This document shows positions 1 to 64,000 of a stretch of 64,000 nt of DNA, piece after piece. The notes under the pieces were generated by a model that was not told where the DNA came from, did not search any database, and worked only from the letters and a program-made list of their open reading frames with translations. The position numbers were made by a program, and so were the translations under genes. Source of the stretch: Aerococcus viridans (GTDB taxonomy: Bacteria; Bacillota; Bacilli; Lactobacillales; Aerococcaceae); NCBI RefSeq assembly GCF_001543285.1, contig NZ_CP014164.1, positions 2,108,001 through 2,172,000 on the forward strand, given 5' to 3'. Position 1 is the first letter of the stretch. Every line of letters begins with the position of its first letter.

Positions 1-307
1 TTTCTTCCACAATAAATTCCTTTCTCTTTTTCTTATATATTGAATACAAAATAAAAAAGCGATTCGCTTTTTTACTTACTCTAGAATTTTTGCTTACAGC
101 GTTACATTATCTCAAATCTGAACCACAATTGGAAGCAAAATATCTTATATCATCATTACATTTTATTCTCTCAAAACTTAACCTGAAATATTACCCTTTT
201 CTTTTTGTCTGTGATATAATTCACATGTAAATAGGGATAACAATTTTCCTACTTTTATATATGCGGTTTCTATTGTGAATTTTGTGACATAAACTAGGAG
301 GTTTATT
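1..307. promoter_or_regulatory. Intergenic region upstream of gldA with extended -10 promoter
   Basis: No gene is visible in these 307 bases. A-rich/T-rich arms around GCG-ATT-CGC at 53-73 form a short hairpin that could end transcription on either strand. An extended -10 element (TGATATAAT, 212-220) precedes gldA, with no convincing -35 at the matching distance. The ribosome binding site AGGAGG lies at 296-301, six bases before the ATG at 308. The promoter call rests on sequence match only. Confidence 0.45.
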
Positions 308-1408
308 ATGGTTAGGGTATTTGCAAGTCCGGCACATTATGTTCAAGGTAAAAATATTTTAACAAGTCAAGTAGCTGTAGACTACATTCAAAAGTTAGGT
401 GATAAGGCCTTACTACTAGCAGATGATGTTGTTTGGGAAATTGTTGGGGAAACCCTAAATGACTCATTGACGGCAGCTGGCATGACCATTATCCGTGAGC
501 CTTTCCAAGGTGAAGCTTCTACTGCAGAGATTGATCGCGTAACGAAAATTGGTCAAGACAATGATGTAAATCTTGTTTTAGCACTAGGTGGTGGGAAAGC
601 TATTGATGCAGGGAAAGCCATTGCAGATGACCTACAGTCACCAGTGGCTATTTTACCAACCGTTGCTTCTACAGATGCACCAACTTCTGCGCTATCTGTT
701 ATTTACTCTGAGGAAGGCGCCTTTGAGAAATACCGATTCTACAAGAAGAATCCCGATCTAGTCCTATTAGATAGTCAAATTATTGCGCAAGCACCAGCTC
801 GTTTCTTCGCTTCAGGAATCGCTGATGCACTGGCAACTGCAGTTGAAATGCGACCAACTATGACTGGTAACCACGATACCATGGCCGGTGGGAAAACAAC
901 TTTAGCTGCTCAAGCGATTGGAGACAAGAGCAAGGAAGTCTTGTTCGCTGACGGAGTTAAAGCTTTTAAATCCGTTGAAAAACATGTAGTCACACCAGCA
1001 GTTGAGAATGTTATTGAAGCCAACACACTTCTTAGTGGACTGGGCTTTGAATCTGGTGGTCTTGCAGCTGCCCACGCTATCCATAATGGTTTCACAGCTT
1101 TAGAAGGTGACATTCATCACCTAACCCACGGTGAAAAAGTTGCTTATGGTACGCTAACACAACTCTTTATGGAAAATCGTCCAACTGAAGAGATTGATGC
1201 TTACATCGACCTGTATCAAGCTTTAAACTTACCTACTACCCTAAAAGAATTACACTTGGATCCTGAAGACCGTGATGCCTTGATTCGCGTGGGTAAACAG
1301 GCCACAATTGAAGGGGAAACAATTCACAACATGCCATATATCGTCACAGCTGAAGACGTTGCAGATGCCTTGATTGCTGTAGATGCATACGTAACCGGCC
1401 GCAAATAA
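308..1408 (+). CDS. gldA: Glycerol dehydrogenase, NAD-dependent, Zn-type
   Basis: Cytoplasmic enzyme that oxidises glycerol to dihydroxyacetone with NAD+. The 366-aa length is normal for the iron/zinc-containing group III alcohol dehydrogenases. The nucleotide-binding motif GGGKAIDAGKA is at residues 94-104. The expected zinc ligands are visible as Asp173 (GIADALAT), His256 (AAHAIHNG) and His274 (THGEKV), and the block SGLGFESGGLAAAHAIHNG matches the family closely. The start is well placed behind AGGAGG at 296-301. The gene stands alone and is closed by a strong terminator at 1440. No dihydroxyacetone kinase gene is adjacent, so its exact metabolic use here is inferred. The family assignment is secure. 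Confidence 0.93.
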   Translation: MVRVFASPAHYVQGKNILTSQVAVDYIQKLGDKALLLADDVVWEIVGETLNDSLTAAGMTIIREPFQGEASTAEIDRVTKIGQDNDVNLVLALGGGKAIDAGKAIADDLQSPVAILPTVASTDAPTSALSVIYSEEGAFEKYRFYKKNPDLVLLDSQIIAQAPARFFASGIADALATAVEMRPTMTGNHDTMAGGKTTLAAQAIGDKSKEVLFADGVKAFKSVEKHVVTPAVENVIEANTLLSGLGFESGGLAAAHAIHNGFTALEGDIHHLTHGEKVAYGTLTQLFMENRPTEEIDAYIDLYQALNLPTTLKELHLDPEDRDALIRVGKQATIEGETIHNMPYIVTAEDVADALIAVDAYVTGRK

Positions 1409-1439
1409 GCATAAAAATGACCAATTCCAAAATTGAAAG

Positions 1440-1467
1440 CGACTGAGATATACTCAGTCGTTTTTTT
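1440..1467 (+). terminator. Intrinsic terminator of gldA
   Basis: CGACTGAG and CTCAGTCG form a perfect 8-bp stem around a 5-base loop and are followed by seven T residues on the plus strand. It lies 31 bases after the gldA stop codon. Confidence 0.88.
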
Positions 1468-1489
1468 ACATGTAACTTAAAAAGATGAT

Positions 1490-2230
1490 TTAATGCCATA
1501 AGAAGTCCATGTATAGGTGGTTTTGTGCTGCCCATGTAGCTTCTGAGTGGTCCCCCCCTGCTGCTAAATGCATATAAGTTTCACCACCACGATCTAAGAA
1601 TGCTTGCTCAAGATAACCAGCCTGCTCTAAGCGATCTTGATTCACTTCTTGGTCACCAAAGGACAAGTATAATCGAGTGTCTTGGTCGATAGATTGGCGT
1701 CCCAATTCAGCCACTAATTCATCAAAACAAAAACCAAAAGCTGGTGATAATGCGGCAACTTTAGAAAAAGTCTCATTATGAACAACTCCACCATAATAAG
1801 CCATTAAGCCACCCATAGAGGAACCAGCAATTGCTGTGCCCTCACGCCCCGCAATAGTTGGATAGTTATCATCAATAAATGGTTTTAGTTCATTAACTAG
1901 CCAATCCATGAAATGATCTCCATAACCATCAATTTGACCAAAATGTGCTGTATCTACTGAATAAGGACAATATTCACGGAGACGTTCACCGTCTTCATGG
2001 CTACACTCAACGCCTACAACAATCAGCTCTTTATTGTAGGTATCCAGAAAATCCAATAAATCCCAAGATTTTCCATAAGTTGCCATCTCGTCAAAGAATA
2101 AGTTATGCCCATCAAACATGTAAAGAACAGGATAGCGTTGTTTACTTTCTGACAAACGATCTGGTAAATACATGTGGACTTGTTTATCCACATCCTTAAA
2201 TGGAAAATGAAAAGCAAATTGTTCATACAT
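1490..2230 (-). CDS. Alpha/beta-hydrolase, putative esterase (esterase D / enterochelin esterase-like family)
   Basis: A 246-aa soluble protein of the putative esterase family (PF00756-like). The nucleophile elbow G-S-S-M-G-G places the catalytic serine at Ser138. His228 (GGDHSE) near the C-terminus and Asp193 (SFGDQE) are the likely remaining triad members. The N-terminal YPVLYMFDGHN segment is typical of this family, as is the early HxDG-type oxyanion strand. There is no signal peptide, so it should act in the cytoplasm. AAGGAG (2241-2246) precedes the ATG at good spacing. It converges on gldA and has no clear operon partner. The substrate cannot be read from the sequence; small carboxylic esters are a family-based guess. 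Confidence 0.8.
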   Translation of the reverse strand: MYEQFAFHFPFKDVDKQVHMYLPDRLSESKQRYPVLYMFDGHNLFFDEMATYGKSWDLLDFLDTYNKELIVVGVECSHEDGERLREYCPYSVDTAHFGQIDGYGDHFMDWLVNELKPFIDDNYPTIAGREGTAIAGSSMGGLMAYYGGVVHNETFSKVAALSPAFGFCFDELVAELGRQSIDQDTRLYLSFGDQEVNQDRLEQAGYLEQAFLDRGGETYMHLAAGGDHSEATWAAQNHLYMDFLWH

Positions 2231-2673
2231 AGTCGCACAACTCCTTATTGATACTTACTTTAATACACCGTGTAGAAATAGCAGAAAGACTTTACTTAAA
2301 TCCATTACATGATTTTCTCCACATCCGGGAAAATATAAGGCACAATTGTCATAAAATACTAACCAGCAATTGAATTAGGATTGACTTCTTCGGTTAATCG
2401 GCTACTAAATGATTGGAATTAACATAAATTTTACGCGTGCAACTGCAATAATTCCTTGCATGATTGTCGAATCTTTTTCTCATAATGAAGCCATTCCTTT
2501 TAAATAGTCCATTTCATTATAAGGCAAAAAAGCTGAAACAGGTATTGTTAATTACTTTTATTAGTTTTATACTAAACGAAACTTATCGATTGATAAGTTT
2601 ATGAATTTTAAAACAACACAATTAATTCAACAAGCTCACCAAACTACCAGGACATTATGAGAAAGAAGGTCAT
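2231..2673. other. Intergenic region with a decayed gene tail and a perfect inverted repeat
   Basis: No intact gene is present. On the minus strand, about 2431-2546 holds two short open stretches in neighbouring frames: one reads LPYNEMDYLKGMA and the next KEWLHYEKKIRQSCKELL before a stop. They look like the C-terminus of a former protein broken by a frameshift, but I cannot name its family. A perfect inverted repeat (AAACTTATC, GATT spacer, GATAAGTTT) lies at 2579-2600, about 75 bases upstream of uvsE. It could be an operator or a hairpin, and it is not a LexA box. Confidence 0.35.
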
Positions 2674-3948
2674 ATGATGAATTCAACAATAAAGGTTGGT
2701 TACGCCTGCTTGAACCTAGACTTAGATCGAGGGTTTAAAACTTGTCGTTTTGCTAATTTAACTAATGAAAAATGGATTGAGTTAATTAGCTGGAATTTAG
2801 AAACACTTAAACAAATGTTGATTTACACTGCAGACCACAACATTCAAATGTTACGGTTATCAAGTGATTTAATTCCTTTTGCGACTAAGGATAAAGATGA
2901 GGTTGATTTAAACTGGCAGGTATATTTTCAAGATGAATTCGATGCACTAAAGAAGCTCATAAAGAATTTAGACATCCGCATATCCTTTCACCCTGGTCAA
3001 TATACTGTGCTAAATTCACCAAAGGAGGATGTAGTAGAGCGCGCAATTGCTGATTTGGATTATCATGCCGATTTGTTGGCGTTATTGGGCGGTGATCAAA
3101 GTAATAAAATGGTGATTCATATTGGTGGTGTGTATGGCGATAAAGACGCCGCAATTCAACGGTTTATTCAAGTAGCTAATAGCCTTTCTAGTAAGATTCG
3201 TCGTCATTTAATCATCGAAAATGATGAACGCTTATTTAATATTGAAGATGTCTTGTATATTAGTCAACTCACTCACTTACCTGTTGTATTTGATAACCTA
3301 CATTTCAATATATTAAAACCCGAAAATAGCCGTAGCATGAAAACCTATATTGAATTAGCTGGTCAAACTTGGACTACTAATGATGGTAGACAGGTTATAC
3401 ACTATAGCCAACAAGCATTAGGTAAAAAACCGGGTGCGCATACTAGAACGACCGCACTTGATCCATTTATCCATTTCATTCAAAATGAATTAAGTGGCCC
3501 TATTGATATCATGTTAGAAGTAAAAGATAAAAATCGGTCTGCAGAAAAAATCCAATTATATCTTGACCAAGATATTGGGGCCGCCGAAAAGTTATGGGCA
3601 CGTTATAAATATGACGTGATGGCAAAGTCTTTAAATATTTATCAAGCCATTAGAAACCTTTTAAAAGATAAAGAGCACACTGATTTTGAAGCCTTTATCC
3701 AATATCTTGAAACTGCTGAAAACTTACCAGAAGATATTGGTAATGAAATAAATGCTGGACAACATATTTGGGGATACTTTAAAAACCAAGCCACCGATAC
3801 TGAGCGTGGTAAGTTTAAACGCAATCAAGAAAAACTACAAAACCAAGAAATATCGATTACACAATTCCGTCGATACTTGAATCAATTACTGAAAAAGTAC
3901 CCAAATCCATATTTAGCTGACAGTATTTACTTCAAGCCATTCAAATAA
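2674..3948 (+). CDS. uvsE: UV-damage endonuclease UvsE fused to a C-terminal DUF1722 (YbgA-like) domain
   Basis: Residues 1-300 form a UVDE TIM barrel that nicks DNA 5' of UV photoproducts and other lesions. Visible metal-site motifs are RLSSD (61-65), SFHPGQY (104-110), HIGG (149-152), ENDE (182-185), DNLHF (207-211), GAHT (254-257) and MLEVKDKN (280-287). Classical UvsE is about 300-320 aa, and this protein is 424. The extra C-terminus (about 306-421) matches DUF1722: W308-A-R-Y-K312, QHIWGYFK (363-370) and KYPNPYL (408-414). DUF1722 is otherwise seen next to photolyase (ybgA-phrB) or fused to DUF523/TudS-type proteins. The start may be the second ATG (2677), which has better spacing from AAGAAGG. 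The UvsE call is secure; the function of the added domain is unknown. Confidence 0.88.
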   Translation: MMNSTIKVGYACLNLDLDRGFKTCRFANLTNEKWIELISWNLETLKQMLIYTADHNIQMLRLSSDLIPFATKDKDEVDLNWQVYFQDEFDALKKLIKNLDIRISFHPGQYTVLNSPKEDVVERAIADLDYHADLLALLGGDQSNKMVIHIGGVYGDKDAAIQRFIQVANSLSSKIRRHLIIENDERLFNIEDVLYISQLTHLPVVFDNLHFNILKPENSRSMKTYIELAGQTWTTNDGRQVIHYSQQALGKKPGAHTRTTALDPFIHFIQNELSGPIDIMLEVKDKNRSAEKIQLYLDQDIGAAEKLWARYKYDVMAKSLNIYQAIRNLLKDKEHTDFEAFIQYLETAENLPEDIGNEINAGQHIWGYFKNQATDTERGKFKRNQEKLQNQEISITQFRRYLNQLLKKYPNPYLADSIYFKPFK

Positions 3949-3977
3949 CTACTTAAGATAGGAAGATGATAATAAAT

Positions 3978-4425
3978 ATGGCAAAACATGTAATGGTAGT
4001 TGGGTCAGATATGGGCGGTATATCCGCTAGCCGATTACGACCCGCAAGCCATTAAGTAGATATCCATGAGAAAAATGATTAACCAGTTGGTAAGATGCCC
4101 CAATCCAAAAATGATGATCATATCTTCAGAAGTTTCAGAAATTATAATTGAAGGAAAACACGCTACACACCGGAAGATTTCAAAAGTAAATTTAATGTAA
4201 ACCATGGAGCGACTTTTGGCTTAGGATCTTCTTTGGGGCAAAGTAATCACTTTAGGCTACCTTTAAAGAAAAAAAGGGCAACAATTTATACTTTGCTGGG
4301 TCAAGCAGCCCTCCAGGTGCCGGTGTAGCGATTATACTCTCCTCAGAAAAATTACTGCCGATGAAGTCATGTTGGATGATGGTATAAAATCCTCCTCATC
4401 ATCAATTGTTGCAACATTACTATAG
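3978..4425 (+). pseudogene. Remnant of a phytoene/diapophytoene desaturase gene (CrtN/CrtI family)
   Basis: The reading frame opening at 3978 begins MAKHVMVVGSDMGGISAS, a decayed FAD-binding N-terminus. It continues through two stop codons as VDIHEKND and PVGKM, the usual second strand of these enzymes. After a large internal loss, the family C-terminus reappears around 4200-4370 as HGATFGLGSSLGQSNHFR. A frameshift follows, then NNLYFAGSSSPPGAGVAI, the FAD-contacting end of CrtN/CrtI. Intact enzymes are about 500 aa, so roughly two thirds is missing. It sits directly upstream of a TspO-like gene. The gene is clearly dead; the family assignment rests on both ends and is confident, but CrtN versus a related oxidase cannot be separated. 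Confidence 0.8.
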
Positions 4426-4450
4426 AAACTAAATTGAAAGGAAGATATTC

Positions 4451-5179
4451 ATGAAAAAATATACCCAATGGCCCGTAATTTATCTCATCGCATTTGCTGT
4501 AATGATTTTTCTAAATTACTGGTCTGCCACTAACGTTGGGATTGTCGCAAATCAAGACCCTGCACTCATTCAACCTGCCGGCTACGCTTTCTCCATTTGG
4601 GGAATCATCTACATACTCACTTTTATTTGGATCATTCGCTTATTCTTTAATCGTCAAAAAGCGCAACCAGTAGTAGATAGATTAACTTTTCTGCCTGTTA
4701 TCAATTTCTTTCTGAACGGTTTTTGGATTATTACCTTTACCCAAGAATGGTTGCTTGTTTCTACAATCATTATTGCTTTATTACTCATCAACTTAGTCAC
4801 CATATATACAAGATTATCGGATATAGATAGCCGACACTGGCTTGATCGTTTACCATTCTCTATTTACTTTGCTTGGGTAACTGTTGCAACAATTGTCAAT
4901 ATCTTCACCTGGTTTATCGGTGCCGGCATTAATTCTTTCATTGGACTTTCTGAGTTATCTTGGACCAATATCATGCTAGTAGTAGCTAGTCTATTAATGG
5001 GTTACATCACCTTTAGATACAAAGACATTGCCTTTCCATTAGTATTCATTTGGAGTTATGTAGCGATTTTAATAGAAAACCAGTTTAACTACGTTTCTTT
5101 AGCGGTTATCCTTATCATCTGTATCATTGCACAGTTGGCTAGTGCCAGTCTATTGATGAAACAGTACTTAAGCAAATAA
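4451..5179 (+). CDS. TspO/MBR-like tryptophan-rich membrane protein
   Basis: A 242-aa integral membrane protein with about six or seven hydrophobic spans (first at about 7-25, then a series from 47 to 232). The motif PAGYAFSIWGIIYIL at about 41-55 is characteristic of the longer TspO/MBR relatives of Firmicutes. Aromatic residues are abundant, as in this family, whose members bind porphyrins or other small hydrophobic ligands. AAGGAAG at 4438-4444 is a good ribosome binding site. It follows the crtN remnant at close range, so the two may once have formed a carotenoid-linked operon. The ligand and role here are unknown. Confidence 0.65.
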   Translation: MKKYTQWPVIYLIAFAVMIFLNYWSATNVGIVANQDPALIQPAGYAFSIWGIIYILTFIWIIRLFFNRQKAQPVVDRLTFLPVINFFLNGFWIITFTQEWLLVSTIIIALLLINLVTIYTRLSDIDSRHWLDRLPFSIYFAWVTVATIVNIFTWFIGAGINSFIGLSELSWTNIMLVVASLLMGYITFRYKDIAFPLVFIWSYVAILIENQFNYVSLAVILIICIIAQLASASLLMKQYLSK

Positions 5180-5489
5180 TAACTTAAATAAAAAAGCTCC
5201 CTAAGTGCACGCTTAGAGAGCTGAGACAAAAAGTATTCGCGGTTAGCAGATGGACCTGGCTAACCTTTTTTTGTGCATCCCAACAACAAACGATACACCT
5301 AGTATAAACCGGATGCAAGTATAGCTAGGCATGGTTAAATTGTAATTGCTAGCTAGGGTGATTTACAAGTGAAACATTTCACATTTACAATATATGCCCT
5401 TTTTATCCCCTTCCCTACAAGGTTTTAACGAAAAAAAGCACATTTCTGTGCTTTTCATTTAATCATCTTAGAAAAAATATAGTCGCTTC
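5180..5489. terminator. Convergent intergenic region with terminators for both strands
   Basis: Three hairpins fill this 310-bp gap. The first pairs AGCTCCCTAAG (5195-5205) with CTTAGAGAGCT (5212-5222) and has one mismatch. The second pairs GGTTAGC (5241-5247) with GCTAACC (5259-5265) and is followed by seven T: the plus-strand terminator for the TspO-like gene. The third pairs AAAAGCACA (5434-5442) with TGTGCTTTT (5447-5455). On the minus strand it ends in a T run and terminates the small gene at 5490. No coding sequence was seen between 5273 and 5430. Confidence 0.75.
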
Positions 5490-5708
5490 CTAAAGACTAA
5501 AGGCCCAGTATAAAAAGACCAATCCTGTTATTACAGCAATAATCAAAAGAAAGATAATAATGTCAACGAAAGTATCCCTAGGATTATCACGAATCCGATC
5601 AGGTTGTTCTTTAAACCGCTCTCTTTGTCGTTGCCTAGCAGAAAGTTGTTCTAGGCGATTTCGGTCTCCATGTTTATCTTGCGCATTCATTTTTCTTCTA
5701 TTAAACAT
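5490..5708 (-). CDS. Small single-span membrane protein, unknown function
   Basis: A 72-aa protein. Residues 1-46 are very rich in Arg, Lys, Gln and Asp (for example RNRLEQLSARQRQRERFKEQ). One hydrophobic helix follows at about 48-70, ending near the C-terminus. The arrangement suggests a tail-anchored protein with a charged cytoplasmic N-terminus. The start at 5708 follows GAAGGCGG. A terminator lies just downstream, which supports a real gene. It is separated from tsaD by about 80 bp and is transcribed in the same direction. I do not recognise a family. Confidence 0.55.
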   Translation of the reverse strand: MFNRRKMNAQDKHGDRNRLEQLSARQRQRERFKEQPDRIRDNPRDTFVDIIIFLLIIAVITGLVFLYWAFSL

Positions 5709-5791
5709 TACCCCACCGCCTTCTCTTTCTCACTCGATTATAAATTGTATACTATTATAAAGAAAACTTACCTCGCTTCAAAATATTCTAC

Positions 5792-6802
5792 CTATGACAA
5801 GCTCATACCTGGTTTAGCGTCTAACGCTAAAGAAGCAAATTGCTGTGTTCGGTATAAAGACTCTGCTGCAGCACCTATCATCGCCGCATTGTCACCGCAA
5901 AGGCTTAATGGCGGGAAATGTAAGGTGACTGGACGATCTAATCCTTCAACTGCTGCTGTTAATTGGCTACGTAAACCTTTGTTGGCTGCTACACCGCCTG
6001 CAACTAGTAAGTGGTTGATTTCTGGATATTGGTTTAAGGCAGAAATTGTCCGACCCACTAATTGATCAAGTGCTGCTGCTTGGAATGAAGCTGCGACATT
6101 GTTCATATCAACCGTTTCATTCTTTTGTTTGGCATTATGCATATGGTTGATTACAGCAGACTTTAAGCCTGAAAAAGAAAAATCTAATGTATCTTCCCCC
6201 TTCATAGCTCGCGGATATTGATAAACATCTTCCCCTTCATGAGCCATCTGGTCAATGATTTTCCCACCTGGATAAGGCACCCCGATGACACGGCCGATTT
6301 TATCGTAAGCTTCTCCTACAGCATCATCACGCGTATCACCAATTGTTTCAAAATCATTTTCTCCGCGCATAATAACTAGTTCAGTATGACCACCGGATAC
6401 AACTAAAGCCAACAATGGATAAACCATTGGTGAAATCAGTTGATTGGCGTATATATGACCAGCCATATGATTAACCCCGATTAAAGGTTTTTGATGAGCA
6501 AAGGCTAAAGCTTTTGCTGCCGTAACCCCAATTAATAATGAACCGACTAGGCCGGGTCCTTGGGTTACTGCGACAGCGTCCACATCTTCCCAGGTCGCGT
6601 TACCTTCAGTCATAGCTAGGTCGATGATTTGAGTAATTTGTTCTACATGATGACGGCTGGCGATTTCAGGCACGACACCGCCAAACCGCATATGACTTTT
6701 TATTTGACTTGCGACAACGTTGGACAGCATGTCTGTCCCGTTCTGGACGATGGCAGCGGATGTTTCATCACAAGAAGATTCGATTGCTAGTATTGTTGCC
6801 AT
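5792..6802 (-). CDS. tsaD: tRNA N6-adenosine threonylcarbamoyltransferase TsaD
   Basis: Transfers the threonylcarbamoyl group from TC-AMP to A37 of ANN-decoding tRNAs (t6A), in complex with TsaB and TsaE. The 336-aa length is standard. The iron/metal-binding HxxxH motif is visible as His112 and His116 (NHMAGHIYAN). Other family marks are ESSCDETS (8-15), the TQGPGLVGSL block at 80-89, and VSGGHTELV with DDAVGEAYDK in the nucleotide-binding half. GGAG lies a few bases upstream of the ATG. It is the last gene of the operon tsaB-GNAT-rimI-tsaD, so its partner TsaB is made from the same transcript. Very high confidence. Confidence 0.97.
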   Translation of the reverse strand: MATILAIESSCDETSAAIVQNGTDMLSNVVASQIKSHMRFGGVVPEIASRHHVEQITQIIDLAMTEGNATWEDVDAVAVTQGPGLVGSLLIGVTAAKALAFAHQKPLIGVNHMAGHIYANQLISPMVYPLLALVVSGGHTELVIMRGENDFETIGDTRDDAVGEAYDKIGRVIGVPYPGGKIIDQMAHEGEDVYQYPRAMKGEDTLDFSFSGLKSAVINHMHNAKQKNETVDMNNVAASFQAAALDQLVGRTISALNQYPEINHLLVAGGVAANKGLRSQLTAAVEGLDRPVTLHFPPLSLCGDNAAMIGAAAESLYRTQQFASLALDAKPGMSLS

Positions 6803-6830
6803 AGCAAAATGGCTCCTTTCAGTTTTTTTT

Positions 6831-7325
6831 TCAGATTTTATCCACTAAATTTCGTTGATAAATAATAGCGTCGTCTAAGTCTACAGGATAATAGTTGGGA
6901 CGACTAGCAATTTGTTTGAAGGCTAGTTTTTCGTATAGTTGTCGCGCTGCTTGATTACGGCTCCGGACTTCAAGGGTCACTATTTTACCTTTATTTTGGG
7001 CAAAATAAAGCAAAGCCTCTTCAAGCAACCGGTAGCTAAGTCCTTGTCTACGGTAATCAGGCAATATGGCAATATTGAAGAGCTCTACCTCATCAATAAT
7101 CAATTGAAAATGCGCTAGTCCAACAATCTCTAAATTTGCTGGATCGCGCATAATAAAGAAGTGATGGTATGGATTAGCCAGGCTATTCCCAATGGCTTCT
7201 GCGGTCCAAGACAGGTCCCCTTGGAAGGCTTGGTGCAAGCCAACGTGGATTTCGGTGGCTATTTTGCCTAAGGCTTTAGGGTCTTGGTCTTTGGCCCAAT
7301 GGTGGTCTAGGTGGTCAATTTGCAC
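6831..7325 (-). CDS. rimI: Ribosomal-protein-alanine N-acetyltransferase-like GNAT (RimI)
   Basis: A 164-aa GNAT acetyltransferase of the RimI type, which acetylates protein N-termini such as that of ribosomal protein S18 using acetyl-CoA. Core motifs are visible: the substrate-side SWTAEAIGNSLANPYH (about 39-54), the acetyl-CoA loop LPDYRRQGLSYRLLEEAL (about 108-125), and LEVRSRNQAARQLYEKLAF in the C-terminal half. It lies between a second GNAT (3 bp upstream) and tsaD. This placement inside the t6A cluster is the normal one for rimI in Firmicutes. Of the two GNATs here, this one fits RimI better because of the SWT motif and the C-terminal DDAIIYQR stretch. Confidence 0.85.
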   Translation of the reverse strand: MQIDHLDHHWAKDQDPKALGKIATEIHVGLHQAFQGDLSWTAEAIGNSLANPYHHFFIMRDPANLEIVGLAHFQLIIDEVELFNIAILPDYRRQGLSYRLLEEALLYFAQNKGKIVTLEVRSRNQAARQLYEKLAFKQIASRPNYYPVDLDDAIIYQRNLVDKI

Positions 7326-7328
7326 AGA

Positions 7329-7952
7329 TTACACCCCTTCGACGATTTCGATTTGCTCTACATTAATTAGGGGAGCTAACCGCATTTCGAAGGCATCTTC
7401 GTCATTGTCAGAGTAATAGTTCTCTTTGGTATCACTTTCGTAAAATCCAAAACGTTGATAAAAACGTTGTGCGCCATGGTTTGATGCCCGTACCTCTAGT
7501 GTCATAGCATTTCGGTCCAGTTGTTTAGCACAGTCGATAGCTCGGTCCAATAAGGCAGTCCCGATACCGATAGATTGGTAATCTGGATTTACGACTAAGT
7601 TTGAAATATGGACATCCGTCCGGTCACGGCGACAGCCAATAAAGCCTACTAATTCTTCACCTAAAAAGGCTTGGATGTAATAGGTATTAGGATTTTGGGT
7701 CATATCATACAGGAAGTCCCGGGCTGTCCAAGACATGACTTGGTGATAGGCGCGGTATTCGACGTCAACCATCTGATGGATCACGGTGGTATCTTGCATA
7801 ACAAAGAAAATGGATTGGCCATCTGGTAAGGCAATTGACTGTTTGTCTAATATTAAATCGGATACTAATGAATGTTTCATTGTAAACAACACCTGTCGAT
7901 TAAAATTTTTGAAAAATGCTTTAATTTGTTCTCTCCACGTACGTGCCTTCAT
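7329..7952 (-). CDS. Second RimI-like GNAT N-acetyltransferase
   Basis: A GNAT-fold acetyltransferase of about 207 aa. The motif HISNLVVNPDYQSIGIGTALLDRAI carries the acetyl-CoA pyrophosphate loop, and LEVRASNHGAQRFYQRFGF is the C-terminal family block. The frame is open further upstream to 8036. I chose the ATG at 7952 because AGGAGG (7962-7967) sits nine bases before it; this leaves a 32-bp overlap with the end of tsaB and suggests translational coupling. An N-terminal stretch of about 60 residues precedes the GNAT core and has no recognisable motif. The target is unknown: either a second protein N-terminal acetylase or a diverged rimI duplicate. Confidence 0.78.
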   Translation of the reverse strand: MKARTWREQIKAFFKNFNRQVLFTMKHSLVSDLILDKQSIALPDGQSIFFVMQDTTVIHQMVDVEYRAYHQVMSWTARDFLYDMTQNPNTYYIQAFLGEELVGFIGCRRDRTDVHISNLVVNPDYQSIGIGTALLDRAIDCAKQLDRNAMTLEVRASNHGAQRFYQRFGFYESDTKENYYSDNDEDAFEMRLAPLINVEQIEIVEGV

Positions 7953-8679
7953 CTGCCTTAGCCTCCTCAGGATTTTGAGCGACCCAGTTTTCTTCAGCTT
8001 CTGATAATTTTGCATAATCCGGAATAAAGGTATCAACGTCCACTTGTTTCAGTGGTAATGCACCTAGGTGGCCAGCATGGATCAAACCTGATTCACTTGG
8101 GAAAATAATGGCTTCTTCACCAAATTTGGCTTCAATGTCTTGGCGGAAGGCTTCAATATCAGGGCTGACAAAATTCAGCGGTAAGCTTTGTAAGTCCGGA
8201 TTGTCTTTTAAGTAGGCCTCAACCTGGTCTAAAAACTGGGAAAATTGGCCGTGCAATGTTGTGAATAGTGGCGTAAAACGGTTGCCTTCTCTAAGGTAAA
8301 CAGTCGCAAAAGCCGTCTTTCTTCTGGCATCGATGAATGGGACGATTAAAGCTGGGCCACTGGTTGCTTGTACGTTGCCCGCTAACGCCATCAGGGTTGG
8401 TAAGGTAAACAAGGGAATGTTTAGCGTGTTGGCCATGGTTTTGGCTGCTGTTACCCCAATCCGCAATCCTGTATAAGAGCCCGGTCCCTCTGTAACAACA
8501 ATGCCTTCAAGGTCACTTGGTTGCCAACCGATTAATTTGAACATACTGTCAATTAAGGGGAGCAACTGGGTTGAATGTTTAATTTTGGTATTGGTGGTCG
8601 TTTCTGTCACAACCTGGTCCCCATCACGTAGGGCGACACTAAGAGCTTGAGTTGATGTATCAATTGCTAAAGTTTTCAT
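7921..8679 (-). CDS. tsaB: t6A biosynthesis protein TsaB
   Basis: TsaB (YeaZ) is the non-catalytic scaffold that dimerises with TsaD for t6A tRNA modification. The actin-like ATPase fold is evident: LAIDTSTQALSVAL (4-17), the KHSTQLLPLIDSM helix, and the family signature TEGPGSYTGLRIG (about 63-75). The length of 252 aa is slightly above the usual 220-240. AAAAGGTGG precedes the ATG. It heads the operon; its 3' end overlaps the next gene by 32 bp. The region upstream holds a structured repeat that would be part of its leader if transcription starts above it. Confidence 0.93.
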   Translation of the reverse strand: MKTLAIDTSTQALSVALRDGDQVVTETTTNTKIKHSTQLLPLIDSMFKLIGWQPSDLEGIVVTEGPGSYTGLRIGVTAAKTMANTLNIPLFTLPTLMALAGNVQATSGPALIVPFIDARRKTAFATVYLREGNRFTPLFTTLHGQFSQFLDQVEAYLKDNPDLQSLPLNFVSPDIEAFRQDIEAKFGEEAIIFPSESGLIHAGHLGALPLKQVDVDTFIPDYAKLSEAEENWVAQNPEEAKADEGTYVERTN

Positions 8680-8698
8680 AAAACCACCTTTTTAAAAT

Positions 8699-8920
8699 TT
8701 GGAGGTGCGAGAAAAGTCGTTAAGACTTGCACCCTTTTTTCACACTTGGCCGAGTTCGATTCTTGCACACTGACGTCAGATCTCGCACCCTTTTTAGTTG
8801 AGCTCGCCAGGGCAGACAGGTGTCCGCTTCAGAATAGTTTGTTTCACACTTTGTGTGATACGGCACTATTCTTCCATCGTCTCCTGTCTAAACGCCCTGT
8901 CTCACATCCTTTTTCTTAGT
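8699..8920 (-). repeat. Intergenic repeat array upstream of tsaB (GGGTGCRAG units plus hairpin element)
   Basis: Read on the minus strand, the region contains GGATGTGA, then the structured element at 8808-8899, then two copies of AAAAAGGGTGCRAG (plus positions 8783-8795 and 8727-8740). The same word recurs at 22800, 51320 and 51370. The last unit forms its own hairpin (GGTGCGAG with CTTGCACC) followed by a T run on the plus strand. No coding sequence is present. Confidence 0.6.
8808..8899 (-). ncRNA. Structured intergenic element, copy 1 (possible ncRNA or RNA-level repeat)
   Basis: A long hairpin built from four nested helices. P1 pairs CAGGGC (8808-8813) with GCCCTG (8894-8899). After a 4-base bulge, P2 pairs AGACAGG (8814-8820) with CCTGTCT (8883-8889). 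P3 pairs GAATAGT (8832-8838) with ACTATTC (8865-8871). P4 pairs TCACAC (8844-8849) with GTGTGA (8853-8858) around a 3-base loop. An 11/11-base internal loop separates P2 and P3. A second copy at 22709-22795 keeps the architecture with compensatory changes. No known RNA family was recognised by eye. Confidence 0.6.
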
Positions 8921-8942
8921 ATATCAAATTCTACCTTTTAAA

Positions 8943-8998
8943 TGTAAAAACAATTGACGTTCTTATAGTTTTTACCCTATTTGACCGTCAATTGTTTT
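8943..8998 (-). terminator. Terminator of the GPH-family symporter gene
   Basis: AAAACAATTGACG (8947-8959) pairs perfectly with CGTCAATTGTTTT (8986-8998) over 13 bp, with a 26-base loop. On the minus strand the stem runs into a T stretch. It lies just beyond the stop codon at 9021. Confidence 0.8.
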
Positions 8999-9020
8999 CA
9001 TTTTTATTTATATTTAAGGT

Positions 9021-10454
9021 TTAACCATTGTCAATTGTATGACCTAGGTCTTTTTGCATTTCGTGGTAGTCTTCTTTTGAGATGTTAAATACTAATAAGT
9101 ATGCAATAAACACCAAACCAAATCCAAACAATGGGAATAGGATTGACATGTTGTAGATTGCACTCACATTTGATGCGGTCCAAGTTGCTGCATTATTCAA
9201 CTCTAATGAAGGGGCTGCGAATACAATTAATAACGGTACGGCTGCAGATGAGAATGCTGTACCGATTTTACGACAGAAGATATATGAAGAATATAACGAT
9301 CCGTCTGAACGGAAGCCTTGTTTCCATTCGTTGTAGTCAATTGCATCTGAAATCATTGCCCATGATAGTAATTGGAAACCGAATGTAAACATATTCGCGA
9401 CTGCCATCAAACCAATCCAAACGTAAACATTTTCCACTGGGAATAATAACATTGTTCCATAGATTATCAAGCTACCAATTAAAGGTACAATGATGACTTG
9501 GCGTTTACCAAATTTACGTACCAGTGGTGTAACCAATAACACCCCAATCACTAAAGGTGCAATTTCAATAAGGGTGAACCATGAGAATAATGAGCCATCG
9601 TTGTATTTAACTTGTAATGTCATTTGGTGTAATTGTGATGCTGAGTAGATGAAGATTGTTTGTGCTGTACCGGCAATAATTTGGGCGATTAAGGCACGGT
9701 TTGAGAATAATGTTTTGAACGTTTTGAAGATTGACGGTTGGTTTTTGATTTGTGCCATATCTGGCTGTACACGTTCTTCTACATTTGCATATAACAAGAA
9801 GAATGAGATTAAAGCGACAACCCCTAAACCTAACATTACTGGGAACATTAATTGTCCTTGGAATTGTGATACGACTTGTCCGTCGACTACTTTATCTTGA
9901 TATATGATTAACGGAATAATTGCTACTGGTAATTTGGCAACCCCTGCACCAATTGAACGTGCTGTAGAAAGTTTTGTACGACCTTCAGATGAGTCAGTTA
10001 CTACTGAGTTTAAAGTACCATAAGGGATATTTACTAAAGTATAAGCAAAGTCCCAAGCCACATAAGAAATGGCACAGACAGCTAACTGCACACCATAGCC
10101 CATTGATGAGGTATCAAAGTACATAAAGGCTGAAATGATGGCTAGCAATGGACCCCCAACTAAAATGAATGGTTTATACCGGTCACCTTTAAAAGGTTTA
10201 ATCCGGTCAGAGAAATAGCCAACCAATGGATCATTCACAGCATCAAATACACGTATCAGAATCATTAAGGCAGCAAAGTGTGTCGCTTCAATTCCAATGT
10301 AAGATACATAGAAAATTGTAAGGTAGTAAGTTACAACAGAATAACTTAGATTACAACCAAAGTCTCCAAAAAAGTAACCAATAATATCACGGAAGCCAAA
10401 AGGGCGCTTATCAGTTGCATCCATCGTCGCCGAGTTTTCGTACGAGTTGCTCAT
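9021..10454 (-). CDS. GPH-family sugar:cation symporter (MelB-like, MFS fold)
   Basis: A 477-aa, 12-span membrane transporter of the glycoside-pentoside-hexuronide:cation symporter family. The N-terminal region shows the family pattern GYFFGDFGCNLSYSVVTYYLTIFY (split over about 27-50) and the cytoplasmic loop motif FDAVNDPLVGYFSDR at about 70-84, which matches the NDPxxGxxxDR signature. A second family block, WAMISDAIDYNEWKQG, lies around residue 365. AGGAGG precedes the ATG at 10454. It is a single gene with its own terminator and no adjacent glycosidase, so the substrate (a glycoside or uronide) cannot be fixed. Confidence 0.82.
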   Translation of the reverse strand: MSNSYENSATMDATDKRPFGFRDIIGYFFGDFGCNLSYSVVTYYLTIFYVSYIGIEATHFAALMILIRVFDAVNDPLVGYFSDRIKPFKGDRYKPFILVGGPLLAIISAFMYFDTSSMGYGVQLAVCAISYVAWDFAYTLVNIPYGTLNSVVTDSSEGRTKLSTARSIGAGVAKLPVAIIPLIIYQDKVVDGQVVSQFQGQLMFPVMLGLGVVALISFFLLYANVEERVQPDMAQIKNQPSIFKTFKTLFSNRALIAQIIAGTAQTIFIYSASQLHQMTLQVKYNDGSLFSWFTLIEIAPLVIGVLLVTPLVRKFGKRQVIIVPLIGSLIIYGTMLLFPVENVYVWIGLMAVANMFTFGFQLLSWAMISDAIDYNEWKQGFRSDGSLYSSYIFCRKIGTAFSSAAVPLLIVFAAPSLELNNAATWTASNVSAIYNMSILFPLFGFGLVFIAYLLVFNISKEDYHEMQKDLGHTIDNG

Positions 10455-10851
10455 GCTATTCCTCCTGTGTTTACGAAATTTACCTTCTGCACATTGTTAC
10501 ACGGCTATTTTACCAAATAAATTTGATAATTTTATTACATATTGCAACTTTACATAACCTTCACAAGAAACTAATATATACAATAAAGTATATCACTTAA
10601 GAAGTTTTCTTCTGTTTGAATAAACGCTTATAAAACTCAAAGAAAAAGACTTATTGATGGGCAATACAAACCTATTATTTGCCTATATTCTTGAAGTTAT
10701 CATATAAAAGATATCTCCATCACTTGATTCGAATTCGAAATGATGATATACTCGTTTTATAAGTTAATTCGAATTAGAAATAAGTGTTTAAAAAATGATG
10801 ATTAATTTTTAAGTTCCTAACCAAAAACCCCATTTTTAAGGAGGTCTTCCC
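10455..10851 (+). promoter_or_regulatory. Divergent regulatory region with two MhqR-type palindromic operators
   Basis: No gene lies in these 397 bases. Two perfect 12-bp palindromes occur upstream of the mhq-like operon: TTCGAATTCGAA at 10728-10739 and TAATTCGAATTA at 10765-10776, centred 37 bp apart. The core resembles the MhqR box of Bacillus subtilis (imperfect inverted repeat around CGAATTCG), which controls mhqNOP and mhqED, the same gene types found downstream here. AAGGAGG at 10838-10844 is the ribosome binding site for the GTG start. The regulator itself is not in this window. Confidence 0.6.
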
Positions 10852-11778
10852 GTGACTGAAATCATTGAAAAATTGCACCATATCACTGCTATTGTTGGCG
10901 CCCCTAACCAAGTGTTGACATTTTACCGTGACATCCTGGGTCTTCGTTTAGTCAAGAAAACACTAAATTACGACGACCCTTTCACTTACCACCTATATTT
11001 CGGTAACAATGAAGCTGACGCCGGGACCATCATTACCTTCTTCCCTTGGGAAAATGACCGCCTTGGTCAATTGGGTGACGGTCAATTGGCGACCAATTCT
11101 TTTGCTATTCCAGCTGGTAGTTTAGATTTCTGGGCTAACCGCTTGGAAGTCAAAGGCATTCAATTTTCCCGTGGCAGCCGTTTTGACAATGAGACAATTC
11201 TCGTCAAAGATTTCCATCATTTGAATATTGAGCTGGTTGAAAAGAATTGGGGCAAGGCTAATACTTACGCAGTCGACGACATTACGCCTGAGACGGCTAT
11301 TCAAGGTTTTGCTGGTGCGGTTTTATATAGTCACCGCCCTGACCATACGATTGAATTGTTCGACCAAATTTTCGGTTGGCATAAGGTGGGCGAGGACGAC
11401 CAATATATCCGTCTACAAGCACCTGGCAAACGGAAGGAATGGCTAGATATTCGAAAAACTGCTGATTCTTTTGGTAAAATGGCTATCGGTACAGTTCACC
11501 ACATTGCCTTTGAAGTGGCGGACGAAGAGGCCTTAAACTATTGGCTAGAAGTAGCCCAACAACGTGGTTACCACACTAGCAATATCAAGAACCGTGACTA
11601 TTTCAAATCCTTATACTTCCGCGAGCGCGGTGGAATTTTGATTGAATTAGCGACTGCTGGCCCCGGTTTTACTTGGAACGAAACGGTTGAAGAACTGGGT
11701 AGCCAATTATTCTACCCAGCCAAACATGAGGCGATTATCGACCAAATTAAAGCCAAATTGACACCCCTAGATTTCTAA
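10852..11778 (+). CDS. VOC-superfamily ring-cleaving dioxygenase-like protein (MhqO/MhqA type)
   Basis: A 308-aa protein with two tandem vicinal-oxygen-chelate modules (about 5-135 and 150-270), of the type annotated as putative ring-cleaving dioxygenase in quinone and electrophile stress. Predicted metal ligands are His10 (LHHIT), His217 (VHHIAF) and Glu265 (ILIELATAGPGF). The start codon is GTG, supported by AAGGAGG seven bases upstream. The next gene, an MhqD-like hydrolase, begins 14 bp after the stop, and two palindromic operators precede the pair. By analogy with Bacillus mhq genes, the operon should be induced by quinones or diamide-like compounds. The substrate is inferred, not shown. 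Confidence 0.82.
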   Translation: MTEIIEKLHHITAIVGAPNQVLTFYRDILGLRLVKKTLNYDDPFTYHLYFGNNEADAGTIITFFPWENDRLGQLGDGQLATNSFAIPAGSLDFWANRLEVKGIQFSRGSRFDNETILVKDFHHLNIELVEKNWGKANTYAVDDITPETAIQGFAGAVLYSHRPDHTIELFDQIFGWHKVGEDDQYIRLQAPGKRKEWLDIRKTADSFGKMAIGTVHHIAFEVADEEALNYWLEVAQQRGYHTSNIKNRDYFKSLYFRERGGILIELATAGPGFTWNETVEELGSQLFYPAKHEAIIDQIKAKLTPLDF

Positions 11779-11792
11779 AAAGGAGTTCATCT

Positions 11793-12410
11793 ATGAGTTA
11801 CGAATATATTTATCAAGCAGGAGAAAACCAAGCCGAAGCCAACACCCTACTACTTCTACACGGTACAGGCGGAACTGAGCGCGACCTACTAGACATTGCC
11901 CAATTCATCGATCCCAAGGCCAACATCCTATCATTACGTGGTAACGAGCCTGAAGGAGCAATGAATCGTTTCTTCAAACGCCACGGTGAAGGCAACTTAG
12001 ACATCGAAAACTTGAAATACCATGCTAAAGACCTGTATAATTTCATAGGAGCCTTGGCCGCAGAGAAAGGGTTCGATCCAGCTAAAGTAGTGCCAATTGG
12101 TTACTCAAATGGCGCAAATATTGCTGGCGGTGTTTTATACCTATATGACAATCCTTTTAGGGGCGCGATTTTACTCCACCCTATGGTACCATTTAGAGAT
12201 GAAACGATGCCAAACTTGACCCATACACCTGTCTTTATTGGTGCTGGTTTCAACGACCCAATCTGTGCACCAAGCGAAAGTGAAGAACTTAAAACCAGCC
12301 TAGAATCAGCTGGTAGCCCAGTTACCCTTCACTGGGAAAACTATGGCCATTCCTTATCTATGCCTGAGTTACAAGCAGCGAAAGGATGGTACGCTACCGC
12401 TGTTGGCTAA
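11793..12410 (+). CDS. mhqD: MhqD-like phospholipase/carboxylesterase family hydrolase
   Basis: A 205-aa alpha/beta hydrolase. The catalytic triad is clear: Ser105 in GYSNGA (103-108), Asp155 in GFNDPI and His186 in NYGHSLS. The early LLLLHGTGGTERDLL segment (19-33) provides the oxyanion region. It belongs to the phospholipase/carboxylesterase family that includes B. subtilis MhqD, a member of the MhqR regulon. It directly follows the dioxygenase-like gene and shares its operators. AAGGAG lies just before the ATG. The natural substrate is unknown. Confidence 0.82.
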   Translation: MSYEYIYQAGENQAEANTLLLLHGTGGTERDLLDIAQFIDPKANILSLRGNEPEGAMNRFFKRHGEGNLDIENLKYHAKDLYNFIGALAAEKGFDPAKVVPIGYSNGANIAGGVLYLYDNPFRGAILLHPMVPFRDETMPNLTHTPVFIGAGFNDPICAPSESEELKTSLESAGSPVTLHWENYGHSLSMPELQAAKGWYATAVG

Positions 12411-12433
12411 TACAAAAAAAGGAATGATAATCA

Positions 12434-12706
12434 ATGGATTCTGATCAATTATTAAAACGCATTAACGAGCTAGCTGCTAAGAAAAAAGCTAGCACGATCA
12501 CTGAAGAAGAACTAGTGGAACAAAAAGAGTTGCGCCAAGTTTACTTGAAACAATTCCGTTCAGCCTTCAATGACATTATCTTAAACACGCGGGTAATCGA
12601 CCCTGAGGGTACTGATGTGACACCGCGAGCCGTTCGCGACGCCAAGAAAAAACAAGCCGATAAACAAGAAACAAAGACTGAAGAATCAACAAATATAGAT
12701 AAATAA
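12434..12706 (+). CDS. DUF896 (YnzC/UPF0291) family protein
   Basis: A 90-aa cytoplasmic protein. Residues 5-65 match the DUF896 pattern: LLKRINELAAKKKA, then TEEELVEQKELRQVYLKQFR and VIDPEGTDVTP. The charged tail (residues 66-90) is low-complexity and rich in Lys, Glu and Thr. Family members are short helical-hairpin proteins common in Firmicutes, with no settled function. GGAAT ten bases before the ATG is a modest ribosome binding site. It is third in a row after mhqD and ends at a shared terminator, so it may be co-transcribed. Confidence 0.85.
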   Translation: MDSDQLLKRINELAAKKKASTITEEELVEQKELRQVYLKQFRSAFNDIILNTRVIDPEGTDVTPRAVRDAKKKQADKQETKTEESTNIDK

Positions 12707-12720
12707 AAGCTAAATATCAA

Positions 12721-12761
12721 AAAGATGGGTATCACCTAGCAAACCGGTGATACCCATCTTT
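12721..12761. terminator. Bidirectional terminator between DUF896 gene and bglA
   Basis: AAAGATGGGTATCACC (12721-12736) pairs perfectly with GGTGATACCCATCTTT (12746-12761) over 16 bp. The stem serves the plus-strand DUF896 gene and the minus-strand bglA remnant, whose stop is at 12770. Confidence 0.85.
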
Positions 12762-12769
12762 CTATTAAA

Positions 12770-16168
<3,399 letters not shown>

Positions 16169-16197
16169 TTTCTCTACTCCTCTTCTTTTATAAAATC

Positions 16198-16346
16198 TAA
16201 CTGACTATTGATATAAAAAAGACCCACAAATCTATTCCTGAAATACCTTAAGATGGGCGTATGTGTAGGGAGGTACACACACGCCTATCCTAAGCTACTA
16301 ATAAAATAGAAAATGCAGGTCTTGCCGGCCGAACCGTAACGAATCC
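16198..16346 (-). promoter_or_regulatory. LicT/BglG ribonucleic antiterminator (RAT) and overlapping terminator
   Basis: In the leader between licT and bglP, the minus strand at 16317-16346 carries a RAT-like sequence: GGATT-CGTTACGG-TTCG, ending GGCAAGACCT. This matches the BglG-family target. The 3' part AAGACC can instead pair with GGGTCTT, followed by a T run nearer bglP, enclosing a long inner hairpin (GGCGTGTGTGTA with TACACATACGCC). Binding of the antiterminator would block the terminator. The site looks intact although the protein that should bind it is not. Confidence 0.75.
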
Positions 16347-16373
16347 AGTATTTTTCCGTAACTAGACATTATT

Positions 16374-17231
16374 TTATTTTTTTCTATTAGCTGAGTGACT
16401 AACGAGATTGCCAATATGTAGGATTAAATATAATAATTCCATATCATTGACTTGCCAGCCCTTGGCTTCTAATAGGTATTCCTTAATTTTATCGGCTGCT
16501 TCTTTCTCTTTAGGATAGGAAATGAAGGCCAATTCCACCATTCGGTCATTTTTAACCGGTTGGTCATTTTCTTGCTCTTGTCCCTGGCGTATTAAGTAGT
16601 AACGAATATGGGTGACAAACCGCTGAAAATAAACTGAATTTTCATCGATGTGGATATTCGTTGCGAACTCAACGATACGAATAATATCGTTGGTCAATGC
16701 CATCTGTTCATAAGCAGATTGGTTGGCCGTTCGGTCCAGTTGCGCGTTTACAAAATGCAGGGTGATTGCAGCGACTTCTGTTTGCGGAAAATTCGGTGAC
16801 AATTTTTGTCGGACCAAGTCCACCGCTTCTTCAGCGATTGCATACTCTTTAGGGTAAATTCTTTTGATTTCCCATTGCATGGGATTCATCAAATTGGGAT
16901 CTTGTTTTTGCTGATGTATCGCAAACAAGATATGATCGGTAAGTGTGAGGAAGAGATTGGGATTAAAGGCTACATCCATTTTTTCTTTAAATAAGGATAC
17001 GATTTTATAAATCCAATATATTTCTTCATCACTGGCATTTGTCATCACCATCAAAATGTGTTCGAGATCAACGTCTCCTTCAGGATAATAACGTTTTTCA
17101 ATATTGTTGCCATCGATTGGATCGCCAACCTTGGCTTGGAAGCCTAACCCTTTCCCAATTAAAATTATTTCACGTCAGTCATCATCACTTGAAAACACGA
17201 CATTATTATTAATTCTCTTTACGATTTTAAA
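16374..17231 (-). pseudogene. licT: BglG/LicT-family transcription antiterminator, inactivated
   Basis: The complete protein can be traced: an RNA-binding CAT domain (KIVKRINNNVVFSSDDD, then REIILIGKGLGFQAKVG), followed by two PRD regulatory domains ending HIGNLVSHS. The codon at the expected start (17229-17231) is TTT, and no start codon lies in frame upstream. An in-frame TGA at 17175-17177 cuts the CAT domain after SSDDD. An ATG at 17054 could start a PRD-only fragment of 226 aa, which would lack RNA binding. The gene heads the bgl operon and should act on the RAT at 16317. The ISL3 element begins about 165 bp upstream. Confidence 0.82.
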
Positions 17232-17336
17232 ACAAGTTTCCCCACACCCTCTCTCGATGTTTTCATGGGAACAAGTTCTTATACACAAAAAAGACCAGAG
17301 CAATAATAAATTCTTCATATTCTCAAAATATTATAA

Positions 17337-17381
17337 AAATATGCCCTCAAAGTTACTCACACAACTTTGAAGGCATATTCT
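17337..17381. terminator. Long hairpin upstream of licT
   Basis: ATATGCCCTCAAAGTT pairs with AACTTTGAAGGCATAT with one mismatch. T-rich sequence flanks it on both strands. It probably ended a minus-strand gene that lay upstream before the neighbouring IS was inserted at 17397. Confidence 0.55.
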
Positions 17382-17525
17382 TATAGTTTTTCTATTGGTT
17401 CTATAATAAATAGTGTTGGTGAGAATTCATATTGAATCTCATTGACACTATTTTTGTGTACGCAAAAAGGACATGATATCCTTAATGCGTGTAAACCACT
17501 ACGAATACAGAAAGAAGGAAAAATC

Positions 17526-18866
17526 ATGTCCCATACATCTATTATAAAACAACTTTGCGGTATTTACGACAATAATATTGATATTACAATACCAAAATCT
17601 ATGCATCTGTTGCCACTTGAAAAGTATCATGAAATAAATCATTTCGTTTTACATGGGGTTCTTACGTACAAGCCTAAGGCTTGTATGCACTGTGGTGTAA
17701 AGAATACTGGTAATCGAGATATCATCAAACATGGCTTTAAACCAGCTATCATTCGATTACCGAACACAGCTACTAATCCTGTTTTACTTAAATTACAGAA
17801 GCAACGCTTTTATTGTAAACATTGTGCACAAACTTTTATCGCTGAAACACCATTAGTTGAAAAATTTTGCTGTATTTCTAAAACCATTAAAAGTCAAATT
17901 AGCTCCGAATTGGTTGAAACGCAATCTATGCGGTTAATCGCTAAACGTTATCATGTCTCTTCTCCAACAGTGGCCAGAACTTTAATGAAAGCAAGTATGG
18001 GACTATCACCTAAGGGAAATTATCTCCCGAATCACCTCGGTGTAGATGAGTTTAAATCGACTAATCGTGTAGCCAATGCGATGAGTGCTGTCCTTGTGGA
18101 CACGCATAATAGAAGGCTAATTGATATTGTCGTTGATAGAAAACAAGCGTCGCTCATCGATTACTTTTCTTCTTTTACCTGGACTGCTCGAAGCAGCGTG
18201 AAGACAGTTTCGATTGATTTATATACACCTTATCTAGAGGTCATCCGCACATGTTTCCCTAATGCGAAGATTGTCATTGATCGATTCCATATAGTAAAGC
18301 TGTTGAATGAAACAATCAATTCTATTCGTATTAAAGTGATGAATGCTATCAAAACAAGCCGTCCATCGGACTACAATAAACTCAAAAAACAATGGAAATT
18401 GTTGTTAAAGAACGCTGAAGATTTAAATTTCACGGATACACATTATGTTCGTCAATTTGGTGAAGCGATATCAGAACAACGTATTGTTGATTATCTTTTG
18501 AGTATCTCACACGAACTTTTAGTTACTTATACCCTGATGAATGAACTAAAATATGCCATTTCAACTCATGATATCAATATTTTCAATGAAATCCTACGTG
18601 GGACTAAGAACCAAACTTTGCCAAGTCGTACGAGAAGAACTATCAGAACATTAGCCAAATTCTTGCCTTATATACATAACGCTTTAAAATATACTGTATC
18701 AAATGGTCCTACCGAAGGTATTAATAATAAAATTAAATTAATTAAACGAACAGGTTTTGGATATTCGAACTTCCATCATTTACGTGCAAGAATTTTAGTC
18801 CAATTCAAATTAAATTACAAACCATCCAATCCTAAACCTTATACATTTGATGGGATGGCAAGCTAA
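17526..18866 (+). CDS. ISL3-family transposase, copy 1
   Basis: A DDE transposase of 446 aa when started at the ATG at 17526, which has AAGGA six bases upstream; the frame is open from 17442, but that start has no such site. The N-terminus carries two Cys-pair zinc-finger motifs (CMHCGVKN and YCKHCAQTF) and a helix-turn-helix around SMRLIAKRYHVSSPTVART. The DDE core includes LGVDEFKS, VSIDLYTPY and the C-terminal GPTEGINNKIKLIKRTGFGY block. It differs at scattered residues from the copy at 57999, so the two insertions are not freshly duplicated. The gene appears intact. Confidence 0.94.
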   Translation: MSHTSIIKQLCGIYDNNIDITIPKSMHLLPLEKYHEINHFVLHGVLTYKPKACMHCGVKNTGNRDIIKHGFKPAIIRLPNTATNPVLLKLQKQRFYCKHCAQTFIAETPLVEKFCCISKTIKSQISSELVETQSMRLIAKRYHVSSPTVARTLMKASMGLSPKGNYLPNHLGVDEFKSTNRVANAMSAVLVDTHNRRLIDIVVDRKQASLIDYFSSFTWTARSSVKTVSIDLYTPYLEVIRTCFPNAKIVIDRFHIVKLLNETINSIRIKVMNAIKTSRPSDYNKLKKQWKLLLKNAEDLNFTDTHYVRQFGEAISEQRIVDYLLSISHELLVTYTLMNELKYAISTHDINIFNEILRGTKNQTLPSRTRRTIRTLAKFLPYIHNALKYTVSNGPTEGINNKIKLIKRTGFGYSNFHHLRARILVQFKLNYKPSNPKPYTFDGMAS

Positions 18867-18896
18867 CCCAGGGATAGTGGTATATTTTTGAATAAA

Positions 18897-19016
18897 GAGG
18901 ACTGAAAGTGTACGTCCTTAGCCGTGAACAAGCATGAAATCGAGACTAAGGCTCGATTTCAAAGCAGAGAGACCTTGGCTCTCGCTGGTGCCACGGCTTT
19001 TAAGGAACGTACACTG
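18897..19016. repeat. Cloverleaf-like inverted repeats in the non-coding tail of the ISL3 element
   Basis: An outer helix pairs AGTGTACGTCCTTAGCCGTG with CACGGCTTTTAAGGAACGTACACT, with small bulges. Inside it are two hairpins: GAAATCGAG with CTCGATTTC (perfect, 9 bp) and a shorter GAGAG with CTCTC around ACCTTGG. The same layout is kept, with substitutions, in copy 2 at about 57840-57970. It belongs to the IS, lying between the transposase stop and the right end. Confidence 0.6.
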
Positions 19017-19252
19017 AAGGACAAAACACCATTTGTTAGAAATGTTATCCCATTGGTCACTTCCCTTGCCTAAAGGCAAGAAAAAAGCCAAACACATCAC
19101 AGCGTGCATGGCATTTAACTTTATTGATTTCTTAATTATTATTAAAAACTAAAAAACGTATTCGTGTGCTTTAAAATTATTTACCAACACTATTTGTAAA
19201 AGAACCTTTCTATTTTATAGGCTAGTTTAAAACTTTATAAGAAATATAAGTT

Positions 19253-20440
19253 TTATCTAGTCATTGCTAGAGTGTTATTAACTCCATTGGTGAAAACTAT
19301 TTGATGTAAATCAATTCCCCCTACATTAAAGTTAGCTGCACATGCAAGTAAATATAATCTCCACATTCTTACAAAACGTTCATCGAACATCTCTTTAACA
19401 GTATCTTCTTCTTTAGTAAAGTTATCATGCCAACAAAGTAATGTTTTAATATAATGTCTTCTTAGACTTTCAACATCAATTACATTAAAATCTCTGTCAA
19501 CACCTTTAAATATTATTTCCCTTAGGCTCGGTATAACTCCACCTGGAAATATATATTTATCCATCCACTTGTCTGTTCCACTTTCTTTGCCACCACTTAT
19601 GAAGTGTAATAAAAACACTCCTTTTGTTTTTAATACAGCCTTTACATTGTCTAAAAACAAACCATAATTTTCATTTCCTACATGTTCTATCATGCCTACA
19701 CTTACTACTCTATCAAATAATAGTTTTGAATCTTTAAGATCTCTGTAATCCATCAATTTGACATCTAACCGATCCTCAAGACCTTCTTCTTCAATTCTAC
19801 TTTTAAATCCCTTGTACTGTTCTTGACTTAATGTGATGCCTGTTCCTTTTATATTGTATTTTTTAGCTGCTACTATTAACAAGTCACCCCATCCACATCC
19901 AATATCTAGTAAAGACATACCATCTTTTAATTGTAATTTATTAATTATGTGATTTACTTTATTAGATTGGGCTTGATAAAGAGTGTCATCTGGATTTTTA
20001 AAATAAGCACAAGAATAATTCATAGTCTCATCTAACCATAATTTATAAAAATCATTTCCCAAATCATAGTGTGATTTTACTTCTTGTTCTTGCTTTTCCT
20101 TGGATACATCATTTCTCCTAGGTTCATTTTTTTCTAATGTTTTAATTTTTTCCAACAATTCTTTTCTTATGTGCATTATCATACTAAGGCATTTGTAAAG
20201 ATCTCCCTCCACTTCTATTTTCTTGTCCATATATGCTTCACCAAGTACTATAGATGGATCTTTTAAAAAATCTTTTTTGTTAAATGATTCATTTAATATA
20301 ATTGTAAACCCTACTTCTCCCTCTCCAACTTTTATTTCTTCTTTTGATTTGTCATTAAATACTATTTTAAAACTCTCTTCGAATAATTCTCTAGGATAAG
20401 TATCGAGAAATTTTTTTACTGCCATTTTTTCTACTAACAA
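19253..20440 (-). CDS. cfa: Cyclopropane-fatty-acyl-phospholipid synthase
   Basis: SAM-dependent enzyme that adds a methylene bridge to unsaturated acyl chains of membrane phospholipids. In this 395-aa protein the lipid-side block YDLGNDFY is at 125-132, the SAM motif LDIGCGWGD at 178-186, EHVG follows at about residue 252, and the C-terminal RRHYIKTLLCWHDNF block is present. A TTG start at 20440 is chosen because AAAGGAG (20449-20455) sits eight bases before it; the ATG five codons later is too far. Codon use is extremely AT-rich and Lys/Ile/Asn-heavy compared with neighbours, suggesting transfer from a clostridium-like donor. A strong promoter with a cre site precedes it. Confidence 0.92.
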   Translation of the reverse strand: MLVEKMAVKKFLDTYPRELFEESFKIVFNDKSKEEIKVGEGEVGFTIILNESFNKKDFLKDPSIVLGEAYMDKKIEVEGDLYKCLSMIMHIRKELLEKIKTLEKNEPRRNDVSKEKQEQEVKSHYDLGNDFYKLWLDETMNYSCAYFKNPDDTLYQAQSNKVNHIINKLQLKDGMSLLDIGCGWGDLLIVAAKKYNIKGTGITLSQEQYKGFKSRIEEEGLEDRLDVKLMDYRDLKDSKLLFDRVVSVGMIEHVGNENYGLFLDNVKAVLKTKGVFLLHFISGGKESGTDKWMDKYIFPGGVIPSLREIIFKGVDRDFNVIDVESLRRHYIKTLLCWHDNFTKEEDTVKEMFDERFVRMWRLYLLACAANFNVGGIDLHQIVFTNGVNNTLAMTR

Positions 20441-20529
20441 TTATTTCACTCCTTTACCTTTATTTTTACAAGACTATTAATAATTTACCCAATTATATGG
20501 ACTTTATCCTTGTTCTTTATCTAATTGCA

Positions 20530-20558
20530 ATATTATCTCTAGTTGTAAGCGTTGTCAA
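20530..20558 (-). promoter_or_regulatory. cfa promoter with overlapping CcpA cre site
   Basis: On the minus strand TTGACA (20553-20558) and TAATAT (20530-20535) are separated by 17 bases. The plus-strand word TGTAAGCGTTGTCA (20544-20557) matches the cre consensus TGWAANCGNTNWCA at every fixed position and covers the -35 and spacer, so CcpA repression is expected. A weaker cre-like palindrome lies at about 20566-20580. Confidence 0.8.
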
Positions 20559-20643
20559 CAAATTTCGTAAACGTTTTCTAAATATTTTTAAAGCTATAAA
20601 TACCAAATCACTTTCAGACAAAAAATTCTGCATAATATAGAGA

Positions 20644-20668
20644 AATCACCCAGCTGAACTAGGTGATT
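20644..20668. terminator. Terminator of the ABC exporter operon
   Basis: AATCACC pairs with GGTGATT around an 11-base centre that is itself partly paired. T-rich sequence follows on both strands. It lies 10 bases beyond the permease stop codon at 20679. Confidence 0.65.
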
Positions 20669-20678
20669 CTTTATTCTT

Positions 20679-21488
20679 CTATTTCAATGTTCCTTGGCTC
20701 ATATTTGTAAATCGTTTAAAGCCAAAGTAAGCCATAATAAATGCTACAACAACCATACCAACCAGACTCATCATAATTGGGAAGCTTGGTAGTTGCGGTG
20801 TTAAAACGTACCGAATAGCTTCATTTACATATACTAACGGGTTAATCAGTACAAGGTATTGGAACCAAGGAGTGGCTTCTAGTGCTTGCCAAGTAAAGAA
20901 TACGCCACCCGTAAAGACTAGGGGCATTAGGAAACCAGGGAACATCGCAGCAATTTGATGTGGTTTTACAATTGTCCCTACCAATAACCCTAAACTTGCA
21001 GAAGTAATTCCTGCTAAAACGAGAATTAATAAGAATAAAGGTAAGTCATCCAACGTCATTTGAATATTTAAATTTGTGCCCATGAATAAAAGGGAAATTG
21101 GCAAAACGATTAACGCGCCAATCCAAGATTCTAGTATACCTACAAACATTTTAGATAATGCAATAATTCTAACATCAACTGGTGCTAATAAACGGTCCTC
21201 AATCGCTCGTGTATTATTGAAATCCATTGATAAAGGAATGGCAGTTCCATGAATACCAGTAATAACTAAACTCATCCCTACCATACCCGGAAACATTTGA
21301 TTAGGGAAAGACTCATCTAATATACCAATTCTAGGTAAAATATATCCGTATAGAAGAATCAAAACAAATGGTAGCATGGCCACACGGAAAATAAACTCAC
21401 CTTTATCACGCCATTGAATTACCAAGTCTCGTTTTACCATAGCCTTAAAAGCTGTCCACGAAATATTATTTGTTCGTTTACTCGCCAT
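20679..21488 (-). CDS. ABC-2 type exporter permease (DrrB-like)
   Basis: A 269-aa integral membrane subunit with about six spans, beginning at about residues 33-52 (FRVAMLPFVLILLYGYILP). The NNTRAIEDRLLAPV segment at about 92-105 is the cytoplasmic coupling region typical of daunorubicin-resistance-type ABC-2 permeases. The ATG overlaps the stop of the ATPase gene by one base (TAATG), with AAGGAGG upstream, so the two subunits are translationally coupled. The pair forms a minimal exporter; the substrate may be a drug, lipid or peptide and is not evident. Operators upstream of the ATPase gene suggest inducible expression. Confidence 0.88.
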   Translation of the reverse strand: MASKRTNNISWTAFKAMVKRDLVIQWRDKGEFIFRVAMLPFVLILLYGYILPRIGILDESFPNQMFPGMVGMSLVITGIHGTAIPLSMDFNNTRAIEDRLLAPVDVRIIALSKMFVGILESWIGALIVLPISLLFMGTNLNIQMTLDDLPLFLLILVLAGITSASLGLLVGTIVKPHQIAAMFPGFLMPLVFTGGVFFTWQALEATPWFQYLVLINPLVYVNEAIRYVLTPQLPSFPIMMSLVGMVVVAFIMAYFGFKRFTNMSQGTLK

Positions 21489-22447
21489 TATTTAACCTCC
21501 TTGTCTTCAGTTAAGTATATAAACACATCATTTAATGAAGTTGAGCTTAATCTAATATCCTCTAATTGCGTGTCCAATTGATTAACCCAATTCAAGATAG
21601 CATTTAAATCTGGTGCCTCATGTTCTGGATATAACTGAAGGATCCCATCTTGAATATCTGCATGATGAATGCCTGGTAGTTCATTAGCTTGGTTGGCGTA
21701 TGCCTCTTTTAATTCACTCAGTTGAATGTACACAATTTTATTGGAAGGCATCATTTTCTTCAGATTTTCTACTGTGTCAATCGCCTTAATTTCTCCTTGA
21801 CTGACTATCGCAACGGTATCTGCAAGTTGTTCAGGCTCCTCCATATAGTGAGTGGTTAGGAAGATTGTGGTTCCTTGACGATTTAATTCAAGCATTTGCT
21901 CCCACAAAATTTCGCGATAAGCTGGATCTAATCCAGTAGTTGGTTCATCTAAAAAGATAATTTCTGGATTATGCATAATCGCCCGTGCAATTTTTAACCG
22001 TTGTGCCATTCCACCAGAATATGAAGCTACGTAATCATTTTGTCTGTCAGTTAATCCAAATTTTTCGAGTAATTCATCCGCCCGGTTATTGGCCGTCTCT
22101 TCATCCATTCCAAAGTAACGGGCATGGTAAATTAAGTTTTCTCTTGCAGTTAACCCTCTATCTAAATTATTATGTTGGGCAACTACCCCAATTTTTAAAC
22201 GAGCCGCAGCTGGATTTTTAGTAAGAGATTCTCCATCCACAAAAATCTCTCCAGAGGAAGGTTGCAATTGAGTTGTTAACATATTAATAGTCGTTGATTT
22301 TCCTGCACCATTAGGTCCTAAGAAACCATAAATTTCCCCACGTTTAATTGCTATAGAAATACCCTTTACTGCTTCATAAGGTTTACCAGAAGCTGTTGGA
22401 TAAGCTTTTTTAAGGTTTTCCGTTCTTAAAATAATATCTGACATCAT
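21488..22447 (-). CDS. ABC exporter ATP-binding protein (DrrA-like)
   Basis: The nucleotide-binding subunit of the exporter, about 320 aa. Walker A is GPNGAGKST, the Q-loop VVAQHNN, the signature YSGGMAQRLKIA and Walker B IIFLDEPTTGLD, followed by the switch TTHYMEE. The C-terminal region after about residue 220 (KKMMPSNKIVYIQL and onward) is the usual DrrA regulatory extension. The frame opens at a GTG at 22453, but AAGGAG overlaps that codon. The ATG at 22447 or 22444 is the credible start. A palindromic operator lies just upstream. Confidence 0.9.
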   Translation of the reverse strand: MMSDIILRTENLKKAYPTASGKPYEAVKGISIAIKRGEIYGFLGPNGAGKSTTINMLTTQLQPSSGEIFVDGESLTKNPAAARLKIGVVAQHNNLDRGLTARENLIYHARYFGMDEETANNRADELLEKFGLTDRQNDYVASYSGGMAQRLKIARAIMHNPEIIFLDEPTTGLDPAYREILWEQMLELNRQGTTIFLTTHYMEEPEQLADTVAIVSQGEIKAIDTVENLKKMMPSNKIVYIQLSELKEAYANQANELPGIHHADIQDGILQLYPEHEAPDLNAILNWVNQLDTQLEDIRLSSTSLNDVFIYLTEDKEVK

Positions 22448-22560
22448 AAACACTCCTTTTCTGTTTACATTTGTAGTTATATAGTTTACATATGTAAACG
22501 ATTAAAATCAAGTATAATACCTATTTTTTTCGATATAAATTTATATCAGGCAAGTCATTA
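22448..22560 (-). promoter_or_regulatory. Operator region of the ABC exporter
   Basis: A perfect 16-bp palindrome GTTTACATATGTAAAC lies at 22484-22499. A related imperfect copy, GTTTACATTTGTAGTT, is at 22463-22478. The pair, 21 bp apart centre to centre, resembles a TetR-type operator. A further perfect palindrome GATATAAATTTATATC is at 22532-22547. A possible -10 (TATACT, minus strand) lies between them. No TetR gene is nearby. Confidence 0.55.
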
Positions 22561-22810
22561 GACCATGGCTAAGGACGGTCCCACTGCATTGAAGGCAATG
22601 ATAGGAAGTGTATAGCCGAGGCTAAATAACTCTGAAATCGAGCGCAAGAAGGCAGAAGCCAAAGTCGAGTAATAACTTTCTAAATTTGCACTATAGTCGG
22701 GCTCACTCGACCAGCTCAAGTCCACTTCAGACTATGTTGCATCACACTTCGTGTGATACTACCATAACCTTCCAGTGTTTTTGAGCTTAGCGGTCTCGTT
22801 CGCACCCTTA
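22561..22810 (-). repeat. Hairpin-rich intergenic repeat region between ilvA and the ABC exporter
   Basis: This non-coding stretch holds several hairpins (for example CATTG-AAGG-CAATG and TAGCC-GA-GGCTA) and the structured element at 22709-22795. The word TCGCACCCTTA is at 22800-22810. It shares CGTCCTTAGCC and TGAAATCGAG with the ISL3 tail, which may point to related repeat material. No coding sequence was seen here, nor in 22843-23005 apart from a hairpin with TAGATTGC arms near 22890. Confidence 0.45.
22709..22795 (-). ncRNA. Structured intergenic element, copy 2 (possible ncRNA or RNA-level repeat)
   Basis: It has the same architecture as 8808-8899. P1 pairs GACC (22709-22712) with GGTC (22792-22795). 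After a 4-base bulge, P2 pairs AGCTCAA (22713-22719) with TTGAGCT (22781-22787). P3 is GACTATG (22730-22736) with CATAACC (22763-22769), and P4 is TCACAC (22742-22747) with GTGTGA (22751-22756). P3 pairs fully only as minus-strand RNA, where two positions become G-U; on the plus strand they are A-C mismatches. Internal-loop sequences match copy 1. Confidence 0.6.
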
Positions 22811-22814
22811 AACA

Positions 22815-22842
22815 AAAAAACACCCTCATCGCTTTGAGGGTG
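22815..22842 (-). terminator. Terminator of the ilv operon
   Basis: CACCCTCA (22821-22828) pairs with TGAGGGTG (22835-22842). On the minus strand the stem is followed by seven T. It lies about 165 bp after the ilvA stop codon. Confidence 0.85.
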
Positions 22843-23005
22843 AAAAAGGAAAAAACAAAAATGAAAGGATGATGCAATCTATTAGAGGTCTAGATTGCCT
22901 CAAAAACATTATAGCATGGTTCAAATAAAAATGAAAGCCTTTTTATGAAACGTTTTCAACGTTGGTATTATAGGATTTCCCTATCATTTGTGACCCAGCG
23001 AGTCA

Positions 23006-24283
23006 TTAGACTAAAAATTCATATAATGTCGGATTTTCAGATACCGAAATGTAATTGGCGTCGAAATTTTTCAACCTTTCTAATAAACCGGGTAGGGTTT
23101 CATAATCACCCAGCAGGATACCGACTAGAGCTGGGCCATTTGACCTGGAAATTTTCTTGGTATATTCAAACTTAGCGATATCATCGTCCGGCCCTAAAAC
23201 GTCTGTTACAAATTCTCTTAATGCACCTGGTCGTTGCGGGAAATTCACTACAAAATACTGTTTAGTTCCTGAATAAATCAATGCTTTTTCCTCAATTTCG
23301 GCCATGCGGTTGATGTCGTTATTACCACCAGAAATGATGCAGACAACTGTTTTGCCAACAAGGTCTTCAGCCATATTATCTAGGGCAGATACGGTCAAGG
23401 CACCTGAAGGTTCGGCTACGATGGCTTGCTTGGTGTACAAGTCAATGATAGTACCCGCAATCTTACCTTCTTCGACTGTTTCAATGCGGTCGATATTGTC
23501 TTTCGCATATTGGAAGGTGATGTCCCCTACCTTACCAACCGCTGTACCATCCGCGAATTTGTTCACTTTCTCAAGTGCTGTCGGCTGACCTTGGTCAAGG
23601 GCTAGTTTCATGGATGCTGCACCGGCTGGTTCAACACCAACAATTTTGGTTTCAGGCATGGCTTCACGGACATATGCAGAAACACCAGAAATCAATCCAC
23701 CCCCACCGATAGGCACTAAGACATAGTCGGCAGTTTCCCCATCGGCAGTTAGGCTGTGGTGGATTTCAACAGCTAATGACCCTTGGCCTGCAATGACATT
23801 TTCATCATCGTAAGGTTCAATAAAGGTCATCTGGTTTTCAGCACCAAATTCATGCGCAGCTTGGCTACACTCATCGAAAGTATCTCCTTCAATCACAATA
23901 TTCACATAGTCGCCACCAAAATATTTTACTTGGTTAATTTTTTGAGCGGGTGTCGTATTCGGCATATAAATCGTTGCCATTACTTGCTTTTCGTTACAAG
24001 CAAAGGCTACCCCTTGGGCGTGGTTGCCGGCTGAGGCACAGATAACACCTTTAGCTAGATCTTTTTCACTGAGTTCACTAATTGAATAGTAGGCACCTCT
24101 TAATTTAAATGAACGCACAACTTGCAAGTCCTCACGTTTCAAATAAATGTTGGCCTTATACTTATCAGATAAATATTGATCATATTGTAAAGGTGTCTGC
24201 TTGACGACCGACTGTAATTTTTTGTAGGCACCCAGTACCTTCTCCTTATTGACACTTTTGACCATGTAGTATCCCTCTCTCAT
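23006..24283 (-). CDS. ilvA: Threonine dehydratase (biosynthetic threonine deaminase)
   Basis: PLP enzyme that converts threonine to 2-oxobutyrate, the first step of isoleucine synthesis. The PLP lysine is Lys60 in SFKLRGA, the phosphate-binding glycine loop is GGGGLISG, and SAGNHAQG is present. The C-terminal part from about residue 335 (YFVVNFPQRPGALREFV) is one ACT-like regulatory domain, so feedback control by isoleucine is likely. The frame opens at 24283, but the ATG at 24265 has AGAGGG at good spacing and may be the true start. It is the last gene of ilvB-ilvN-ilvC-ilvA. High confidence. Confidence 0.94.
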   Translation of the reverse strand: MREGYYMVKSVNKEKVLGAYKKLQSVVKQTPLQYDQYLSDKYKANIYLKREDLQVVRSFKLRGAYYSISELSEKDLAKGVICASAGNHAQGVAFACNEKQVMATIYMPNTTPAQKINQVKYFGGDYVNIVIEGDTFDECSQAAHEFGAENQMTFIEPYDDENVIAGQGSLAVEIHHSLTADGETADYVLVPIGGGGLISGVSAYVREAMPETKIVGVEPAGAASMKLALDQGQPTALEKVNKFADGTAVGKVGDITFQYAKDNIDRIETVEEGKIAGTIIDLYTKQAIVAEPSGALTVSALDNMAEDLVGKTVVCIISGGNNDINRMAEIEEKALIYSGTKQYFVVNFPQRPGALREFVTDVLGPDDDIAKFEYTKKISRSNGPALVGILLGDYETLPGLLERLKNFDANYISVSENPTLYEFLV

Positions 24284-24315
24284 CTTGACCCTTTTTGATT
24301 GGCTTGCCGCCAGTT

Positions 24316-25365
<1,050 letters not shown>

Positions 25366-25389
25366 TCAATTCTTTGAAAAATAGCCATC

Positions 25390-25644
25390 CTAGCCAAGCT
25401 CAGATGGGTCTAACAGTGTTGCACTCACCACATCCACTTGCTTCAATAATTGTCTGGTCAAAAGAGTCGCCGCTTCCAAATCTTGGAAATTAATCCCTAT
25501 CGTTATATAGGAAATCGCCGGATCGTCCGCCCCTGCTAGGGTTAAAGTGTCAATGTTATAACGCGGTTTAAGGACAACTTGTGTCACCCGGTTTAAAACA
25601 CCAGGCCTATTCACTACTTTTAATCGGATAAATTGAAAGATCAT
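25390..25644 (-). CDS. ilvN: Acetolactate synthase small (regulatory) subunit, short form
   Basis: An 84-aa protein consisting essentially of one ACT domain (LKVVNRPGVLNRVTQVVLKP, then a central YITIGIN strand). It would bind valine and regulate the catalytic subunit IlvB. Many IlvN/IlvH proteins are about 160 aa with a second C-terminal domain; this one is of the short type. Its ATG overlaps the last four bases of ilvB, so the two subunits are translationally coupled. The position between ilvB and ilvC settles the identity. Confidence 0.9.
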   Translation of the reverse strand: MIFQFIRLKVVNRPGVLNRVTQVVLKPRYNIDTLTLAGADDPAISYITIGINFQDLEAATLLTRQLLKQVDVVSATLLDPSELG

Positions 25645-27341
25645 GATAAGCCCTCCATTTCATTATTTGCCTTACCAGATGGCACCATCGGGGTAACCCG
25701 TTCGTACTTATCAATCAAGACTTCTAATACATAAGCCCCATCATAAGCCAACATCTCATCTACCGCCGCCTGCATATCCGCTGGGTCCGTTACCTTAGCC
25801 GCCTTCACGCCTAAAGCTTCCGACAACTTCACGAAGTCTGGCAAGCTCGATCCAAATTCAGAATGTGAATAACGGTCTGAATAGAAAGCATGTTGCCACT
25901 GATGCACCATCCCAAGCACCGTATTATTTAAAATAATAAATTTCGGTTGAATGCCATAATGTTGGATGATATTCAATTCCTGGTTGGTCATTTGGAATCC
26001 CCCGTCACCGATGATCCCTACAACAGGATGTTTCTCATCCGCCGCAAATGCCGCCCCAATCGTTGCCGGCACCCCGTATCCCATAGTACCCAGTCCACCT
26101 GACGTTAAGTTTTGGCCAGGGAATTGGTAAGGATAATACTGGGCAGCCCACATTTGGTGTTGGCCAACGTCGGTCACGATATAGGCCTGACCATCCGTCG
26201 CCTTCCCTAAGTAATCCAGTACCGCTTGTGGTCGAATCGCGTCTGTCATCTCAGGCACCCGAGTAGGATGTAAGGCTTGGTTAGCCGCTTGGTGAGCCAA
26301 CCAGTCCGTCTTATCAGACCAGCCCGCGATAGCTCCTTGTAAAAGGGCCCCCAAAGCCGTTTTAGCATCTGCCAGTAAGGCAATATCTGGTTCCATAATC
26401 TTGCCAATCTCCGCTAAATCAATATCCACGTGGATAATCTTGGCATCCGGCGCAAAATTGTCAGGATTAGAAGCCACCCGGTCATCGAAACGGCTACCAA
26501 TATTTAAGAGACAATCTGTCTCCATCAAGGCCATATTGGCTGCATACGTTCCGTGCATCCCTGCTAGCCCTAAGTTTAGGGGATCATCACTAGCAAGTAA
26601 GCCAATCCCTAGTAGGGTATGGGTTACCGGGATATTGTACTGATGAGCAAAGTCGCGTAGTTCTTGGTGGGCTTCAGATTTCACCACACCGTTCCCTACT
26701 AACAACAAAGGTTTTTCAGCTTGAAGCAAAGCTTCCTTAATCGCAGCTACCGCTCCCAAGTCTACCTCATGATCCATGTTGTAACCTGGTAAATCGAAGC
26801 TATCATCAATATCTTCTAAAGCTACTTCCTGCACGCCGATATCTTTCGGAATATCCACTAAGACAGGTCCTTTACGGCCGGAATTCGCTAAGTAGAAAGC
26901 TTCTTTGATGATACGTGGAATATCTTTAGCATCTTCAACTTGATAGGCATATTTCGTGATTGGCGTCATTAAAGAGACAACGTCGGTTTCCTGAAAGGCG
27001 TCTTTCCCAATACCAGATGTCGTAACCTGGCCCGAAATGACGACTAGAGGCACCGAATCCATCTGCGCTGTCGCCACCGCAGTGACAATATTTGTCGCTC
27101 CCGGTCCACTAGTTGTCACCGCTACACCCACTTGGCCAGCCACACGGGCGTAACCATCAGCCATGTGACCAGCACCTTGTTCATGACGAGCTAAGACGTG
27201 ATTGACATTCTGGCGGAAAAATTCATCATATATATGTAAAGCTGCACCACCAGGATAGCCAAAAATAATCTCTGCCCCTTGATCTCGCAAGGCATTGACG
27301 AGTAATTCCGTTCCTATACTGGTCTTCTTCGTTCTCTCCAC
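25641..27341 (-). CDS. ilvB: Acetolactate synthase large (catalytic) subunit
   Basis: TPP-dependent enzyme that condenses two pyruvates, or pyruvate and 2-oxobutyrate, the committed step of branched-chain amino-acid synthesis. N-terminal marks are GYPGGAALHIYDEF, the catalytic-glutamate region ARHEQGAGHMADGYAR and TSGPGATN. The C-terminal TPP motif is GDGGFQMTNQELNII. The frame is open to 27428, but that would run through the attenuator hairpin. A GTG at 27339-27341 with GGGG seven bases upstream gives a normal 566-aa protein starting VERTKKTSIGTELL. It is the first structural gene of the operon. Confidence 0.94.
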   Translation of the reverse strand: MERTKKTSIGTELLVNALRDQGAEIIFGYPGGAALHIYDEFFRQNVNHVLARHEQGAGHMADGYARVAGQVGVAVTTSGPGATNIVTAVATAQMDSVPLVVISGQVTTSGIGKDAFQETDVVSLMTPITKYAYQVEDAKDIPRIIKEAFYLANSGRKGPVLVDIPKDIGVQEVALEDIDDSFDLPGYNMDHEVDLGAVAAIKEALLQAEKPLLLVGNGVVKSEAHQELRDFAHQYNIPVTHTLLGIGLLASDDPLNLGLAGMHGTYAANMALMETDCLLNIGSRFDDRVASNPDNFAPDAKIIHVDIDLAEIGKIMEPDIALLADAKTALGALLQGAIAGWSDKTDWLAHQAANQALHPTRVPEMTDAIRPQAVLDYLGKATDGQAYIVTDVGQHQMWAAQYYPYQFPGQNLTSGGLGTMGYGVPATIGAAFAADEKHPVVGIIGDGGFQMTNQELNIIQHYGIQPKFIILNNTVLGMVHQWQHAFYSDRYSHSEFGSSLPDFVKLSEALGVKAAKVTDPADMQAAVDEMLAYDGAYVLEVLIDKYERVTPMVPSGKANNEMEGLS

Positions 27342-27392
27342 ATGAGCACCCCATTTCTTTAAAATTTCATTTCCTTGGTATTGAAAGCAATT

Positions 27393-27481
27393 AAAAAGGC
27401 ATCCCACAAACAGTATGTGGGATGCCAAGTCCCACTCAACATCGAATAGGACTCAAATTAACAGTAGTTAATTCCAGTCCT
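27393..27481 (-). promoter_or_regulatory. ilv operon attenuator: terminator and competing leader hairpins
   Basis: On the minus strand a strong terminator pairs GGCATCCCACA with TGTGGGATGCC (plus 27398-27426) and is followed by five T, between the leader peptide and ilvB. Upstream segments can pair alternatively: AGGACT (27476-27481, overlapping the leader stop) with AGTCCT (27448-27453), or AGTCC with GGGACT (27428-27433). GTGGGA next to the terminator can also sequester TCCCAC. This mutual exclusion is the pattern of ribosome-mediated attenuation. Confidence 0.8.
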
Positions 27482-27533
27482 ACGTCACGATAATGACTAC
27501 AATATTAAAATTCGCTTCTTTGAACGATTTCAT
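27480..27533 (-). CDS. ilv leader peptide (17 aa, Ile/Val codon cluster)
   Basis: A short open frame reads MKSFKEANFNIVVIIVT and then stops. Six of the last seven sense codons specify Ile or Val, and the last is Thr. AGAGGAG lies 11 bases before the ATG. The frame sits 26 bases or so downstream of the promoter region and just upstream of alternative hairpins and a terminator, before ilvB. Ribosome stalling at the Ile/Val codons when charged tRNA is scarce would favour readthrough into the operon. The peptide itself probably has no function beyond regulation. Its expression is inferred. Confidence 0.75.
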   Translation of the reverse strand: MKSFKEANFNIVVIIVT

Positions 27534-27578
27534 AATGAGTGAAACTCCTCTCGTCTTTTTGAATGATTCAATAACGAA

Positions 27579-27607
27579 AGTATACTGAGAACTCTTTAAC
27601 TTGTCAA
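27579..27607 (-). promoter_or_regulatory. ilv operon promoter
   Basis: On the minus strand TTGACA (27602-27607) and TATACT (27579-27584) are separated by 17 bases. This is a near-consensus vegetative promoter reading toward the leader peptide. Confidence 0.85.
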
Positions 27608-27726
27608 TGGCTATTTTTAATTGTTTTCTCATTTATATATCTGTAATTCGCCATATTGACTTTCTTACTTGGTATGATAAGTTTAATTTAATAGAATATG
27701 CGACTACATTCAGAAAGGACACGCCC

Positions 27727-28524
27727 GTGACATCAACCACAAGAAAAACCATCATCGAACTCGACAATATCTGCTTCAACCGCCAAGATAAGGCCATATT
27801 AAAAAACATCCAATGGACCATCAACCAGGGGCAACACTGGGCCCTACTTGGTTTGAATGGGTCTGGTAAGTCGTCCATCATCAATATTCTAACCGGCTAT
27901 CATTTTCCTTCTAGCGGTCAGGTGAAGGTTCTTGACCAGTTGTTTGGCGTATCCTCAATCCCTGACCTACAAAAACGAATCGGTATAGTTTCTGCTAGGA
28001 TCAACCAGGAAATCCCAAGCCACTTATCTGTATTAGATACCATTATTTCGGGTAAATTTGCCAATCTAGGCCTTTATCAAAAAGTAACGGATTCTTTAAT
28101 CCAGGAAGCTGAAGATCTCTTAGACACCTTTAATTTCGCCGCATTTAGGAACCGCAGGATGGCGACCCTATCTCAAGGTGAACGACAAACCGTTTTGATC
28201 TTACGGGCCTTAATGACCCAACCTGAATTATTAATCTTAGATGAACCTACTAGTGGACTAGATTTATTTGCTCGCGAAAGTCTTCTAGCCATGCTGGACA
28301 AATTGGCCAAAGAAAAGCCAGAAGTCACCCAATTAATGGTGACCCACCATACCGAGGAAATCATTCCACTTTACCAAAAAATTTGTTTATTAAAAGATGG
28401 GGAAATCTTTGCCAAAGGTGATCGGCCCTTGATGCTAGACCCTGATAAATTGCATGATTTCTACGGCCAACCAGTACTTTTACGTCCCTTTAAAAAAGGT
28501 CGCATTTTGGTAATGCCAAAATAA
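27727..28524 (+). CDS. ABC-type ATPase, YlmA-like
   Basis: A 265-aa ATP-binding cassette protein with no permease gene beside it. Walker A is GLNGSGKSS, the signature LSQGERQ, Walker B LLILDEPTSGLD, and the switch histidine VTHHTEE. The layout fits the YlmA/PhrA-type stand-alone ATPases of Firmicutes, whose transported substrate is unknown. The frame is open from 27601. The GTG at 27727 is chosen because AAAGGA lies seven bases before it and the protein then starts at the domain edge (VTSTTRKTIIELDNI). It is divergent from the ilv operon. Confidence 0.8.
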   Translation: MTSTTRKTIIELDNICFNRQDKAILKNIQWTINQGQHWALLGLNGSGKSSIINILTGYHFPSSGQVKVLDQLFGVSSIPDLQKRIGIVSARINQEIPSHLSVLDTIISGKFANLGLYQKVTDSLIQEAEDLLDTFNFAAFRNRRMATLSQGERQTVLILRALMTQPELLILDEPTSGLDLFARESLLAMLDKLAKEKPEVTQLMVTHHTEEIIPLYQKICLLKDGEIFAKGDRPLMLDPDKLHDFYGQPVLLRPFKKGRILVMPK

Positions 28525-28873
28525 TTTATACAAGAACTATCAATCCTTCGGCCGGACTTTCTCGATCATTGCTTTTAAGAAAATTCGCCAGGAAAGCTTT
28601 TGCCTCGGCTATACCTTACTTTCAATATTTTCCATTCACAAGTAAAGGCATTCTTTCAAAGAGGCTGATGGCTAAAATCATCAGTCTTTTTTGACGTATT
28701 TAAACTACCGATGCAGTATTGCATAATATCTTTGAACGACATTTATGGTACTCAAAAAGCCGCGATAGTTCATCACGGCTTTGAAAGGTGAATATGATTA
28801 TTTGAGCTTTTAACGGAATGAATGTCACCCAAATTTAGACAATAGGTTCAGAGACGTATATGAAGTCTAGTAC
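28525..28873. terminator. Intergenic region with converging terminators
   Basis: The plus-strand terminator for the ABC gene pairs GGCTGATG (28663-28670) with CATCAGTC (28679-28686) and has six T. The minus-strand terminator for the next gene pairs AAAGCCGCGAT (28756-28766) with ATCACGGCTTT (28772-28782). No coding sequence was seen in the rest. Confidence 0.8.
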
Positions 28874-29896
28874 CTATTCATAGTTTGCGCGGTAGTATTG
28901 GTTAACACGCAGGTTTAAGTTTTCCAAGAAGCCTGTACCATCTGTTAGGCCATCTGTTAAAGCAACTAGGCTATATTGAGCTTCGTCGTTTTCATAGTAG
29001 ATACCACCGTCATTTAAGGCAGTGCCGTAGTTACCATATTTATTCGCCATCAAACTGCTGTTCACATATGTTGTAAATAAGCGGTCTGGTGAAGTATTCA
29101 ATAGATAATCCACAAGTGGTTGATAGGCACCATCCGTTGCTAATAAATCATAGTAAGCTGATAGCAGTTTAGCAGAAGCAACGTTGTCGCTATAGAATGC
29201 CTCATCAATTGCGACATCCACACTACTAGCAATGCTTGTTTTATATGTTTCTGATCCGTAAAGTTCATTATAGTATCTAATCAACATATTCGTTGCTGTA
29301 TTATCTGAATACATCAAGGCGTTAGCGATTAAATCTTCGATAGTATAGGCTGCTTGACCTGTGCCGCTAGCAACTGCTGCGGTAATAGTCCCATCACCCT
29401 CCTCATAATCAGCATATGTATAAGTCACTTCTGTATCCCAATCAATGGTACCTTCATCAATCGCATCTACATAAATAACTGACAATGGTAATTTGATAGT
29501 AGAAGCAGCTGTTTGAAAGTTATTTTCATTAACCGTGTAACTTTCACCTGTTTGGTAATTGATGAATTCTAATGAAATTTGACTTTCATCTACACCAAAT
29601 TCGACCATTGTATCTTCAATGACATCAGCCATTGAGTCATAAGAAGTTGGGTCAATCATGGCTACACCATTGGCCTGCATCAAATCCAGGTTGTATACTT
29701 CTTCATCACTTAAGGTTAATGGGGTGCTACCTAAGGATTCACTTGCAGTAGATTCGTCTACTGTCGCTGTTAAAGAATCCCCTTCACTCTCATCATTATA
29801 TTTAAATATAGCAATTAATACCGCTACTAAGGCCACTCCTAAAATAAAGAAGGGCACTAGCGGTTTAATACTAGATTTTTTTCTTCTTTTCGACAT
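28874..29896 (-). CDS. Membrane-anchored beta-lactamase-like serine hydrolase
   Basis: A 340-aa extracellular protein anchored by one N-terminal span (residues 12-31) after a basic KRRKKSS stretch, with a Ser/Thr/Glu-rich linker to about residue 60. The rest resembles class A beta-lactamases (PF13354-like): SxxK as Ser132-T-I-Lys135, SDN at 197-199, and a KxG-like Lys286-Tyr-Gly. I see no clear ExxLN omega-loop motif in the expected stretch (about 228-245), so deacylation and true penicillinase activity are doubtful. A cell-wall peptidase or a penicillin-binding role is equally possible. GGAG precedes the ATG. Confidence 0.72.
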   Translation of the reverse strand: MSKRRKKSSIKPLVPFFILGVALVAVLIAIFKYNDESEGDSLTATVDESTASESLGSTPLTLSDEEVYNLDLMQANGVAMIDPTSYDSMADVIEDTMVEFGVDESQISLEFINYQTGESYTVNENNFQTAASTIKLPLSVIYVDAIDEGTIDWDTEVTYTYADYEEGDGTITAAVASGTGQAAYTIEDLIANALMYSDNTATNMLIRYYNELYGSETYKTSIASSVDVAIDEAFYSDNVASAKLLSAYYDLLATDGAYQPLVDYLLNTSPDRLFTTYVNSSLMANKYGNYGTALNDGGIYYENDEAQYSLVALTDGLTDGTGFLENLNLRVNQYYRANYE

Positions 29897-30052
29897 GCAT
29901 TACTCCTTATTCATTTTTAATATTCTATGGTTCTCGTTCCATGCATTTGCATTTTAACAATAAAATATGATGATACTGTGACAAATTGTCACTTAATATG
30001 AATGAATGATGTTTTATATTTTAAGAGTATGTTAATTCTATATCCCATCTCT

Positions 30053-30084
30053 AAAAAAACAGAGTTGTGACTTCATATCACAAC
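30053..30084 (-). terminator. Terminator of proS
   Basis: GTTGTGA (30064-30070) pairs with TCACAAC (30078-30084). On the minus strand a run of seven T follows four bases later. It is 80 bp beyond the proS stop. Confidence 0.75.
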
Positions 30085-30163
30085 CCTATCCTCTTTAACA
30101 TTGCTCACATTATCGGGTTTAAAAAAGTCAGAATTTCCCGACGTTTTTCACACCTACCTATCA

Positions 30164-31624
30164 TTAATAAGCACGTGCATACCACACAGTGTATTTAGCA
30201 GGTTTACCTGAATATAGGTCAACTGTCTTTTCTATTGGTGGGTTGAATGGAATATTACGCGAAGTAAATCCTGTGGCTTCTTTGATGGCTGCTTCTGATT
30301 CGTCAGTACCATCCCAACCAGCTAAGATCCAACCTGGACGCTCGCCGTTTTCTTCACAAGCTTCAAGGTGAGCGGTTAATTGATCCATTGTATCAATGTC
30401 AAAATGTTCATTCTCAGCACGGAAAGCTACCGCTTTATCGTAAAGACGTTGGTGCATGTCATCAAAGCGTGTGTTGATTTCAGCAAGTAAGTCTCCGTCT
30501 AATGAGAAGGCTTCTTTACCATCAACATCACGCATTTTTATCATGACCTGGTTGTTTTCCATATCACGTGGACCAAATTCAATCCGTAATGGTACACCGT
30601 GTACTTCAGACTCATTGAATTTATAACCTGGTGAGTTGTTTGAATCATCAAGGTTTACGCGTAAGCCAGCTGCTGATAAAGTGGCTTTAATTTCTTGTAA
30701 TTTCTCAAGTACTTGTGGATTTTTCTTGATATTGCCAACAGGGATTAGGGATACTTGTGTACCGGCAACGCGTGGCGGTAAGACTAACCCTTGTTCGTCA
30801 CCGTGGATCATGATCATGGCACCGATTAAACGAGTTGATGAACCCCAAGATGTTGTGTGTACGTATGTATGTTGGTTGTCTTCATTCAAGAATTTAATAT
30901 CAAAAGCTTCCGCAAAGTTTTGGCCCAAGTAGTGAGAAGTCCCTGCTTGGATGGCTTTTGTATCTTTTGTCATCGCTTCGATTGAGAAAGTATCAACCGC
31001 ACCCGCAAAGCGCTCTGATGGTGTTTTTTGCCCTTCGTAAACTGGCATCGCAAATACTTCTTTTACCAATTGTGTATAGTAGTGCAACATTTTCATGGTA
31101 CGTTCGCGTGCTTCTTCTTCATTCGCATGCGCTGTATGACCCTCTTGCCATAAGAATTCTGACGTACGGATGAATGGTAATGTCCGTTTTTCCCAGCGGA
31201 AGACGTTAGCCCATTGGTTTAATTCCATTGGTAGGTCACGGTATGAGTTGATCCAGTCAGACATAGCGTTTCCGAATAAAGTTTCAGAAGTTGGCCGTAA
31301 TGCCAATGGCTCTTCTAATTTTTCCTCACCTGCTTCAGTTACCCATGGCAATTCAGGGGCGAAACCTTCTACGTGGTCAGCCTCTTTTTCAAAGAAGTGT
31401 TTTGGAATTAACATTGGGAAGTAGGCGTTACGAATACCTTCCTTCTTCAACATTTCATTGAAGGCATCTTTATATGATTCCCATAATAAAAAGCCATCTG
31501 GTTTAAAAATCATTGTCCCACGGGCAGGACCGTAATCCATCAAATCACCCTGTTGAATTGCTTGTAAATACCATTTTGAAAAATCTGTTTGTTGTAAATT
31601 TTCTGTTGCTTCTTGCTTCGCCAT
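30164..31624 (-). CDS. proS: Prolyl-tRNA synthetase, archaeal/eukaryal-type (no editing insertion)
   Basis: Class II aminoacyl-tRNA synthetase, 486 aa, that charges tRNA-Pro. The protein is of the shorter type lacking the bacterial INS editing domain. Motif 2 is visible around WANVFRWEKRTLPFIRTSEFLWQEGHTAH, the motif 1-side block as LALRPTSETLFGNAMSDW, and motif 3 as GSSTRLIGAMIMIHGDE. It ends in ...YARAY, the C-terminal tyrosine common in this group. The frame opens at 31702; the ATG at 31624 is chosen from AAAGGAG at seven-base spacing, since earlier codons lie inside the T-box terminator. A T-box leader controls it. Confidence 0.95.
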   Translation of the reverse strand: MAKQEATENLQQTDFSKWYLQAIQQGDLMDYGPARGTMIFKPDGFLLWESYKDAFNEMLKKEGIRNAYFPMLIPKHFFEKEADHVEGFAPELPWVTEAGEEKLEEPLALRPTSETLFGNAMSDWINSYRDLPMELNQWANVFRWEKRTLPFIRTSEFLWQEGHTAHANEEEARERTMKMLHYYTQLVKEVFAMPVYEGQKTPSERFAGAVDTFSIEAMTKDTKAIQAGTSHYLGQNFAEAFDIKFLNEDNQHTYVHTTSWGSSTRLIGAMIMIHGDEQGLVLPPRVAGTQVSLIPVGNIKKNPQVLEKLQEIKATLSAAGLRVNLDDSNNSPGYKFNESEVHGVPLRIEFGPRDMENNQVMIKMRDVDGKEAFSLDGDLLAEINTRFDDMHQRLYDKAVAFRAENEHFDIDTMDQLTAHLEACEENGERPGWILAGWDGTDESEAAIKEATGFTSRNIPFNPPIEKTVDLYSGKPAKYTVWYARAY

Positions 31625-31656
31625 TTTCATGCTCCTTTTAAAAATATGCTGATAAC

Positions 31657-31870
31657 CAAAAAAGCACTTCATCCATAAAGGACGAAATGCTCGCGGTGCC
31701 ACCTTTTTTAGCCAGGAAATCCATCGTCCCCAGCTCTCTCAAATGCGTTAACGGCGCCACCGTGCCTCTTTCAAGGCGATTTTTACATGTAGCAGGTTCA
31801 TGTAGTCAGTGGGGATGTGCTTACACCTGGTCACATCTCGCTTAATCCTTGACGACACTACTAGTCTACA
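31657..31870 (-). promoter_or_regulatory. T-box riboswitch leader of proS
   Basis: On the minus strand the T-box sequence AGGTGGCACCGCG is at plus positions 31692-31704. It is followed by a terminator pairing AGCATTTCGTCC with GGATGAAGTGCT (31663-31691), with a T run at 31657-31662. The preceding 150 bases can fold into the usual stem I and stem III. Uncharged tRNA-Pro is the expected ligand from the gene it controls; I could not fix the specifier codon by eye. Confidence 0.88.
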
Positions 31871-31973
31871 AATCGTTTATTTATTCGTATAGCTTACAGC
31901 CTATATTTTGCTTGATTACCCGCTAAAAGTCAATATCTCAAGTCCTTTTCCTTTGAAAAAAGGCGCCCATTAC

Positions 31974-32483
31974 TTAATCTAGTAACTCAACTGTTAGCTG
32001 ACTGATCAATTCTTTAGTAGCTTGACGGTTGTCAGCGTGTGCCGTTTTCCGGGTTTCATAACCCTTACATAGATAGATTTCCTCATCTGTATGTGGCACA
32101 ACTTCTGGTAAGTGATAGTCGTCATCTACATAATCTTTCAAGACCACGTAGGTTAAAAAGGCAGTCGCAGCTAAGTACCGCTCGCCTGTGCGATTTTCGC
32201 CAATTACCTTAGCAAAAATCTCCATTGACCGTTTACCGGCACCTGTTACATAAGTTTCAACGTGGGCAATATCCCCTTCTGGTAAGGGGGCTAAGAAATT
32301 AATATTATCCATGTTGGCAGTCATAGTACCAAAATCTGTCAGTCGACCCGCCGAAACAGACGCCACGTTATCCATAATATATAACAATTGACCCCCGTAC
32401 ATGTTTTTGTAGAAATTGGTTTGATTAGGCATAATTCGATGTGATTGTACTGCCTTTGTTCGTTTGCAAGTTACTTGTGTCAT
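31974..32483 (-). CDS. Acyl-CoA thioesterase (hotdog fold)
   Basis: A 169-aa hotdog-fold acyl-CoA hydrolase that releases fatty acids from acyl-CoA in the cytoplasm. The family block FYKNMYGGQLLYIMDNVASVSAGR (split over about 24-47) includes the catalytic Asp region, and the strand VETYVTGAGKRSMEIFAKV follows. The start at 32483 uses GGAGG placed eight bases upstream; an in-frame ATG five codons earlier overlaps that site. The ribosome binding site begins immediately after the stop of the ECF transporter gene, so the two are co-translated. The neighbours (transporter, Nudix CoA pyrophosphatase) share a CoA theme. Confidence 0.82.
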   Translation of the reverse strand: MTQVTCKRTKAVQSHRIMPNQTNFYKNMYGGQLLYIMDNVASVSAGRLTDFGTMTANMDNINFLAPLPEGDIAHVETYVTGAGKRSMEIFAKVIGENRTGERYLAATAFLTYVVLKDYVDDDYHLPEVVPHTDEEIYLCKGYETRKTAHADNRQATKELISQLTVELLD

Positions 32484-32498
32484 AAATCTGACCTCCAT

Positions 32499-33095
32499 TT
32501 AATCATTCATTCCGGACCTTTTAAGTAATTTACTTAAGGGTAACGATAGAATAGGCGTTAAAATCCCTGAAGTGACAGCTTCTAATAAACCATTACTACC
32601 AATAGTAACTAAAAAAGTAGCAATTAAAGCAGATGTTGGGATATTTAGCGCATTCGCATAAGCTTCTGCTGAAAATAGGTAAATCGCACCTAAAACAGTA
32701 ACTGTATTCACAATAGAGCCGATAACACCTGTAATGATAAATTTTGTTCTATCTTTTACCTTACCATCAAGATAGACAGCTAACCAACCTGAAATCAAAC
32801 CAACTAACATCCTCGGAATAACGGATACCAAAGGGTTCAAGAATACCACTGACATGATATCTGGCACAATCGCCGCCTTGATCATCCGCAAAATACCCCA
32901 AGAAGCACCGAGGATAAGTCCAGTTTGTGGTCCAAATAAACTAGCACCGATAATAACTGTTACATGAATAATTGTTGCCTGGACTGGTCCAATCGGGATA
33001 TAGCCTATTCCAGGAACAAAAGTTTGAATAATTAAAATCGCCAACATCAAACTAATCACAGTTAATCTGGCGGTCCGTTCTTTTTGATGATCCAT
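32499..33095 (-). CDS. ECF transporter substrate-binding (S) component, possibly pantothenate-type
   Basis: A 198-aa membrane protein with about six spans, of the energy-coupling-factor S-component superfamily. The start of span 2 reads VQATIIHVTVIIGASLFGPQ, then GLILGASWGILRM, the region that normally lines the vitamin site. No A/T components are nearby; in Lactobacillales these are shared by several S components. The pattern of IGPVQATIIHVTV resembles PanT-type proteins, and the neighbours are an acyl-CoA thioesterase and a CoA-type Nudix hydrolase. Pantothenate is therefore a reasonable but unproven guess. No riboswitch was seen upstream. Confidence 0.7.
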   Translation of the reverse strand: MDHQKERTARLTVISLMLAILIIQTFVPGIGYIPIGPVQATIIHVTVIIGASLFGPQTGLILGASWGILRMIKAAIVPDIMSVVFLNPLVSVIPRMLVGLISGWLAVYLDGKVKDRTKFIITGVIGSIVNTVTVLGAIYLFSAEAYANALNIPTSALIATFLVTIGSNGLLEAVTSGILTPILSLPLSKLLKRSGMND

Positions 33096-33178
33096 AATAA
33101 ACCTCGATATCTAAATTTATAATATATGTGGCGTTATCATACCACGAATCCGCCCAAAAATAAAAGGCTAACATTGAG

Positions 33179-33823
33179 CTAGCCTTCCTTGTCATCCTGA
33201 TTAAATGAAAGATGTTTACCCTTCAGTATATCCACAAAACGGGCAGTTAATTTAGCAGTCATTCCCCATAAATGTTCCCCTTGAATATTGTAAAAAAGAA
33301 TTTCCCCTTGTTCAGATCGACTAAAATTATATTGTTTCCCACCTGGAATTAGGTTAAAAGGGAAATCATCCGCCACTTGCTGGTGGTGGGCCACATAATG
33401 GACGTCAGGTATCATGGTCTTCAACTCACGCAAAGGGATGGTAAAAACATGGTCCACTTCATACTTATTGAGGGCCAAAACATCCAAACTTTCAATGGCT
33501 AATTCACCAACATAACAACCGATCATTCGTTTGCCCATGACAATATAATCCATTTCCCCAACCACGTCGATCTTATCAGGGCTTAGCCCCAACTCCTCCG
33601 TCGTTTCACGGACCGCGGCTTGCTCAAACCCTTCGCCCGCTTCTACCCGACCACCAGGAAAAGCGGCATCCCCAGCTTGGGAAATGCCGTTTGCCCTGTG
33701 TTCGAATAAAATATGCCATTCCCCGTCCAATTTGGCTAGAGGGATTAAGACGGCATATGCTTTTTCAACGTCGAGAGGGCGTGGTTCGTAGGTTTGAAAG
33801 ATACGTCTAACCTCATCCATCAC
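33179..33823 (-). CDS. Nudix hydrolase, CoA pyrophosphatase-like
   Basis: A 214-aa protein with a Nudix box at residues 58-80 (G58 x5 E64 x7 R72-E73 xx E76-E77 x G79). The preceding HRANGISQAGDAAFPGG segment (42-58) matches the UPF0035-type extension found in CoA pyrophosphatases (NudL/YeaB). It would cleave CoA to 4'-phosphopantetheine and 3',5'-ADP. It lies upstream of the ECF transporter and thioesterase genes on the same strand. Substrate by family only; ADP-ribose or another nucleoside diphosphate derivative cannot be excluded. Confidence 0.8.
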   Translation of the reverse strand: MMDEVRRIFQTYEPRPLDVEKAYAVLIPLAKLDGEWHILFEHRANGISQAGDAAFPGGRVEAGEGFEQAAVRETTEELGLSPDKIDVVGEMDYIVMGKRMIGCYVGELAIESLDVLALNKYEVDHVFTIPLRELKTMIPDVHYVAHHQQVADDFPFNLIPGGKQYNFSRSEQGEILFYNIQGEHLWGMTAKLTARFVDILKGKHLSFNQDDKEG

Positions 33824-33865
33824 AATCGCCCTTCCTTCAATTGATGTTGATCTTTTGATAATAAA

Positions 33866-34519
33866 TTATTTGTCGCGGTTTTGGTAAGCTTCCCAGTCAG
33901 CTGTAAAGCCTTCGATACCTTTGTCAGTTAAGACGTGACCCCATAATTTAGGGAATAGGCTACCTGGAATAGTACCAATGTGAGCGCCCGCTAAAGCAGA
34001 ACCTTCAAAGTGGACAATGTGACGGATAGATGCCGCAATAATTTCAGCTTCGTAACCGTAGATATCTAATACTTCACGTAATTCAGCAATTAATTTCAAG
34101 CCGTCTTGACCTAAGTCATCGATACGACCGATAAATGGTGAAATGTAAGTTGCACCAGCCTTAGCCGCCATTAAACCTTGAGAAACTGAGAAAATCAAGG
34201 TAACGTTTGTTTTGATACCTTCTTTAGAAAGTGTGTTAACAGCTTTCAAACCAGCTTCGGTCATAGGGATTTTAACAACAACGTTGTCAGCCCATTTAGC
34301 GATTGCATGTGCTTCTTCAACCATTTCTTCGTAAGTTAAACCAGTAACCTCAGCAGAAACTGGACCATCAATTGTACCAGCGATGTCTTTAATTACTTCT
34401 TCAAAATCGCGTCCTTCTTTAGCCACTAGAGATGGGTTAGTTGTTACACCGTCAACTAAACCTAAGTCATTAATTCGTTTAATTTCATCAATGTTTGCAG
34501 TATCTAAGAAAAATTTCAT
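33866..34519 (-). CDS. tal: Transaldolase (short, fructose-6-phosphate aldolase-like type)
   Basis: A 217-aa class I aldolase of the TalC/FSA subfamily. The Schiff-base lysine is Lys83 in [25 protein letters not shown] at the start, [13 protein letters not shown] and [11 protein letters not shown] are family signatures. The enzyme transfers dihydroxyacetone units between sugar phosphates of the pentose phosphate pathway. Its gene follows tkt by about 65 bp on the same strand, which fits a two-gene non-oxidative pentose phosphate unit. High confidence for the family, moderate for transaldolase over FSA activity. Confidence 0.92.
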
Positions 34520-34584
34520 TTTTTCAAAAGCCTCCTGTTAGCTAATTCATAACTGTCGTAGTGACAAAGGCGGTAGCTGACGAA

Positions 34585-36582
34585 TTAGTCAGCTAAACCC
34601 TTATAAGTATTGGCAACATTTTCAGGTGTAAAGCCGTATTCTTCTTGGATTAAAGCACCTTTACCTGAAGCACCAAAGCGGTCAATACCAACAATTGCAC
34701 CGTTTAAGCCAGTGTATTTAGCCCATCCGAATGAAGAACCCATTTCAACAGCTACACGTTTAGTGATTGCTTTTGGCAATACAGACTCTTTATAAGCTTC
34801 GTCTTGTGCATCGAAGATTTCTTGAGACGGCATAGAAACAACAGATACGTTGATGCCTTCTTCGGCTAATTGCGTTTGCGCTTCAATCGCTAAGCTCACT
34901 TCAGAACCAGTCGCGATTAAGACACCTTCTTGTTCGCCAGCAGCTGGTGAAATCACGTAAGCACCTTTACGAACGCCTTCTTCAGCGTTTTCTTTAGTAC
35001 CTTCAATAACCGGTAAGTCTTGACGACTTAAGACTAACATTGTTGGTGTTTCTTCTGATTCTAAAGCTAATTTCCAAGCCACACCTACTTCGTTTCCGTC
35101 TGCAGGACGAACAACATTTACGTTGTGCATTGCGCGGAATGAAGCTAATTGTTCAACTGGTTCATGAGTAGGACCATCTTCACCAACACCAATTGAGTCA
35201 TGCGTAAATACATAAGTCACTGGTAATTTAGAGATTGCCGCTAAACGAACTGCTGGACGTAAGTAGTCAGAGAATACGAAGAATGTACCTGCGTATGTTT
35301 TAGAACCGCCGTGTAAAGCAATACCGTTCATAGCTGCAGCCATTGCAAATTCACGCACACCATACCAAATGTTACGGCCTTGGTATGAACCTGCTTGGAA
35401 TTCTTCGTCTGCATCGTTCATTGTGTTGTTAGATGAAGATAAGTCAGCTGACCCACCCCAGAATTCTGGTAAAGCTTTACCAATTTCTTGAATAGCTGCT
35501 TGAGAGGTTTTACGACTTGCTGCTGCTTTATCGCCTACTTCATAAACAGGGATGTTAGCTTCCCAACCTTCAGGTAATTTACCTGCATAAGCACGTTCAT
35601 ATTGAGCCGCTAAGTCTGGGTAAGCTGCTTTATAGTCAGCAAATAGCTTGTTCCAAGCTTCTTCTTCAGATTGACCACGAGAAGCTACGACTTCATTGAA
35701 GCGGTCATAAACTTCTTGTGGAATATCAAATGCATCGTAGTCCCAGCCAAATTTTTTCTTAGCGAAAGTAGAGCCTTCAACACCTAATGGCGCACCGTGA
35801 ACGCCAGAAGTACCTTGTTTTTCAGCACCGAAACCAATAATTGTTTTAATTTCAATTAATGTAGGTTGATCAGTGTTAGCTTTAGCTTGTTCAATTGCAG
35901 TATTGATTGCTTCTAAATCATTACCGTCTTTTACTAAAATGTGTTCCCAGCCGTAAGCTTTGAAACGACCACCAACATTTTCAGTGAAGGCCTTAGAAGT
36001 AGGACCATCTAATGAAATATCGTTTGAATCGTATAAAGCAATTAATTTGTTCAGTTTTAAATGACCAGCTAGAGATGCTGCTTCTTGCGTCACACCTTCC
36101 ATTAAGTCACCGTCACCAACTAGGGTGTAAGTAAAATGATCCACAACATTGAAATCATCTTTGTTGTAAATAGCCGCGTCATGCGCTTCAGCCATAGCCA
36201 TACCAACTGCATTAGCAAAACCTTGACCTAATGGACCTGTTGTTGCTTCTACACCGTCAGTTACGTGTACCTCTGGATGTCCAGGGGTTTTCGAACCGAA
36301 TTGACGGAAGTTTTTCGTATCTTCTAAAGATACATCAAATCCTGATAAGTGAAGTAAGCTATAAAGCATTGCGGAACCATGTCCAGCCGATAATACAAAT
36401 CGGTCGCGGTTAGTCCACTTACTGTGTTGTGGGTTTTGACGCAGGTGTTTAGACCATAGGGCATATGCCATTGGTGCAGCACCTAAAGGTAAACCTGGGT
36501 GTCCAGAATTCGCCTTATCCACCATATCTGTGCTTAAAGCACGAATAGCGTTTGTTGCTAAAATATCCGTGTTGTCAAACAT
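34585..36582 (-). CDS. tkt: Transketolase
   Basis: A 665-aa TPP enzyme that moves two-carbon ketol units between sugar phosphates. The TPP motif is [19 protein letters not shown] with LYDSN following. The N-terminal signature [21 protein letters not shown] contains the conserved substrate-site His, and [20 protein letters not shown] marks the central pyrimidine domain. AAGGAG sits just upstream of the ATG. It is followed by the transaldolase gene. The assignment is secure. Confidence 0.97.
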
Positions 36583-36710
36583 TCATTTCACTCCTTAAAA
36601 ATCTGTTCAATTTCTCATTTAAAGCTAACAGCTTGTCATACTGTCAGTATAACAAAAATTCTCTAAAATCACTATTTATAGCCGTTAGAACTTATTGGTC
36701 ACGCAAAATT

Positions 36711-37517
36711 TTATTCTGTGGCGAAGACCAATTTTTCTAATGCTTTTGCAATCCCTTCATCATCATTGGATGCTGTTACGTATTGGGCATTGTCTTTTAA
36801 TTCATCAATTGCATTACCCATCGCAACCCCACAACCAGCCCATTTAATCATGGATAAATCATTCGCTTGATCACCAAAGGCCATTGTTTCACTTTGATCA
36901 ATACCTAAGCTTTCTGCTAACTTAGCTAAAGCTTCTCCTTTGTCAACGCCTTTTGGCATAATTTCTAAGAAGAATGGCTCAGATTTCATGATCGAGTATT
37001 TTTCGAACAATTCAGGGTCCAATGTTGCGATAAAAGTATCTAATTTTCCTGGTTCAGCAGTAATCATCACTTTTGGTGCCGTAACTTCCCCATCAAAGAA
37101 ATCAACTGTTCTGATTGGCATCTCATTCAATTTAGACTCAACATCTACATATTGATCTTTAGGTGCATCTTGTACAATCACATATTGATCATCGTGGGCA
37201 TGCACATCTAAATCGTGTGCCTTTGCTAATTCAACCCAACTTTGTAATTCACCGTTGGTTAAGGCATGTGAAAAGACGGTACGATCAGTTGCTACTTCTT
37301 TTACTAAGCCACCATTAAAACAAGAAACAAATGGTACGATTTCACGGCCAACTAAATCTGCATTTAATAATACACCTTTGTAAGGTCGACCCGATGAGAT
37401 AACTACATGAATACCCGCATCATGCAATTTATGTAAGGCTTCCTTGGTCGCTTGTGTGACCTCTTTCTTTGAGTTGACTAAAGTCCCATCAATATCAAAC
37501 GCGATTAATTTATACAT
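36711..37517 (-). CDS. Cof-type HAD-superfamily phosphatase (YidA-like)
   Basis: A 268-aa sugar-phosphate phosphatase of the HAD IIB class. The nucleophile motif is DIDGTL (8-13). SSGRP is motif II, the lysine of MPKGVDKGEAL is motif III, and GDQANDLSMI is motif IV. Cap insertions between them are typical of Cof proteins. The gene begins directly at the end of the GH13-like gene with no spacing, so the two form a tight pair. Possible substrates are small phosphorylated sugars or riboflavin precursors; none can be chosen from the sequence. Confidence 0.88.
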   Translation of the reverse strand: MYKLIAFDIDGTLVNSKKEVTQATKEALHKLHDAGIHVVISSGRPYKGVLLNADLVGREIVPFVSCFNGGLVKEVATDRTVFSHALTNGELQSWVELAKAHDLDVHAHDDQYVIVQDAPKDQYVDVESKLNEMPIRTVDFFDGEVTAPKVMITAEPGKLDTFIATLDPELFEKYSIMKSEPFFLEIMPKGVDKGEALAKLAESLGIDQSETMAFGDQANDLSMIKWAGCGVAMGNAIDELKDNAQYVTASNDDEGIAKALEKLVFATE

Positions 37518-38858
37518 CTATACATTTCCTCCGTCTTCTTTAAAGTACTCCGGCAGTTGCATGTCACCTTCATAAGAAATAATGACCGGCTTCTCACCCA
37601 AGGTTACACGGCCATTGACAACCCGGTAACTTTCTTTAGTAATTTCATTCTTATATTCACCGTTGGGTATACCTAATTCAATCGTAGCGGGCTGGCCATC
37701 TTCTTTTAACTTGAATACCCCAAACAAATGTTGGTTATAATAATGGTAAGAAAGGACTACAGTCGCTTCCCCTGCTGGCATAATCGTATAGTAACCACTC
37801 TTACAAACTTCTCGTTTCTTAATTTGTGACATTCGATTGATCAATGGGGTTAAATCTTGATTAATAGTCCAGTTAATCATCTCACCGCTTTGGAAGTTAA
37901 ATCGTTCTTTTGATCCATACTCCTGTCCCATAAATACGCTGGCTATCCCTTTTTGGAAAAAGGAAAAAGCTGTCCAATTTTCTAGTTCACTACCTGGTTT
38001 AACACATTCTGCAAAGCGTGGGAATTCCTCAAATTCTAAAGAATGCATACTTACGTATGTATTTGGCAACATCAACTCTTGGTAATTTAAGGTACCAACA
38101 AAGTTTTCCAAGGACAAATCTCCATGATAAAAACGATTTTTATAGAAGGAACCTGGAATTTGATCAACTACGTCAAAGTTAGGATATAATTCCCCTTCTG
38201 TCCAATAAGGCATATTCATTTGTTGTAACTTCGTTAGGATTGATAAAGGCATGGTTGCAGCCACCCAATAGAAATATGGATGAACATCTTCCACTTCAGC
38301 CCGTGCTGACGCCCAAAATTCAGGACGAACCAGTTGGGCATGGTTTGCCGCAAACCCATCCACAAATTTAGCCCAATATTTTAGATTTTCAATGATGTAA
38401 TCCCATAATTTAGGGTTGGTATAGTCTAAATCGTAGGAACTATCATAGATGTCCAATCGAGAAATCATTTCGCCCTGTTCATTATGTAAGAAATATTCAG
38501 GATGTTCTTTAACTAACTCCGAATCCTTTGCCAAATGGAATAATTGTAGGTTTAACATCACTTGCATCCCCATCTCATGGATACTGTCCACTAATTCTTG
38601 AAAATCATCTAGGCTCCCATACTGCTGGGAAACCTCAGAAATATTTTTCACGATCATTGGATTACCTTTCAAATTATCAGCAACCCTCAAGTCAGTAGTT
38701 GGAAAGATAGACTGCAGTAAAATAATGTCTACGCCCAAATCTTTTAAACGTTGAAGCTCTGGAATAATCGATTTGAAAGTCCCTTCCTTTGTAAAATTGC
38801 GAACAAATAACTTATACAACGTTTTGTGACGTAACGTTAAATTCGTTACTTTAGCCAT
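37518..38858 (-). CDS. GH13-fold alpha-amylase-like protein lacking catalytic residues
   Basis: A 446-aa protein that follows the alpha-amylase (GH13) plan but has altered active-site regions. Region I, normally DxxxNH, reads MLNLQLFHLA (101-110). Region II, normally GFRxD, reads DGFAANHAQ (167-175), with Asn172 in place of the nucleophile. Region III still has a Glu (WTEGELYPNF). Region IV, normally NHD, reads MHSLEFEEFPRF (271-282). It is therefore unlikely to hydrolyse glucans and may bind sugars or act as a scaffold. It overlaps operon-style with the HAD phosphatase gene directly downstream. The fold call is good; function is unknown. Confidence 0.75.
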   Translation of the reverse strand: MAKVTNLTLRHKTLYKLFVRNFTKEGTFKSIIPELQRLKDLGVDIILLQSIFPTTDLRVADNLKGNPMIVKNISEVSQQYGSLDDFQELVDSIHEMGMQVMLNLQLFHLAKDSELVKEHPEYFLHNEQGEMISRLDIYDSSYDLDYTNPKLWDYIIENLKYWAKFVDGFAANHAQLVRPEFWASARAEVEDVHPYFYWVAATMPLSILTKLQQMNMPYWTEGELYPNFDVVDQIPGSFYKNRFYHGDLSLENFVGTLNYQELMLPNTYVSMHSLEFEEFPRFAECVKPGSELENWTAFSFFQKGIASVFMGQEYGSKERFNFQSGEMINWTINQDLTPLINRMSQIKKREVCKSGYYTIMPAGEATVVLSYHYYNQHLFGVFKLKEDGQPATIELGIPNGEYKNEITKESYRVVNGRVTLGEKPVIISYEGDMQLPEYFKEDGGNV

Positions 38859-39029
38859 GGCTGACCTCCTATATTAACTGCGGCTCTTTTTGCTATCTTC
38901 ATTCTAGCATACGTGCATCAAATTACTCACCATAATCATCCTTATCACTAGTAAAAATGATTTTATTAGTTTAACAACGTGTAAAAGGCTTTTTTTGCCC
39001 GTGAATAAGCGGAATTTATACATAAAAAT

Positions 39030-39105
39030 TTTTGCGAACGATTGAAAAATAAATTAACTAAACATTCGTGTTTAGTATTGATTTTTCCTCTCGAGTCTTT
39101 ATAAT
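39030..39105 (+). promoter_or_regulatory. PurR PurBox pair and promoter of the purine permease gene
   Basis: Two inverted PurBox-like elements, TTTTGCGAACGATT (39030-39043) and AAACATTCGTGTTT (39060-39073), are separated by 16 bases, as in the PurR operators of B. subtilis. The promoter TTGATT (39078-39083), 16 bases, TATAAT (39100-39105) follows. AAAGGAG then leads to a GTG start at 39147. PurR repression is expected when purines are plentiful. Confidence 0.7.
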
Positions 39106-39146
39106 GATAGGAGTAGTTAATTAAATTCATAAAAGGAGCAAGAAAA

Positions 39147-40619
39147 GTGAAAAAAATAGAGGAATTTTTCCAATTGAAGGAAAATGGGTCAAACTTTTCA
39201 ACTGAATTGATTGCCGGTTTATCAACCTTCTTTGCAATGAGTTACATCATTTTTGTAAACCCAGCAATTTTATCTCAAACAGGTATGCCTTACCAAGGAG
39301 TATTCTTAGCAACCATTATTTCATCAGCTTTAGCGACATTATTTATCGGATTATTTGCTAACGTACCTTACGCATTGGCACCAGGTATGGGATTAAATGC
39401 TTTCTTTACTTATACAGTAGTTTTCTCACTGGGCTTTACTTGGCAAGAAGCGTTGGCAATGGTATTTATCTGTGGTTTATTCAACATCTTCATCACAGTA
39501 ACTAAATTCCGTCAATTAATTATTAAAGCAATTCCAGACTCATTACAACATGCAATTGGTGCTGGTGTTGGTTTATTCGTTGCTTACATTGGTGTTAAAA
39601 ATGCCGGTTTCATCAACTTTACAACTGAAGCAGCAAACATCACAGCTGTTAACGGTCAACCATTTGATGCCACTCAATCTGTATTCGAAGGCGGTCTAGC
39701 GACAATCAACTCTACTGGGTCAACACTACCAGAAATTTCTACTTTTACAGACCAAACTTCATTATTAGCATTATTCGGCCTAATCCTAACCATCATTTTA
39801 TTATTGAAAAATGTAAAAGGTGCGATCTTAATTGGTATCATCGCGGTTTCAACTATCTACGTTATTTTAAACCCAGCTGCTTTAGCCACTGTCAACTTCG
39901 ACCAATCTGGTTTAGGCGCTGCCTTCCAAGACTTGGGTGTTACTTTCGGAGCAGCCTTTGGTAAAGAAGGATTACTATCACTTTTTGCTGATCCATCCCG
40001 TTACCCATTAGTAATCATGACAATCTTTGCTTTCTCTTTATCTGATGTATTCGATACAATTGGTACCTTCATTGGAACAGGTCGCGCTTCGGGTATCTTT
40101 ACTAAAGAAGACATTGATAATATGGATCAATCAAGCGTCATGAACACTAAATTAGATAAAGCACTTTTTGGTGACGTTGTTGGTACCTCATTAGGTGCGG
40201 TCTTCGGTACTTCAAATATAACTGTATATGCTGAATCTACTGTAGGTATTTCCATAGGTGGCCGTACAGGTTTAACATCTGTATTTGTTGCTATTGCTTT
40301 ATTCTTATGTGCTTTCATCTCACCTTTCGTTGGTTTAGTACCAAGTGCTGCAACTGCACCAGCCTTAATCATCGTTGGTATTATGATGATGTCAGCTATT
40401 CGTGAGATTGATTGGACTAGCTTAGAGGTTGCAATTCCTGCCTTCTTCGCTTCAGTATTTATGGCTTATGCTTACTCAATCTCATATGGTATTGCAGCAG
40501 GATTCATCACTTACTGCATCGTGAAAGTAGCACTAGGGAAAACAAAAGAAATTCATCCAATCTTATGGGGTGCATCATTCTTGTTCTTAGCTAATTTCAT
40601 CATCTTAGCCATGATCTAA
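39147..40619 (+). CDS. Purine (guanine/hypoxanthine/adenine) permease, AzgA-like NCS2 family
   Basis: A 490-aa polytopic transporter of the AzgA-like group (PbuG/PbuO type). The N-terminal ELIAGLSTFFAMSYIIFVNPAILS (split over about 21-44) is diagnostic. Further family blocks are NVPYALAPGMGLNAFFTY and SLSDVFDTIGTFIGTG. It takes up purine bases with protons. The start is GTG with AAAGGAGC upstream. It is a single gene with its own PurBox promoter and terminator, consistent with salvage under purine limitation. Substrate choice between guanine/hypoxanthine and adenine is not resolved. Confidence 0.9.
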   Translation: MKKIEEFFQLKENGSNFSTELIAGLSTFFAMSYIIFVNPAILSQTGMPYQGVFLATIISSALATLFIGLFANVPYALAPGMGLNAFFTYTVVFSLGFTWQEALAMVFICGLFNIFITVTKFRQLIIKAIPDSLQHAIGAGVGLFVAYIGVKNAGFINFTTEAANITAVNGQPFDATQSVFEGGLATINSTGSTLPEISTFTDQTSLLALFGLILTIILLLKNVKGAILIGIIAVSTIYVILNPAALATVNFDQSGLGAAFQDLGVTFGAAFGKEGLLSLFADPSRYPLVIMTIFAFSLSDVFDTIGTFIGTGRASGIFTKEDIDNMDQSSVMNTKLDKALFGDVVGTSLGAVFGTSNITVYAESTVGISIGGRTGLTSVFVAIALFLCAFISPFVGLVPSAATAPALIIVGIMMMSAIREIDWTSLEVAIPAFFASVFMAYAYSISYGIAAGFITYCIVKVALGKTKEIHPILWGASFLFLANFIILAMI

Positions 40620-40649
40620 ATCACTAAACTAATATTATTCGCTATACCT

Positions 40650-40675
40650 AAAGACCAGGTTCTCTGGTCTTTTTT
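40650..40675 (+). terminator. Terminator of the purine permease gene
   Basis: AAAGACCAG (40650-40658) pairs with CTGGTCTTT (40664-40672), followed by further T. The remaining bases up to 40912 hold the lactate oxidase promoter region; no other feature was seen. Confidence 0.88.
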
Positions 40676-40867
40676 CTTGCTTTTTAGAAACATTTTTGTA
40701 TTCTTTTTTCATTCAACATGATATAAAATTTCTTTGAATATTTATGAAAACGTAACAATTCAAGGTTTTCTTAAGGATACTTTGCAGAAGTTGATTTCAA
40801 ATGATTTATAAACCATTAAACCGTTTCCTTTTTGACATCATAAGCGCTAAAATAGGAATGTTGATAG

Positions 40868-42037
<1,170 letters not shown>

Positions 42038-42066
42038 ATTTTAGCAGTCATTTTATATATAAGATG

Positions 42067-42104
42067 AGGTCAAAGGGAATGTAGACATTTTCTTTGACCT
42101 TTTT
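42067..42104 (+). terminator. Terminator of lox
   Basis: AGGTCAAAG (42067-42075) pairs with CTTTGACCT (42092-42100), followed by TTTTT. It lies 29 bases after the stop codon. Confidence 0.88.
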
Positions 42105-42178
42105 GTTATCGCTAATAAAGGCGAGTATTTAAGCACCTGTCCTAGTATTAGCAATCCCCTCACCTTAGATACTAGTCT

Positions 42179-42207
42179 TTGCATTCCTGAATCGACACGC
42201 TTATAAT
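42179..42207 (+). promoter_or_regulatory. Promoter of the small-peptide/DsbA-like operon
   Basis: TTGCAT (42179-42184), a 17-base spacer and TATAAT (42202-42207) form a near-consensus promoter 37 bases upstream of the small gene at 42244. Confidence 0.8.
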
Positions 42208-42243
42208 ACTTACTATAAGTAAATTGTAGAGAGGAGCGTTACC

Positions 42244-42390
42244 ATGGGTATCGAAAGCCATAAATCTACTGAGTTAGAAGACTTATTTGCCTCTATCGTT
42301 AATATTGACGGCGATGGAGATAAGAATAAAAATCAAGATGATCAAAAAAACGAATCTGAAAACGACAAATCAAGGGACGATAATAAATAA
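42244..42390 (+). CDS. Small acidic protein, 48 aa, unknown function
   Basis: A short frame starting MGIESHKSTELEDLFASIV, followed by an Asp/Asn/Lys-rich tail (NIDGDGDKNKNQDDQ and onward). It has its own near-consensus promoter 37 bases upstream, GGAG before the ATG, and ends 27 bases before the next gene. These signals support expression. The LEDLFASI stretch recalls the small SPJ_0845-like proteins of Lactobacillales, but the match is too short to be sure. The tail looks disordered. No function can be assigned. Confidence 0.55.
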   Translation: MGIESHKSTELEDLFASIVNIDGDGDKNKNQDDQKNESENDKSRDDNK

Positions 42391-42417
42391 ACCACTACAA
42401 GGGAGCTATTTTTCTAC

Positions 42418-43065
42418 ATGGAAATTACAATTTGGTCTGACTTTGTATGTCCGTTCTGCTACATTGGACAAGCACATTTAGAACGCGCAATAGAAAACTT
42501 TGCCCACGCTGATGAGATTACAATTGAGCACAAATCATTTGAATTAATGCCTGGTGCAAAACATGATCCAAATAAGAACTTCTACGAATCATTTGCTGAC
42601 TTAAAGGGCACTACACCTGAAGAAGCGAAACAAATGAACGACCAAGTCAAACAAATGGCAGCTGCTACTGGCTTAAACTTCAATTTTGATATTATGAAAA
42701 TGGCAGATACCATGCCAGGCCACCGTGTATTCCAATATGCGAAAACACAAGGCAAAGATGACGAATACTTCAAAGCATTCTACACTGCATATTTTGAACA
42801 AGGTGCTTTAATCAGCGACGAAGACACTATTATTCGCTTGTCTGAATCTATTGGTTTAGACGGCGACAAAGTCCGTCAGATTTTAGCCAGCGAAGACGAA
42901 TTCAAAGCTGAAGCCACAGCTGACATCTTCCGCGCAGGTGAAGTTGGCGTTCAAGGTGTCCCTTTCTTTGTATTTAATGATAAATACGCGGTACAAGGTG
43001 CCCAACCTGTAGAAGTATTCCAACAAGTTTTAGACCAAGTATACGCAGAAGAACAAGAAGCATAA
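42418..43065 (+). CDS. DsbA-family oxidoreductase (FrnE-like)
   Basis: A 215-aa cytoplasmic thioredoxin-fold protein with a helical insertion. The active-site CPFC is at 11-14 (SDFVCPFCYIG), and the cis-proline loop is VQGVPFFVFN near residue 180. This pattern is that of the FrnE/polyketide-biosynthesis-type DsbA proteins, which in several bacteria act as disulfide isomerases under oxidative stress. No signal peptide is present. GGGAG is 12 bases from the ATG, a wide spacing. It follows the 48-aa gene and lies downstream of the H2O2-forming lactate oxidase, which fits a redox role but does not prove it. Confidence 0.85.
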   Translation: MEITIWSDFVCPFCYIGQAHLERAIENFAHADEITIEHKSFELMPGAKHDPNKNFYESFADLKGTTPEEAKQMNDQVKQMAAATGLNFNFDIMKMADTMPGHRVFQYAKTQGKDDEYFKAFYTAYFEQGALISDEDTIIRLSESIGLDGDKVRQILASEDEFKAEATADIFRAGEVGVQGVPFFVFNDKYAVQGAQPVEVFQQVLDQVYAEEQEA

Positions 43066-43078
43066 TACAACCTTATGG

Positions 43079-43140
43079 CCCGCAGCTTATTAGCGGGTTT
43101 TTTTGTAAAAGAAAAAGGCTAGGACAACTGGACCCTAGCC
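43079..43140. terminator. Two convergent terminators between the DsbA-like gene and the membrane-protein gene
   Basis: Plus strand: CCCGC (43079-43083) with GCGGG (43093-43097), then seven T. Minus strand: GGCTAGG with CCTAGCC (43117-43140), then a T run (complement of A at 43112-43116). Confidence 0.85.
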
Positions 43141-43149
43141 AATAATTAC

Positions 43150-43992
43150 TTATATTTGTGAATTTGTATCCAATGAATGTACAGGTGTTCGTTCATTGAT
43201 TTGCCAATGGAGAACGATAAAGGTCGCAATCCAAACAGCAGCGATATCCAAGCCTAAACGAGCTACTAAGTCAAAAATGCCGACATCATAACGTAGATAC
43301 ATCATGGCATAATTGGCTACTGCAATCCAAGCAAAGAACTGTAGGGCAAACTGATTGGTTTTGCCAATATGGTTCTGCCGGATGATATAGCGTTGTATTG
43401 CACCAAAAGATAAGCCAATTGAAAGTCCCATAATACCGGACCAAAGAATAGCTACTGGTAACTGCCCATCATCCGCTCCATAAATATCTAGGCCTAGATA
43501 AGCCACTAGCCTCATAATCGCAAAAACTAGTATGTAGACACGTAAGCCTCTGGTATAGAAAAAAGGTTTTGGCTTATACATTAACCGTTGGCGAGCCATT
43601 AGCCGGTAAATCAACTGACCTTGTATCATGAAAATTAAAATCGCTTTAACCGGATTAATCATCCAGTCCGTCTCCACTAAATGGGGCATGGGTTCAGCTC
43701 GGTAAACTAAGAAGACCAATAACTCTGAAATAACATAAAGTATTACCTTAGTTCCTTTGGTTCCTGGCAAGCGAAAATCGACTAGATAGTAAGCATAGGT
43801 CATGAATGTATAAATCAAAAAATAAATTATAAATAAAGTTGGATAATAAATCCCTTGTTGAACCGCTATACCATCTCCAAGAATTGCTTGAAAACTTGGA
43901 TTTGGGAACCACATCTCTAACATCACATGCAACAGGCTCATAACACTCGCTATAAATGCGCTATATAGCCATCTTTTATTTCTATTTCGCAT
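43150..43992 (-). CDS. Polytopic membrane protein, unknown function
   Basis: A 280-aa protein with about seven or eight hydrophobic spans covering nearly the whole length (first at about 9-28, last at about 245-265). It is rich in Tyr, Trp and Met, with basic loops such as RLMARQRLMYKPKPF and RYIIRQNHIGK. I do not recognise a family or any catalytic motif. It is divergent from rlmA and converges with the DsbA-like gene. A terminator follows its stop. It could be a sensor-type or transport protein, but nothing in the sequence decides this. Confidence 0.6.
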   Translation of the reverse strand: MRNRNKRWLYSAFIASVMSLLHVMLEMWFPNPSFQAILGDGIAVQQGIYYPTLFIIYFLIYTFMTYAYYLVDFRLPGTKGTKVILYVISELLVFLVYRAEPMPHLVETDWMINPVKAILIFMIQGQLIYRLMARQRLMYKPKPFFYTRGLRVYILVFAIMRLVAYLGLDIYGADDGQLPVAILWSGIMGLSIGLSFGAIQRYIIRQNHIGKTNQFALQFFAWIAVANYAMMYLRYDVGIFDLVARLGLDIAAVWIATFIVLHWQINERTPVHSLDTNSQI

Positions 43993-44135
43993 ATTCCCTC
44001 ACTTCTCAAACCATTATGAATAGCTAGCATGAAAAAAAGACAGCCAGCATTAAACATATGGATCATCATTAATAAGTCTATTCTAACATGCTATAATAAA
44101 AGTGAGAACTATGACAAATTCAAAAAAGGTGACCT

Positions 44136-45029
44136 ATGGAATCAAAACGAACACAAGCAATTCAAAAATTTAATTACTGGACTACGCGCATGACCTGCCC
44201 TATCTGCAAAAGCAATCTATCTTTTAGCCATAATCAAGTCCGTTGCGATCACAATCACAGCTTTGATATCGCTAAACAAGGTTATATTAACCTTGCACCT
44301 AATCACCAAGAAGCACACTACAACAGCGACCTATTCACTGCTCGCCAACGAATCATGCAAGACGCAAATCTATACGCCGGTGTTTACCATCAAATCTTAG
44401 ACCTGATAATGGAAAAAGGGGTAGACTTGTCGCAAGTTAGCAACCTAATTGACTTAGGCACTGGAGAAGGTAGTCACCTCCACCAGCTAGCGCAAACTTG
44501 GCAGGCACATGTGGCCAACGATCAAGATCAAATGCCACAATTCTTAGGCTTAGACTTAGCTAAAGATGGTATCCTTTCCGCTGCCAAACACTATACCAAC
44601 GCCCTTTGGGTGGTTGCTGATTTAAGTCAATTACCCTTTAAAGATGGACAAGTAGAGGGTACGATTACCATCCTTTCACCCTCTAACTACGCTGAACTAA
44701 ACCGAGCACTTTCAGAACAAGGTTGGGCCCTAAAAATTGTACCCGGCCCTAACTATTTAAAAGAATTACGGAAAATCATTCTACCAGTGGATGAACAAAA
44801 GCACGACACTTCTGCGTCCATTGCTAAATTTAAAGCAGCCTTCAATGACTTTGGTCAAAGCCACTACCAACAATATCGACCATTAAATAAAGAGCATATA
44901 CGCGATTTAATTCAAATGACACCGTTAATGTGGCATGCCAACGAAAGTCAAATGACAGAAGCTATGGCATTAGATGGTATTACTATTGACTTACAAATTC
45001 TATTTGGACGCAAAAAGGAAAAGAGTTAG
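44136..45029 (+). CDS. rlmA: 23S rRNA (guanine-N1)-methyltransferase, RlmA family
   Basis: A 297-aa SAM-dependent methyltransferase that modifies a guanine in hairpin 35 of 23S rRNA (G748 in Gram-positives for RlmAII). The N-terminal zinc finger has Cys21, Cys24, Cys37 and His41 (CPICKSNLSF to CDHNHSF). The family block KQGYINLAP follows. The SAM motif is LIDLGTGEGSHLHQL, and ITILSPSNYAELNR is the substrate-side loop. An extended -10 element (TGCTATAAT) precedes it. Its stop codon lies inside its terminator hairpin. Alteration of such genes can affect macrolide or tylosin response. Confidence 0.88.
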   Translation: MESKRTQAIQKFNYWTTRMTCPICKSNLSFSHNQVRCDHNHSFDIAKQGYINLAPNHQEAHYNSDLFTARQRIMQDANLYAGVYHQILDLIMEKGVDLSQVSNLIDLGTGEGSHLHQLAQTWQAHVANDQDQMPQFLGLDLAKDGILSAAKHYTNALWVVADLSQLPFKDGQVEGTITILSPSNYAELNRALSEQGWALKIVPGPNYLKELRKIILPVDEQKHDTSASIAKFKAAFNDFGQSHYQQYRPLNKEHIRDLIQMTPLMWHANESQMTEAMALDGITIDLQILFGRKKEKS

Positions 45030-45045
45030 CCCTTTTCCTTTTTTT
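45017..45045 (+). terminator. Terminator overlapping the rlmA stop codon
   Basis: GGAAAAG (45017-45023) pairs with CTTTTCC (45032-45038), followed by seven T. The rlmA stop codon lies in the loop. Confidence 0.8.
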
Positions 45046-45076
45046 AATCTATCTCACTGATAATCAACCTAGACGT

Positions 45077-45448
45077 TTATTCTTTTGCATCCTCAAACAC
45101 ATAATCTGGGAAATACTTTTCTAAAATAACCGGTAAATCATAGTCATCCGGGAAAAATCTACTATATACCTCTTGTCCTTCATCAAATTGACCTTCAAGT
45201 CCTAAAACTTCAAAAACATCAACAACTTTAGCAACTGCCCATTGGATTGAAGTGCCTTCAACCACTTCATAAGGTTCTTCCAAATTATCCTCTTTGATAA
45301 AACGAATCAATTCTTCTTTTGGCATGTCTTCATCCAAATGATAAAGTAAGATTTGGTTTTCATAGGAATGACGCGGACTTCCATCATCCACATTATAAGC
45401 TTGTTTGATAATATTGATACTATATACATTCTTCATGTATTTCAACAT
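45077..45448 (-). CDS. Acidic protein of unknown function (possibly DUF4288-like)
   Basis: A 123-aa soluble, acidic protein. The order VYSINIIKQAYNV, then ENQILLYHL, then EELIRFIKEDN, and TSIQWAVAKVVDVFEV, recalls the DUF4288 plan of strand, helix and WxxxKVxDV-type motif, but the match is loose. The C-terminus is rich in Asp, Phe and Tyr. The start is uncertain: GAAGAGG abuts the ATG at 45448, and a second ATG at codon 5 lies 12 bases from it. It lies between rlmA (convergent) and an SDR gene on the same strand. Confidence 0.5.
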   Translation of the reverse strand: MLKYMKNVYSINIIKQAYNVDDGSPRHSYENQILLYHLDEDMPKEELIRFIKEDNLEEPYEVVEGTSIQWAVAKVVDVFEVLGLEGQFDEGQEVYSRFFPDDYDLPVILEKYFPDYVFEDAKE

Positions 45449-45483
45449 CCTCTTCTACAAAGCTCTTTACCCGTAAAACATAT

Positions 45484-46269
45484 TTACATGACTGCAGCCG
45501 CACCACCATCAATATTAAGTGCCACACCTGAAATATAAGAAGCTGCATCAGATACTAAGAAAGTAATGGCATTAGCAGCTTCCACCGTTTCACCAATACG
45601 ACCTAAAGGTGTATTGGCTGATTGACTTTTAGAAAATTCTTCCCAAGTTTGATCAGGAGCGTTATCTTGCCAACGTTTTTCGATTTGTTCACTACGCACT
45701 AAACCAATAGATACAGCATTCACACGAATATTATACTCACCTAATTCTTTACTTAATTCCTTTGTTAAGCCAAGACCAGCAGCACGGCTAGTTGACGTTG
45801 GCAATGAATTAGCTGGAGGTGTTTTTCCGGCGATAGCAGTTAAATTCACAATAGCGCCTGAATTTTGTTTCTTAAAATATGGCAACACTTCACGAGTAAA
45901 ATTCACTACACCAAAAACTTTAATATTCAAGTCTCGTTGCCATTCAGCATTATCCACCGCATCGAAACTATGGGCTGATGATCCACCTGCATTATTAATT
46001 AAAATATCAATACGACCAAATTGATCAATTGTCTCAGCAACTACTTTTTTAGCATCTTCTTCGACAGTTACGTCCCCAACGACATAGTGGACTTTTCGAC
46101 CTGTGATTTCTTGAATAGCTCTTTGCGCATCGACAAGACGATCCTCACGGCGGGCAACAATTGTCACGTCAGTCCCCTCGCTCGCTAATGACTTAGCTGT
46201 CTCAAATCCGATTCCACGGCTGGCCCCTGTAATAATCGCTACCTTTCCTGATAAACCTAATTCCATCAA
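45484..46269 (-). CDS. Short-chain dehydrogenase/reductase with replaced catalytic triad
   Basis: A 261-aa classical-length SDR. The coenzyme motif TGASRGIG (14-21) and NNAGG (92-96) are normal, and Arg residues after the second strand favour NADP(H). The catalytic Ser-Tyr-Lys positions read Ala145 (NLTAIAG), Thr158 and Arg162 (PTSTSRAAG). This pattern occurs in an atypical SDR subgroup and implies a different mechanism, a different role for the Rossmann fold, or no oxidoreductase activity. The C-terminal YISGVALNIDGG is standard. Substrate unknown. It has its own upstream region and no clear partner. Confidence 0.82.
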   Translation of the reverse strand: MMELGLSGKVAIITGASRGIGFETAKSLASEGTDVTIVARREDRLVDAQRAIQEITGRKVHYVVGDVTVEEDAKKVVAETIDQFGRIDILINNAGGSSAHSFDAVDNAEWQRDLNIKVFGVVNFTREVLPYFKKQNSGAIVNLTAIAGKTPPANSLPTSTSRAAGLGLTKELSKELGEYNIRVNAVSIGLVRSEQIEKRWQDNAPDQTWEEFSKSQSANTPLGRIGETVEAANAITFLVSDAASYISGVALNIDGGAAAVM

Positions 46270-46346
46270 AAGACTCCTTTCTAAATTGTATTTCTATATA
46301 TATTATAATCGAAATATTTTTAAACCAAAATAAAAACCCTTACAAT

Positions 46347-46378
46347 CAAAAAGACCTATGACACGATAGGCATAGGTC
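46347..46378 (-). terminator. Terminator of the VOC-protein gene
   Basis: GACCTATG (46353-46360) pairs with CATAGGTC (46371-46378). The minus strand then runs into a T stretch. It is 18 bases past the stop at 46396. Confidence 0.8.
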
Positions 46379-46395
46379 CACTTCCGTATTGCTTG

Positions 46396-47280
46396 TTAGC
46401 CGATACCAAATTTGGCATTTTCTAAACGGGCTACATCCATTTTTTTCATTTTAAATAATGCATCTAGGACTCGTTTCTTTTGTTCTTCATTGGCTGTTTC
46501 CATGATTTGTAAGTAGGCTTGTGGGACCACTTGCCAAGAAATACCGTGACTGTCTTTCAACCAACCCATCGCCTCAGATTCTTCGTGGGCAGATAATTTG
46601 TCCCAGTAGTAATCTACTTCAGATTGCGCACCGGCAACAATCAAGAAGGAAATAGCTTCAGAAAACTCTTCATCACTACCAAAACCATGGTCCATAAAGA
46701 CTAATTGTTGGTCGCCAACATTTAACTCGGCATAATTCACCTTAGCACGCCCATCTTGAGCTTCACCTTTTTGGTAATAATTGATGTGGCCGGGCGCTGC
46801 CATTTGAAAAATAGTGGCATAATCCTTTAAAGCTTGCTCTGCTTGACCACAATACTGACCGGCAAACAATAGAGATACACGGATTTTATGGTTTTTTGGC
46901 ACGTCTGGTGCCAGCATAATTTGCCATGATAAACCAAATTGATCTTCTACCCAAGCATAGCGGTCGCTAAACGGATAAGCATCCAACGGCATCAAGTCTT
47001 TTCCACCTTTTGCTAATTTAGCATATAAAGTATCTACCTCTTCAGCAGTATCTAACGATATCATCAAAGAGAATGAGGGGTTCATTTTAAAATCACTATC
47101 CCCATTAAAAGCCGCAAATGCTTGATTTTCGATCGTAAAATCGTAAGCAACAGATTCACCTTTAGCCATTGGATAGTGGATTTCACGAGTAATCTCACTT
47201 TGACTAAAAACTTCAGTGTAGTATTTAACTGCTTCTTCAGCTTGGTTGTCGAAACATAACTGGATCGCAATTTGTCGCAT
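46396..47280 (-). CDS. Two-domain VOC protein (PhnB-like)
   Basis: A 294-aa cytoplasmic protein made of two PhnB/3-demethylubiquinone-methyltransferase-like VOC domains (about 1-135 and 140-275). Each opens with the pattern CFDNQAEEAVKYYTEVF or GQCGQAEQALKDYATIF-like and contains a FGLSWQI or HGISWQV strand. The start at 47280 is chosen because GGAG lies eight bases upstream; eleven earlier in-frame codons lack such a site. Proteins of this type are common in bacteria and mostly uncharacterised, so no reaction is assigned. The C-terminal LDALFKMKKMDVARLENA helix is typical. Confidence 0.75.
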   Translation of the reverse strand: MRQIAIQLCFDNQAEEAVKYYTEVFSQSEITREIHYPMAKGESVAYDFTIENQAFAAFNGDSDFKMNPSFSLMISLDTAEEVDTLYAKLAKGGKDLMPLDAYPFSDRYAWVEDQFGLSWQIMLAPDVPKNHKIRVSLLFAGQYCGQAEQALKDYATIFQMAAPGHINYYQKGEAQDGRAKVNYAELNVGDQQLVFMDHGFGSDEEFSEAISFLIVAGAQSEVDYYWDKLSAHEESEAMGWLKDSHGISWQVVPQAYLQIMETANEEQKKRVLDALFKMKKMDVARLENAKFGIG

Positions 47281-47374
47281 ATTTATTGCTCCTTCAACAT
47301 TGAACTCTTCCAATACTTATAAGTAAAGAATAAGCTAAAAACCAATGAATGTCGAATAAAAACGGCTATACTTT

Positions 47375-48232
47375 TTACCAAGAAGCAACTACTGCACCTT
47401 TGAATGTTTCTTCGATAAAGGTTTTAACTTCGTCTGTCTTATAATATTCTTCTAGTTGTGCGATAACGGGATCTTCGGCGTCCTCAGTACGTGATACAAC
47501 CCAGTTTACCCATGTAGTATCTTCAGGATCTTCCATAGCAATGGCCAACTCTTCTGCACTCAAACCGGCGTCTAAAATATAATTTGAGTTGATACCTGCC
47601 GCAGCCACATCGGGTAATTGAGCGATAAATTGGGCCGGATCTCCTGTAATAAAGTTTAAATTCAAATGATTTTCTTCAATATCATCTACTGTAGCAGCAA
47701 TGCCTAACCCTTCAGGCAAAGTAATCACACCAGCTCGTTCTAATACTAGAAGTGCACGACCTTCTTGAGAAGGGGTATTTGGTACTGCAATCGTATCGCC
47801 TTCTTGTAATTCATCTACTGTATCGTACTGTTCAGAGTATATCCCCATTGGAATCGTGATATTTTCAAAGGCCTGTGTAAATTCATATCCTGTATCTGCG
47901 ATCACGGTTTCTAAATAAGGGCCAGTTTGGATAGAGTTAAGATCTAATTCACCATCCGCTAAGGCGGTATTTGGTGCAATAAAATCATTGAACACTACTA
48001 ATTCAATATCCAAACCATCCGCTGCTGCCCTTTCTTTTACTAATTCAAAAATATCTTCGTGGGGACCAGCTGTGACACCAATCTTTAGAACGCCATCTTC
48101 TAACAAGCCTGACGACGTTGCCGTCTCATCTTCACTTGTAGCTGTTGATTCACTTGCTGGATTAAAGCACCCTCCTAATGCAAGTGTCGCCGCCCCTAAT
48201 ACCGTTAGTAACCCTTTAGTCCGTTTCTTCAT
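47375..48232 (-). CDS. metQ: Methionine-type ABC substrate-binding lipoprotein (MetQ/NlpA family)
   Basis: A 285-aa lipoprotein. The lipobox LGGC places the lipidated cysteine at Cys22, after a KKRTK signal start. A Ser/Thr/Glu-rich linker runs to about residue 42. The mature part begins LKIGVTAGPHEDIFELV and contains DLNSIQTGPYLE and NTPSQEGRALLVLERAGVI, as in MetQ. It would bind L-methionine or a related amino acid outside the cell. No metN or metI gene is adjacent, so it must share a transporter encoded elsewhere or serve a different function. It is co-transcribed with the aminotransferase gene 26 bp upstream. Confidence 0.85.
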   Translation of the reverse strand: MKKRTKGLLTVLGAATLALGGCFNPASESTATSEDETATSSGLLEDGVLKIGVTAGPHEDIFELVKERAAADGLDIELVVFNDFIAPNTALADGELDLNSIQTGPYLETVIADTGYEFTQAFENITIPMGIYSEQYDTVDELQEGDTIAVPNTPSQEGRALLVLERAGVITLPEGLGIAATVDDIEENHLNLNFITGDPAQFIAQLPDVAAAGINSNYILDAGLSAEELAIAMEDPEDTTWVNWVVSRTEDAEDPVIAQLEEYYKTDEVKTFIEETFKGAVVASW

Positions 48233-48258
48233 CTGTTATTCTCCTCCATATATAATGA

Positions 48259-49443
48259 TTAGTTATTGAATTGCTTGTATACTCGAGCAATCCTACTAGC
48301 CGCTTCTTGCAAAATAGCTGTATCTGCGATTAAGCCAATTCGGATATACCCCTGACCTGCAGTACCAAAACCATTACCCGGCGCCACTGCCACATGCACT
48401 TCTTCAGCAAGAATTTGCACAAAAGTTTCTGCATCCACCCCTTTTGGTGTCTGCATCCATTGGTAAATGGTCCCTTTGGATGGCGTCACTTGAATGCCTG
48501 CTTGGTCAAATTCCCGAATGACCGCGTCCCGTCTAGCTTGGTAAGTGGCTTTCATTTTGCTAGTAAAGTCTTGATCTTCGTCCGCTAATAAAGCTGCGAC
48601 GGCTTCCTGGATAGCCCCGTACATACCAACTGTCGTATGGTCCTGCAAGCTGTTCAGATAGCCGACTACTTGCGGGTTACCCACTGCGAAACCGACGCGC
48701 CAACCTGGAATGTTGTAAAACTTGGATAGAGAAAATAGCTCAAGACCAACTGCCTTAGCACCCGGGGTTTCAAGATATGATAGGGGGGGTGCCTGGTCAA
48801 AAACATACGGAGCGTAGGCAAAGTCATGAACCACGAAAATCTTGTTGTCCTTGGCTACAGCCACCGTGTCCTCGAAAAATCCCGGCGTGGCTAAAGCGCC
48901 CGTTGGATTGTTGGGGTAATTCAGGTACATGACCTTAGCACGGTCGCGGTCCCCTTGGGCAACCTGGTCAAAATCAACCAGGTAATTATTTTCCGCCAGT
49001 AGGTCCATAAAAATCGTATCCGCTTGGGTTAAACCAATGGCCGATAGATAGTCTGGATAGGTAGGATTGGGCAGTAAAATTCCGTCCCCCTTGTTGACTA
49101 AGACCTGACTCACCTTCATAATGGCCTCTTTAGACCCGTGGAATAGAGCCACTTCTGTTTCTGGATCAATGTCTACCCCAAATTGATGGTGGTAAAACTT
49201 GGCCACCGCTTGCTTTAGCAAGTCTTCCCCGCGATACGGGCCATACCGGTCATATTTCGGATTATCGATAGCCGACCGTAACACCTCTTTCAGGGCTTGT
49301 GGTGCCGGTAAATCTGGCGTCCCAACCGCTAAATCGATCACGTCATCATAGCGACTCTTAAGGTCCGATATCGCTGCTGTTAAACTTGAGAAATATTGAC
49401 TTGGCAAGGATTGAAAAATATTTGAAGGTTGAAAATCAACCAT
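48259..49443 (-). CDS. PLP-dependent aminotransferase, class I/II
   Basis: A 394-aa fold-type I aminotransferase. The PLP lysine lies in SLSKFYNIPGWRVGF; NYPNNPTGA and HDFAYAPYVFD are the other cofactor-site motifs. The N-terminal IDLAVGTPDLPAPQ and the C-terminal RIGLIAD complete the family pattern. It resembles the PatA/DapX-like group that acts on N-acetyl-diaminopimelate or on aromatic or methionine-related 2-oxo acids. The partner metQ downstream hints at methionine salvage (transamination of 2-oxo-4-methylthiobutyrate), but this is inference from context only. A promoter lies at 49553-49581. Confidence 0.82.
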   Translation of the reverse strand: MVDFQPSNIFQSLPSQYFSSLTAAISDLKSRYDDVIDLAVGTPDLPAPQALKEVLRSAIDNPKYDRYGPYRGEDLLKQAVAKFYHHQFGVDIDPETEVALFHGSKEAIMKVSQVLVNKGDGILLPNPTYPDYLSAIGLTQADTIFMDLLAENNYLVDFDQVAQGDRDRAKVMYLNYPNNPTGALATPGFFEDTVAVAKDNKIFVVHDFAYAPYVFDQAPPLSYLETPGAKAVGLELFSLSKFYNIPGWRVGFAVGNPQVVGYLNSLQDHTTVGMYGAIQEAVAALLADEDQDFTSKMKATYQARRDAVIREFDQAGIQVTPSKGTIYQWMQTPKGVDAETFVQILAEEVHVAVAPGNGFGTAGQGYIRIGLIADTAILQEAASRIARVYKQFNN

Positions 49444-49552
49444 ATGCCACCGTCCTTTCTGATAAAAACTATGCGGTCTCTATCCAATGAGTTATAGCCA
49501 CTTTACCTTTTAATCTCCTCCATATCAATTATTTAAAGATATCGATTTCCGT

Positions 49553-49581
49553 CGTATATTGAACGGTTATAACTATCACAA
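49553..49581 (-). promoter_or_regulatory. Promoter of the aminotransferase-metQ operon
   Basis: On the minus strand TTGTGA (49576-49581) and TATACG (49553-49558) are separated by 17 bases. No riboswitch or T-box was seen in the 110-base leader. Confidence 0.6.
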
Positions 49582-49588
49582 ATCATTG

Positions 49589-49622
49589 AAAAAGGGGATT
49601 GCAACCGGACATTGCAATCCCC
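49589..49622 (-). terminator. Terminator of the mannitol operon
   Basis: GGGGATTGCAA (49594-49604) pairs perfectly with TTGCAATCCCC (49612-49622). Five T follow on the minus strand. It lies 40 bases past the mtlD stop. Confidence 0.9.
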
Positions 49623-49661
49623 ATCTTAATACGGTTATTTCAAAATAACCTGCCTGGATCA

Positions 49662-50798
49662 TTATTTAATTTTACTAGCAATTTCAGCTACTAAGTCAGC
49701 GTCTTCAAGACCAGTGACCGTTTGAATAACTTGGTCAAGTGGTTGATCTGCTAACATTTTTTGCAGTTCTTGGCTTTGTTCATCGTCTGCGTCACTGTAT
49801 TCAAAAATGTATGCGACTGTTTCAAGTAAAGCGTCGTAAGCTAGGCCACGTTCTTTTGTCTCACGAATTGGACGGATAAAGCGTTCGTCGTAACCTAATT
49901 TACGGATTGGTGTACGGGCAACACGTGTAATAGCATCTGAAATATGGCTGTTTTGGAAACGGCCTACGATTTTGTTGGCATAAGCTGCGTGTGCTTCTTG
50001 GTCAAAGCCCCATTTTTCAACTAATAAGGCACCAGTTTCTGCTAGCACTGCTTGTAATTGTTGTAAGACATTGTCGTCTTTTAAGGCCTGGTCAATTGTT
50101 TCGTAACCATAGTGTTTACCTGTATAAGCTGTCGTTGCATGCCCGGTGTTTACAGAGAATAGTTTACGTTCGATATAAGGTAGTAAATCTTCAACGTATA
50201 ATACGCCCTCTAGCTTGATTTGCGTCCCTTTAACCTTAGTTTGGTCGATAACCCATTCAGAGAATGGCTCAACGGATACAAACAGAGGATCTTCGTGACT
50301 TTGCATTGGGACAATACGGTCAACTGCCGCATTGGGGAAACCAATATATTGGTCAACGTAGATACGATCAGCCTCATCGAAATAAGCTGACACTTTCTCA
50401 TTTAAGAAATCAGTCCCACCGATCATATTTTCGCATGCGATAATGTCCATTTGACGAGTGTCGCCATTTTCCCGGCGTAACTTAACCCCATTGGCAATTA
50501 ATTCAGCAATATAAGGTAAGATATTAGGTCCTATAGCAGTTGTCACAATATCTGCTTCAGCTACTGCTTCAGCTACCGCTTCAGGTTCTTTACCGTTGTT
50601 TAAACCACTGAAACCAGAAACAGTTAAACGTTGGTGCGCATCATCAGCGTATTCAATTTCGTAACTATCACGGTCGTTTAAGGCATCGATTAACGTTTCG
50701 TTGATATCGACAAAGGTGATGTCGAACCCATTCTTATGTAAGATTTCACCTATAAATCCACGACCAATATTGCCAGCACCAAAATGTACAGCTTTCAT
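49662..50798 (-). CDS. mtlD: Mannitol-1-phosphate 5-dehydrogenase
   Basis: Converts mannitol-1-phosphate to fructose-6-phosphate with NAD+. The 378-aa length and the N-terminal KAVHFGAGNIGRGFIGEIL Rossmann motif are standard. Further family marks are ENMIGGTDFL and the KLFSVNTGHATTAYTGKHYG block that includes active-site residues. It starts immediately after the mtlF stop with no gap and closes the operon mtlA-mtlR-mtlF-mtlD. The assignment is secure. Confidence 0.97.
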   Translation of the reverse strand: MKAVHFGAGNIGRGFIGEILHKNGFDITFVDINETLIDALNDRDSYEIEYADDAHQRLTVSGFSGLNNGKEPEAVAEAVAEADIVTTAIGPNILPYIAELIANGVKLRRENGDTRQMDIIACENMIGGTDFLNEKVSAYFDEADRIYVDQYIGFPNAAVDRIVPMQSHEDPLFVSVEPFSEWVIDQTKVKGTQIKLEGVLYVEDLLPYIERKLFSVNTGHATTAYTGKHYGYETIDQALKDDNVLQQLQAVLAETGALLVEKWGFDQEAHAAYANKIVGRFQNSHISDAITRVARTPIRKLGYDERFIRPIRETKERGLAYDALLETVAYIFEYSDADDEQSQELQKMLADQPLDQVIQTVTGLEDADLVAEIASKIK

Positions 50799-51242
50799 TT
50801 ATGCTTCAACCTCCTTCAACATATCAATAACTTCTTCAGCCGTTTTTGCATCTCCTAGACGGACAACATTCGCCACATCTGAACAGTAGGCTGCAATTTT
50901 AGACAATAAATCTAAGTGATCATCACCAACGCCAGCAATTCCAAAAATAGCCACAGCTAATTTCTCTTCTTTACTATTATCAGAGAAGTTAACGCCCTTT
51001 GGCACTTGCACAAAAGAAATTGCCGTATGGTTGACGTGGTTTTTACTATCGTCTGTACCATGTGGGATAGCGACAAAATTGCCCATGTATGTAGACACAA
51101 TGCCTTCACGCTCGATCATACCCTCTACATAATCAGCATCTACCGCACCGTCTTGTACCAATAATTGGCCAGCAGCGCGAATGGCTTCCTCTTTTGTTGT
51201 AAATGTATTATTCAACTGAATTAACTCTTTTTTCAATTCCAT
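50799..51242 (-). CDS. mtlF: PTS mannitol-specific EIIA component
   Basis: A 147-aa phosphocarrier that accepts phosphate from HPr and passes it to the EIIB domain of MtlA. The phosphorylated histidine is His61 in VAIPHGTDDSK. The N-terminal FTTKEEAIRAAGQLLVQDG and the C-terminal LSKIAAYCSDVANVVRL segments are typical of the mannitol/fructose EIIA family. GGATG precedes the ATG. It abuts mtlD. The 150-bp gap to mtlR upstream carries repeat sequences. Confidence 0.95.
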   Translation of the reverse strand: MELKKELIQLNNTFTTKEEAIRAAGQLLVQDGAVDADYVEGMIEREGIVSTYMGNFVAIPHGTDDSKNHVNHTAISFVQVPKGVNFSDNSKEEKLAVAIFGIAGVGDDHLDLLSKIAAYCSDVANVVRLGDAKTAEEVIDMLKEVEA

Positions 51243-51392
51243 TCAATCACATCCTTCTTTTGCTTGAGCTGAACTGTAAAGTCCAGACTTAGTTTCCTTG
51301 CGCTCACCCAGTATTGAGTTCGCACCCTTTTTAATCTCACTTGTAACTTAAAGTTACGGGCTCTCGCACTCGCACCCTTTTTGTCTCATCCT
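51243..51392 (-). repeat. GGGTGCGA-type repeats between mtlR and mtlF
   Basis: Two copies of TCGCACCCTTTTT on the plus strand (51320-51332 and 51370-51382), read as AAAAAGGGTGCGA on the minus strand, lie 50 bp apart. Hairpins GTAACTT-TA-AAGTTAC and GAGC...GCTC lie between and after them. The repeat word is the same as near 8.7 kb and 22.8 kb, but the TCACAC hairpin of those regions is absent. It interrupts the mtl operon, so it would be transcribed with it. Confidence 0.5.
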
Positions 51393-53480
51393 TTATTCAA
51401 ATGTGGTGGTTTCTTCTACAAACAATGCACTCAATAGTTGTAATACGATGGCCTTTGTCCCACTTCTATAGATTTCCGTGTTCAAATCATTATCAATAAT
51501 GGAAGAGGATATCTTACCCAGCAATAGTTCATTTTCCCAAGATAATGGTTCTGGGGCTAGTAATAACAAGATTCGTTTCAATTCAATTGTCGTCCGGTCC
51601 ATGCCCAATATTTCAAACGGTCGGTCTAATTCATATATGGAGAAGAAGGCTTCCTTGACTTGTGGGTTGGTCGAGTGGAATAAAGCAATGTTTGAATGCG
51701 GTATCCCAATGGGCGCTTCCAGATAGCGCTGAATCACTCGTTTCGTCACTCGGTCAGGTTCCTCCACCACTTGGTCAGATAATCCCTGGATGATTTCTAA
51801 CAAACTAGCTTCAACTGTTTCCTTAGATTGAATTTGGTGAATATCAAATTTCTCGAGAATCTTATTGGCCGTGTTGACCAATTGATAAAGTCGTTCAAAC
51901 TGCATGTCCGCTGACCCATTTGCCTGTTGACTCGCCTGGGTACGCTCTTTTGACTGCGATAAGTGTTTAATTTCTTGCCGAATCGCCATAATCTCATCAT
52001 CCAAAAGTAAGGGCGAAATCACCTGATATGGATAATTAAAGCCTGCCAGGAAACTAGTCGATAAAATCAAATCATACTGGTCATAATCGACCTTGGACAT
52101 CTGCGAAACCTTCACAATATCCAACTGCTTCACTTCTGGAATCTTATTGGAAAAACGGCTCTCCAAGATTTTGCTGGTACCAAACCCGCCAGCACTTAGG
52201 ATGACAATCTTCAAGTTGCGGGAGATCGGCTGGCGCTCAATAGACGAGGCGTAATGGATAATAATATAAGCCATCTCTTCCTTAGTAAAGGTAATATCCG
52301 GAAAGACCTCTTTCAATGATAGGTCCACTGCTTCATGTAAATTAGGGTAGCCTGCAATCATTTTATCTAAGATAATATCATCACTAGTAATCGCTTGGTC
52401 TAAACGTTTTAAGGCCGCATTTAAATGGGTCAATAAGTCTTCAAACAAGCGGTTGTCCTGTCTAAAATCGTAACCTGTTTTGGTCGAAATTTTTCTAGTT
52501 AACTCCGCCACCCGATAGGACAATTCCGTATCAAAGTTGTTGGAGAAGATATTTTGTGGTCGGTTGAAATTCATCCCTTCCAACTGACGCGCAAACATAT
52601 GGCGTTCATTGAAATCAATGGCCAGCTTCATTTCCTTGGCAATAATCTCATACATTTGATGAGACAAGCGGATGAAATGACTCGATTGGTCTTTAGCTAG
52701 GATTTCACTATGAATACTGTGCCCTTGTTGGATACGGAAAATATTCACCACAAAACTCAGGATAATCGTCTTCAATTGGTTATCTGGTAAGTTGGACAAC
52801 TTTTGGTGAATCAAGTTCGACTTAAATATCTGGTAAGCAATTTCATATATGTCACTCGGGATTATCTGGATGAAAAAGGCATCCTCTGAATGGGGCAGTT
52901 GCCCTTGTTCAGTCATTTGGTTGAAATACAGAAAGAAATCAATTTCCTTGATATTGTAATCCAACAAATTGACAATTAATTGCCGGATAACCGTCTCTTC
53001 ACCCTTCACCTTCAAATTAGCATGACTAGAGCTTTCAATTTGAATATCATATTCACTCAAACTGGCTTTTACACTAGCCATATCCGTGTTGAGCGTCCGT
53101 ACACTGACGGAAAAATCATAGGCCATGGCTTCAACTGTGCTAATCCCTTGACCCGACAAGACCATTAAGGCAATGGCATTTTGTCGTTGGGCCTTAGATA
53201 AGTCACCATAAGGATGGGCATTGAGCTGGTCCCTCAACGCCGCCTTATCCTCATCGCTACCAATTAAGTAATACCCTTCATTTCTTGGCTTGTCTAACCG
53301 CAAGTTCAACTGTCTAAGCGACTCTTCAATATGGCTAATTTCACGATACACTGTGCGTTTGCTTATATCGAGTTCATCTTGAATGTCTTTTTGGGTCACA
53401 CCTTTTGGATAGGCCAGCAACAAATTCAAGATGCTCTTTTCTCGCTCTGTAAAATACACTTCCATCGCTCCCTTAGTCAA
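51393..53480 (-). CDS. mtlR: Mannitol operon transcriptional activator MtlR (PRD-EIIB-EIIA type)
   Basis: A 695-aa multidomain regulator. The N-terminus has a winged HTH (SILNLLLAYPKGVTQKDIQDELDISKRTVYREI, about 16-48) and a second DNA-binding or Mga-like module. Two PRD domains occupy about 190-400, then a GatB-like EIIB domain (IVILSAGGFGTSKILESRF, about 425-445) and a C-terminal mannitol-type EIIA-like domain containing IGIPHSNIALFHS. Domain order and length match Geobacillus/Bacillus MtlR. Phosphorylation by HPr and EII components sets its activity. The start is uncertain: TTG at 53480, or the ATG five codons later, which lies close to AAGGGAG. It sits between mtlA and mtlF. Confidence 0.92.
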   Translation of the reverse strand: MTKGAMEVYFTEREKSILNLLLAYPKGVTQKDIQDELDISKRTVYREISHIEESLRQLNLRLDKPRNEGYYLIGSDEDKAALRDQLNAHPYGDLSKAQRQNAIALMVLSGQGISTVEAMAYDFSVSVRTLNTDMASVKASLSEYDIQIESSSHANLKVKGEETVIRQLIVNLLDYNIKEIDFFLYFNQMTEQGQLPHSEDAFFIQIIPSDIYEIAYQIFKSNLIHQKLSNLPDNQLKTIILSFVVNIFRIQQGHSIHSEILAKDQSSHFIRLSHQMYEIIAKEMKLAIDFNERHMFARQLEGMNFNRPQNIFSNNFDTELSYRVAELTRKISTKTGYDFRQDNRLFEDLLTHLNAALKRLDQAITSDDIILDKMIAGYPNLHEAVDLSLKEVFPDITFTKEEMAYIIIHYASSIERQPISRNLKIVILSAGGFGTSKILESRFSNKIPEVKQLDIVKVSQMSKVDYDQYDLILSTSFLAGFNYPYQVISPLLLDDEIMAIRQEIKHLSQSKERTQASQQANGSADMQFERLYQLVNTANKILEKFDIHQIQSKETVEASLLEIIQGLSDQVVEEPDRVTKRVIQRYLEAPIGIPHSNIALFHSTNPQVKEAFFSIYELDRPFEILGMDRTTIELKRILLLLAPEPLSWENELLLGKISSSIIDNDLNTEIYRSGTKAIVLQLLSALFVEETTTFE

Positions 53481-53502
53481 AACCTACATGTTTTCGATAT
53501 GA

Positions 53503-55314
53503 CTAATTTACCTTATTTAACAGCTTGTTGTACTGGTTTTGCTCATATAATTTCGAAACTTCTTCAAATTGTGCTTCCGGTGCCACTTCTTTAGCAGGGT
53601 GAACCGTGTCTGCATCAACGATAATCAAGGTTTGCGAGTTATTTTGTAATTGTGCAAAAGGTACTGCTTCAGCTACAAGGTCAGATCCCGCTTTCTTCAA
53701 TTCATTACGTAAGTTTGAAGCTGCCATAACTGAAGCTGATGGTTTATCTTCATGGAAAGGCACTTGAATTAACCGCACATCTGCATGAACATCATCTGTT
53801 GTAGTGGCTGCTGGACTTACCGGTGCTGCTGGGCTCGTCTCTTCTTCAGATGCTACCTGCATTTCACCTAAAATTTCATCATAACGGTCACCATCTAAGA
53901 AGTTACCCACAGATACGTGAGATGCTAAAGGTGCTTGTCGCTTAGCTCGATCAGTCAATTCTTCTTGAGTGATAACAAGGACACCTGCTTGATTTTCTAA
54001 TTTCGAAATAGCCGTATTTGTGATAGACATGTCATAACCTAATTTTTTCGCTTTCTTACGTAACAATGAGGCACCCATGGCACTAGATCCCATACCTGCG
54101 TCACATGCGAAAATAATGCTGTTAATATCTTCTGGTGCAGGAATTTCACCTTCAACTGACGCTGAGCCAGCATTTGTTTCCTCAGAAGATTGGCCTTTTG
54201 AATCTGCTTTGGCTGCTTTAGCCGCCGCTTGGCTTTCTTCAAAGTTGTCTTGGTCTTGTTCACGGTCCATTTTAATAATTGGTGCCGCTACCAAGAATGA
54301 AACAAGTGTTGCAACTAATACTCCACCGATAACACCGATGTATGCACCTGGTGCTGTCATACCAAGGATAGCAATGATTGAACCTGGTGATGCTGGACCA
54401 GTTAAGGCTGCGTTTAATAGTTGGAAAGTTAATGTACCTGATACCCCACCAGCAATAACGGCTAGGAATAATAAAGGTTTCATCATCACATATGGGAAGT
54501 AGATTTCATGAATACCACCTAGAAAGTGGATAATAATCGCACCCGGTGCTGATGATCTTGCTGAGCCTTTTCCAAATACAGTAAAGGCTAATAGAATACC
54601 TAGACCAGGACCTGGGTTGGCTTCTAATAGGTAAAGAATTGAACGACCTGTTTCTGCTACTTGTTGTGACCCTAATGGCGTTAGAATACCATGGTTCAAT
54701 GCGTTATTAAGGAATAGAATCTTGGCTGGCTCGATAAATACATTAGCCAATGGTAGTAATCGTCTTTGAATAATCCAGTCTACACCTGTTGCAAAGATGG
54801 TTGTCATTCCTGAAACGAATGGCCCAACTGCATAGAAACCAACTAATACTAATAAGAAACCGATAATCCCGATTGAGAAGTTGTTAACCAACATTTCAAA
54901 ACCTGACGGGATTTTATCTTGAAATTTCTCATCAAATTTCTTGATGGCCCAACCACCTAAAGGACCTAAAACCATTGCTCCAATAAACATTGGCACTGTT
55001 GCTTGACCTGTTACAATTTCTGAGGCCCCTACAACCGCACCCATTGTGGCGATGGCACCAGTTACAGCCCCACGTTGACCATAAACCATGGAACCACCGG
55101 TATAACCGATTAAAATTGGTAGTAGGTAGTCACGCATTGGACCTACTAAGTTTGCTAGTGCTTCATTTGGCATCCACCCATCTGGAATGAACAGTGCTGT
55201 AATAATCCCCCAAGCAATAAATGACCCGATATTGGGCATAACCATACTAGATAAATAAGAACCTAATTTTTGAACCGATGCCTTTAAACCTGAATCTTTT
55301 GTTTTCTCCGACAT
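53503..55314 (-). CDS. mtlA: PTS mannitol transporter EIICB, with extended C-terminus
   Basis: Membrane permease that imports and phosphorylates mannitol. The EIIC domain (about 15-347) contains the GGIHEIYFPYVMMKP motif (266-280). After an Ala/Lys/Glu-rich linker, the EIIB domain begins at about 398 with phospho-cysteine Cys404 (IFACDAGMGSS). Unlike the common 470-510-aa enzymes, this one is 603 aa. The extra end (about 505-603: VRLIQVPFHEDKPSASVM, then TLIIVDADTVHPA) follows the EIIB strand-helix plan but has no cysteine. GGAGGAG precedes the ATG. It is the first gene of the mtl operon, with a cre-like site upstream. Confidence 0.94.
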   Translation of the reverse strand: MSEKTKDSGLKASVQKLGSYLSSMVMPNIGSFIAWGIITALFIPDGWMPNEALANLVGPMRDYLLPILIGYTGGSMVYGQRGAVTGAIATMGAVVGASEIVTGQATVPMFIGAMVLGPLGGWAIKKFDEKFQDKIPSGFEMLVNNFSIGIIGFLLVLVGFYAVGPFVSGMTTIFATGVDWIIQRRLLPLANVFIEPAKILFLNNALNHGILTPLGSQQVAETGRSILYLLEANPGPGLGILLAFTVFGKGSARSSAPGAIIIHFLGGIHEIYFPYVMMKPLLFLAVIAGGVSGTLTFQLLNAALTGPASPGSIIAILGMTAPGAYIGVIGGVLVATLVSFLVAAPIIKMDREQDQDNFEESQAAAKAAKADSKGQSSEETNAGSASVEGEIPAPEDINSIIFACDAGMGSSAMGASLLRKKAKKLGYDMSITNTAISKLENQAGVLVITQEELTDRAKRQAPLASHVSVGNFLDGDRYDEILGEMQVASEEETSPAAPVSPAATTTDDVHADVRLIQVPFHEDKPSASVMAASNLRNELKKAGSDLVAEAVPFAQLQNNSQTLIIVDADTVHPAKEVAPEAQFEEVSKLYEQNQYNKLLNKVN

Positions 55315-55361
55315 AAGCGTTCTCCTCCTTTGTTTAATTCATCTATTATCTTATTCGTAAT

Positions 55362-55375
55362 CGGAAGCGGTTACA
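55362..55375 (-). promoter_or_regulatory. cre-like CcpA site upstream of mtlA
   Basis: The plus-strand word CGGAAGCGGTTACA matches the cre consensus at 12 of 14 positions. It lies in the shared 193-bp region between mtlA and nagB, so it could act on either. Carbon catabolite control of mannitol uptake is expected. Confidence 0.55.
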
Positions 55376-55507
55376 ATGATTTCAGCATGTAAGTTTGGCA
55401 CACTTAAGCATGACACTTTTTCCTTGTTCCGGTTTCTATCTTTCTATGATAAACTGACAGTAAAGATTATGTATTGATCAAAAAATCACATTTTAGGAGG
55501 ATTATTT

Positions 55508-56215
55508 ATGGATATCAAGATTTTTGATACCGCAAAAGAAGCATCTAAAGAGGTTTTCCATGAATTTGAGCAAGCATTAGCCAGCGGTGCAACAACTTTT
55601 GGTTTAGCAACGGGTTCAACACCAGAAGATTTATATGAATATTTAACATCTTCTGACTTAGACTTTAGTAACGCAACTGCTTTAAACCTAGATGAATATT
55701 TTGGCTTGCCTGCTGATCATCCACAAAGTTACGCAACTTTTATGGACAAGCACCTTTTTAGTAAGAAACCTTTCAAAGAAACTTTTATCCCTAACGGTTT
55801 AGCAACAGATGTTGAGGCAGAAATTGCTCGCTACAATGCACTATTAGAGGAGCATCCAATTGACCTACAAATCCTAGGTATTGGACAAAATGCGCATATC
55901 GGTTTCAACGAGCCAGGTGCTTCTCGCCATATGAAAACACAGTTAGTAGACTTAGCAGAAAGTACTATTCAAGCAAATGCTCGTTTCTTCGATTCTATAG
56001 AAGATGTACCAACCAAAGCTTTCTCTATGGGCTTAGCGTCTATTATGCAATCTAAACGTATCCTACTACTCGCTTTTGGTGAATCTAAAGCACAAGCAGT
56101 TAAGGATATGGTTGAAGGTCCTGTGACTGAAGAGGTACCTGCAAGCCTGTTACAAGAACATCCTAATGTGGCCGTTTACCTAGATAGGGCTGCTGCAAGC
56201 CTCTTAAATAAATAG
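55508..56215 (+). CDS. nagB: Glucosamine-6-phosphate deaminase
   Basis: Converts glucosamine-6-phosphate to fructose-6-phosphate and ammonia, feeding amino sugars into glycolysis. The 235-aa length suits the Gram-positive form. The phosphate-binding [11 protein letters not shown] (33-43) and LNLDEYFGL (59-67) blocks are typical. The catalytic loop reads [14 protein letters not shown], with Ala where almost all relatives have Gly (NGH). AGGAGG precedes the ATG. It is divergent from mtlA, with its own terminator. nagA is not in this window. Confidence 0.95.
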
Positions 56216-56241
56216 TCACCGAGTTTTACTTATAAATAAAC

Positions 56242-56284
56242 AAATAGCCTATGACAGACTTAGAGTCGGTGTCATGGGCTATTT
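56242..56284 (+). terminator. Terminator of nagB
   Basis: AAATAGCCTATGACA (56242-56256) pairs with TGTCATGGGCTATTT (56270-56284), with one wobble. No gene was seen from here to 56559, apart from the next promoter. Confidence 0.85.
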
Positions 56285-56484
56285 AATTGTACATTCCTTA
56301 TTACTACAATCCTTCCTTTAGTCAGTGTATACAACTTTCAACCATTTTGCCTTTCAATGATTCATACTTATACTATACCCTGTGTCTTTTATTTAATGCA
56401 TCTTCCTTTTACAAAACTTTTGTATGCACATTGAAGATTAATAGAGGAAATCGCATAACGCCTTGTAAGAATATGGGTAAATAT

Positions 56485-56513
56485 TTGCAAATCTAATAAA
56501 GCGTTGTTATAGT
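56485..56513 (+). promoter_or_regulatory. Promoter of the stress-type SDR gene
   Basis: TTGCAA (56485-56490), a 17-base spacer and TATAGT (56508-56513), followed by AGGAGG before the ATG at 56560. Confidence 0.65.
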
Positions 56514-56559
56514 GAATAATATAACTAATATTGGATAGGTCATATAGGAGGAATTTCAT

Positions 56560-57450
56560 ATGTCTAACTTAAAAAATCCAAAGGAACTATATCATAAAGA
56601 TGGATTCCCCAAGCAAGACCAAGAGGGACCGGCTCTGCAAAATAAAATGAAACCTGTACCTGACTGTGGTGAAAACACTTATAAAGGTTCAGGAAAACTA
56701 ACCGGTCGTAATGCGCTAATTACAGGAGGAGATTCAGGTATTGGTCGAGCGGTAGCGATCGCTTTCGCAAGAGAAGGTGCCAATGTGGCCATCCATTTCT
56801 TACCAGGCGAAGAATCAGACGCTGAGGAAGTAAAAGAGTTGATTGAAAAAGAAGGTCGTAAAGCACTCTTATTACCATACGATTTTAAGGAAGAGGGAAA
56901 TGGCGCTAAAATTGTGTCAGAAACTGTTAAGGCCTTTGGTGCACTAGATATTTTAGTTTTAAATGCGGCGCAACAAATTGCTCATGAAAAGCTTGAAGAT
57001 CTACCAATGCAACAAGTAAGAGACACCTTCCAAGTAAATATTATCAGTATGTATGAATCCGTGAAAGAAGCTGAAAAATACCTAGAGCCTGGCAGTACAA
57101 TTGTTACAACTTCTTCCGTGAATTCATTTAATCCTTCTGTTTCATTCTTTGATTACGCCGTAACTAACGGTGCAATATCAACTTTCACTGCCCTATTATC
57201 TGGATACTTTGCACCAAAAGGCATTCGGGTCAATGGTGTAGCACCTGGTCCAGTATGGACACCTTTACAATTAGATGGTGGACAACTAGAAGGTGGACTC
57301 GAAAGTTTTGGGCAAGATACTCAACTAGCACGTTCTGGTCAGCCAGCTGAACTTGCACCGACTTATGTCTTACTTGCTTCAAATGATTCTTCTTATATCA
57401 GTGGAGAAATTATTAAAGTTACAGGTGGTAGCACCATCTCTACTGAATAA
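56560..57450 (+). CDS. SDR-family oxidoreductase, YhdF/YghA (general stress protein 39) type
   Basis: A 296-aa SDR with the N-terminal extension typical of this group (PKQDQEGPALQNKMKPVPD). The coenzyme motif is TGGDSGIGRAVA (55-66). Catalytic Ser is in TTSSVNS (183-189) and Tyr is Tyr199. The Lys of YxxxK is replaced by Asn203 (DYAVTNGAI), which would weaken proton relay. Close relatives are stress-induced in Bacillus, with alcohols or aldehydes as suggested substrates. It is a single gene with a promoter, strong ribosome binding site and terminator. Confidence 0.87.
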   Translation: MSNLKNPKELYHKDGFPKQDQEGPALQNKMKPVPDCGENTYKGSGKLTGRNALITGGDSGIGRAVAIAFAREGANVAIHFLPGEESDAEEVKELIEKEGRKALLLPYDFKEEGNGAKIVSETVKAFGALDILVLNAAQQIAHEKLEDLPMQQVRDTFQVNIISMYESVKEAEKYLEPGSTIVTTSSVNSFNPSVSFFDYAVTNGAISTFTALLSGYFAPKGIRVNGVAPGPVWTPLQLDGGQLEGGLESFGQDTQLARSGQPAELAPTYVLLASNDSSYISGEIIKVTGGSTISTE

Positions 57451-57491
57451 TCAATGTGCATCATTAAGTGATTATGACAAATAAAAGCTTT

Positions 57492-57538
57492 AATAAGAGG
57501 TCAAGCTTAGCTTTAGGGATAAGCTTGAATCTCTTATT
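57492..57538 (+). terminator. Terminator of the SDR gene
   Basis: AATAAGAG plus TCAAGCTTA pair with TAAGCTTGA plus CTCTTATT in one long stem around a 10-base loop. Confidence 0.75.
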
Positions 57539-57998
57539 ATTTATATAATCGACTAAATCGTTGCTAGCCTTAATTAGGTTACTAAACTGAAAGTAACACA
57601 CCAATCACATAATAAAATACTGAGCAATATAGTCATTATTCCCTTTCTAAAAAAACGGTTCTTTTACAAATAGTGTTGGTAAATAATTTCAAACCAAGCG
57701 AATATGTTTTTTAGTTTTTAATAACAATTAAAAAATCAATAAAGTTAAATGCCATGCACGCCGTGATGTGTATGGCTTTTTTCTTGCCTTTAGGCAAGGA
57801 ATGCGACCAATGAGATAACATTTTCTAACAAATGGTGTTTCGATCTTACAGTGTACGTTCCTTAAAAGCCGTGGCACCAGAGAAAGCCAAGGTCTCTTTT
57901 CTTTGAAATCGAGCCTTAGTCTAGATTTCATGCTTGTTCACGGCTAAGGTCGTACAGTTTCAGTCCTCTTTATTCAAAAATATACCACTATCCCTGGG

Positions 57999-59339
57999 TT
58001 AGCTTGCCATCCCGTCAAATGTATATGGTTCAGGATTGGATGGTTTGTAATTTAATTTGAATTGTACTAAAATTCTTGCACATAAATGGTGGAAGTTCGA
58101 ATATCCAAAACCTGTTCGTTTAATTAATTTAATTTTATTATTAATACCTTCGGTAGGACCATTTGATACAGTATATTTCAAGGCGTTATGTATATAAGGC
58201 AAGAATTTGACTAATGTTCTGATCGTTCTTCTCGTACGACTTGGCAAAGTGCGATGCTTAGCCCCTTGTAGGATTTCATTGAAAATATTGATATCATGAG
58301 TTGAAATGGCATATTTTAGTTCATTCATCAGGGTATAAGTAACCAAAAGTTCGTGTGAGATGCTCAAAAGATAATCAACAATACGTTGTTCTGATATTGC
58401 TTCACCAAATTGGCGAATATAATGTGTATCCGTAAAATTTAAATCTTCAGCATTCTTTAACAATAATTTCCATTGTTTTTTGAGTTTTTTGTAGTCCGAT
58501 AGACGGCTCGTTTTGATAGTATTCATCACTTTAATACGATTAGAATTGATTGTTTCATTCAGCAGCTTTACTATATGGAATCGATCAATTACAATCTTAG
58601 CATTAGGAAAACTAGTACGTATTACTTCAAGATAAGGTGTATATAAATCAATCGAAACTGTCTTCACGCTGCTTCGAGCAGTCCAGGTAAAAGAAGAAAA
58701 GTAATCGATGAGCGACGCTTGTTTTCTATCAACGATAATATCAATTAGCCTTCTATTATGCGTGTCTACAAGGACAGCACTCATCGCATTCGCTACACGA
58801 CTGGTCGATTTAAACTCATCTACACCGAGGTGATTCGGGAGATAATTTCCCTTAGGTGATAGTCCCTTACTTGCTTTCATTAAAGTTCTGGCCACTGTTG
58901 GAGAGGAGACATGGTAACGTTTAGCGATTAACCGCATAGATTGCGTATCAACCAATTCGGAGCTAATTTGGCTTTTAATGGCTTTAGAAATACAGCAAAA
59001 TTTTTCAACTAATGGTGTTTCAGCAATAAAAGTTTGTGCACAGTGTTTACAATAAAAGCGTTGCTTCTGTAATTTAAGTAAAACAGGATTAGTAGCTGTG
59101 TTCGGTAATCGAATGATAGCTGGTTTAAAGCCATGTTTGATGATATCTTGGTTACCAGTATTCTTTACACCACAGTGCATATAAGCCTTAGGCTTGTATG
59201 TAAGAACCCCATGTAAAACGAAATGATTGATTTCATGATACTTTTCAAGTGGCAACAGATGCATAGATTTTGGTATTTTTATATCAATATTATTGTCGAA
59301 AATACCGCAAAGTTGTTTTATAATAGATGTATGGGACAT
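57999..59339 (-). CDS. ISL3-family transposase, copy 2
   Basis: The same 446-aa DDE transposase as at 17526, started at the equivalent ATG. Zinc-finger motifs (MHCGVKN, YCKHCAQTF) and the DDE core are intact, except that the first Cys of CMHC is Tyr here, which may weaken the N-terminal finger. About 15 residues differ from copy 1, so the copies have separate histories. The upstream end of the element, where its promoter should lie, is split by the IS3 insertion. Confidence 0.93.
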   Translation of the reverse strand: MSHTSIIKQLCGIFDNNIDIKIPKSMHLLPLEKYHEINHFVLHGVLTYKPKAYMHCGVKNTGNQDIIKHGFKPAIIRLPNTATNPVLLKLQKQRFYCKHCAQTFIAETPLVEKFCCISKAIKSQISSELVDTQSMRLIAKRYHVSSPTVARTLMKASKGLSPKGNYLPNHLGVDEFKSTSRVANAMSAVLVDTHNRRLIDIIVDRKQASLIDYFSSFTWTARSSVKTVSIDLYTPYLEVIRTSFPNAKIVIDRFHIVKLLNETINSNRIKVMNTIKTSRLSDYKKLKKQWKLLLKNAEDLNFTDTHYIRQFGEAISEQRIVDYLLSISHELLVTYTLMNELKYAISTHDINIFNEILQGAKHRTLPSRTRRTIRTLVKFLPYIHNALKYTVSNGPTEGINNKIKLIKRTGFGYSNFHHLCARILVQFKLNYKPSNPEPYTFDGMAS

Positions 59340-59516
59340 GATTTTTCCTTCTTTCTGTATTCGTCGTGGTTTACATGAATTAAGGATATCATGTCCTTTT
59401 TGTGTACACAAAAATAGTGTCAATGAGATTCAACATTGAACTGCACCCTGTCAAGTAGACAGGTAAATAAACAAAATTTTTGTGCCATGTATGATACTTT
59501 TCATCCATGGCTTTTT

Positions 59517-60290
59517 TTATGCCGGAATGCTTAAGCCCATTTTTAACGTCACCCGTTGAGTGTTATAAAACCCAATATATTGTTTAATATCATTCTCTAA
59601 TTCTTCAAAGCTCACATAAGTCTTCAGCCGATACATTTCTTCTTTAATAATTCCCCAAAAGTTCTCCATTGGACCGTTATCAATGCATTTCCCCACACGA
59701 GACATACTGTGGGTGAGTTGATGTTTCTTCACAAAATTATTAAAGTCGTATGACGTGTATTGATATCCCCGATCGCTATGAATAAGCGTTTGGGTTGATA
59801 TAATCTTGTCTTCAATTTGGCGAACTGTATCACGAACTAAGGCATTATCATTACGTTTCGATAGTTTAAAGGCTACGATCTTATTTTCGCCATAATCCAA
59901 TATGGCACTAAGATAAGCTTTGGCGTTCTCTCCATACTTAAATTCAGTCACATCGGTTAATAAGACTTCCATCGATTGATAGTCCTTTCGGAATTCTCTA
60001 TTGAGGACATTATCGGCGATATGTGCAGGATTGTGGGGCTTGTAACGATATCGTTTCCGACGGATAACAGCTTTCAAGTTCAGTAATTTCATCAAACGAT
60101 AGACACACTTATGGTTTACTTTAGCGTTCATGAAGTAGTTCAGATAGATAGTTATTCGACGATAGCCATAAATACCTTTATGCTTTTCATAGACTTGAAG
60201 GATTAATTCAACAAGCTTTCGAAGCCGTTTTTCCGACGCAGTCGGCTTGCGTTTCAACCACTTATAATAACCCGCTCTGCTCACACCCAA
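59517..60290 (-). CDS. IS3-family transposase OrfB (DDE integrase core)
   Basis: A 257-aa integrase-type protein. HTH_21-like IYGYRRITIYL is followed by the DDE core: LLTDVTEFKYG (first Asp), IHSDRGYQYTS (second Asp) and ENFWGIIKEEMY (Glu). The frame continues upstream of the first start codon into the -1 frame of orfA (LQKEGYKVIHLCDALGVSRA), so it is normally made as an OrfAB fusion by -1 frameshifting near CAAAAAGAAGG. The C-terminus ends RVTLKMGLSIPA, a little short of many relatives. Confidence 0.9.
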   Translation of the reverse strand: MGVSRAGYYKWLKRKPTASEKRLRKLVELILQVYEKHKGIYGYRRITIYLNYFMNAKVNHKCVYRLMKLLNLKAVIRRKRYRYKPHNPAHIADNVLNREFRKDYQSMEVLLTDVTEFKYGENAKAYLSAILDYGENKIVAFKLSKRNDNALVRDTVRQIEDKIISTQTLIHSDRGYQYTSYDFNNFVKKHQLTHSMSRVGKCIDNGPMENFWGIIKEEMYRLKTYVSFEELENDIKQYIGFYNTQRVTLKMGLSIPA

Positions 60291-60307
60291 AGCATCACAG
60301 AGATGGA

Positions 60308-61063
60308 TTACTTTGTATCCTTCTTTTTGTAGTTTCTTGATCGTTTGGTATTCCGCTTCATACCTCGTTTGCGTGACATCAACTCTCTTTCCACTTCTTC
60401 TAACTTTTTTAACGCTACGTTCTCCGTTTCTAGATACTCATTTCGTGCTCTTAAAGCTGCATTTTCAGCCCGGATTCTTTCTTCTTCCGTTTGAACAGAG
60501 TTTGGTTTGCCGCGACCTCGTCCATCTACTAGTCCGTCAGGACCATGCTTCTTATATTTTTGAACCCATGAATACACGTTATTGTAGGATACCTGATACT
60601 TCTCAGCAGTTTTTTTATAAGATAAACTATTAGCTAGGCAGTCTTGGACTATTTTGATTTTTTCTTCTTGTGTTGATTTTTTATCTGTCATCGTATACAC
60701 CTCGGATTTTGGAGAATAGCTCCTCATTTCTTCCCCTTTAGTATACTTGTTTATCCAGCTCCTGACAGTATCAACTTTTGGGATATTATATTTAACAGCT
60801 AGCTGACCTATAGGTAATCTATCTTCTAAATATTCTTTCACAACTAAGTCCTTAAATTCTTTGCTATATTTATTGTACTTAGATTTAACTTGAATCCCAC
60901 TAATTCCATGCTCTTGGTATCTTAAGACTTTATCCCAAAAGGACGTCCAATTAATTAATAAACCATAGGCTTCTTTTAATTCTTTGAAACTGATTCCTTC
61001 ATTCAGATACATCAAAATATATCTTTCGATTTCTTCAGTTGTATGTTTACTGTTTGAACGCAT
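60308..61063 (-). CDS. IS3-family OrfA (helix-turn-helix protein)
   Basis: A 251-aa DNA-binding protein with two HTH modules (KYSKEFKDLVVKEYLEDRLPIGQLAVKYNI at about 64-93, and IVQDCLANSLSYKKTAEKYQVSYNNVYSWVQKY at about 138-170). A leucine-containing coiled coil (NAALRARNEYLETENVALKK) is followed by a basic tail. It is longer than a typical one-HTH OrfA. Its end overlaps the OrfB frame, where a -1 frameshift would produce the active transposase. Confidence 0.88.
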   Translation of the reverse strand: MRSNSKHTTEEIERYILMYLNEGISFKELKEAYGLLINWTSFWDKVLRYQEHGISGIQVKSKYNKYSKEFKDLVVKEYLEDRLPIGQLAVKYNIPKVDTVRSWINKYTKGEEMRSYSPKSEVYTMTDKKSTQEEKIKIVQDCLANSLSYKKTAEKYQVSYNNVYSWVQKYKKHGPDGLVDGRGRGKPNSVQTEEERIRAENAALRARNEYLETENVALKKLEEVERELMSRKRGMKRNTKRSRNYKKKDTK

Positions 61064-61180
61064 AAAAATCCCCCTAAAGTAATTTTTCTTTTTTAAGTGT
61101 CTACTTTAGGGGGAGCATATCACATGAAATCTCACCAACACTATTTATTATAGAACCAATTATTCCAGTCAATCCGCAAC

Positions 61181-61227
61181 AAAAACAACACCTGCCGAAA
61201 CAATCCCTTTTACTGTCCCGACAGGTG
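61181..61227 (-). terminator. Terminator of the purine genes
   Basis: CACCTGCCG (61189-61197) pairs with CGACAGGTG (61219-61227), with one wobble on the RNA strand. A T-rich stretch follows on the minus strand, next to the IS border. Confidence 0.75.
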
Positions 61228-61233
61228 CTTTAA

Positions 61234-62529
61234 TTAATTCAGTCCAACACGTTCAAATATTTCATCTACATTTTTCAGATGGTAGTTATAGTCAAAAGCA
61301 TCTTCGATATCTTCAGCATTCAGAATGGACATAATCTTCTCGTCCTCTTCAAGCAGTGGTTGGAATGCTGTCTGTTCATCCCAAGCAATGGCAGTTTTGG
61401 GCTGAACCAGGTCGTAAGCTTCTTCCCGGCTGAGGCCTTTATCGATCAGCTTCAGCAATACACGCTGGCTGTAGATCAGACCAAGTGTTGCATCCATATT
61501 GCGTTTCATGTTCTCAGGGAACACGGTCAGATTGCAGACGATATTGGCAAATCGGTTCAGCATGTAGTTTAGCAGGGTCGTGCTGTCAGGCAAAATAATG
61601 CGTTCCGCAGATGAGTGCGAAATATCACGCTCATGCCATAAGCTGACGTTCTCGTAAGCTGTCACCATGTGCCCTCTGATCACACGCGCCAGTCCGGCCA
61701 TATTCTCAGATCCGATCGGGTTACGTTTGTGAGGCATTGCTGAGGAGCCTTTCTGACCTTTAGCAAAACCTTCTTCCACTTCTCTAGTTTCCGACTTCTG
61801 CAGGCCTCTGATTTCGGTCGCAAACTTTTCAACGCTGGTTGCAATAAGGGCAATGGTGCTAATATATTCCGCATGCAGATCGCGCGGCAGAACCTGGGTC
61901 GAAATTTCCTGAGGACGCGTTCCCAGTTTATCGCAGACATACTTTTCAACAAATGGCGGGATATTGGCAAACGTTCCAACTGCTCCACTGATTTTTCCGG
62001 CTTCTACGCCTTTAGCTGCGTGTTCGAACCGTTCGATGTGGCGTTTCATTTCTGAATACCAGAGCGCCAGCTTCAGACCAAAGGTAGTCGGTTCAGCGTG
62101 AACACCGTGCGTGCGTCCCATGGTCACCGTATGCTTATGCTCTTTCGCTTTTTCACCGATAACTTCAAGCAGCTGCTGAAGGTCTTTTCTGAGTACATCA
62201 TTGACCTGTTTCAGCTGGTAACCGTAAGCTGTATCAACGACATCTGTACTGGTTAATCCGTAGTGGACCCATTTCTTTTCGTCTCCCAACGTTTCAGAAA
62301 CGGCTCGTGTGAAAGCGACCACGTCATGTTTCGTTTCTTTTTCGATTTCCAGAATACGGGCAATATCAAAAGAGGCATGCGCTCGGATCTTCTGAACGTC
62401 TTCTTTAGGAATCTCTCCCAGTTCGGCCCAGGCTTCATCAGCTAGGATCTCAACTTCCAGCCATGACTTGTAGCGGTTCTCCTCTGACCATAATTCTTTC
62501 ATTTCAGGTCGCGTGTAGCGTTCGATCAT
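61234..62529 (-). CDS. purB: Adenylosuccinate lyase
   Basis: A 431-aa enzyme acting twice in purine synthesis: it cleaves SAICAR to AICAR and adenylosuccinate to AMP, releasing fumarate. The superfamily signature [15 protein letters not shown] is present. Other catalytic blocks are [25 protein letters not shown] and the N-terminal [20 protein letters not shown]. The base composition is visibly GC-richer than in the rest of the window, with more G/C third positions. It follows purK by 12 bp. The identity is secure; its origin by transfer or recombination is inferred from composition and the neighbouring IS. Confidence 0.97.
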
Positions 62530-62541
62530 TATACCAGTCTC

Positions 62542-63678
62542 CTAATTCCAGATTTTCGTTTCTTCAATGTCTTTCAGTGTCTTCTCGGTGTCAGCCGTCA
62601 GTATGGTCACGTGCCCCATCTTTCGCCCGGTCTTGACCTCTTTCTTGCCGTAATCATGTACATGCCAGGCTGGCTGACTGCTGTTCAGTTTCAGTGCCTG
62701 GTCAAAGTGCTCACCCAGGATATTGACCATTACAGCAGGCTTGAGAAGGTCCACTTCAGCAAGAGGATAGCCGCAGATTGCACGTATGTGCAGGTCAAAC
62801 TGTGAGTCTGAACAGGCTTCGATAGAATAATGTCCGGAGTTATGCGGACGCGGCGCCAGTTCATTGGCATAGAGCTTTCCTTCAGAAGTCAAAAAGAGTT
62901 CCACACCCAGGACACCTGATAAGGTCATCTTTTCAGCGATGGTATCAGCAATCTGTCGTGCCTCGTCCATCACCTCTTCTGACACGCGTGCCGGTACGAT
63001 ACTCTTAAGAAGGATATTGTTCTCATGGATGTTTTCTGAAACAGGCAAGGTGACCACATTCCCTGAGGCATTACGAGCCACCATAATAGAAAGTTCCTTT
63101 TCAAATGACACCCACTCTTCCAGGACACATGTCCCTTTTTTTATAAGAGCCGAGGCTTCTTCAAAATCAGCATCCGATTCCAGAACGACTTGACCCTTCC
63201 CGTCGTAACCGCCTTGAACAGTCTTCAGGACACATGGATAGCCAAGACCTTCTATGGCTTTCTTCAAATTTTCTTCCGTTTCAATTTTAGCATAAGCGGC
63301 AATAGGAATCCCTGACTTTTTCAGAAAATCTTTTTCAGTCAGGCGATTCTGGGTATTAAGTAAAAGCTTGGTTCCCTGGGGAACTGCAATTTCCACTGCC
63401 TCAAGAACGTGTTCGATTGTTTCGGCATCGACATTTTCAAATTCATAGGTCAGCACATCGCTTGATCTGGCCAGTTCTTTCAAAGCGTCCAGATCATCAT
63501 AAGCTGCTTCAATATGCAGATCCGCCACTTGGGCTGTCGGACAGTCTGGAGTCGGGTCAAGCACAGCAATCCGATAGCCTCTTTCCTTAGCAGAAAAAGC
63601 CATCATCCGTCCCAGCTGTCCCCCACCTATAATGCCTATTGTACTTCCCGGTCTGATCAGTTTAGACAAGTTCATCAC
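62542..63678 (-). CDS. purK: N5-carboxyaminoimidazole ribonucleotide synthase
   Basis: A 378-aa ATP-grasp enzyme that makes N5-CAIR from AIR, bicarbonate and ATP. The N-terminal [26 protein letters not shown], the central [17 protein letters not shown] and [17 protein letters not shown] blocks, and [25 protein letters not shown] near the metal site are diagnostic. The GTG at 63678 or the next codon ATG may be the start. It overlaps the end of purE by 17 bp, the usual purE-purK arrangement. Composition is GC-rich, like purB. Confidence 0.96.
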
Positions 63679-64000
63679 TACTTTCCATTACCTTCTGTTT
63701 CAAGGCTTCTCTTCTATTTTCGATTCGGTCGGCCAGTTCAGGCTGAAAGGCTCCCAACATCTGAGCGGCGAGGAGACCGGCATTCGTTGCCCCAGCCTTG
63801 CCAATGGCTACGGTAGCAACAGGGACTCCTCCCGGCATCTGTACGATCGACAGGAGTGAGTCCAGACCGTTCAGCGCCTTTGACTGAACAGGCACGCCGA
63901 TGACCGGCAGCGTCGTCTTCGCTGCCAGCATTCCTGGAAGATGTGCTGCGCCTCCCGCTCCAGCGATGATCACTCTGATCCCCCGCCCGCGCGCTTCTTC
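63662..64000 (-). CDS. purE: N5-carboxyaminoimidazole ribonucleotide mutase, 5' end beyond the window
   Basis: The C-terminal 112 or so residues of PurE, which rearranges N5-CAIR to CAIR. The frame is open to the last base ([17 protein letters not shown]). The family block [25 protein letters not shown] is present, as are [20 protein letters not shown] and [12 protein letters not shown]. The start lies to the right of this window. It precedes purK, overlapping it by 17 bp. The stretch is very GC-rich (about 65% in the 60 bases at 63901). Confidence 0.95.

Follow-up and report, generated by a model that had tools for sequence, protein, structure and literature searches.

A dispersed family of structured intergenic repeats in Aerococcus and other Lactobacillales, a candidate RNA element of mRNA 3' ends

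Introduction

REP elements are short palindromes with a fixed tetranucleotide, and the attC sites of integrons, which lie after stop codons, are imperfect hairpins, bounded by RYYYAAC ... GTTRRRY ends, in which the stems vary and the bulges are kept. In the consulted parts of PMC12306157, the REP and BIME sequences of enterobacteria, which are associated with RAYT transposases, are presented as dispersed structured intergenic repeats, some of which lie close to stop codons, and Liang et al. (2015) are cited there for the finding that REPs in E. coli lower translation when located less than 16 nt from the stop codon, and only then. Regarding Lactobacillales, the BOX and RUP sequences of Streptococcus pneumoniae are intergenic structure-forming repeats of approximately 100 bp, and Efa-1 of Enterococcus faecalis is listed as a type I repeat of 163 nt with two adjacent stem-loops and 65 copies (18) (PMC2267715, consulted parts including Table 3). 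The L17 downstream element (RF01708) is an RNA motif of Lactobacillales and Listeria (PMC2864571, consulted parts).

The window analyzed in the present study, a stretch of 64,000 nt from Aerococcus viridans (NZ_CP014164.1, positions 2,108,001 to 2,172,000), holds two copies of an intergenic element that belongs to a dispersed family. Similar to REP and BIME, this family consists of dispersed structured intergenic repeats, some of which are close to stop codons; however, its units of approximately 117 nt have several helices, a purine core, and free stems, and are arranged head to tail. The family is not assigned to the REP/RAYT system because its units are not short palindromes and no Y1 transposase of the RAYT type (Y1_Tnp, PF01797) was found in six copy-rich genomes (G001, G002, G010, G012, G013, and G014, each with at least 46 copies). 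It is set apart by description from BOX and RUP, which are similar in size, in that its stems share no sequence across genera and its arrays tend to begin at stop codons. The L17 downstream element, by its name, is also located downstream of a gene, and the Rfam scan gave no match between it and the units.

Structure and Covariation of the Unit

Copy 1 is located 110 nt beyond the stop codon of an MFS gene and ahead of tsaB, and no promoter was detected near it on the sense strand in a consensus scan. The features of the two window copies are as follows.

8795..8910, minus strand: copy 1, complete unit of 116 nt, scoring 123.3 bits with model R1, the training set of which includes copy 1
8796..8802 (3' arm) and 8905-8910 (5' arm), minus strand: basal helix P0 of copy 1
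8894..8901 (5' arm) and 8806-8813 (3' arm), minus strand: helix P1 of copy 1
8883..8889 (5' arm) and 8814-8820 (3' arm), minus strand: helix P2 of copy 1
8876-8879 with partner 8825-8828, minus strand: short covarying helix of copy 1
8873-8875, minus strand: conserved GGA of copy 1, directly after the 5' arm of the short helix and opposite GA at 8829-8830
8865..8872 (5' arm) and 8831-8838 (3' arm), minus strand: helix P3 of copy 1
8844..8858, minus strand: apical hairpin P4 of copy 1, TCACAC AAA GTGTGA
8700..8794, minus strand: degenerate or truncated unit fragments 3' of copy 1, towards the start of tsaB
22694..22808, minus strand: copy 2, complete unit of another stem type, with G-U pairs in P3
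22821..22842, minus strand: intrinsic-terminator-like hairpin just upstream of copy 2, tail TTTTTTTGTT

The four-helix fold that the first-pass annotation had proposed for both copies was borne out by folding against 200 shuffles each. The minus strand of copy 1 forms one long imperfect hairpin of -42.4 kcal/mol (shuffle mean -24.2, z -5.57), and copy 2 has a z value of -5.22, with no shuffle being as good in either case; since the unit is a near-palindrome, the plus strand of copy 1 folds equally well (z -5.67, 0/200 shuffles as good). Helices P2 and P3 stay paired between the two copies despite changes on both sides, as had been noted, and P3 of copy 2 contains two G-U pairs on the minus strand that read A-C on the plus strand, which favors the minus strand as the RNA sense. 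The extent originally given, 8808-8899, was too short, because the unit has an extra basal helix (GGR(U)GY / RCYC) carrying a covarying R-Y pair (GC in 13 and AU in 7 of the 20 own-genome units), and the presumed single 11/11 internal loop contains a short covarying helix of 3-4 pairs (alignment columns 35-38 with 92-95). The near-invariance ascribed to the internal loops does not extend to whole loops, but does apply to the constant unpaired bases within UGGA opposite GAA, which are the most constant core of the unit. That ascribed to P4 (TCACAC) is true of both window copies and some others, whereas P4 varies in further units.

The 5' half of the unit follows the plan AGGRTGYGAG - P1 - CG(bulge)AG - P2 - short helix - UGGA - P3 - P4, and the 3' half P3' - GAA - short helix' - P2' - CTG - P1' - CGARCYCRACTA. 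The units of one array, each approximately 117 nt in length, share this plan with different stems.

A hand-made structure of 40 pairs gave 91.1% standard pairs in the 20 own-genome units, with 27 pairs changed on both sides. A broader alignment covered several genera with 63 diverse units; the other 17 of the 80 representatives, being divergent or degenerate, were omitted, and the pairing percentage is higher as a result. In this alignment, 88.8% of the paired cells of a 39-pair structure were standard and 37 of the 39 pairs were changed on both sides, while 500 shuffles of the same alignment gave 58.9% and 32.0 pairs. Cells changed on both sides numbered 763 versus 249 in the shuffles, these covariation counts being inflated by kinship among the sequences; slid registers reached at most 44.8% standard pairs, 30 pairs, and 270 cells. 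RNAalifold, unaided, returned 28 pairs, 27 of which had changes on both sides. Since stems with almost no letters in common across genera surround an unchanged UGGA/GAA core, there is little doubt about the structure.

The first-pass annotation had regarded the element as a selected structure outside known RNA families, and had named a loss of P2/P3 pairing in further copies and a hit to a known family as observations against it. Neither was made. Pairing is kept in further copies (43 strong ones in the genome and the 63 diverse aligned units), and Rfam 15 (4227 families) gave no match in the window at the gathering threshold. In seven related loci, searched at E values up to 1, nothing credible was found over a unit, the best being a cspA match that was sub-threshold and located outside the L128 unit. 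The view of a selected structure outside Rfam is, thus, supported. A search of the literature on Aerococcus and Lactobacillales by titles and abstracts yielded no description of the family, nor did the consulted portions of PMC2267715, PMC2864571, PMC11109978, and PMC12306157, the Efa-1 entry aside; based on this search and on Rfam, the family is apparently undescribed. A group II intron derivative was also considered and rejected, with no Rfam match and no reverse transcriptase (PF00078, RVT_1) in the own genome (G000), the GUGYG start being a superficial likeness.

Regarding the acting strand, G-U pairs outnumbered A-C pairs by 55 to 14 in P1, P2, the short helix, and P3 of the 63 units, and by 42 to 14 without the column richest in G-U. 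A second, differently anchored count gave 93 versus 29 in 105 of 142 units, 29 unparsed units and 8 under the pairing threshold being left out. The basal helix had no such bias (15 versus 19, or 8 versus 7 minus one doubtful column, in the 63 units). No firm p-value is given for these counts because the cells are mutually dependent. Double-stranded DNA alone predicts equality, and, thus, the excess of G-U points to a single-stranded nucleic acid with the strand of the gene in front. Judging from this pattern in the sequences, RNA appears to be a likelier acting form than single-stranded DNA.

A comparison of 12 sites between close species revealed few compensatory changes in place, and units were mostly either near-identical or of wholly different types, some showing approximately ten scattered changes. 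The covariation is therefore considered to reflect old stem types and their swapping. In one orthologous pair, the apical half was equal and both basal arms were of another type. The unit at L014 1887-2004 has two basal arms of apparently different types with poor pairing between them, which recombination between units predicts.

Position Relative to Stop Codons and Terminators

The position of the arrays was examined in a set of 171, comprising the units of alignments A3, A4, A6, and A7 (A7 being the best 150 of 181 matches) with duplicates and arrays less than 300 nt from a locus end omitted. The array start was within 10 nt of a same-strand stop codon in 93 of the 171 arrays, and between -2 and +5 in 78, whereas the mirrored control, in which array 3' ends were compared with converging stops, gave 2 of 171. 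The stop codon was located 6-9 nt inside the unit in nine arrays. There was no stop within 10 nt in 78 of the 171 arrays, which counts against the reading as a 3'-end element. In the first set, the gene in front was on the same strand in 58 of 76 arrays and on the opposite strand in 17. Terminator-like hairpins within 200 nt on the array strand followed 60 of 181 arrays and preceded 8; on the other strand, they preceded 7 and followed 44, the latter also counting against a 3'-end reading. Both window copies are exceptional in that neither adjoins a stop codon and copy 2 follows a terminator-like hairpin. One of the three units in L305 from Aerococcus tenax (CP127381) is located just past a stop codon. 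Two of these three (3000-3120 and 1171-1287) are antisense to annotated neighboring genes, which is against the 3'-end reading.

Two further arrangements with terminators were observed. At the array ends in L329 and L307, the last partial unit has seemingly turned into a hairpin followed by T residues, namely, an intrinsic terminator derived from the 5' arm of a unit. L125, L311, and L128 have an antiterminator-like arrangement, in that the terminator downstream has a 3' arm (TTTTGTCCC) with full or near-full complementarity to the unit's 5' arm (GGGACAAAA or GAGACAAAA).

Our main reading, to which we assign a probability of approximately 0.5, is that the family is a mobile, REP-like RNA element of mRNA 3' ends that is mostly inherited in place, sometimes newly spreading, and acting in cis. 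The unit would be transcribed with the gene ahead and fold into an imperfect hairpin of approximately 117 nt, typically between the stop codon and terminator. Its stems may take almost any sequence, and the parts preserved are the basal helix, the UGGA/GAA core of purines, and a small bulge. A fold that begins at the stop codon is expected to meet the terminating ribosome and, by analogy with REP in E. coli, may also meet 3'-to-5' exonucleases; in this way, the unit would modulate termination, the release of ribosomes, and the decay of the mRNA. A host protein probably binds the kept core, and copies may spread through recombination at terminators together with the gain and loss of unit lengths in arrays.

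Copy Number and Taxonomic Range

Blast of copy 1 against its own genome gave 24 places at E values up to 10, many of which are head-to-tail units of approximately 117 nt, and model R1, built from 20 own-genome units, gave 45 places at E values up to 1, with 43 at 5.3e-6 or better. Among 15 genomes of the same genus, with the best 61 candidates per genome being scored, 11 had at least 20 matches and four had none, two of these four being 85% complete; the function of the family is, thus, dispensable. Under the stricter filters used in surveys of more than 40 genomes, model R2 matched 46 of 76 Aerococcaceae genomes (best 48 candidates per genome scored) and, in a sample of Lactobacillales, 84 of 345 genomes from seven families (best 10 candidates per genome scored). 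In a phylum-wide sample, for which the best 9 candidates per genome were scored, the own genome was the sole positive of 398 and none of the 397 others matched, these negatives including two or more further Lactobacillales genomes. Copies per genome ranged between one and at least 74, with single matches in G070, G075, G077, and G085 among the best 48 candidates scored in each.

Named hosts with loci matching the model are Aerococcus species, Trichococcus palustris, Atopobacter sp., Globicatella sulfidifaciens, and a record labeled Streptococcus sp. A strong unit (L233, 6253-6373, 91.6 bits) is found in a record titled Streptococcus sp. 263_SSPC. A pattern search hit 97 stretches, 80 of which were listed; among those listed, L227 and L277 (genomes of other phyla) and L243 (Liquorilactobacillus) gave no model match and were attributed to chance. 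Plasmid searches gave no match for the window unit or for L307 (G171), and one record from Aerococcus tenax, with three units by the model, for a unit of G201, which had no match among phages. L309 (G304) gave 51 plasmid records (50 from Enterococcus and one from Lactococcus) at 60-80% identity, none of which covered 80% of the query. The family is not claimed for Enterococcus because the two of these plasmid stretches that were inspected, both from Enterococcus with approximately 73% similarity to a unit of G304, gave no match to model R2 at E values up to 1.

Mobility and Alternative Explanations

The genome G201 contains ten near-identical longer copies that consist of a unit, a spacer, and an intrinsic terminator, with a total length of approximately 172 nt. 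Eight of the ten are preceded by a stop codon of their own strand, at -7 to +21, and one has compensating changes in the terminator stem. Six site comparisons were attempted in two relatives, and the three that were clean with both flanks aligned, all in G058, revealed a terminator that was ordinary-looking by eye where G201 has the element between A-rich and T-rich arms. Since near-identical terminator-bearing copies occupy sites with plain terminators in a relative, the element moves in this lineage; no target-site duplication was seen at the G201 copies in place of terminator stems. G025 has near-identical dispersed copies with a similar layout and a different terminator. Compared by description only, the length and double hairpin of Efa-1, as given in the part of PMC2267715 consulted, would fit this composite of G201. 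Efa-1 may be a relative, and part of the family would then be an old uncharacterized sighting, although this is a guess.

In the genus of the window, change is mainly by whole units. Arrays contain up to five tandem units, and G007 precisely lacks two units of two G000 arrays while retaining the truncated last unit. An array ended in a 5' fragment of a unit in 77 of 188 cases, versus 2 in the control stretch. A polarity of arrays, with older units farther from the stop, was not significant: among the 43 arrays with more than one unit, the first outscored the last in 28 (p 0.10 by the Wilcoxon test, scores transcribed by hand). Of 13 sites retrieved from G003, a close genome, 11 retain a unit of unchanged orientation. 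G013 has the copy 1 unit without a single difference, next to an upstream flank of only 85% identity; the unit is absent from G007, and G003 has other remnants in its place. The counterpart locus in G003 (L336) has an inverted remnant of another unit type ahead of tsaB.

A serious rival, although we doubt it, is that the family is a MITE- or REP-like mobile repeat, non-autonomous and purely selfish, in which the hairpin, as RNA or single-stranded DNA, is the target of an enzyme and gene 3' ends are safe sites with no gain for the host. The near-identical dispersed copies in G201 and G025 fit this explanation, as do the patchy presence among Aerococcaceae (46 of 76 genomes) and the degenerate copies and partial units; however, the orientation and stop-codon precision (93 versus 2 of 171) exceed what the avoidance of genes by safe sites predicts, and the retention at 11 of 13 sites in G003 also speaks against it. 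Neither of the two enzymes looked for is a constant companion: Y1 transposase matches in 35 and reverse transcriptase matches in 31 of the 76 Aerococcaceae genomes did not track copy number, and Y1_Tnp and RVT_1 were rejected in this role because G010 (at least 48 copies), G012 (at least 48), and G013 (46) have neither. As these three genomes lack both, neither enzyme is needed to keep the family, and it is possible that one or the other acted on it in the past. The data on spreading could be accounted for without a dedicated enzyme, through recombination between units and at terminators. Y1_Tnp of the IS200-like type has 17 matches in G000 and none in ten of the 14 other same-genus genomes compared, the counts differing widely.

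We consider it improbable that the arrays serve as a sponge, offering many binding cores to an RNA-binding protein, or that stable small RNAs acting in trans are cut from the mRNA. The kept UGGA/GAA core among free stems, the tandem arrays of up to five units, and the resemblance of the unit-terminator composite of approximately 172 nt to a small RNA with its own terminator are in line with such roles, whereas a range from one to at least 74 copies, including genomes with single matches, fits a dosage-controlled regulator poorly. An attC-like recombination site in single-stranded DNA, with a recombinase recognizing the kept bulges, is very improbable even though the units, like attC sites, tend to follow stop codons and form imperfect hairpins in which extrahelical bases are kept and stems vary freely, because the R''/R' end pair was not seen by eye in the 63-unit alignment (the ends being AGGRTG ... 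CYCRACTA, with a one-arm likeness in CCCAAC variants only), the units are in tandem without genes between them, gene order is conserved in the one stretch compared at length, and the G-U bias fits RNA, although single-stranded DNA also tolerates G-T.

Returning to the reading as a cis-acting element of mRNA 3' ends, genomes of Aerococcus and of some relatives would carry one apparently undescribed RNA module at dozens of sites, often exactly at the stop codon, and its kept core invites a search for a single binding partner. The large natural set of variants with a common shape and no common sequence provides a test of how structures after the stop codon affect termination and decay, and the family is also a case of a structured repeat replacing terminators. 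More tentatively, it may represent a new class of RNA-level mobile element for mRNA 3' ends, namely, a stem-swapping RNA of approximately 117 nt defined by its shape and UGGA/GAA core, which would home between stop and terminator, replace terminators in some lineages, multiply in tandem, and have been adopted by hosts as a general regulator of termination and decay across Lactobacillales.

Two other features of the window were observed. On the minus strand at 12770-14092, two adjacent open frames of 110 and 324 aa resemble one gene interrupted near 13102-13118, and on the plus strand at 17442-18866, an open frame of 474 aa encodes an ISL3-family transposase.
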